From: a virus
DNA: 26,041 bases
IMG/VR virus record: IMGVR_UViG_3300025687_000280
Span: 1-26,041 of that record
Strand: one strand, 5' to 3'
Below, piece by piece: positions 1 to 26,041 of the stretch (within the stretch, counting starts at the first letter, position 1; the number at the start of each line of letters is the position of its first letter). The position numbers and the translations under genes were made by a program. Below the pieces are notes generated by a model. It was not told where the DNA came from. It did not search any database and was given only the letters and a program-made list of their open reading frames with translations.

Positions 1-144
1 CTGAATCGTGTTCCAAAAAATATCCCAGTCAGGCGAAATATTAACTTCGACATCAACGGTCGTAGCTCCGCCACCGCCGCCGACATAAACCGGAATGCTG
101 ATCGGTATTCGATAAGTAAAAGCTGAATCGGCCCAAGACGCCAT
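1..144 (-). CDS. Partial structural protein, candidate major tail protein, DUF2341-like N terminus
   Basis: Only the first 48 codons are present; the gene runs off the left edge. The ATG overlaps the stop of the tail terminator gene as TAATG, so translation is probably coupled. The N terminus reads MASWADSAFTYRIPISIPV, followed by a five-glycine stretch and then NISPDWDIFWNTIQ. The W...YR.PI.IPV opening and the later FW motif resemble the start of DUF2341-type beta-sandwich domains seen in phage and surface proteins. The position directly after the tail terminator is where siphophages usually encode the major tail (tube) protein, so that is the inferred role. The resemblance is a short-motif match, and the rest of the protein cannot be seen. 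It could instead be a minor tail or fibre protein. Confidence 0.5.
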   Translation of the reverse strand, partial: MASWADSAFTYRIPISIPVYVGGGGGATTVDVEVNISPDWDIFWNTIQ

Positions 145-605
145 TAATCACCTCGATCGGTTTGTCTGGTTACTAATAGCCGAATGTAAGCAATTCCAAC
201 ATTCGGAATGCCGTATTTATCACCGTCACGAGCAAGAAAGGAACAGCGAACATCGTCAACGATCCCATCAGTGAAGCCTAGAAGGCGGTTAGCGGTTATG
301 GCTTTGATTATGTCAGAAGCCAGATTGATCGCTTGCTGTCTCCGGCTATCCACATGAACACCAGAACCAGCGCAATAGCACACAATGTTAAATTCGGCAT
401 CGCCTTGATACCTTCCAAGAGCTTGACCATGTTCTTCGATGAAGTCAATAAACTGAATCGTGGCATAAGGCACGGTCGGCGGCTCTGTGACTTCACCGAT
501 AACGACTTTATTTGACAGATCCAATCCAGAATAGCCGCTTGAATAATCAGCGGCTATTGTCGTTTTGATGGCGTCTTCGATTCGAATGATTGGCGAGCTA
601 GGCAT
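144..605 (-). CDS. Tail terminator / tail completion protein
   Basis: This 153-residue protein lies between an HK97 gp10-like protein and the start of the probable major tail protein, which is the conserved place of the tail terminator that caps the tube and joins it to the head. Features fitting small terminator folds are an N-terminal helix (IIRIEDAIKTTIAADY), a central beta region with PYATIQFIDFIEEHGQALGR, a helix containing QQAINLASDIIKAI, and a C-terminal strand IAYIRLLVTRQ. The length is typical (130-200 residues). Its ATG overlaps the preceding gene's TAG by 8 bases, and its stop overlaps the next ATG, so it sits in a tightly coupled late operon. Assignment is by position and general pattern, not by a diagnostic motif. 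Confidence 0.6.
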   Translation of the reverse strand: MPSSPIIRIEDAIKTTIAADYSSGYSGLDLSNKVVIGEVTEPPTVPYATIQFIDFIEEHGQALGRYQGDAEFNIVCYCAGSGVHVDSRRQQAINLASDIIKAITANRLLGFTDGIVDDVRCSFLARDGDKYGIPNVGIAYIRLLVTRQTDRGD

Positions 606-1020
606 ATTCTTTGCCTTTTAAAGTCGCTTCAAGAGCTTTCTCAAGATCAATATTAAATCTTGGAAGAACTCTATCACGAGCACGCTGAAGATAAAACTTT
701 GGTACGATTCGCTGGGTTCCGCCACCAAATTCTTGAATCGCTGCATAAACGACATCGGCCGATTCTGAAAACGGTCTATTCGGAGCAGTCAACCCTCCCG
801 CTCGAAGAATTAAATATTCGTCTTCTTGGAATCTGACGACAGAACCCATAATGCTATTTCTAAGGCGACCGGTTCTGACTTTCGGAAAGCTGGTCGCATT
901 TCGCTTGGCTGCAGCTTCCATTCTAAGCGCATTCTTTATCATCGCTGTTCGAATGTTCTTAGCAAGCCGGCCTTCCATATTATCAAGACGGTCTGAAAAT
1001 TCTTCAAATGAAATACTCAC
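598..1020 (-). CDS. HK97 gp10-like neck / head-tail joining protein
   Basis: This 140-residue protein has the HK97 gp10 pattern. An N-terminal helical part has many basic residues (LAKNIRTAMIKNALRMEAAA). A central RTGRLRNSI segment, common to this family, follows, and then a VVYAAIQEFGGGTQRIVPKFYLQRA segment where the Y...EFG...R..P.fyl signature is clear. Such proteins act at the head-tail interface during tail joining. Translation starts at GTG, overlapping the upstream gene's TGA as GTGA, with AGGCGG upstream. The neighbours on both sides (gp6-like connector and tail terminator) are in the canonical order for HK97-like siphophages. Confidence 0.8.
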   Translation of the reverse strand: MSISFEEFSDRLDNMEGRLAKNIRTAMIKNALRMEAAAKRNATSFPKVRTGRLRNSIMGSVVRFQEDEYLILRAGGLTAPNRPFSESADVVYAAIQEFGGGTQRIVPKFYLQRARDRVLPRFNIDLEKALEATLKGKEYA

Positions 1021-1628
1021 AAGATCCGCCTAAAAACCCGATAAGGATTCACAAGGTCTTTGACTTCCTGTGGCATCGTGCGAGGCGATAAACTGACGGT
1101 TATATCGCGCTGTGTGGTGCTGTTTTTGCCTTGCGTACTTTTCGCCCGCTGAAGATGTGCACCATAAACACAAATTGCATGTTCGAGGTCATCGGGCGCG
1201 ACTTCAAAGCCAGCAACGACGACCACTTTATTCGCTCTGTATCCTTGTTCGATAGCTTCGCCTGATGTGCTATTAATGATGATTCGGCCGTTGACTTTAT
1301 CAAGTTCATAATCAGAGCTTGAAATCAGCGTATCCGAACCATAAAGGCGATCGACATCAGAATGCCAGCTTGTCACGCTCACCACTGGGCGAATAGACAG
1401 CGGAAGAACATAAGGCAAATCTGGCAAAGATGAATCGATGTATAAAGTGTATGTTTGATCTTCGAGCTTCGGTTCGATCTGACCGTCAGAATAAACGCGT
1501 GGAAAGCCGATATAAGCAGCTATCGCACTTTCCACGCGATTAAGCAAGTTCTGAAGCTCGGTGTCACTGTCAGAACCCGCCACTTCGGGCAAGTACTCTT
1601 TAAAAGTCGACAATGACACCAAAGACAT
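1017..1628 (-). CDS. Head-tail connector protein, gp6-like
   Basis: This 203-residue protein belongs by pattern to the gp6-like (gp15/DUF-type) head-tail adaptors that form a ring under the portal. The N terminus is helical (STFKEYLPEVAGSDSDTELQNLLNRVESAIAAYIGFP), which is the usual opening of this family: a helix pair ending in a short loop with a P. A beta-rich insertion follows (TYTLYIDSSLPDLPYVLPLSIRPV, then DYELDKVNGRIII). The C terminus is again helical (PDDLEHAICVYGAHLQRAKS). It is longer than minimal gp6 proteins (about 110 residues) because of the beta insertion. ATG 1628 lies 9 bases after the upstream TAG, with AGGTT as a weak ribosome site. Confidence 0.75.
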   Translation of the reverse strand: MSLVSLSTFKEYLPEVAGSDSDTELQNLLNRVESAIAAYIGFPRVYSDGQIEPKLEDQTYTLYIDSSLPDLPYVLPLSIRPVVSVTSWHSDVDRLYGSDTLISSSDYELDKVNGRIIINSTSGEAIEQGYRANKVVVVAGFEVAPDDLEHAICVYGAHLQRAKSTQGKNSTTQRDITVSLSPRTMPQEVKDLVNPYRVFRRIL

Positions 1629-1637
1629 AATCAGAAC

Positions 1638-2012
1638 CTAGACAGATCGAGCTGGTGCGAATTCATAAACAACGGTGAAAGCGCAAGTAACACCAGACGC
1701 TGAATCAGCGACTCGCAAACGAACGACTTCACCGGCCGCAAAATCATAATCCGCCGCTGCAGCAAGTGTAACGGTGATCGGTGTTCCAGCTGTAAGGCTT
1801 CCACCGCCTGAAATCTGGGTGTTTTGGCTGAAGATGTCAGTGGCTGCATTATCAATAACTTTTACTGTAACGTAATTGGTATTGTTAGCGGTTACATCGA
1901 GATCAGGACAAAGACGAACAGAATTTAACTTAGCTGCAATTGGCAAAGTAATATATGTTTCGGTTGCACCGTCACCGGCTGCATGCGTCAGATTTGAAGA
2001 TAAATAAAACAT
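1638..2012 (-). CDS. Candidate head decoration protein
   Basis: This 124-residue protein is encoded directly after the major capsid gene, with a strong ribosome site (AGGGAGAAACC before ATG). It is predicted all-beta: alternating hydrophobic strands such as TYITLPIAAKLNSVRLCPDL, NYVTVKVIDN and GEVVRLRVADSASG, with a repetitive glycine and threonine content and no clear helix. The position between capsid and connector genes, the small size and the beta-sandwich character fit a decoration or head-fibre protein on the capsid surface. No specific family motif is recognised. It could also be a small structural protein of the neck. Confidence 0.5.
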   Translation of the reverse strand: MFYLSSNLTHAAGDGATETYITLPIAAKLNSVRLCPDLDVTANNTNYVTVKVIDNAATDIFSQNTQISGGGSLTAGTPITVTLAAAADYDFAAGEVVRLRVADSASGVTCAFTVVYEFAPARSV

Positions 2013-2021
2013 GGTTTCTCC

Positions 2022-3461
2022 CTAGTAATTGAAGCCGAAGAAGGTATTCTTGGTAGCTGATTGATCAGGTGATCCCATTACGCCGCGATAGGTTGCAACC
2101 AGTCGAATAGCGCCGGCGCTGATGTCTTTATCTTGCTCGACAACGATTCCGCGTCTTTCATAAAGATAATAGCTCGCAGCGTTGAACAGCAAGAATCCGG
2201 TGGTGGATCCTGAACCGGTATATAGACCAGTCGCTGCAAGATCATTGCTAAGGAATCGAGACATGATGATTGGAACATTGAAGATCGAACCGATTTGACC
2301 GCTGAGAACAGAAGCTGCTGGGCCGAACTTGTCGATGGTGATAACTTCTTGAAGACCCATCAAGCTCTCGATCATGAATTCTGGTGAAACAACCATGACA
2401 AGATTTGAAGCGCCGAGTTCACCGAGTGAAGCCATGCCAGCGAGAATGTCAGAAGCAGCAAGAGAAGCTCCGGCTTTAGCTGCGGTGTTGCTTTGATCAT
2501 AAGCAGCCGCGCGCATTCCGTTGAAGGTTCGGCGATGATCTGAAGAACCGCCAAGACCAGCAGCTCCCCAGCGTGAACGGATGTTCCAATTGGCGATGTC
2601 GTCTTGATGAGTGGCGGCGGTGTCACCGTTGATCATACAATCTTCGAAAGCGTCTTCGAGGTCTTGCGCGATCTGCTGAGAGAAGATCGGAAGAACAGCA
2701 AGCGCGGCGTCTTCAACAGCTGCATCATCGAGAACATAGCTTGAAGCAAGTCCTTTGATGTTGATTGTGGATTGACCGGTTGCTGGTGTGCTGGTGGTGT
2801 ATTGTGCCAGCGGGCTATCAACGGTGATCTCGCCTTTGATGTAAGGACGACCGCCGCGATTTAAGCGAGGGATCAAGAGGGTATTGCGATCGGCTTGAAC
2901 GCGGGTCAAGAGACCACGAAGGCGCTTCGGCAATTGGAAGGTCTGATAAAGGTCGCTGATGAACTGGTCTGGGATGAACTCGGCACCGGTTCCAGATTGA
3001 TCATTGAACGCCTTTGTAATCGCTGGTTGAAGCGCGCGAGGAGCTTGCTTAAGGTGGCGATAAAGGCGAGCGTCCAATTTAGGTGTATATGGATCAGACA
3101 TAAGCAAGCGAGCAAGATGACGATCTGAAGCGATCGACTTAAGCTCTGAATGCCAGTCGGAGCAAGCGAATTCGCTGTCAAGAATTCCGCTTTCTTCAAC
3201 GCTGACGCGGTGGCCGCGTGCGTTCGTGTAATGCTTGACTTCGGTTGACCACTGAACAGAACCGTCTTCGCGAACGAAAGAACGAAGCTCGCTCTCGTCA
3301 GCATAAACGGCCGCTGGTGCTTGGATTGATTCATCGATTATGCGCTGTGCTGTTTTCAGATCATCGATTTGCTTTTCGATGTTCTGAAGTCGATCACCGC
3401 TTGACTTTTGGGTGCGAACAAGACCATCAATGATCTCTTTCGCTCTTGTGATATCAGACAT
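2022..3461 (-). CDS. Major capsid protein, HK97 fold
   Basis: This 479-residue protein is the HK97-type coat protein. Residues 1-50 form a heptad-like helix (EIIDGLVRTQKSSGDRLQNI and onward) that corresponds to the delta or scaffold domain removed by the protease. A linker rich in charged residues runs to about residue 155. The coat domain then starts at DQSGTGAEFIPDQF and continues with LPKRLRGLLTRVQADRNTLLIP (N-arm and E-loop region) and an A-domain ending in YLYERRGIVVEQDKD and LVATYRGVMG. The ATG directly abuts the protease stop. Its ribosome site, GAAGGAGA, is the best-matching late-gene site seen here, as expected for the most abundant protein. HK97-type processing would give a mature protein of roughly 330-370 residues; the exact cleavage point is not visible. 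Confidence 0.93.
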   Translation of the reverse strand: MSDITRAKEIIDGLVRTQKSSGDRLQNIEKQIDDLKTAQRIIDESIQAPAAVYADESELRSFVREDGSVQWSTEVKHYTNARGHRVSVEESGILDSEFACSDWHSELKSIASDRHLARLLMSDPYTPKLDARLYRHLKQAPRALQPAITKAFNDQSGTGAEFIPDQFISDLYQTFQLPKRLRGLLTRVQADRNTLLIPRLNRGGRPYIKGEITVDSPLAQYTTSTPATGQSTINIKGLASSYVLDDAAVEDAALAVLPIFSQQIAQDLEDAFEDCMINGDTAATHQDDIANWNIRSRWGAAGLGGSSDHRRTFNGMRAAAYDQSNTAAKAGASLAASDILAGMASLGELGASNLVMVVSPEFMIESLMGLQEVITIDKFGPAASVLSGQIGSIFNVPIIMSRFLSNDLAATGLYTGSGSTTGFLLFNAASYYLYERRGIVVEQDKDISAGAIRLVATYRGVMGSPDQSATKNTFFGFNY

Positions 3462-4244
3462 TTAATAGTCTCCTTCAATTGTTAATAGTGCTTTGACAAG
3501 GGCTTTCATGTCCTCGTCTTCGTCTTCCATTTTGGAACCTTTCATTTCTTCTTCGTCATCTTTATGACCCGCTTTCATTTCGTCTTCTTCGTCATGCATG
3601 GCTTCTTCTTCCATTGACATATCTTCGCCATGCTTGGCGAATACTACGGTGACGGTGTTCTCGTCTTCGATGACATCGAGAATGTGTTTTGATACGGTGG
3701 GCGCTGGCATGGCGTTAAGCTCCGCTTGAATTTGTTCTTTGATATAGCTCTTGAGATCAAAGCCGATGTTCTTAGCTGCGATTGCCACCGCATCCGCATT
3801 GGCTGGAATCGTCACGATTGAAACCTCTAGAAGCTCAGCTTGCTCGAAGAACTGGCCGCCGGATTTACTGAAAGCATAATGCTCGGTCGGCAGCTGGGCG
3901 CGTGGCGTGGCTTTGAGGGGTGCAAATCCGACCGAAACAGCATTCATAAAACCGCGCTCAGCTTTTCCGGCGATCTCTGCGGCTCGAGGATCAGCCATAT
4001 CGAATTCAACATCGATAACAAGACCAGCTTCTGACAGGCGAACATCACCACGCCCGATCGGTAAGCTTTGATGGTCATGATTCAGCAAGATAACCGGATT
4101 GGCTCGGTATGCTTCCAAGTCCCAGCCGCGTTGATCGATGATGTCGCCATATCGGTCAGCTCGGTCGGTCGAAGCTATAAAAGACATCTTGCCAGCTTCT
4201 TTCTCGTCTTCATGCGCAGCTTTGACGAATTGCTTGATCTTCAT
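3462..4244 (-). CDS. Prohead maturation protease, HK97 U35/S78 family, with acidic tail
   Basis: This protein of 260 residues from the ATG removes the capsid delta domain. Counted from an in-frame GTG two codons upstream, catalytic-type residues are H58 in ILLNHDHQ and S106 in NAVSVGFAP, followed by the family motif ELLEVSIVTIPAN at 139-151. RGDVRL and a strand-rich core lie between. The family core ends near residue 160. The remaining 100 residues include a very acidic, Met-rich segment (about 208-247) and a short helix, possibly scaffolding-like. ATG 4244 is chosen over the GTG at 4250 because AAGGGG lies 5 bases before the ATG but abuts the GTG. The leader resembles that of the portal gene. 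It is followed directly by the capsid gene. Confidence 0.9.
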   Translation of the reverse strand: MKIKQFVKAAHEDEKEAGKMSFIASTDRADRYGDIIDQRGWDLEAYRANPVILLNHDHQSLPIGRGDVRLSEAGLVIDVEFDMADPRAAEIAGKAERGFMNAVSVGFAPLKATPRAQLPTEHYAFSKSGGQFFEQAELLEVSIVTIPANADAVAIAAKNIGFDLKSYIKEQIQAELNAMPAPTVSKHILDVIEDENTVTVVFAKHGEDMSMEEEAMHDEEDEMKAGHKDDEEEMKGSKMEDEDEDMKALVKALLTIEGDY

Positions 4245-4270
4245 ATGCACCCCTTCAAGGGTATATATAT
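4242..4270 (-). promoter_or_regulatory. Shared late leader in front of protease
   Basis: Read on the minus strand, the element is ATATATATACCC, then TTG, then AAGGGGTGCATATG. It has an extended -10-like TGTTATATA just upstream, an inverted repeat ACCCTT/AAGGGGT that contains the SD, and the start codon. The portal gene carries nearly the same element, although the two proteins are unrelated. It may be a promoter, a translation control element, or both; base pairing of ACCC with GGGGU could mask the ribosome site. Confidence 0.45.
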
Positions 4271-4386
4271 AACAAAATTAGTTTTAATTCACTTTTTTTT
4301 AAAAATAAATATGTCATACATTATCGGCCAGCACGACATCTTTAAGAAATGAACGAAAAAAAGAATAAAAAAAAGGCCTTTGGCTA

Positions 4387-4436
4387 TTTACATTTTAAAT
4401 GTAATACATTAATATATATTCATAGCAAGTCGCTAT
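4387..4436 (+). promoter_or_regulatory. Early promoter P1 with palindromic operator and 5' hairpin
   Basis: The -35 is TTTACA (4387-4392), followed by a spacer of exactly 17 bases and the -10 TAATAT (4410-4415). The operator palindrome ATGTAATACAT (4399-4409) fills the spacer next to the -10. Six bases after the -10 begins the hairpin ATAGCAAGTCGCTAT (4422-4436), which would sit at the very 5' end of the transcript. The same operator and hairpin occur at P2 on the opposite strand. It drives the plus-strand pair 4457-4952. Confidence 0.7.
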
Positions 4437-4456
4437 AAACAAACAAGGACAAAACA

Positions 4457-4666
4457 ATGTATACCGTAATCGTTTCAGAACTAACCACAGAACAATTTCA
4501 AGCCTTAAATCAAGCACTTATCGCTATCAAGTTCGATTTCAATAACGCAAAATCCGACTTTCGCGCTACCAAAGTAACCTTCACCATCAACAAAAAAGAT
4601 ATTCATGCTTTATATGTCGCTATCGGCCAAGCAAATATCACAGCTTATCAAATGCTTACTTTATAA
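4457..4666 (+). CDS. Small hypothetical protein of the plus-strand island
   Basis: This 69-residue protein of unknown function starts MYTVIVSELTTEQFQALNQA. It alternates predicted helix (TTEQFQALNQALIAIK) and strand (ATKVTFTINKK) and ends in a helix (DIHALYVAIGQANITAYQML), suggesting a compact alpha/beta fold with no membrane segment. The start is supported by an AACAAGG leader 8 bases upstream and by promoter P1. It lies on the strand opposite to the surrounding head genes and uses the early-gene promoter and leader type. It therefore looks like an independently expressed accessory (moron) gene. Such small early genes often counter host defences, but nothing in the sequence shows that here. 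Confidence 0.7.
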   Translation: MYTVIVSELTTEQFQALNQALIAIKFDFNNAKSDFRATKVTFTINKKDIHALYVAIGQANITAYQMLTL

Positions 4667-4680
4667 ACATAACGAACTAA

Positions 4681-4700
4681 GGCGGGCCAGCTGGCCCGCC
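4681..4700 (+). repeat. Perfect 20-bp GC palindrome between two small genes
   Basis: GGCGGGCCAGCTGGCCCGCC is its own reverse complement. It lies 14 bases after the first plus-strand gene's stop and 27 bases before the next ATG. It can form a very stable hairpin in RNA from either strand. No T-run follows, so it is more likely an mRNA-stabilising, processing or attenuating hairpin than a simple terminator. Confidence 0.75.
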
Positions 4701-4727
4701 GCTTAAACCCAAAACAAGGACAAGACA

Positions 4728-4952
4728 ATGACCAATTATTCAATCTATCATCAAGGCAAAAAAATCGTAATCGACATTGATGGCTTTCAATATGCAGTAT
4801 ACGCAAGCGATATTTACCACATGTATTCTTTCGACGGTGGACAATGGCGACGAATGAAAGCACCAGCTTTGAATCATAAGTGCTCGATATTTGGAAATAC
4901 GATTATCGGTGACATCTTTCAAACACTACAAACTTACGCACAAAATCAATAA
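4728..4952 (+). CDS. Small hypothetical protein of the plus-strand island
   Basis: This 74-residue protein of unknown function is encoded downstream of 4457-4666 in the same transcript. It starts MTNYSIYHQGKKIVIDIDGF and is rich in aromatic residues (YAVYASDIYHMYSFDGGQWRR), ending with a helix (IIGDIFQTLQTYAQ). The pattern suggests a small beta-rich fold followed by one helix. The start is supported by the AACAAGG leader (ACAAGGACAAGAC before ATG), almost identical to that of its upstream neighbour. A bidirectional terminator follows its stop within 20 bases. No family is recognised. Confidence 0.7.
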   Translation: MTNYSIYHQGKKIVIDIDGFQYAVYASDIYHMYSFDGGQWRRMKAPALNHKCSIFGNTIIGDIFQTLQTYAQNQ

Positions 4953-4970
4953 ACCCCAAACAAAAACAGC

Positions 4971-4998
4971 AAAGGCCGGTCGTGATTGACCGGCCTTT
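4971..4998. terminator. Bidirectional rho-independent terminator
   Basis: Perfect 11-bp stem AAAGGCCGGTC/GACCGGCCTTT with loop GTGATT. On the plus strand it is followed by ATTGTTTT, and on the minus strand by GCTGTTTTTG. It ends the plus-strand island and lies just past the portal stop (5005), so it can also stop or reduce portal transcripts before the protease gene. Confidence 0.8.
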
Positions 4999-5004
4999 AT
5001 TGTT

Positions 5005-8000
5005 TTAGTCGACAATCGGGATCATAGTGCACCGACAATTGATGTCTTCGCTAGCCTCACCGAATGAAGCTGGGCTTGGCGCTTCTGCTCCGCTTTCGCT
5101 GACGAAGTTTTCATTGACGCCGACAGTCTGACCATCTAAGCCGGCGTGACTGTCTCGAACCTTTGAATCACGCGCTGATAGCCATTGTTTCTGAAGCCGA
5201 ACCCCTTGTGCCGTTGCGTCAGTATAAGCTTGTTGTGTGCCGCTGTTAGCTGCTCTGGTGCTTTCGGTCTGTGCGATCATTAGAGACCGCGCAGCTCCGA
5301 AAGCTGTAGCTGCGTCAATGTTCCGACCGATCTGGGCAATCGGCAAACCTTCCATCAAGCCATCTTCGATTATTCTGGTGACGGCGTTCTCTTGCGTTCT
5401 GACAATCTGTCTTGACATTGTATTTATAAGCTCGTTCGCCAGTGTTTCGGATATGGTCACATCATCCACCGGCAAACCAGCGAGACGCATGATTTGTTTA
5501 AGCGTGTCGCCGCCGCTGAGGAAATACCACTTGCGCCACTTTGATCCGATTATTTGCGCAACCAGTTCTTCTTCTGCAGCTGTATCCATCAAGCTGGCAT
5601 AATCGATAATGCCTTTGGTCATGCTTGGCTTCACATATTCCAGCGTTCGGTCTTGGTATCGCTTAGCTGCGCCTTTGAGATAAGCATTTGCAGCTAGCCT
5701 CAAATCCTTCTCTGCTGGTTCGTGAAAGGTACGCAACCACATCTTCCACAGATCCGTTCTTGCTCGTTCTTTGGTTTGCTTGGCTTTGACTTCGTTGATA
5801 ATCTCTTTCATCCGACTTTCACCGAGCGCGCCGACAGTGAACCATTTTATCTGCGCAACGATTCCAGCAATCGAAGATATATTTGGCGCCGGCGGGTCAT
5901 CGCTATTGAATTGTGAACCATCTTTAAAATGACGCGCTGACCACGCCTCGCGCTTTCGGATTGCCATTTCTTCGGTCTCGGTTGTCGGCGCTTTACTGCG
6001 GCGTCGCACGATAGGCAAAAGCCGCCGATATTGATTGTTGCCTTCAATGTTTCCCCCAGCTCGCCATATTTCTGGCCAGTTCTCTTTCAGGTCTTCGGCA
6101 TATTCCCAATCGAAAACCTGATAACCGCTATTGCTAAGATTCACGTTTTCGTCATCGCCATCGGCCGGAAAATTGGTCGGATCAACATCGCCGACAGCGC
6201 GCATTTTTTCCAGCGCCGGAGCTTCTTCTCCGAACTCTAGATAAAGCTTTTCAATGACGCCATAAAGCCGATTGATGTCACGCTGTGAGATCCCGTCAAG
6301 GTTATAATAACCGGTTCCAAATTTGGCTTCTTTTCGAAGCGCTGAACCGGCGGCAATCACGCCACGAAAAACAATCTGCGCTCGGCCGTCAATCATCTTT
6401 GCAATCGGCAAACGATAACCGCGCGGGTCATCTTCTCGGCCACGATAGACGAACAAGAACGCATTCGAATAACGATCGAAATCATCTTCACCGAGCAGCT
6501 GGTCGGCTTCACGCTTTGTAAATCCCCAGTCGGTATCTTTTGGGGCTTTGTCTAGCCCTTCATAGCCGAATAGCAAATGCCGCTTTTCTTCGTCTTCGCC
6601 TCTTGTGCTTAAAGGGTGTTCTTCTGGCAATAAATCGGTGTCATAAGGCTGTCTTCGATATTTTAGATTCCGAAGCGCATAAAGCAAGCCATTTACGCGA
6701 CCCATAGCCCACTGTTCAGCGCTAGAGACAGTCGGTCGAACGCTTGAAGGGTTGCTTTCATAAGCTCCGATTCCACGAAGATATGAGACCGCCAGAATAT
6801 ATTCATCTGTTTGCTTGGCTGGATCATCGCCTACAGCTTCGAGATGTTCTTCAACCTTTTTTTTTAAAACTGTTTGTGTGTTTTCGTTTAAGCTGTTGAA
6901 CGCTTCACGGCGGTTCTCATAGGTGCTGAGATCCTGTCGGGTTTCGATGCTGTAAATCCGAGCTAGATAAGATCGTGCGTCTTCGGCTGTTTCGTCATTA
7001 TAATCTGCGATCGGTTCATCGATGTCTTCAGGGTATTCAAGACCTTCGTATTTGTAAGCTGCGCGCGGTGAAACGCCGTTTAAGATGTGCATTGACACGC
7101 GGTTAAGCTGCTCGGTGCGTGGCTCTTGAAGCGGTTCAACGGCTGAATAATCGTGTTCGAAGACAAGATCATCTTCCCATCTTTGCGCGATGGCACTGAA
7201 CAAGATCGATAGCCGCTTGCCGCGCTTGACTTGAACAGTCCAATAGTTTTTAGCTTGCTGTCGAGAGGTCGCATAATTGGCCGCCGGCAATCCTAGAACC
7301 GAAGGCGGAACACCAGTGACGGCTGAAATGCTTTCGCGCGCCATTCTCCGAGCTTCAACATATTCCATTTCACGAGGTGACAGCTGCAGCGGTTCAACTT
7401 CAGCCAAGCCAGACAGAACCATCGCACCACCGCCGGCGCTCAGCTTGCGGTATTCTTGCGCGATTTCTCGGCGTGTCTCTGGTCCCCAAATATCAGCGGG
7501 ATCTTTCGGCGAGATCAGCAAGTCCGGCCGAGCTTTCGCGCTTGATTCGCTGACTAGGTTCTGACTATTGATGTCGGCGGTTAGCTCTCTTGACAGCGGT
7601 TCGATCGCACCGGTTCCAAGAAGTTCTTCTGGGCCGCTTTTCCAGCTAGCAAGCCGACCATGAACGACGCGCTCCGGTGGATATGCGATCATCTGGCCAC
7701 CGCTGTTGTAAAGATAAGCTTGGATGCCAGTTTGATTCGTTGAGATCCGCACATTTTCGGGATGTAGTCGGACAATCGAAGTCGGCTTGTCGGTTTGACC
7801 AAGAAGAAGAATATAACAGTTCCCCGTCAAGATAAGATCGGTGCACAACTGCTCTCGAAACAGATAGCCGTCAACATTTGACGAGGGTTGATTCATTAAA
7901 TCGATGACTGGGTGATCTTCAACCAGAACGCGGTCTTTTCCTTTGAGCAATCGAAGCGGTAAAGCTGCGAGATCTTGCGAAGCGCGTGAAACAGCTGCAT

Positions 8001-8199
8001 AAGTGTAACCATGACCAGCATAAGCCGACATCGCTTCTTCTGGATTATAGGTCGGTCGCACGCCATACGGCTGGGCATAAGTCGCACCATGATCAAGCTC
8101 GCGCGGTTTGCTCTGCACATCGGCTAGCTGCTTTTGTTCTGGTGCTGAGAACCAATTAACGATTCTGAACCATAATCCGGTCTGTGTTGCTTCTGACAT
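5005..8199 (-). CDS. Portal protein fused to a MuF-type minor head protein
   Basis: This 1064-residue protein is far longer than a normal portal (400-550). Numbering is from an in-frame GTG two codons upstream. Residues 50-400 are an HK97-type portal: AAVSRASQDLAALPLRLLK, then DLILTGNCYILLL, then AVTGVPPSVLG and ANYATSRQQAKNYW. Residues about 485-800 are an extra region with motifs SAEQWAMGRVNGLLYALR, GYRLPIAKMIDG, VFRGVIAAGSALR, WRAGGNIEGN and KREAWSARHF. Residues about 860-1066 are a Mu gpF-like domain: SLMIAQTESTRAANSG, SARDSKVRDSHAGLDG and a terminal INCRCT. The portal forms the packaging vertex; MuF-like domains are head proteins that may be ejected. ATG 8199 is chosen over GTG 8205 because AAAGGGG lies 5 bases before it. 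The RusA stop lies just upstream. Confidence 0.9.
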   Translation of the reverse strand: MSEATQTGLWFRIVNWFSAPEQKQLADVQSKPRELDHGATYAQPYGVRPTYNPEEAMSAYAGHGYTYAAVSRASQDLAALPLRLLKGKDRVLVEDHPVIDLMNQPSSNVDGYLFREQLCTDLILTGNCYILLLGQTDKPTSIVRLHPENVRISTNQTGIQAYLYNSGGQMIAYPPERVVHGRLASWKSGPEELLGTGAIEPLSRELTADINSQNLVSESSAKARPDLLISPKDPADIWGPETRREIAQEYRKLSAGGGAMVLSGLAEVEPLQLSPREMEYVEARRMARESISAVTGVPPSVLGLPAANYATSRQQAKNYWTVQVKRGKRLSILFSAIAQRWEDDLVFEHDYSAVEPLQEPRTEQLNRVSMHILNGVSPRAAYKYEGLEYPEDIDEPIADYNDETAEDARSYLARIYSIETRQDLSTYENRREAFNSLNENTQTVLKKKVEEHLEAVGDDPAKQTDEYILAVSYLRGIGAYESNPSSVRPTVSSAEQWAMGRVNGLLYALRNLKYRRQPYDTDLLPEEHPLSTRGEDEEKRHLLFGYEGLDKAPKDTDWGFTKREADQLLGEDDFDRYSNAFLFVYRGREDDPRGYRLPIAKMIDGRAQIVFRGVIAAGSALRKEAKFGTGYYNLDGISQRDINRLYGVIEKLYLEFGEEAPALEKMRAVGDVDPTNFPADGDDENVNLSNSGYQVFDWEYAEDLKENWPEIWRAGGNIEGNNQYRRLLPIVRRRSKAPTTETEEMAIRKREAWSARHFKDGSQFNSDDPPAPNISSIAGIVAQIKWFTVGALGESRMKEIINEVKAKQTKERARTDLWKMWLRTFHEPAEKDLRLAANAYLKGAAKRYQDRTLEYVKPSMTKGIIDYASLMDTAAEEELVAQIIGSKWRKWYFLSGGDTLKQIMRLAGLPVDDVTISETLANELINTMSRQIVRTQENAVTRIIEDGLMEGLPIAQIGRNIDAATAFGAARSLMIAQTESTRAANSGTQQAYTDATAQGVRLQKQWLSARDSKVRDSHAGLDGQTVGVNENFVSESGAEAPSPASFGEASEDINCRCTMIPIVD

Positions 8200-8225
8200 A
8201 TTCACCCCTTTAAAGGGTATATATC
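8197..8225 (-). promoter_or_regulatory. Shared late leader in front of portal
   Basis: On the minus strand: an extended -10-like TGATATATA, then ACCCTTTAAAGGGG, then TGAATATG with the portal start. The central CCCTTTAAAGGG is a perfect 12-bp palindrome that contains the ribosome site. It matches the protease leader except for one inserted base and two substitutions. A promoter that starts transcription just before the portal gene, uncoupled from resolvase and methyltransferase, is a reasonable inference. Confidence 0.45.
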
Positions 8226-8642
8226 AATTTTAATGTAATTTCGTTCAGATTTTTTATTTTCGCGGATCTTGCCATACCATTTCGTTGCGATGAGACCGAC
8301 AACCTGAGCATCATCTTTTAAAACCTTCGCATCTTGCAAGGCATCGAGAACGGATTTCGTGATGTTATCCAGATCTGGCTTCGTGCCTTTAAAGATTCGA
8401 TCGGTCGGGTCTGATTTGCGCATCAAGCTTTGAGGTCGCTGATAAATAAAGGTGATGTCAACAAATACGACATCTTCAATGTTTAAAGCTGCGATTTGAT
8501 TTCGGATCTGGGTCACCGCTCCGCTTTTCCACTGAACATAATTCATCGGCATATAAGCTCGGCCGCCAGCAACGCGCGGTCGTGGGCATGACATCGGTTT
8601 TGTTTCAATATTAAGTGTTATCCGTTCGCCTGTTAAATTCAT
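8202..8642 (-). CDS. rusA: RusA-like Holliday junction resolvase
   Basis: This 146-residue endonuclease resolves four-way DNA junctions from replication and recombination before packaging. The diagnostic segment is KPDLDNITKSVLDALQ followed by LKDDAQV. D90, D92 and D111 reproduce the spacing of the three catalytic aspartates of E. coli RusA (70, 72, 91). A basic SCPRPRV stretch near residue 18 and a C-terminal KKSERNYIKIDI strand complete the fold. The length fits the family (about 120-150). The ATG overlaps the methyltransferase stop as ATGA, with AGGTGA upstream, so the two DNA-processing genes are translationally coupled. Confidence 0.9.
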   Translation of the reverse strand: MNLTGERITLNIETKPMSCPRPRVAGGRAYMPMNYVQWKSGAVTQIRNQIAALNIEDVVFVDITFIYQRPQSLMRKSDPTDRIFKGTKPDLDNITKSVLDALQDAKVLKDDAQVVGLIATKWYGKIRENKKSERNYIKIDIYPLKG

Positions 8643-9856
8643 GCTTCACCTAGCCAGTCAAAAAAAGATAATTGTGCGTTCTCTCGTTTATATTCTTCGA
8701 TGGCCCAAGAACAACGACCTTCGATAATTGGGATATAATCTTCGGTAAGCTCGCAGCCGATCGAATCAAATCCTTCGAGAACAGCTGCTGCTAATGTCGT
8801 TCCAGATCCGGCAAAGGGGTCGAGAACAGTTCCACCTTTCGGCGTGACAAGACGACATAACCATCTCATGAGTTTAAGCGGCTTGACAGTCGGATGAAAG
8901 TTTTTTACTTCTGGCGTTTTATTTCCATCCAAGCGTTCGCCAGTTCCATTGTGTGAATTCATGTTACTTCTCTTTATCTTGTCAGCTAGATGTTCAAGAC
9001 CGGCGTCACGCTCGGCTCGGCTTGGCTTGGCGCATTGATAGATATTTGCTGGCCATCTTCCAAGATGATGTGCAAAAGAATTACAATAGGTCATTTCAGG
9101 TAATTGAACACTAATCCCAGTACCTGTTGACAGAGAACCATCTTTTCTTCTTGGATCTCTGATTTTTTCATCAGGCCCTACCCAACATTCATCACCATAT
9201 CCAAATCGACACGCATCTATATTCAAACCGCCCGTTTTCGTCTTCAAAACCTGTCGGGCTATACTCGATTCGGCTAAAGGCTTTCGTGCTAAAATTGCGG
9301 GTTCTTGTGCTGGTTTTAAAGCGGTTCCCCAGCCCTCGAATTCTTTGGCTTCTTCAGTTTGTGTTTCAATCTCTTTGCGTTCATATTCAACGACATCGCC
9401 AAGAATTCCGTTATTTCTTCCCTTGTGCTGATAAGAATTTGTGCCATATTCAAGCTCGGTCTTTCGCAGCTTTGTGCTATGAGAACCACCGTTTAACAGT
9501 GTTGAATCGATGGCTTTAGCTATGTTTAAAGATTTTGGAAAGCCAGAGAAATAAAGCCAGCTGATCATGTCTCTAATTTCAAATCCGGCATCTTCAATTG
9601 CGCATGTCGTTCGGTGGATTGTTCTGGTCGCTCCGAATGCTATCAAGTGACCTCCAGCCTTTAAAACACGAAGACATTCAGCCCAAAGCTCTTGGTTATA
9701 AGCTGCGCCGGTATTATCCCAGCCCTTACCCATAAAAGCGATTTCATAAGGTGGATCTGTCACTATCGAATCAATAGATTCATCAGGAATCGATTTCAAT
9801 ATATCGAGATTATTTCCAAGATGAATTTGATAGCTCGGTATTCTTAATTCATGCAT
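8639..9856 (-). CDS. Beta-class DNA methyltransferase (N6-adenine or N4-cytosine)
   Basis: This 405-residue protein transfers a methyl group from S-adenosylmethionine to an amino group of DNA. The catalytic motif IV, SIVTDPPYEIAFMGKGWD, is at residues 30-47, and the SAM-binding motif I, VLDPFAGSGTT, is near the C terminus. This motif IV-then-I order defines the beta class. Between them, HPTVKPLKLMRWL matches motif X, and the middle (about 110-290) is the variable target-recognition region. Recognition sequence and target base cannot be read from the sequence. No restriction endonuclease is adjacent, so it is probably an orphan that protects phage DNA. The start is supported by AACAAGGAAAA. 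A strong terminator ends only about 15 bases before the ATG. Confidence 0.9.
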   Translation of the reverse strand: MHELRIPSYQIHLGNNLDILKSIPDESIDSIVTDPPYEIAFMGKGWDNTGAAYNQELWAECLRVLKAGGHLIAFGATRTIHRTTCAIEDAGFEIRDMISWLYFSGFPKSLNIAKAIDSTLLNGGSHSTKLRKTELEYGTNSYQHKGRNNGILGDVVEYERKEIETQTEEAKEFEGWGTALKPAQEPAILARKPLAESSIARQVLKTKTGGLNIDACRFGYGDECWVGPDEKIRDPRRKDGSLSTGTGISVQLPEMTYCNSFAHHLGRWPANIYQCAKPSRAERDAGLEHLADKIKRSNMNSHNGTGERLDGNKTPEVKNFHPTVKPLKLMRWLCRLVTPKGGTVLDPFAGSGTTLAAAVLEGFDSIGCELTEDYIPIIEGRCSWAIEEYKRENAQLSFFDWLGEA

Positions 9857-9871
9857 TTGATTTTCCTTGTT

Positions 9872-9903
9872 AAAAAAGAATAGCCCACCGAAGCGGGCTA
9901 TTC
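9872..9903 (-). terminator. Rho-independent terminator after the small early gene
   Basis: On the minus strand: 11-bp stem GAATAGCCCGC/GTGGGCTATTC with one G-T pair, a TTCG tetraloop, then TTTTTT. It ends the monocistronic transcript from promoter P2. Because the next gene starts right behind it, methyltransferase expression needs readthrough or another upstream signal. Confidence 0.85.
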
Positions 9904-9920
9904 AAAGATTATTTTGTTCT

Positions 9921-10187
9921 TTATTGCCAAAGTGGTTGTTCTTCTTCTTTCTTCGATAGGCAGATTGTTATATCAGTATAAGCTGGATAGTAAGGGTTCC
10001 ACTTGTATGTACATTCAAAGTTCCACATTTCGATAAGTTCGAGAGCTTCTTCTAAATCTTTGGTTAGAACTCGCATACCATTGCGATTTACCCCTCCATG
10101 ACCTAGTGAGTAATGGCTTGGATAAATGTCATTGTAAATGATTAGAAGGCATTCTTGGATGAACTGGATTTTTTCTTGCTTTGTCAT
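9921..10187 (-). CDS. Small hypothetical early protein
   Basis: This 88-residue protein of unknown function starts MTKQEKIQFIQECLLIIYND. The open frame extends 45 codons further upstream, but promoter P2 and its leader lie inside that extension. The ATG at 10187, preceded by AACAAGAGAGAACAAA, is therefore the credible start. Features are an N-terminal amphipathic helix, a central HYSLGHGGVNRNGMRVLTKD segment with a helix EEALELIEMW, and aromatic motifs (YKWNPYYPAYTD). The C terminus is acidic (KKEEEQPLW). It forms a one-gene unit between large terminase and methyltransferase, with its own promoter and terminator, in the style of an accessory gene. Confidence 0.7.
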   Translation of the reverse strand: MTKQEKIQFIQECLLIIYNDIYPSHYSLGHGGVNRNGMRVLTKDLEEALELIEMWNFECTYKWNPYYPAYTDITICLSKKEEEQPLWQ

Positions 10188-10208
10188 TTTGTTCTCTCTT
10201 GTTTGTTT

Positions 10209-10258
10209 ATAGCGACTTGCTATGTATACATTATAATGTATTACATTTAAAAAGCAAA
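10209..10258 (-). promoter_or_regulatory. Early promoter P2 with palindromic operator and 5' hairpin
   Basis: On the minus strand: -35 TTTGCT (10258-10253), 17-base spacer, -10 TATAAT (10235-10230). The operator ATGTATTACAT (10236-10246) abuts the -10. Six bases beyond the -10 starts the hairpin ATAGCAAGTCGCTAT (10223-10209), identical to the one at P1. It drives the 88-residue gene ending at 9921. Confidence 0.75.
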
Positions 10259-10288
10259 TAAAAAGAATAAAAAAAGTAATCTTTTTAA

Positions 10289-11758
10289 TTATCTTCCTTG
10301 TATCCGGCTTAAAGTCATACAAATATATCTCAGTGCATCAAGCCCGTGATCGTTCTGTTTGACTGGTTGATCTTGTTTTTGATCTGCTTTCCAGCGATAA
10401 GCTCGCATTTCTTTGATCAGCTGGCGACAGCAGCTATGGATATACATCGCCGGATAACCTTCGACATCGATGGTTAGATATTTCTTGACATGCTGAATTC
10501 CTTCAATGACGCCGAGGTGTTTAGGCGCAGGCTTGGTTGGAATGTCGCAATATCTCGCCAGCGTCAAGCGGCCGTCTTTGCTTTCGGGGTCGGCACTTGT
10601 CCACGCCACGCGCGGATCTTTCTTTGAGAGTGCATAGACCATGTTTCCGTTCTCTTGCGTGGTGACTTCGGTCTTGTAATACTCACGATAGACATGAAGA
10701 ACATCATTCTTCAAGTCGTGAGCCACCCAAATACACGCAAATGGATTTCGTGTTCCGAAGTCGATTCCACGATAACGCGGCCAATCTTCTGGAAGCTCGC
10801 GCGGTTCGATGACATGCACATCACGCCTGAACTCGGAATAAACAAGACCGGTCTGAAGGGTGAACGCACCGAATAAGCGGCTTTGCTGGCTGGCTTCTGA
10901 TAGGTGTTTCGTAGCTTGGCGCAGCTTGACCGATGAAACGAACGGATTATCAAGCCCGCTGATCTGAACATAATCAAAGCCATCGATCTGATTTTCGATG
11001 AAGGTATCATGAACCCATGTCATTCCCTTCAAAGGCGTCATCGTCAACAGAAGCCGCCCACCATAAGGCGTATCGGCACAGCGCAACATAAGCTCCTCAA
11101 ATATGTCTTTTGGGTGTTCTTCGTCAAGCCAAGCCAGCGAAATCGCACGAAGACCACGACCTCCCATTCCTTGATATTTCTCTCGCCCGCTGTCAGCCGA
11201 CATCGCAATGATCCGACCGCCGTTCGGCAAAGTCGCGACCGCTCGGCCAGCGCCTTTCCAGTTTCGAAAGCTCGTGCCGACAGGCAAGTATTTGACGATC
11301 TTTGGCCGGATATATTCAGCGCTGTCGGCGTAGCTAAGACCCGATGAAATTACCGTTGAAGGCTGCGGTGGTAGCAAGTCCAGCGGAATCCCGTTCAGCT
11401 TGGCCCACTGTTCGACCCACCACTCAGATCGCCCAGCTGCAAATGCGACAGCTAGCTGCGCTCCGATTTCCGTTTTGCCCGCCCGATTTCCACCGGCGAC
11501 CAGATAAGCGAGCTTCGGAAAAGACAGCGGAATCTCGATCTGTGAAGACCGGCTTTCGGTGATGTTGCACGCCTCACAGCGCCAGATTCCAGCGTTAAGG
11601 CGCTTCATCGGTTGACCGCAGCCGCGCGGGCGCTCTGATTGCGATCCTTTGCCGTCGAATCGATGGCAATAAGGCCGCCATAACCGAGACAGCGCAAGCG
11701 GAAATTGCTTCTGAATCCGGCCTAGCGTATTGACAGCGGCGACCAGATCATTCTTCAT
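10289..11758 (-). CDS. terL: Terminase large subunit
   Basis: This 489-residue packaging motor and nuclease starts with an N-terminal zinc-ribbon-like set (C31, C47, C61, C64). The ATPase domain has Walker A GGNRAGKT (89-96) and Walker B ISLAWLDEE (206-214), then a coupling motif LLLTMTP (237-243). The nuclease domain has acidic residues D333 in RGIDFGTRNPF, D390 in TSADPES, and D470/D474 in NDHGLDALRY. All key residues are present and the length is typical. It acts with the small terminase at the portal vertex to pump and cut DNA. The start overlaps the stop of the HTH gene by 11 bases. No strong ribosome site is visible, so coupling to that gene is likely. Confidence 0.95.
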   Translation of the reverse strand: MKNDLVAAVNTLGRIQKQFPLALSRLWRPYCHRFDGKGSQSERPRGCGQPMKRLNAGIWRCEACNITESRSSQIEIPLSFPKLAYLVAGGNRAGKTEIGAQLAVAFAAGRSEWWVEQWAKLNGIPLDLLPPQPSTVISSGLSYADSAEYIRPKIVKYLPVGTSFRNWKGAGRAVATLPNGGRIIAMSADSGREKYQGMGGRGLRAISLAWLDEEHPKDIFEELMLRCADTPYGGRLLLTMTPLKGMTWVHDTFIENQIDGFDYVQISGLDNPFVSSVKLRQATKHLSEASQQSRLFGAFTLQTGLVYSEFRRDVHVIEPRELPEDWPRYRGIDFGTRNPFACIWVAHDLKNDVLHVYREYYKTEVTTQENGNMVYALSKKDPRVAWTSADPESKDGRLTLARYCDIPTKPAPKHLGVIEGIQHVKKYLTIDVEGYPAMYIHSCCRQLIKEMRAYRWKADQKQDQPVKQNDHGLDALRYICMTLSRIQGR

Positions 11759-12080
11759 CTTTTTGCGCTTCGATGACTCGGCGTTCGTAATTTGCGATAG
11801 CTTGAAGCTCGAAATAGATTCGATCGCGCTGGGTGCAATGAACCCGACTGAAACGATTCAAACAAAACGCACCAGCGACCGCGAAAAGCTCCGCGTCACT
11901 TGGAATAGACCGACCATCAAGCCATTCAGCCACCGAAGCGCGTGAAACACCGGCGGCGATTGCCAGCGCTCGTTCTGTGAGCGTGAATCCTGATTTCAGC
12001 ATCAACCGTTCCAGAGCGACATTGAAAGTTTTCGGCCGGCTGCGCTCGTGCCAACTCCACAGCTTTTCTTCTCGTTTCAT
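11748..12080 (-). CDS. XRE-like helix-turn-helix protein between the terminase genes
   Basis: This 110-residue DNA-binding protein has a helix-turn-helix at about residues 33-60: LTERALAIAAGVSRASVAEW followed by LDGRSIPSDAELFAVAGAF. This is the layout of Cro/C1-type domains. The C-terminal helix (RIYFELQAIANYERRVIEAQ) could dimerise. The ATG overlaps the small terminase stop as ATGA, and the stop lies inside the large terminase gene. It may be a regulator, or an accessory factor or second subunit for recognising packaging sites; its place inside the packaging operon favours the latter slightly. No effector domain is visible. Confidence 0.65.
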   Translation of the reverse strand: MKREEKLWSWHERSRPKTFNVALERLMLKSGFTLTERALAIAAGVSRASVAEWLDGRSIPSDAELFAVAGAFCLNRFSRVHCTQRDRIYFELQAIANYERRVIEAQKDEE

Positions 12081-12532
12081 TCTTCATCCAGATCGATAAC
12101 TGGGCCGGTGATGACCTCTTGCAATGCGTGTTCTCTGACCTGTTCGATCAGCGTGGTGACCTCTGCGTTCTGGATGTCGACGGTTAATTCGATTGTCGGC
12201 CGATCGCCTTCTTTGATGTATCCATGACGCCGTTCAAGCATCCAAGCTGCAGCTGTCCAATTTCCATCTTTGGCCGACTGTGCGATGCTTGCAAGATTCC
12301 GAACTGCATTCATCGCTTCGGCGTGTTTCACCTCTGAATAAAAGGCTTCGTATAGCTCGCCTTGACCATCACGCCCACGAGCAAGCCACTGAAAAAGGCT
12401 TCGCTGCGAAATACCGGCATAACTGGCGGCAATGTCATAAGTGCAACCTAATAGAACAGCCTCGCAAACTTTACGCTGCACTTCTTCGGTCAGCGCTGTC
12501 GGTCTTCCTTGTTTTCGTTTGATCTTTGGCAT
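12077..12532 (-). CDS. terS: Terminase small subunit
   Basis: This 151-residue protein recognises phage DNA and delivers it to the large terminase. A basic N terminus (PKIKRKQGRP) precedes a helix-turn-helix (about residues 23-47: GCTYDIAASYAGISQRSLFQ). Next come KHAEAMNAVRNLASIAQ and the motif NWTAAAWMLERRHGY, which is characteristic of one small-terminase family. The acidic C terminus probably contacts the large subunit. ATG 12532 is chosen over an in-frame TTG at 12544 because it avoids overlap with the methyltransferase stop; neither has a good ribosome site. The neighbours, methyltransferase upstream and terminase downstream, support the assignment. Confidence 0.8.
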   Translation of the reverse strand: MPKIKRKQGRPTALTEEVQRKVCEAVLLGCTYDIAASYAGISQRSLFQWLARGRDGQGELYEAFYSEVKHAEAMNAVRNLASIAQSAKDGNWTAAAWMLERRHGYIKEGDRPTIELTVDIQNAEVTTLIEQVREHALQEVITGPVIDLDEE

Positions 12533-12537
12533 ATCGA

Positions 12538-13758
12538 CTACCAAGGAATATCAGCGATTTCGTTGAACTTGATACCGTCTTCTTTGATGGCTTCTTTTCC
12601 GGTCAGCTGCTGCCAGCGCCTAATGATGACATCGCAATATTTCGGATCGAGTTCCATCATAAAGCATTTTCGGTTTGTCTGTTCGCAAGCTATGAGAGTA
12701 GATCCAGAGCCACCAAAGGAATCAAGAATATTCTGATCTTTTTTTGTGCTGTTCTGTATTTGATAAGAAATAAGCTGCACCGGCTTCATTGTCGGATGTT
12801 GTCCATTTCTATTTGGTTTATCATACTCTAATATTGTTGTTTGCTTTCGATCAGAGTTCCATAAATGAGCTGCTCCAGCTTTCCAGCCGTACAAACATGA
12901 TTCATGTTGCCAATGGTAATCTTGACGACCAATCACCATTGTTTGCTTTTTCCAGATTAAACACTGCTTTAAAAGCCAGCCAACATTTAAACAGCTTTGA
13001 CGAAAATGGATATTAGTATCCTCATGCCAAATATAAAAAACAGCGCCTTCTTTCATATTTTGATCAGCTTGCTCATAAGCAGAATCTAAAAATAAAGAAA
13101 ATTCTGTATCCGTTATTGAGTCATTTTTGATTTTTAATTTGTCTTTTGTTTTTCCTTCATAAGCTACATTATAAGGCGGATCAGTGATCCATAAATCTGC
13201 TTTTTCACCGGCCATCAGCCGCCCGATATCCTCTTCTTTCGTGCTGTCACCACATAGCAATCGATGATCACCAAGAATCCACAGATCGCCCGCTGAGGTA
13301 ATCGCTTGTTCTTCGACCTCTGGCACATCATCCGGATCGCCATTCAGTTCCACCGGATCGTCTTGGTCAATTAGCGCGTCAAGTTCTTCGTCAGACCAGC
13401 CAAGACCCGACAGATCTTGATCTTCAAGTGACGACAGAACCTCTTTCAGCTTGTCTTGATCCCAGTCAGCGATCTCGCCGATCTTGTTATCTGCGAGCGC
13501 AAGCAGCTGGGCGTCATTCAAATCGAGATCCATGAAGCGAACCGGAACAGATTTCAAGCCGATCTTCTTGGCAGCTTCGAATCGTGTATGACCGGCGATG
13601 ATCATATTATCAGCTGCTCTGGCGATGATTGGCGAGGCGAATCCGAAGCGCTTGATGGATTTCGCGACTTCATCGATCGCGCTCTTGTTCTGTCTGGGGT
13701 TATCTTTCCATGCGTTAAGGGTTGATATATCAACCCATTCGCCGATTGATTCTGTCAT
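12538..13758 (-). CDS. ParB-like domain fused to a beta-class DNA methyltransferase
   Basis: This 406-residue two-domain protein has a ParB/sulfiredoxin-like fold at residues 8-115, with NPRQN (20-24), the conserved IIAGHTRFEAAKKIG (53-67) and ALADNKIGE. An acidic linker (117-150) leads to the methyltransferase. This has motif IV LWITDPPYNVAYEG (189-202), motif X HPTMKPVQL (321-329) and motif I ILDSFGGSGST (344-354), in the beta-class order. The architecture is common in phages and prophages. The ParB-like part probably binds DNA or nucleotide and may guide methylation; target sequence and base are unknown. Its ATG follows the ribbon-helix-helix gene's stop, and TAGGAAAA serves as both stop and ribosome site. 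Confidence 0.9.
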   Translation of the reverse strand: MTESIGEWVDISTLNAWKDNPRQNKSAIDEVAKSIKRFGFASPIIARAADNMIIAGHTRFEAAKKIGLKSVPVRFMDLDLNDAQLLALADNKIGEIADWDQDKLKEVLSSLEDQDLSGLGWSDEELDALIDQDDPVELNGDPDDVPEVEEQAITSAGDLWILGDHRLLCGDSTKEEDIGRLMAGEKADLWITDPPYNVAYEGKTKDKLKIKNDSITDTEFSLFLDSAYEQADQNMKEGAVFYIWHEDTNIHFRQSCLNVGWLLKQCLIWKKQTMVIGRQDYHWQHESCLYGWKAGAAHLWNSDRKQTTILEYDKPNRNGQHPTMKPVQLISYQIQNSTKKDQNILDSFGGSGSTLIACEQTNRKCFMMELDPKYCDVIIRRWQQLTGKEAIKEDGIKFNEIADIPW

Positions 13759-13766
13759 AGCTTTTC

Positions 13767-13946
13767 CTATTCGGTGATCGTTCTGAGAGCGTGAATAATC
13801 ACCGAAGAACGCGTGACGCTATTTTGATCGGCTAGGCGTTCGACTTTATCCAGCAAGCCGCTCGGAATGCGCACGCAGATAACCTGAGAATTGCCGCGAT
13901 CTTCTTGGCCGCGACCTTGTTTGACTGGTTCGATGTTACTAGGCAT
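13767..13946 (-). CDS. Ribbon-helix-helix DNA-binding protein
   Basis: This is a short gene of 59 codons. The protein starts MPSNIEPVKQGRGQEDRGNS, and the ribbon is QVICVRIP, followed by helices SGLLDKVERLADQN and VTRSSVIIHALRTI. That is the ribbon-helix-helix pattern of CopG/Arc-like repressors: the strand inserts in the major groove, and the SVTRSSVI turn starts helix B. The N terminus is a flexible charged tail. The ribosome site is GAGGAAATAATC before ATG. It sits between the candidate helicase loader and the ParB-methyltransferase. RHH dimers bind short palindromes, so it is one candidate for the factor that reads the ATGTAWTACAT operators; this is inference. Confidence 0.85.
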   Translation of the reverse strand: MPSNIEPVKQGRGQEDRGNSQVICVRIPSGLLDKVERLADQNSVTRSSVIIHALRTITE

Positions 13947-13975
13947 GATTATTTCCTCGAATAGTGTATAACATT

Positions 13976-14689
13976 TTATTTGAGATAATGAAGATTTTTT
14001 TCACCGACGATAGCTCGGCGAAATTGCTTTCTTTGAGCTTCAACACCAGCTTCTTTCATCTTCTGGCGGCGCTCGGCCATGACCTCGCCGATTTCATCGA
14101 ACGACATTCCGGCGAACGGTGACGGATCGACGCCAGCGGGGTATTCATCGCGGCCGCTGTGCTGGTTGAAGCTCGTTACATACCATTCTAGGATTTCAAT
14201 CGAGTGCGGATCTGAATCTCGATAACCCAGACAACGATAGCCCTTAGATGAACGCAAACGGTCTAAAAACTGGTTGTAGTTATCTGCTTTGGTATTCAGA
14301 GCGCCTCTCGAACAAGTACAGCGTGCAACCCATTCCTGACGCTTTATCTGGTCTTCATCGATGCGCATGATAACAAACAATCGACGCGTACCATTTTCGC
14401 AGAGGTGACAGCTGGAAGCTGAGAGCGCTTGACGAACCTGTGCAGCTCCGAGCTTCTTGATCATGTACGCTTTGAGATCGCCGAAAGGTGGTAACCGCTT
14501 GTCAGCGGTGTCGGTGATGTACTGCATAGCTGCGCGGTGAACCAGATCATTATCATAGTTCTGGAAGCTGGCGAATAGCAAGCCGGCGAAGCTGTCAAAG
14601 AAGGCTTGATGCCACTGGGGATCTTTGCCCCAGTTCATTCCAAAGTGAAGCGCGATTTGTTCTGATGTTTGATAGGTGAGTGTATTCAT
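13976..14689 (-). CDS. Zinc-finger replication protein, candidate helicase loader
   Basis: This 237-residue protein is encoded directly after the initiator (TAATG overlap). The N-terminal half is helical (QIALHFGMNW, FFDSFAGLLFASFQ, LVHRAAMQYI, FGDLKAYMIKKLG), as in phage helicase loaders of the P/DnaC-replacement type. A four-cysteine site follows: C94 and C97 in SCHLCENG, and C124 and C126 in RCTCSRG, a likely zinc ribbon. The C-terminal third is charged and helical (MAERRQKMKEAGVEAQRKQF). No Walker motifs are seen, so it is not an ATPase of the DnaC type. The role as loader or primosome component is inferred from the position after an O-like initiator and from the general pattern. Confidence 0.55.
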   Translation of the reverse strand: MNTLTYQTSEQIALHFGMNWGKDPQWHQAFFDSFAGLLFASFQNYDNDLVHRAAMQYITDTADKRLPPFGDLKAYMIKKLGAAQVRQALSASSCHLCENGTRRLFVIMRIDEDQIKRQEWVARCTCSRGALNTKADNYNQFLDRLRSSKGYRCLGYRDSDPHSIEILEWYVTSFNQHSGRDEYPAGVDPSPFAGMSFDEIGEVMAERRQKMKEAGVEAQRKQFRRAIVGEKNLHYLK

Positions 14690-15132
14690 TAGTCAATTCT
14701 CGGTACAAGGAAAAAAGGATTAGGTTTTTTTTGTTCTTCTTCTTTTTCTTTTTCTTTTTGTTTTTCTTTCTTATTGGTATTTAGATTTGATAGGGGGGGG
14801 GTATTTAGATTTGATATACCCCCCCTATTTAGATTTGATATACCCTCTATCAAATTTGAACCCCCCTCTTCAGCCTTTGGCAGCTTGAATCTGGCGGTGT
14901 TGTTTTTCGGGTCAAAGCCATCACGAACCAGCATTCCCTTATCAACCAAGCTTCGGATAGCTCGCTTAACTGAAGGCACAGAACACCCAGCCAATTGAGC
15001 TACGGTTGCAGCTGCTGGATAAGCAACGCCATTTGACCCCATAAACATTTTCAGGATGAAATAAACAGCCCACTCAACATTTTTCGGTAGGCTGTCGATT
15101 TCGTTCTTGTTGATCTTAGTCCAGCGATACAC
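14689..15132 (-). CDS. Winged-helix replication initiator (O-like) with embedded iterons
   Basis: This protein of 147 residues from GTG 15132 has an N-terminal winged helix: KNVEWAVYFILKMF, YPAAATVAQLAGCSVPSVKR and AIRSLVDKGMLV. These match the HTH found in lambda O-like and plasmid initiators. A low-complexity middle holds three SNLN repeats spaced 8 residues apart, which are the translation of 24-bp DNA iterons. A Lys/Glu-rich stretch and a short NPFFLVPRID tail follow. The protein should bind the iterons and recruit the loader encoded next. GTG 15132 is preferred because AAAGGG lies 8 bases upstream; an ATG at 15171 in the same frame has no ribosome site and would overlap the previous gene by 56 bases. 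Confidence 0.75.
   Translation of the reverse strand: MYRWTKINKNEIDSLPKNVEWAVYFILKMFMGSNGVAYPAAATVAQLAGCSVPSVKRAIRSLVDKGMLVRDGFDPKNNTARFKLPKAEEGGSNLIEGISNLNRGGISNLNTPPLSNLNTNKKEKQKEKEKEEEQKKPNPFFLVPRID
14723..14770 (+). other. T-rich/A-rich strand-asymmetric tract, candidate DNA unwinding element
   Basis: A 48-base run is almost purely pyrimidine on the plus strand (T with scattered C, only a few G). It starts after TTAGG and ends at the iterons. It encodes the Lys/Glu-rich part of the initiator. Its position directly beside the iteron array mirrors the AT-rich unwinding region beside the iterons of lambda ori. Confidence 0.55.
14778..14860. repeat. Iteron array, candidate replication origin inside the initiator gene
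   Basis: Three identical copies of TATTTAGATTTGATA start at 14778, 14802 and 14826, an exact 24-bp period. A degenerate inverted copy (TATCAAATTTGAA, 14848-14860) forms an ATTTGATA/TATCAAAT inverted repeat with the third. The copies are separated by a G9 tract (14793-14801) and a C7 tract (14819-14825) that could pair with each other around the second iteron. The array lies within the initiator coding sequence, as in lambda-like phages, next to an AT-rich tract. Confidence 0.8.
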
Positions 15133-15463
15133 TTTCAAAGCCCTTTGTGCCGAGATAATGATGACAGGCATAGAACTGGCTGAAGGTCATCAGGGTTTGC
15201 AGCTGGGCTTGATAATCGCGTTCAGCTTGTCGCATCAGAACCTCATCGATCTCGCTTCGACTTTGATAGTAGTTAAGCTGGCGCTGGCGAACCTTCTCAA
15301 GACCTTCTTCAGCAACATCAGCCCAAAGCCAATAATACTTCTTAAGATCGTCAACGGTTTGAACGCCGATCGCGTAAGGGTGGGTGAGTGCTAGAACTAG
15401 CTCGAGGTTCTCTTTTGAAGCTGAGCTGAGTGTGTGCATTACATCTTCGAATAAGTGAAACAT
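15116..15463 (-). CDS. Hypothetical helical protein upstream of the initiator
   Basis: This 115-residue protein of unknown function starts MFHLFEDVMHTLSSASKENL. It appears mostly helical: ASKENLELVLALTHPYAIG, TVDDLKKYYWLWADVAEEGL, and a long charged helix with RQRQLNYYQSRSEIDEVLMR and QAERDYQAQLQTLMTFSQFY. The long helix could be a coiled coil. The ribosome site AACAAGGATATAAA belongs to the early-gene leader family. A CCAGCTCC-TTCG-GGAGCTGG hairpin lies just upstream. Its 3' end overlaps the initiator start region, so both are co-translated from promoter P3. No family is recognised. Confidence 0.65.
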   Translation of the reverse strand: MFHLFEDVMHTLSSASKENLELVLALTHPYAIGVQTVDDLKKYYWLWADVAEEGLEKVRQRQLNYYQSRSEIDEVLMRQAERDYQAQLQTLMTFSQFYACHHYLGTKGFESVSLD

Positions 15464-15490
15464 TTTATATCCTTGTTTGTTTGGGTGATG

Positions 15491-15510
15491 CCAGCTCCCG
15501 AAGGAGCTGG
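15491..15510 (-). promoter_or_regulatory. Intercistronic TTCG hairpin
   Basis: On the minus strand, CCAGCTCC-TTCG-GGAGCTGG is a perfect 8-bp stem with the stable TTCG tetraloop. It lies between the stop of the 104-residue gene and the leader of the 115-residue gene. No T-run follows, so mRNA stabilisation, processing or partial attenuation is more likely than full termination. Confidence 0.65.
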
Positions 15511-15523
15511 ACTTGGTTGTTTG

Positions 15524-15838
15524 TTATTTGTCTGAAAGATCGTAAGCGATTAGCTCGGCGCATTTCTTCTGAACATATTTTGGAAGATCGGAAAAGTCAG
15601 CATCAAAGACATCTCCATCGCCATATTCAAAGCCATCTTCGCCTTCTTCGCGGAATTTTACAATCGACATATATGGAAAACCTTCATCGGGATTTGATTC
15701 AAGATATTCAGCTGCTATCTCAACATTTTCTTTGAAGGTTTTAAGAGCTTGTTCAGCTTCATTCAGATCGAAGCTCTCGCAAGATAGGTCTGGGCAATTT
15801 GAACCGACCCAAAGGATTATTTCATAAGTAGTTTTCAT
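15524..15838 (-). CDS. Small acidic hypothetical protein
   Basis: This 104-residue protein is the first gene behind promoter P3. It is strongly acidic: 25 Asp/Glu against 9 Lys/Arg by my count. Acidic clusters are FREEGEDGFEYGDGDVFDAD and the C-terminal region. It starts MKTTYEIILWVGSNCPDLSC and contains a helix LNEAEQALKTFKENVEIAAE. There is no membrane segment. Being small, acidic and early, it could be a DNA mimic or host-protein inhibitor, but no motif shows this. The ribosome site is ACAGGAAAC, a variant of the family leader. Confidence 0.65.
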   Translation of the reverse strand: MKTTYEIILWVGSNCPDLSCESFDLNEAEQALKTFKENVEIAAEYLESNPDEGFPYMSIVKFREEGEDGFEYGDGDVFDADFSDLPKYVQKKCAELIAYDLSDK

Positions 15839-15859
15839 TGGTTTGTTTCCTGTTTGTAT

Positions 15860-15913
15860 AAAGCGTTATTGCTTTATGTAATACATAATAACTAATATGT
15901 ATTACATTGTAAA
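15860..15913 (-). promoter_or_regulatory. Early promoter P3 with two operators and 5' hairpin
   Basis: On the minus strand: -35 TTTACA (15913-15908), 17-base spacer, -10 TATTAT (15890-15885). It has two operator palindromes: ATGTATTACAT (15897-15907) next to the -35, and ATGTAATACAT (15876-15886) over the -10. Their centres are 21 bp apart, two helical turns. The transcript would begin with the hairpin AAAGC-AATAAC-GCTTT (15875-15860). It heads the long replication and packaging operon. Confidence 0.75.
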
Positions 15914-15922
15914 GCAAAAAGA

Positions 15923-16255
15923 TTATTTATTTTCATATTTTAAAACAGATTGGGCCAGTGCGATCAAATGTTTGCATGGCAGCTGGCCGCGTGTTCTGTC
16001 TGGACAAGTGCAGAATGTGTTAGTAGCTGTGAAAACCGATCGCCGGCCTTCTTCGCTGGTTGATTGTACATTCCACTCGTTATGAATCCGATTGTAATTG
16101 AAATTCTTTGAAGCGAACTTGACATAAGCTGCGCGCAGAAGTCGGGTTTGCAGATCCGGCGCTTTGCTGGTGTCAGGCACCTCTTGTTTAGCTGTTTCGA
16201 TGATTTTTTCGGCGTGCTGTGCCAGCTGTGGATAAGCTTCGTTAAAGGGTTGCAT
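15923..16255 (-). CDS. SWIM-type zinc-finger protein
   Basis: This 110-residue protein has a SWIM finger, CxCx(n)CxH: C82 and C84 in FCTCPDRTRG, then C94 and H96 in LPCKHLIAL. A VFTATNT strand precedes it and a helix follows. SWIM domains bind DNA or proteins and occur in recombination-related and transposase-like proteins. The N-terminal half is helical (YPQLAQHAEKIIETAKQE, PDLQTRLLRAAYVKFASKNF). The ATG overlaps the stop of the 44-residue gene as TAATG. As a stand-alone early gene near a candidate annealing protein and RusA, a role in recombination is plausible but unproven. Confidence 0.75.
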   Translation of the reverse strand: MQPFNEAYPQLAQHAEKIIETAKQEVPDTSKAPDLQTRLLRAAYVKFASKNFNYNRIHNEWNVQSTSEEGRRSVFTATNTFCTCPDRTRGQLPCKHLIALAQSVLKYENK

Positions 16256-16389
16256 TATTGTAAATCCTCCGGATTGATTTCGACTTCGCCATATCCAACC
16301 GGATCAGGGATTTCGATTTCGCTGAAAAGTTCTTCGAGCAGCTGCTGAAGCTCTTCTTGTTCTTGGTTCTTCTGGGTTTCGTTATTCAT
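16255..16389 (-). CDS. Very small acidic hypothetical protein
   Basis: This 44-residue protein starts MNNETQKNQEQEELQQLLEE and ends with a Pro/Gly segment and a Glu/Asp-rich tail. It has a glutamine and glutamate-rich helix with leucines. The open frame extends further 5', but ATG 16389 follows the standard leader AACAAGGCAAAAC, and the upstream part contains the intercistronic hairpin. The stop overlaps the SWIM gene's ATG, so it may serve partly to couple translation. Function unknown. Confidence 0.65.
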   Translation of the reverse strand: MNNETQKNQEQEELQQLLEELFSEIEIPDPVGYGEVEINPEDLQ

Positions 16390-16409
16390 TGTTTTGCCTT
16401 GTTTGATGT

Positions 16410-16431
16410 GGGCCGATCCGAAGACCGGCCC
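16410..16431 (-). promoter_or_regulatory. Intercistronic TTCG hairpin, copy 1 of an exact pair
   Basis: Minus strand: 9-bp stem GGGCCGGTC/GATCGGCCC (one G-T pair) around a TTCG loop. It lies between the 113-residue gene and the leader of the 44-residue gene. The same hairpin with identical flanks recurs at 17976-17997. No T-run follows. Confidence 0.75.
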
Positions 16432-16439
16432 TTGATGGT

Positions 16440-16781
16440 TTATGCTGAAAATATAAAAGTGTATTTTTCGCGGGTGTCGCAATCATAAAAGCTGATTTGA
16501 CCAGCTGCTAATAATCGTTGATAGCCTAATTTCATGCGCATGAAACAAGCATTTACATCAAGGCCATAATCTTTGAAATCATTTACGCTGTCAATCATGA
16601 CCAGGTAATTATTATCTCGACATCCGGTTAATCGTAAATATAGAGTTTGCAAAAATTGAAAGACATATCCATTCGTTTCTGATGTCGATATAATTTCAAG
16701 CTCAGCTTCTGTATTGTTTATTTCGCAACCTTTGGTCTGTAGTACAGACAAAGATTCAATGAGATCATTATCAAGTTTCAT
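16440..16781 (-). CDS. Hypothetical early protein
   Basis: This 113-residue protein of unknown function is first behind promoter P4. It starts MKLDNDLIESLSVLQTKGCE and appears alpha/beta (TEAELEIISTSETNGYVFQF, LYLRLTGCRDNNYLVMIDSV). It ends in a strand-rich QISFYDCDTREKYTFIF. ATG 16781 is chosen because AAGGAG lies 7 bases upstream. An ATG two codons earlier is too close to the ribosome site, and more distal in-frame starts lie within the promoter. Five cysteines are present without a metal-binding pattern. Confidence 0.7.
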   Translation of the reverse strand: MKLDNDLIESLSVLQTKGCEINNTEAELEIISTSETNGYVFQFLQTLYLRLTGCRDNNYLVMIDSVNDFKDYGLDVNACFMRMKLGYQRLLAAGQISFYDCDTREKYTFIFSA

Positions 16782-16798
16782 GTTCATTCTCCTTGTTT

Positions 16799-16843
16799 GA
16801 TGTTGAACATTTATAATGTAATACATTTAAAACGCACTGTAAA
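16799..16843 (-). promoter_or_regulatory. Early promoter P4 with palindromic operator
   Basis: Minus strand: -35 TTTACA (16843-16838), 11 bases, then operator ATGTATTACAT (16826-16816) followed by TATAAA. With TACATT (16820-16815) as the -10 the spacer is 17. The same arrangement occurs at P5, and the upstream AAATAATGCTTTACA is shared with P5. A small inverted repeat ATGTTCAACAT lies at the expected transcript start. Confidence 0.65.
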
Positions 16844-16874
16844 GCATTATTTGAATTATTTTGAAATAAAAACC

Positions 16875-16903
16875 AAAAAACCCGCCAATACAAGATCAGC
16901 GGG
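16875..16903 (-). terminator. Rho-independent terminator ending the 18169-17053 operon
   Basis: Minus strand: AGCCCGC/GCGGGTT stem (5 strong pairs plus G-T and A-T) with a 13-base loop, followed by TTTTTT (16880-16875). It lies about 150 bases after the stop of the gene ending at 17053 and before promoter P4. Confidence 0.7.
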
Positions 16904-17017
16904 CTGGAAATAAACAAATTTCTTTGAGCAATAAAGTTTTAATTTGTCCGAGCTTGATGCGCAAGATAGTTTTAATTTTGTAAATCGAAAATCGATTTAT
17001 GGAATTGTGAACGGGAT
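16904..17017. other. Non-coding gap with an inverted repeat
   Basis: Together with its flanking terminators this gap is about 225 bases without a gene. It holds the 19-base inverted repeat TAAATCGAAAATCGATTTA (16981-16999) and two AGTTTTAATTT.G stretches (about 16936 and 16968). No convincing open frame or promoter is seen on either strand. It lies between a minus-strand terminator and a plus-strand terminator, which leaves room for a short plus-strand RNA. Confidence 0.4.
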
Positions 17018-17050
17018 GAAGCTGGGGCCTTGGGCCCCAACTTCTTTTTT
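17018..17050 (+). terminator. Plus-strand terminator-like hairpin with T-run
   Basis: Plus strand: 12-position stem GAAGCTGGGGCC/GGCCCCAACTTC with one C-A mismatch and a TTG loop, then TTTTTT. On the minus strand the same hairpin has a G-T pair instead of the mismatch but no T-run. It sits directly behind the stop of a minus-strand gene, although no plus-strand gene ends here. Confidence 0.6.
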
Positions 17051-17052
17051 AG

Positions 17053-17397
17053 CTAGTCGCCCAGTTCTTCGAACGCCGTCAATCCAAGCCCAGTGAAATC
17101 TCGAAGCGCGCGCGCCTTTGCTCGTGTTTCTGCCATTCGGATAGCGTGCGGCAAGATCATCTTTGAGACATTGAATTTCGTGGCGTCACCATAGCCGGTG
17201 AAGCTCTGGCCTTCTTTGCCTGTGACCACAGCTTTGAAGATGAATCGGCCGTTCTCGAAATCCATCAGAACCGGTTCTGTTTCGATTCCAGTCAAGCCGC
17301 GTTCATGCGCTAAGACGATAAGCCCAGTGTATAAAATAAAATCTTTGCCTTGAAGCGTGACGATAAATCGGCGTCTTTTAAGCTCTTGAAGATCCAT
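17053..17397 (-). CDS. Candidate single-strand annealing / recombination protein
   Basis: This 114-residue protein starts with FIVTLQGKDFILYTGLIVLA and HERGLTGIETE. It then has a strand (RFIFKAVVTG) and SFTGYGDATKFNVSKMI, and ends in the well-conserved pattern IRMAETRAKARALRDFTGLG with AFEELGD. I recognise the block (RMAETRAKARALR...G...LEELG) as typical of short phage proteins related to Rad52/ERF-like annealing factors, but I cannot name the family with certainty. The basic ARALR helix would bind DNA. It is the last gene of the P5 operon and follows the 80-residue gene by two bases. Its leader is AACAAGGAGAATAAC. Confidence 0.55.
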   Translation of the reverse strand: MDLQELKRRRFIVTLQGKDFILYTGLIVLAHERGLTGIETEPVLMDFENGRFIFKAVVTGKEGQSFTGYGDATKFNVSKMILPHAIRMAETRAKARALRDFTGLGLTAFEELGD

Positions 17398-17399
17398 TG

Positions 17400-17642
17400 T
17401 TATTCTCCTTGTTCATTAGAATTAAAACCAAATGTCTTCGTTGCTTTGGTTGATTCAATAGATAATGTCATCGTGTCATATTTTGAAGAACCATCGACTG
17501 GCTGAAGAATAACCTTCAGAATCGCAAATCCTTTATCGAGAAGATATATTTCTGAATGTGTTGCCTTTGTTCGTTCTAAGAATGCCATTCTTCTTTCGAT
17601 AAATTCGGGTTTAACTGGTTTTTGATGTTTGATTTTTTTCAT
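17400..17642 (-). CDS. Small basic hypothetical protein
   Basis: This 80-residue protein of unknown function starts MKKIKHQKPVKPEFIERRMA. The basic, proline-containing N terminus is followed by EIYLLDKGFAILKVILQPVD and a polar C terminus with strands (DTMTLSIESTKATKTFGF). It is probably a small beta-rich cytoplasmic protein. The leader is AACAAGGAGAATAACC. The start lies two bases after the stop of the small membrane protein gene, and the stop is two bases before the next ATG, so all three are translationally coupled. Confidence 0.65.
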   Translation of the reverse strand: MKKIKHQKPVKPEFIERRMAFLERTKATHSEIYLLDKGFAILKVILQPVDGSSKYDTMTLSIESTKATKTFGFNSNEQGE

Positions 17643-17644
17643 GG

Positions 17645-17773
17645 TTATTCTCCTTGTTTGCTAAGTTTGATTGATAGAATGATGAAGCCAGCGGCGGCGG
17701 TCATGCTCGTGATATAGAAGATTTGAGCTATCGGAGCTACAGCTTCGTGAATGGCGATAAATATTTCTGTCAT
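17645..17773 (-). CDS. 42-residue membrane protein
   Basis: This very short gene encodes MTEIFIAIHEAVAPIAQIFY followed by ITSMTAAAGFIILSIKLSKQ and GE. Most of residues 4-37 are hydrophobic, with a likely membrane span at the ITSMTAAAGFIILSI segment and a basic end (KLSK), which predicts a cytoplasmic C terminus. The start is supported by a strong leader, AACAAGGAGACATC, and coupling to the next gene. Tiny early membrane proteins in phages can act on the envelope or exclude other phages. No function is shown here. Confidence 0.7.
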   Translation of the reverse strand: MTEIFIAIHEAVAPIAQIFYITSMTAAAGFIILSIKLSKQGE

Positions 17774-17786
17774 GATGTCTCCTTGT

Positions 17787-17954
17787 TTATTTGATCAATT
17801 GATCGGGTGAAATATTGCGGCGATAGAATTCGCTGAAGAATGCAGCTAAGATGGAATCTTCGAGCTTGTGGTATTGAACCATCGATTGAAACACATTCAA
17901 TAGATTTTCATCATTTAAGCGGGCTAATTGTTCGATAAGAGCTTGGTTATTCAT
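17787..17954 (-). CDS. Small helical hypothetical protein
   Basis: This 55-residue protein starts MNNQALIEQLARLNDENLLN. It is predicted all-helical, with a second helix VFQSMVQYHKLEDSILAAFF and a short basic turn (YRRN) before SPDQLIK. The leader AACAAGGACAAGAC is 20 bases downstream of the second copy of the paired TTCG hairpin. No family is recognised. It is the second gene of the P5 operon. Confidence 0.65.
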   Translation of the reverse strand: MNNQALIEQLARLNDENLLNVFQSMVQYHKLEDSILAAFFSEFYRRNISPDQLIK

Positions 17955-17975
17955 TGTCTTGTCCTTGTTTGAAGT

Positions 17976-17997
17976 GGGCCGATCCGAAGACCGGCCC
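17976..17997 (-). promoter_or_regulatory. Intercistronic TTCG hairpin, copy 2 of an exact pair
   Basis: Same sequence as 16410-16431, with identical bases also on both sides (about 29 identical bases in total). It lies between the first and second genes of the P5 operon, the same relative place as copy 1 in the P4 operon. Confidence 0.75.
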
Positions 17998-18001
17998 TTG
18001 A

Positions 18002-18169
18002 TTATTTCAGTTCTGATAATTCTTTTTTAATCTTAGCTAGCTTCTCTACTGCTTCTAGCAGAAGGAATTTTGTATTCCATCTTGCAGTTCCATTCTCAAT
18101 CTTAGCTTCGTATTCTGCGATTAAGGTGAGACAGGTTTTTTCATCGGCTTTGAGGATCATCTCTTTCAT
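18002..18169 (-). CDS. Small hypothetical protein, coiled-coil-like
   Basis: This 55-residue protein starts MKEMILKADEKTCLTLIAEY, continues with a charged segment, and ends in a Lys/Glu/Leu-rich helix (LLEAVEKLAKIKKELSELK) that could form a coiled coil. ATG 18169 is chosen because AAGGAG lies 7 bases upstream. The frame stays open 5' into promoter P5, which cannot be coding for this protein. It is first in the P5 operon. Confidence 0.65.
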   Translation of the reverse strand: MKEMILKADEKTCLTLIAEYEAKIENGTARWNTKFLLLEAVEKLAKIKKELSELK

Positions 18170-18189
18170 GTTCGTTCTCCTTGTTTGTT

Positions 18190-18233
18190 GTTGAACATGT
18201 TTATAATGTAATACATTATTCAATCAATGTAAA
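18190..18233 (-). promoter_or_regulatory. Early promoter P5 with palindromic operator
   Basis: Minus strand: -35 TTTACA (18233-18228), 11 bases, operator ATGTATTACAT (18216-18206) and TATAAA. The arrangement is the same as at P4, including the shared upstream AAATAATGCTTTACA and the TGTTCAACA repeat near the transcript start. It drives the five-gene operon ending at 17053. Confidence 0.65.
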
Positions 18234-18271
18234 GCATTATTTGTTTTTTTTTCAAAAAAAAGTTCTGAATG

Positions 18272-18303
18272 TGATAAATAATCTTTGCAAGCTGCTAGCT
18301 AGC
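18272..18303 (+). promoter_or_regulatory. Weak candidate plus-strand promoter and palindrome
   Basis: Plus strand: TGATAAATA (18272-18280) fits an extended -10, with no good -35. The palindrome GCTAGCTAGC (18294-18303) follows. This is the best promoter-like site found upstream of the plus-strand structural island. It lies before a terminator hairpin. Confidence 0.25.
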
Positions 18304-18323
18304 GGTTTGTTTTCCTTGTTTGG

Positions 18324-18352
18324 CCGGCGGTCTTCGGATCGCCGGTTTTTTT
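18324..18352 (+). terminator. Plus-strand terminator/attenuator in front of the structural island
   Basis: Plus strand: stem CCGGCGGTC/GATCGCCGG (one G-T pair) with a TTCG loop, followed by TTTTTTT. It ends 23 bases before the ATG of the first island gene, so transcription of the island from any upstream promoter has to pass it. Its GTC-TTCG-GAT core is the same as that of the paired early hairpins. Confidence 0.75.
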
Positions 18353-18375
18353 CAATGTTCGTGAGGTAGATAGAT

Positions 18376-18783
18376 ATGGCGACCAGAACCACCAGCTTGA
18401 TCAAGAAATCAAGCGACACCACCCAAAAGACCGGCGTAACGACAAGCTATGACGCATCAAAAAAAGCCACTCTTGCGCTTCAGATGCCGTCAAATTTCCC
18501 GCTGGCTTTCCACCTTGAAGGGCTTTTCATCCGAATGTCAAGCCTAGCAAGCTCGCCCACTAAGATCACGATGAAGCTGACAACTGACAGCGGCGGCGAT
18601 GAAGCGATCGTAACCGGTACAGAAAGCACAATCGAAACCGGCGTGACCACTGCGACTGACGGATCTGTCGTCTATAAAATCGATCTGGATTACATTTTCG
18701 ATAGCTCGAATGTATATGTCTTCTTTAAAACCGATGTCGGAAGTGTTTCCGTCGATTCGGTCGAACTGACCTATCACGAGTAA
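18376..18783 (+). CDS. Beta-rich structural protein of the plus-strand island
   Basis: This 135-residue protein of unknown family starts MATRTTSLIKKSSDTTQKTG. It is rich in Thr, Ser and Val, with alternating strands (FHLEGLFIRMSSL, TKITMKLTTDSG, SVVYKIDLDYIF, VYVFFKTDVGSVSVDSVELTYHE), which predicts a jelly-roll or similar beta sandwich. The ribosome site is GAGGTAGATAG before ATG. The next plus-strand gene starts 4 bases after its stop. Location between lysis and early genes and the composition suggest a virion surface or receptor-binding component. The opposite orientation to the tail module points to separate acquisition. Confidence 0.6.
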   Translation: MATRTTSLIKKSSDTTQKTGVTTSYDASKKATLALQMPSNFPLAFHLEGLFIRMSSLASSPTKITMKLTTDSGGDEAIVTGTESTIETGVTTATDGSVVYKIDLDYIFDSSNVYVFFKTDVGSVSVDSVELTYHE

Positions 18784-18787
18784 AGCC

Positions 18788-19642
18788 ATGTCAATCAAGA
18801 ATATATTTAATCAATCCGGCGGAACAGTCCCAGAAGCTGCGGCCGGTGGTGATTCTTCCGCGTGGACTGAAATAACATCTGGCGATCTTTCACTAGATAA
18901 ACAAAGCTATACAACCTTTAATTTAGCGGCTTCAGCGGTTGAAGGTTACGCTCATCGAATCAACATTGGTGCCGATGTCGGAGGCGTATCGAACACGACG
19001 AGAATGGCTGAATGTGGGATTCTCTATTTTGATACTGGAATCAGCCTTGAAACACTAGGAAGCGGTGAAGGTTCTTCTGGTGTTGTTCAGCTCTTGTTTG
19101 AACCCGCTGGGGTTGATGATCAATCGGACTATTACACTGACACAGCACGACCTCAAACTGTTATGCTATGGTGTGGTTTTGATCTTCCGCCATTTCAAAA
19201 TGGTGATATGGTTTATTATGGTCATGGTCTCCAGTTGAGGCCAAATCTCAGTGCTACTAATAATGACGGCTATTACAATCAGACCCGCATAATGCGCACA
19301 CAAGGCACGACGACAGCCCCACAAGGATCTTCGTATGCCTTTGGGTATCGATTCCAGAACCTTCAAATGACATTGACATTCGGAAAAAGCTATTCAACGC
19401 AAACCGAGCTAGGAATAAGCCAAGTCGATTGGAACGGAGCTATTTTCCGAGATGATGAGGGCTATAACGATTATCAAATGCTCAACACAATTAGTCAAGT
19501 CACCGATCTGTTAAATACAAAGACCACAACAACAAGCGAAACGATCAAAATTGGGGTAGCTTTTCAGGTCGCTCTTTCAAGTGATAACAGCGTAACAGGT
19601 TGGGATTTTAATCTAAAATGGCGGAAGCTTCTGATAAGCTAG
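18788..19642 (+). CDS. Candidate receptor-binding / tail fibre protein
   Basis: This 284-residue protein starts MSIKNIFNQSGGTVPEAAAG. It is predicted to be almost entirely beta-structured, rich in Gly, Thr, Ser, Asn and aromatics (GGDSSAWTEITSGDLSLDKQ, SYAFGYRFQNLQMTLTFGK) and ends in FQVALSSDNSVTGWDFNLKW. No catalytic motif is visible. Composition and position behind another beta-rich gene suggest a tail-tip or fibre protein. No known family is recognised, so the role is inference. Its TAG and the TAG of the convergent holin-like gene overlap within one CTAG. Confidence 0.55.
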   Translation: MSIKNIFNQSGGTVPEAAAGGDSSAWTEITSGDLSLDKQSYTTFNLAASAVEGYAHRINIGADVGGVSNTTRMAECGILYFDTGISLETLGSGEGSSGVVQLLFEPAGVDDQSDYYTDTARPQTVMLWCGFDLPPFQNGDMVYYGHGLQLRPNLSATNNDGYYNQTRIMRTQGTTTAPQGSSYAFGYRFQNLQMTLTFGKSYSTQTELGISQVDWNGAIFRDDEGYNDYQMLNTISQVTDLLNTKTTTTSETIKIGVAFQVALSSDNSVTGWDFNLKWRKLLIS

Positions 19643-19986
19643 TCCTCTGGTATCACTGTCGTATGTTGTGAGGTCAATCCGACTTTTATCTTGATTTCCT
19701 TGAGATCATCTTGAATCGGATTTATCCGGCTATGAACACCACTGATTGCTTTTCGCATAGCTTCGTTCTGCGAGGCATGTTCCAATGTCACAGCGACAGC
19801 GACTTGATCGAGCTTTTCACTGATCTTCTTCTGGCTCTCTTGCATGTCATCGATCAACTTAATATGTCGATCAATCAGTGCTGGAAGATATTTAGCTGCT
19901 AAGCGGTACAAGCCAGTCAGCAATGTGATCGCAAGCACAAGCGCACTTGCTGGACCCGTTAAGAATTCCATTGTCACACCATCCAT
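19639..19986 (-). CDS. Holin-like membrane protein with coiled coil
   Basis: This 115-residue protein has one N-terminal membrane span (about residues 12-27: ASALVLAITLLTGLYR). A long charged helical region follows (KLIDDMQESQKKISEKLDQV, NEAMRKAISGVHSRINPIQD), probably a coiled coil. The layout resembles XhlA/Mu-type phage membrane proteins that assist lysis. The ribosome site AGAGGTCTGATA overlaps the stop of the previous gene. The position at the end of the block with a wall enzyme supports a holin or spanin-like role, but a single span and the coiled coil are not diagnostic. Confidence 0.55.
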   Translation of the reverse strand: MDGVTMEFLTGPASALVLAITLLTGLYRLAAKYLPALIDRHIKLIDDMQESQKKISEKLDQVAVAVTLEHASQNEAMRKAISGVHSRINPIQDDLKEIKIKVGLTSQHTTVIPED

Positions 19987-19988
19987 TA

Positions 19989-20210
19989 TCAGACCTCTTT
20001 ATTGATAATATCTGTGATGATATCATGAAGCTTTGGTACAATCGAAAGCGACATATCCAGAGCTATTTTTTGTCGCTCTGCTTTGGTGACTTTGCTGCCG
20101 CCTTCGCTGTTTTCGGCTTTGGCTTTGTCGATTTCTTCGAGGAGGTTGATGATGAGGGGGATGATTTCTCTTGTGATTGCGATTGCGATTTTAATTCCTC
20201 GTCCAGACAT
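19989..20210 (-). CDS. Small lysis-block protein overlapping the wall enzyme gene
   Basis: This 73-residue protein starts MSGRGIKIAIAITREIIPLI. It continues with a helix INLLEEIDKAKA, a charged linker, and a second amphipathic helix MSLSIVPKLHDIITDIINKE. The N-terminal helix is hydrophobic enough to be membrane-associated. A strong ribosome site (AAAGGAGATAAGCC before ATG) makes it a real gene, although 148 bases lie inside the upstream gene in another frame. It may be a holin or lysis regulator. No family is recognised. Confidence 0.7.
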   Translation of the reverse strand: MSGRGIKIAIAITREIIPLIINLLEEIDKAKAENSEGGSKVTKAERQKIALDMSLSIVPKLHDIITDIINKEV

Positions 20211-20872
20211 GGCTTATCTCCTTTGGATGGTTTGCTTTTTTTTGGTTTCGCTTTGGCTGGTTGCTCAGCTTGTTCTTTATTTTCAGATAACCTTTTAAGG
20301 CTATCTTCGTGGATCAAAGTATAGCTGAATTTATCACCAAGACCGGCGGCGATCTGTGCCTTGCAAAGTGTTATAAAAGCTGAAAAATGGCTTGGATTTG
20401 CGAAGACCTGACAGCCCGCTGACCACTTGTCAACGCTAGAAGATTGATGATTTCGATTCGCTCGGTGGCAATTAATCCCAAAATAGCCAGCATATTCTTC
20501 GCCGCCGTAATCGACTTTGTCGTCTTTGTTTCCATCACGCCAAACCAATATTTCACCGGTCTGAACCAGTGCCTCATATTCGCCTTTGTGCTTTCCCAAA
20601 GACCAGACCGATCTATACTGCTTATCATGAACGACGACCGCTGTTCCGAGCGCGCGGGTCGGATTCTGAAGCCAATAAGATCCGGCTACAGTGGTTATTG
20701 GATAGCAATGTTCAAACCATTCGCCGTTTTGAATGTAACAAATATAAATCTTATCGTTGAATTTGTTTGGCACGATTTGAGAAGACCGAACGCCAATGAG
20801 GTTCAAATCCATTTCTCCGCTGAAAACTTTATATCCGAGAGCTTCAGCTTGTTCTATGATTTTTGGTTTCAT
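20063..20872 (-). CDS. L,D-transpeptidase-like wall enzyme, candidate endolysin
   Basis: This 269-residue protein has a core (1-195) containing NCHRANRNHQSSSVDKWSAG followed by CQVF: H136, then S151, G153 and C154. That spacing matches the H...(S/T)xGC catalytic signature of YkuD-type L,D-transpeptidases and related phage wall enzymes. Preceding strands (EILVWRDGNKD, YAGYFGINC) fit the fold. Residues 196-269 are a Lys/Ser/Pro-rich low-complexity tail, and from about residue 221 its DNA also encodes the start of the next gene. The ATG overlaps the tail-hub stop as ATGA. Placement beside holin-like genes suggests lysis; a role in wall penetration as a virion enzyme is the alternative. No signal peptide is seen. 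Confidence 0.65.
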   Translation of the reverse strand: MKPKIIEQAEALGYKVFSGEMDLNLIGVRSSQIVPNKFNDKIYICYIQNGEWFEHCYPITTVAGSYWLQNPTRALGTAVVVHDKQYRSVWSLGKHKGEYEALVQTGEILVWRDGNKDDKVDYGGEEYAGYFGINCHRANRNHQSSSVDKWSAGCQVFANPSHFSAFITLCKAQIAAGLGDKFSYTLIHEDSLKRLSENKEQAEQPAKAKPKKSKPSKGDKPCLDEELKSQSQSQEKSSPSSSTSSKKSTKPKPKTAKAAAKSPKQSDKK

Positions 20873-22479
20873 GGTCTATATCCCAGTGTCGGTAACATTA
20901 GAATCGTGACATAGCAGCTTCGAGATCCAAAGTCGATGTCGACACGAGAGATCATGCCAATTCTTCTGTTATAGGTGTACGCTTCATTTTTGCCATATAA
21001 AACCGCACTTGTCAAAGTCACATTATCGCCAGCGACAAATCTTGAAAGATGAATGTGCGTGTTCAGCGTGATCTTCTCAGCGACTAAACGCATATAGTTT
21101 TCCATGCGTGCACCGTCAGCGACAGCCATATTCGGCCGCGTGAAGTCTGGATCATAGGTCAAGCCGTCAGATCGTGTTCCATAATCAACGCCGGCTGGCA
21201 ATGTTTTAAGATTTGATGTTCTTCGAATCGTGGTCGTGTCGCCTGATTGATTATGTACAATTAAAAACTTTCCATAAACCGCATTGACATCAGGATCATA
21301 AAAGTCGTGACTAATCACTGAGATAATATCATCGTCGGTGATTTCATAAGCTATCGGCTTGATTCCGTTCGGCTGGGTGGCGTCATAAGGATCTTCGACG
21401 CCTCGCCAGCTAATCCGGCCTTGTCTAAGGACTGGCCACTGGCCAAGCGCTGAAGCCTTGTCTGTTATCGTTCTCATGAACTCTGTTTGCGCTTCCAAGA
21501 TCGCGAGCTTCCATTGATATGTTGTTCCGCTGGCTTTGATATACATCTTTTGCAAATCAGCATCGACATAATCATAAATATCCGAAGCTAGATCGCCGCC
21601 GATCGACCACTGATTCGGAAGCGTATCGAGAACCGCACCAGTCCCCGATTGAATGATTTTTCCGATAATGTGGGGCGGAAACTCGGCGATCTGTGCTGCA
21701 TTATAAACAACCGCATCAGCTGCATGAATCTCTGTCGGCCATGTCGATGTCGATAAACTTGGATAATCCACAGCTAAAGGGCCGGTATTCGTCATTGTTA
21801 AATAGCCCGCTGGCGCTGTCGTGGTCGTTTTGCTAGTCCATTCAGCATAAATGATTCCACCGTTGCCGCTGTTATTATGAGGGTCTTCGATTCCAATCAA
21901 GCCCGATCCGCTTGAATCTTTTTGAAATATTGTGATGTCATCCAGATATAAATCGGTGTCGGTGTTCGTGTTGAAGTTCGTTGTCACGCCAGTTGTTTGT
22001 CCAAGCGTATAGAACAATTGTGAATTGTGAATCGTTAAAGCTGTGTCGAATCGGGTGTCGAATCGATTGTCAAGCGTTGAAAGCGCATCTTCAAATTCTA
22101 ATTCATAGGTATTAAAATTCAGCTTGCGTATATTGCGCAGCATGCCCCAAATAAGCCGCTGATAGCTCGAAGTAGAATAACCCTCGAATCCGACATAAAG
22201 AATCGCAATTTGACCCTTCTCGATCTTCTCACGATATGGTCTGAAGTCACCCACCATATTTATCGAAAACTGACCAAAGGTTACATTAAATGATTGATTG
22301 ACAACGCTGGTTCCATTTATCCGAACTGAATCCGATTCAATCTGTAAATCTTGCGTGGTTCGATCGATGATGAATTCAGAACCGACCCCGAATTTGGTCT
22401 TGATAAATTCAAGTCTGAACAAGAAGCTAAGACTTTCTCGATTCTTTAAATCTGTTTGAAATTGCGCTGACCAAGTCAT
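20869..22479 (-). CDS. Tail hub / tail-tip protein
   Basis: This 536-residue beta-rich protein is encoded after the distal tail protein. It starts MTWSAQFQTDLKNRESLSFL, has a domain with KIEKGQIAILYVGFEGYSTS and WGMLRNIRKLNFNTYELEFE (typical of phage tail-tip ring proteins), and a long middle with Gly/Thr-rich strands. The C terminus resembles a second barrel (THIHLSRFVAGDNVTLTSAV, GSRSCYVTILML). In siphophages the order tape measure, distal tail, tail hub is conserved, which is the main basis of the call. A receptor-binding or carbohydrate-binding insertion in the middle (about 185-290) is possible. Confidence 0.6.
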   Translation of the reverse strand: MTWSAQFQTDLKNRESLSFLFRLEFIKTKFGVGSEFIIDRTTQDLQIESDSVRINGTSVVNQSFNVTFGQFSINMVGDFRPYREKIEKGQIAILYVGFEGYSTSSYQRLIWGMLRNIRKLNFNTYELEFEDALSTLDNRFDTRFDTALTIHNSQLFYTLGQTTGVTTNFNTNTDTDLYLDDITIFQKDSSGSGLIGIEDPHNNSGNGGIIYAEWTSKTTTTAPAGYLTMTNTGPLAVDYPSLSTSTWPTEIHAADAVVYNAAQIAEFPPHIIGKIIQSGTGAVLDTLPNQWSIGGDLASDIYDYVDADLQKMYIKASGTTYQWKLAILEAQTEFMRTITDKASALGQWPVLRQGRISWRGVEDPYDATQPNGIKPIAYEITDDDIISVISHDFYDPDVNAVYGKFLIVHNQSGDTTTIRRTSNLKTLPAGVDYGTRSDGLTYDPDFTRPNMAVADGARMENYMRLVAEKITLNTHIHLSRFVAGDNVTLTSAVLYGKNEAYTYNRRIGMISRVDIDFGSRSCYVTILMLPTLGYRP

Positions 22480-23327
22480 GTCTGAACATTCGTGATTTCG
22501 GGTTCGGTTATTACATTGATGTCAAATGTTTTGGCGGTGGTTGTATCACACCATCCAGAACCGCCGAGCGTGCTGTCAATGTTATTTGTCAACGCGTCGC
22601 CGAACGCGTCAGACAGATCGCCTAGCTCGTATCCAAGACCAATATAGTTATTAAACATCTCGACATAATCCGGTGACATCAAGACATCCAGCGACCACAA
22701 AAAGCCGCGCTCGTTTGTAATCATGTTCTGGCCTAGATTTTCCACCGGCCGTTTTAAAGTCGGCCAGAACCGATAGTGTCTTACGCCGATCGTGCCTTTA
22801 TCAAAATCATAAAGTATCGGACTGGCTAGCGTGATGGTTCCCGCCGCTGTCGCGGTTGCCGTTATGCTTTGAACTTTGACAAGCTGATACCTCATGTTCG
22901 GGTTTTCACTTTCAATCATGAGATAATCGCCAGCGACCACGATCTGATTTCCGACGATGTTTCGGAAGACATTCGCAGCTACATTCAGAACGGTGTCACC
23001 AGCGAAGACCGGCTGCTTTAAATATGTCGCATAAGCCTTTGAGCTGTCCGCTGCGAACATCGTGCTATAACCGCGATCAAGATGGCTTTGAAGCGTGATC
23101 AGGTCAGCCGCCTTGTCTTCTCCGTCAATCATTCGATCGCGCTGAATTCTGACGATTTCGCTGATTCTTGAGACAGTTCTATAACGGCGGCCGGTATAGC
23201 TGACGCCGTCTTGCGCGTCGATTTCGTAATCACTGAAAAGCTCGGCCAGCGGTTCACCTAGATCGATTGTGCTGAGATAAGGCGTTTGGCTTGGCTTCGG
23301 ATAAAAGTAGAATTTAGCGTTTCCCAT
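22476..23327 (-). CDS. Distal tail protein candidate
   Basis: This 283-residue protein is encoded one base after the tape measure stop (TGATATG). It starts MGNAKFYFYPKPSQTPYLST, continues with SYTGRRYRTVSRISEIVRIQ, and has a strand-rich centre (VVAGDYLMIESENPNMRYQL). A C-terminal region with ENLGQNMITNERGFLWSLDV fits a ring-forming tail-tip protein. ATG 23327 is preferred to a TTG at 23339 inside the tape measure gene, with GGGCGG upstream. Assignment rests on position and the overall beta pattern. No diagnostic family motif is visible. Confidence 0.55.
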   Translation of the reverse strand: MGNAKFYFYPKPSQTPYLSTIDLGEPLAELFSDYEIDAQDGVSYTGRRYRTVSRISEIVRIQRDRMIDGEDKAADLITLQSHLDRGYSTMFAADSSKAYATYLKQPVFAGDTVLNVAANVFRNIVGNQIVVAGDYLMIESENPNMRYQLVKVQSITATATAAGTITLASPILYDFDKGTIGVRHYRFWPTLKRPVENLGQNMITNERGFLWSLDVLMSPDYVEMFNNYIGLGYELGDLSDAFGDALTNNIDSTLGGSGWCDTTTAKTFDINVITEPEITNVQT

Positions 23328-23328
23328 A

Positions 23329-25389
23329 TCACCGCCCAAATAAAGATGACTTGCCGACCCCGAATTGACCGAAGCGGGTTTCGAGCTTGCGCACTAGTTC
23401 ATCGATAGCTCTGTTTTCCACGACTGCGCTATTGATGACGATGTTGATTCCACCACCGCCGCCGGCTTGATTCATCATGCGCTGTTCAGCTTGACCCGCT
23501 CGCCCACTGGCGGGCAGAACTGTTTCACCCTCATGAAGCATAGCCAGACCGCGCTTTCCACGCGTGAAGCGTGCGCCGCTTTGCGCTGACATTATGCCGC
23601 CAGATAAATAAAACTGAGATGATTCACCCAGATTTTCAAAGAAGGTTCTTCTTCTTTCTCGTCTTTGCTGTCGTCGTTCTTGTCGGCCTTCGCGGGTGAA
23701 TATATCACGAAAGAATTCTTTGATGTTCTCCCAAAGTCTCTTGAAGGCCTCGCCGAAAGCGTCAGCGATTATAAAGGGCAATTTTAAAAGTGTTTCACCG
23801 ATTCCACGAATTAAAGCAACAACGAATCTAGGCAAGACCTGAATCAAAACACGAGGCAACATCTTCAGACCGTTTTCAAATGCTTTGACAAAGTTATTAA
23901 AATCTTGCTGTATTTCTTTAGGTGACTTTTCACCAAGTCTAGCAATGCCTGTTATCGCTCCGGTGATGACTTCAGATAATCCCATCGTAACACCAGACAA
24001 AGCCGATCCAAGCTCGTTTAAAAACCCCGCTGGGCCACTGACACCGGCCAAGATTGCATTCGTGATCGAACCGGCGACAGCGATCTTAAAAGTCTTTTCC
24101 ATCAAAGCGGGCAAATCTTTCAGGCTTGAATCGAGATCTTCGAGATCGATGCTGATTGAATCTAATTGATTGATAAGCTCGTCTATACCGTTAACGAAGT
24201 TTGTAAAATCCGGTGCAGCTGCTGAGACAGCACCACCGCCACCACCACCGCCGCCGCCGCCGGTTACTTGAAAAGGCGTGAAGCCACCACCGATCAAGCC
24301 TTGAAGCTGGTTCTCAAATTCTTTTGCGTCTTTCTGTGCCTTGTTTATTGCTCCTGAAACTGCATTGAAAAATCCGGCAAACTTCTTATCCATTCCGGTC
24401 AGATGTGCGATCGGCTTGGCTAGGTCAAACAAAGTCAAGCTAAGATTTCCGAAGATCGGAATCATGCCAATGAGAGCGCGGGCGACTTTCGGAAAGATCG
24501 ACAGCAAGCCTTCAAAGATCATTGACATCGTGTTCAAAGCGGCTGTGAATACTAGCGAAATCGTGTCAGACAGGCTGATAATGATACTTTGAATAAAGGC
24601 CAATTGAGCGCCGAACTTGATCAGCATTTGCGTGATCGCTGGGCCAAATGTTTCAATAAAGGTTGACTTCAGACCTTTGGCGACCGTATCCAAACCAGCC
24701 ATTACGACCTGAAAATCGGCCGCTGCGTCACTGGCTTTCGGGCCGGTTCGAACGCCGAACTTCTCTGTAAATGCGACAAATTGCGCTAGACCTTGAGATT
24801 GACCAAGCGCTTGAAGAAGCTGACTAGCTGAACGGCCAAAAACATCGAAGGCCATTTTAGCGCGCGTGGTCTGATCATCGATGGCTTGAAGCCTTGTCAA
24901 AGTCTCAAGAAATACATCATTCGCGGGTCGTAAAGATCCGTCAGCGTTCTTGATTTCAACGCCGAGCTTTTTAAAGGCTTGCGCTGTTCGGCTTGATTCT
25001 TCTTCAGCCATCGACAGAACCGCCGGAAATTTGCTTAGAATGCTCGTAGCTTGGCTTGCGTCTTGACCGCTGGCTTGAAGCGCAAATTGCAAGCCCTTGA
25101 TCGTATCAGCGGCGATCGCTGAACGGTTTGAAAGATCGTTTATATCGTTGATCAAATCAGCGCTTTCTTGCCCGAACTGAACCGCAGCTTTTGCGGCGTC
25201 AATCAAAGCACCAGCGACGGCGATCATTCCAGTCGCCAGAACGCCGGCGGCGGTGACCACAGAAGCCATCGAACCGGCGGCGGCCAATAGACTTTTCTGC
25301 GCACCGGCGGCGGCTTTCGCTGTATCGCCAAGCCCTTTTTGAGCTTTTCCGGTTTGGACTTTTAAAATATAATCAACAGTCGTCGCCAT
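23329..25389 (-). CDS. Tape measure protein
   Basis: This 686-residue protein sets tail length and is later ejected. The N terminus is long, helical and Ala-rich (KAQKGLGDTAKAAAGAQKSL, then hydrophobic segments 40-70). The motif LSNRSAIAADTIKGLQFALQ and LTRLQAIDDQTTRAKMAFDV with FGRSA are typical of tape measure proteins. Hydrophobic stretches recur at 250-330 and 435-490. A 10-glycine run (about 377-386) separates two halves. The C terminus is basic (REGRQERRQQRRERRR) and ends in FGVGKSSLFGR. At about 1.5 Angstrom per residue it predicts a tail near 100 nm. It follows the tail chaperone extension directly (TGATATG). Confidence 0.93.
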   Translation of the reverse strand: MATTVDYILKVQTGKAQKGLGDTAKAAAGAQKSLLAAAGSMASVVTAAGVLATGMIAVAGALIDAAKAAVQFGQESADLINDINDLSNRSAIAADTIKGLQFALQASGQDASQATSILSKFPAVLSMAEEESSRTAQAFKKLGVEIKNADGSLRPANDVFLETLTRLQAIDDQTTRAKMAFDVFGRSASQLLQALGQSQGLAQFVAFTEKFGVRTGPKASDAAADFQVVMAGLDTVAKGLKSTFIETFGPAITQMLIKFGAQLAFIQSIIISLSDTISLVFTAALNTMSMIFEGLLSIFPKVARALIGMIPIFGNLSLTLFDLAKPIAHLTGMDKKFAGFFNAVSGAINKAQKDAKEFENQLQGLIGGGFTPFQVTGGGGGGGGGGAVSAAAPDFTNFVNGIDELINQLDSISIDLEDLDSSLKDLPALMEKTFKIAVAGSITNAILAGVSGPAGFLNELGSALSGVTMGLSEVITGAITGIARLGEKSPKEIQQDFNNFVKAFENGLKMLPRVLIQVLPRFVVALIRGIGETLLKLPFIIADAFGEAFKRLWENIKEFFRDIFTREGRQERRQQRRERRRTFFENLGESSQFYLSGGIMSAQSGARFTRGKRGLAMLHEGETVLPASGRAGQAEQRMMNQAGGGGGINIVINSAVVENRAIDELVRKLETRFGQFGVGKSSLFGR

Positions 25390-25390
25390 A

Positions 25391-25609
25391 TCACACCATG
25401 TCGATCATTTCCATCACAGAAATAACCGGAAAAATCATATCATCTTTTTTTCGTTTATTCATTGCTTCTTGCGCTCGCTCCGAGCGGGCGATGATGCAAC
25501 GAACACACATGAAAAGCTCTTGCCACGAAAGAGCAAGAACTTCGCTGGGCAGCTTGCCATAGCTGCGCGCGATGATGTCGACGATGTTGATAAATTCTTT
25601 GTCACCCTC
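25391..25609 (-). CDS. Tail assembly chaperone frameshift extension (GT-type)
   Basis: This open frame of 72 codons directly before the tape measure gene has no usable start. It reads EGDKEFINIVDIIARSYGKL, then PSEVLALSWQELFMCVRCII, and ends in PVISVMEMIDMV. It joins the preceding chaperone frame by +1 at TTT CGA (25613-25608), giving ...AENF-EGDKEF.... The first ATG in this frame is at 25510, deep in the segment and without a ribosome site. In many siphophages a chaperone and its longer frameshift product sit exactly here and assemble the tape measure protein. The composition (helical, LSW.E motif) fits such a C-terminal domain. Confidence 0.7.
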   Translation of the reverse strand, partial: EGDKEFINIVDIIARSYGKLPSEVLALSWQELFMCVRCIIARSERAQEAMNKRKKDDMIFPVISVMEMIDMV

Positions 25610-26041
25610 GAAAGTTTTCCGCCGAATCGGCGGCCTCCTTTACTGAGATCATCGCCTTTTCAAAGATGGCGTTCTTGTCTTCTTGCGAAATCATGCCGAC
25701 CCAGAGAACATTCTTTGCGGGATTTTGCTGTGCCTCGTGATGAACCAGCGTCAACTTCTCCCAGCTTGCGCCATCGTCTTGACTGGCTTTGTCAACCACT
25801 TGACACAAGACGCGGTCTTGCATTGCTCCGAAAGTCAAGATGTCTTCAGGCGTGATCTTCTCCAGCTTTTCTTCGAAGCTGATCTGCTCCGATTCTTCTG
25901 TCGACATCGTCGCTGCCATTCGGCTGATCAGCGTCTTCGAAGCTATACCGGCCGCTTGTGCCTCGATCGGTGAAAGCACGCGGCCGGATAAATGTAATTT
26001 GCCGTTGAAAGCGGTCAGATTCCATCGCGCTTTCTCGGCTA
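25602..26041 (-). CDS. Tail assembly chaperone (G-type), N-terminally truncated by the window
   Basis: The frame is open to the right edge, so the N terminus lies outside; an internal GTG at 25979 is not the start. Visible residues begin ...EKARWNLTAFNGKLHLSGRV, then LSPIEAQAAGIASKTLISRM, then an acidic part (STEESEQISFEEKLEKITPE) and helices to ...AADSAENFRG. A small acidic protein directly upstream of a tape measure gene is the usual tail assembly chaperone, which keeps the tape measure soluble while the tail tube forms. It probably gives two products, one ending at 25602 and one continuing by +1 frameshifting to 25391. Confidence 0.7.
   Translation of the reverse strand, partial: AEKARWNLTAFNGKLHLSGRVLSPIEAQAAGIASKTLISRMAATMSTEESEQISFEEKLEKITPEDILTFGAMQDRVLCQVVDKASQDDGASWEKLTLVHHEAQQNPAKNVLWVGMISQEDKNAIFEKAMISVKEAADSAENFRG
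25608..25613 (-). promoter_or_regulatory. Candidate +1 programmed frameshift site
   Basis: On the minus strand the zero frame reads AAC TTT CGA GGG TGA. Phe-tRNA on TTT can re-pair one base downstream on TTC, and CGA is a slowly read codon in many bacteria. The next codon is then GAG, opening the 72-codon extension. The stop is only one codon beyond CGA. Confidence 0.55.

Follow-up and report, generated by a model that had tools for sequence, protein, structure and literature searches.

A conserved UUU_C site and candidate +1 frameshifting in a tail assembly chaperone gene pair with an upstream Shine-Dalgarno-like element and hairpin

Described frameshifting systems closest to the locus

The tail assembly chaperones of tailed phages are known to use -1, -2 or +1 shifts in different phages (PMC5009743), and the remark of the initial annotation that +1 is rarer than -1 in these genes was in line with that account. 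The lambda G/GT pair (PMC5009743) was found to share with the present locus the site before the tape measure gene, the short chaperone with its fusion, and the start-less second part, whereas the lambda shift is -1 at a heptamer and the relation here is +1 at UUU_C. A lambda-type X_XXY_YYZ heptamer with a -1 relation was not found at the junction, and the relation was +1 in all close relatives. Unlike lambda, the locus was found to contain its Shine-Dalgarno (SD)-like element and hairpin upstream, and no 3′ structure was found by simple folds without pseudoknots of the 64 nt downstream (mean z +0.19 over 57 junctions).

The slip motif and direction were identical to those of influenza PA-X and the plant amalgaviruses, in which UUU_CGN is the +1 motif (PMC5052127). 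These are, however, eukaryotic RNA viruses with 80S ribosomes, and PA-X is without an evident stimulator (PMC5009743); the likeness is presumably one of convergence and not of descent. The prfB (RF2) gene (PMC12421855) shares the upstream SD-like element and the slippage of a P-site tRNA on a pyrimidine run, whereas it has a stop codon in the A site and an SD only 3 nt from the slip site, and the present locus contains a sense codon, a spacing of 20-25 nt and no implied autoregulation. In vitro, with 70S ribosomes and a stalled A site, an upstream hairpin with a 12-bp stem is reported to boost +1 shifting, its effect being ~60% of that given by an internal SD (PMC6321510). These engineered hairpins, like that of the locus, lie directly upstream of a +1 site, but they are synthetic, 12 bp long and dependent on absent RF2 or a hungry codon, whereas the present hairpin is natural, 6 bp long and placed beside an SD.

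According to the authors of PRFect (PMC10885494), a general +1 motif has yet to be identified. Bacterial +1 frameshift signals are poorly known, and a conserved UUU_C motif (mostly UUU_CGN) was found here in the chaperones of very different phages. A published description of UUU_CGN as a +1 motif in phages was not found in the literature consulted, of which the coverage is incomplete; the +1 joins deposited for some cultured phages show that annotators had already met the motif. The +1 shift of a tail chaperone is of a kind already known, and the upstream layout of SD and hairpin is the new part.

The gene pair and its slip site

The window, which is the whole stretch of DNA analysed (an IMG/VR virus record of 26,041 bases), was found to contain terminase, portal-MuF, protease, capsid and head-tail genes, all on the minus strand. 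Its right end cuts into the chaperone gene, followed on the minus strand by the tape measure gene (23329..25389; PHROG tape measure matches and PF10145). A PF18906 tail tube protein was found directly upstream of the chaperone in two relatives, L005 and L009 (E 2e-20 and 4e-30); this neighbour was read in those relatives only, the window ending before any tail tube gene. With the tail tube gene on one side and the tape measure gene on the other, the gene pair therefore occupies the place of the lambda G/GT pair.

The first frame, ORF1 (25602..26039, minus strand), encodes a putative short, gpG-like tail assembly chaperone, of which about 8 N-terminal residues (by comparison with L036) are cut off by the window end, and terminates at TGA 25604-25602. 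The second frame, ORF2 (25391..25609, minus strand), encodes a putative T-like C-terminal domain in the +1 frame, overlaps the end of ORF1 and contains 72 codons (25609-25394) and a stop (25393-25391), followed after a single base by the tape measure ATG at 25389, directly downstream. It begins with EGDKEF and reads (F)EGDKEFINIVDIIARSYGKLPSEVL...MIDMV. The ORF2 frame was found to be free of ATG, GTG and TTG from the stop that precedes it up to the conserved RSYG core (read in L036, which has an identical junction), and internal ATGs do occur further into the frame, past the core. The initial annotation had reported a 72-codon start-less frame between the chaperone stop at 25602 and the tape measure gene; its coordinates were right, and no standard start precedes the core.

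The junction contained the letters GAA AAC TTT CGA GGG TGA, with the slip site TTT_C at 25610..25613 (minus strand; TTTC at 25613-25610) and the zero-frame A-site codon CGA at 25610-25608, so that the frames join at UUU_CGA (25613-25608). Programmed +1 frameshifting at UUU_C is, on the sequence evidence, very probable. Shifting is inferred to occur with an efficiency that would leave the majority of ribosomes to stop at UGA 25604-25602, giving the short ORF1 form. In a minority, the peptidyl-tRNA-Phe on UUU (25613-25611) would slip one base forward to UUC, bypass CGA and UGA and read GAG GGU GAC and onward through ORF2, giving a fusion of the form ...SAENF-EGDKEF.... Through its C-terminal helical domain, the fusion probably ties tape measure protein that is coated with chaperone to the tail tube. 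Of this proposed mechanism, the part with the best support is the slippage of the P-site tRNA-Phe from UUU onto UUC.

Relatives were collected by scans of viral contigs, which gave 34 and then 70 loci; L105, L164, L173 and L175 were found to be spurious matches, and the true homologues of the second scan numbered 69. With the later L171, L172 and L174 the total was 72 loci in 11 protein clusters at 60% identity. All 69 true homologues (57 distinct junctions) contained TTT_Y at the same alignment position together with the +1 relation, the distinct junctions being TTTC in 55 cases and TTTT in 2, and TTT_Y and a +1 second ORF were found in every one of the 72 loci and 11 clusters, with TTT_C as the form everywhere except in two. 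A slip site with +1 re-pairing was thus found to be conserved across divergent sequences. The initial annotation had placed a +1 step at TTT CGA with an AENF-EGDK junction and had suggested comparison with related phages; the direction and the junction were right, and the site, the frame relation and the slip codon were kept in the relatives.

Synonymous constraint was scored from pairs within six clades, in which alignment columns with equal amino acids were examined for codon differences. The slip codon was found to contain no synonymous difference in any of the six clades, whereas the expectation summed over the clades was about 89 pairwise differences (the pairs are not independent), and the synonymous ratio was around 1 upstream of the region of SD, hairpin and slip site.

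The zero-frame A-site codon was CGA or CGC in most clusters and CAA throughout a freshwater clade of 24 loci, with TCA, CCA, CTC and TGA as rare forms. A rare A-site codon as the driver was rejected: CGA is no rare codon in the genes of the window (74 of 5349 codons), and this frequency together with the CAA clade means that a 'hungry codon' is no general explanation. The TGA form was found in L044 (1997-2002), where the site reads TTT_TGA and the ORF1 stop is itself the A-site codon, as in prfB. The ORF1 stop directly abuts the slip site in L044, follows it by a few codons in most loci and by over 20 codons in the L097/L100 group, and the stop codon therefore lies outside any fixed signal.

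Upstream elements and alternative readings of the junction

In the 5′ to 3′ direction of the mRNA, the layout was found to be AAAGGAGG CCGCCG ATT CGGCGG AAAAC TTT CGA GGG TGA. The AGGAGG upstream of the slip site, the hairpin and an ATT that follows the SD by 6 nt in the ORF2 frame had been missed in the initial annotation. The SD-like AGGAGG (25634..25639, minus strand) lies within ORF1 and is separated by 20 nt from the slip codon downstream, a spacing kept exactly throughout the window and freshwater clades. An SD-like element was present in 11 of 11 clusters at 20-25 nt upstream of the slip codon; in every cluster the match to the anti-SD was -8.6 kcal/mol or lower, started 26-30 nt upstream of TTT and was the best or among the best of the C-terminal part of ORF1. 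Codons -9 and -8, which contain the SD, were without synonymous change in four clades, and the element was kept despite an amino acid change in L043 (K-E-A to K-G-A, with AGGGGG). For the window and freshwater clades, randomisation of codons with the amino acids preserved gave an SD-like word at a frequency of mostly ~5-20%, against its presence in all of the actual sequences. The A-rich lead of the SD in the window can pair with the slip site (AAAG...CUUU; 25610-25641, minus strand), outside the hairpin, and the freshwater relatives (SD lead ACAGGAGG) appear to be without this pairing.

The SD is followed by a 5′ hairpin, CCGCCG-ATT-CGGCGG (25619..25633, minus strand), in which 25633-25628 pair with 25624-25619 and the 3′ end lies 5 nt before TTT; it folds at -10.7 kcal/mol in a local window. 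Among nine relatives of the window clade, compensatory changes were found in four of the six stem pairs, with a covariation score of 0.57 that was reached by 0 of 500 shuffles (mean 0.22), and registers slid along the alignment scored 0.02-0.13. The hairpin of L036 was more stable than amino-acid-preserving randomisations (p=0.01). The stems of the window clade include CCACCG-AAT-CGGTGG (L040), CGAGTG-AAC-CACTCG (L043) and CCAGC-N5-GCTGG (L042 and L045). Unrelated-looking stems were found at a similar distance in L052, the marine clade L082-L096, L097/L098, L100/L102/L174 and L171, and a comparable stem 6 nt from TTT in Microbacterium phages, so that the 3′ ends lie ~4-6 nt before TTT even in otherwise unrelated stems. 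Codons -3 and -2 of the 3′ arm contained no synonymous change in the two other hairpin clades. The marine stem was 100% paired but its changes were one-sided and its covariation was matched by shuffles; the support from covariation therefore comes only from the window clade. The hairpin was present in about half of the clusters and was rejected as a universal element, being absent in the 24-locus freshwater clade and in others that keep the site and the SD.

That the SD and the hairpin raise the shift is favoured, with some reserve, by the comparative analysis. The hairpin would re-form behind the ribosome and end ~5 nt short of the slip codon, and the folded hairpin would take 15 nt out of the spacer, leaving the SD ~5 nt from UUU, a distance like that of prfB. 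The SD may be brought near UUU by such folding; this cannot be the only way, because hairpin-less clades exist. A natural hairpin-assisted +1 shift, in which the stem re-forms as a duplex that pushes the ribosome or folds out the spacer for a distant SD, is proposed tentatively, at a probability somewhat short of even. If true, it would be the counterpart in bacterial viruses of a design found described only for engineered reporters, and it would sit in a tail-chaperone lineage that switched between -1 (GGGAAA) and +1 (UUU_CGN).

The leading alternative accepts the +1 shift and takes the SD and hairpin to be non-stimulatory, serving for example to slow ribosomes for cotranslational folding of the chaperone or to protect the mRNA; it is less probable than a stimulatory role, while still holding about a third of the weight. 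It agrees with the distance of the SD from the slip site, since SD stimulation of -1 shifting is described at 8-11 nt (PMC6321510) and that of prfB at 3 nt, and a spacing of 20 nt falls outside the tested ranges (PMC12421855, PMC6321510). The hairpin is moreover not universal, and mycobacteriophages keep TTT_CGN mostly without either element. Against this reading, unrelated hairpins hold their 3′ end at ~4-6 nt before TTT, and the suppression of synonymous change is local to the SD, the hairpin arms and the slip codon. The stimulatory role of the two elements is directly testable by the natural variation in SD position and hairpin across the relatives.

It is very unlikely that ORF2 is translated as a gene of its own from AUU (25627-25625), which lies in the ORF2 frame 6 nt after AGGAGG, even though AUU is the known start codon of infC, the SD and spacing in the window are ideal, and the same place is occupied by ATC in L037 and L044 and by ATA in L038. 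The codon was missing in L039, L040, L042, L043 and L045, and most of the 24-locus freshwater clade contained a TAG in the ORF2 frame between the SD and the slip site, with an open frame there that begins only 2-5 codons before TTT and has no start codon; such a start would also leave the absence of synonymous change at TTT unexplained.

The +1 frame relation of ORF2 is the same as that of -2, and Mu uses -2 (PMC5009743), so that a -2 shift adding one extra residue would reach the same frame. This reading was found to be extremely improbable: the bases before TTT vary freely (AAC, AAA, ACC, CGA, CGG, ACG, ATG and others), pairing after a step back by two bases is not conserved, and the step from UUU to UUC keeps full pairing instead. 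Single-base frame changes are a frequent sequencing artefact, but a sequencing or assembly indel in a single gene (as the initial annotation had allowed for) or a pseudogene is refuted to a negligible residue, since 72 loci and 16 cultured phages share the arrangement.

Chaperone relatives and genome setting

The structures of ORF1 and ORF2 were modelled separately (AF2). The ORF1 model (pLDDT 77) was found to match, among the predicted structures of BFVD, two annotated tail assembly chaperones of Mycobacterium phages, that of Hawkeye at E 1.9e-4 and that of Madruga at E 7.6e-4, and the HK97 chaperone 2ob9 was a non-significant match in PDB (E 2.4). Neither Pfam nor PHROGs gave a significant match for ORF1, ORF2 or the fusion, in searches of low power for families that diverge fast, and the ORF1 and ORF2 sequences searched directly against annotated phages gave only non-significant matches; the link to the actinobacteriophages is accordingly owed to the fold search and not to direct sequence search. 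The locus thus combines a chaperone fold with, by sequence, a short product and a fusion to a start-less second ORF, and it has no significant match among curated families of chaperone sequences; such a match would be supporting and is not strictly defining. The gene pair is best explained as encoding a short and a long tail assembly chaperone that share one start, like lambda G and GT.

A search from Hawkeye gave 143 phage records, of which 16 were inspected (Mycobacterium, Gordonia and Microbacterium phages). The junction was found to contain TTT_CGN in all 16 chaperones, with a fusion that begins F-A or F-V. Six of them (Zenon, Cuke, Fowlmouth, OverHedge, Aesir and TinyMiny) were deposited as two-piece joins spanning 3n+1 bases, which corresponds to +1. 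In Hawkeye (L266, KJ194582, 15385-16255), TTT_CGC was the sole zero-frame TTTY in the overlap and was correctly placed (15943), and genes 27 and 28 were deposited unjoined, gene 28 from a TTG, so that the fusion was missed; Predator, Gumball, Patience, Madi, Suzy, Oaker, DrLupo, Lambo and Apeppi were also deposited unjoined. The motif allows annotators to join pairs that now stand in the databases as separate genes or that lack the join. The actinobacteriophage pairs annotated as +1 contained the same TTT_CGN site at the same place as the window, whereas their proteins have far diverged from those of the window, and most of the mycobacteriophage relatives among the 16 contained no clear SD at a comparable distance and no stable hairpin. 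When the ORF2 profiles of the window family and the actinobacteriophages were compared, the alignment started at the residue immediately following the slip (70%, E 3.9e-5).

When fused or separated frames were sought, no close relative was found to have the two frames fused; the more distant homologues were joined by a -1 shift at GGGAAA. In these other viral contigs (L027-L035 and L176-L265), homologous ORF2 domains with an RYGKLPSEV core were joined by the -1 shift, GGGAAA being present at 89 of the 95 loci classed as -1 and AAAAAAG in L184 and L185. ORF2 and the second domains reached by -1 matched in profile-profile comparison (97.8%, E 1e-12). To judge from these sequences, the direction of the shift has switched within the chaperone family. 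Homologous domains are reached by -1 and by +1, and selection therefore appears to keep the fusion product and not the direction.

The left end of the window (1-605) was found to contain a gene similar to the L005 gene lying two places ahead of the tail tube gene, and the right end (25602-26041) begins inside the chaperone; the record therefore looks like a circularly permuted genome without the tail tube segment. A scan of genomes for prophage candidates gave a single match, a helicase, which was rejected as spurious. The portal gene (5005-8205, minus strand) encodes a 1066-aa fusion of a PF04860 portal (residues 69-326) and a Mu F-like PF04233 domain (942-1062), separated by ~600 unmatched residues. 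Two PF01555 DNA methylases were found on either side of the terminase region (12538-13758 and 8639-9856, minus strand), one of which contained an N-terminal ParB-like domain.
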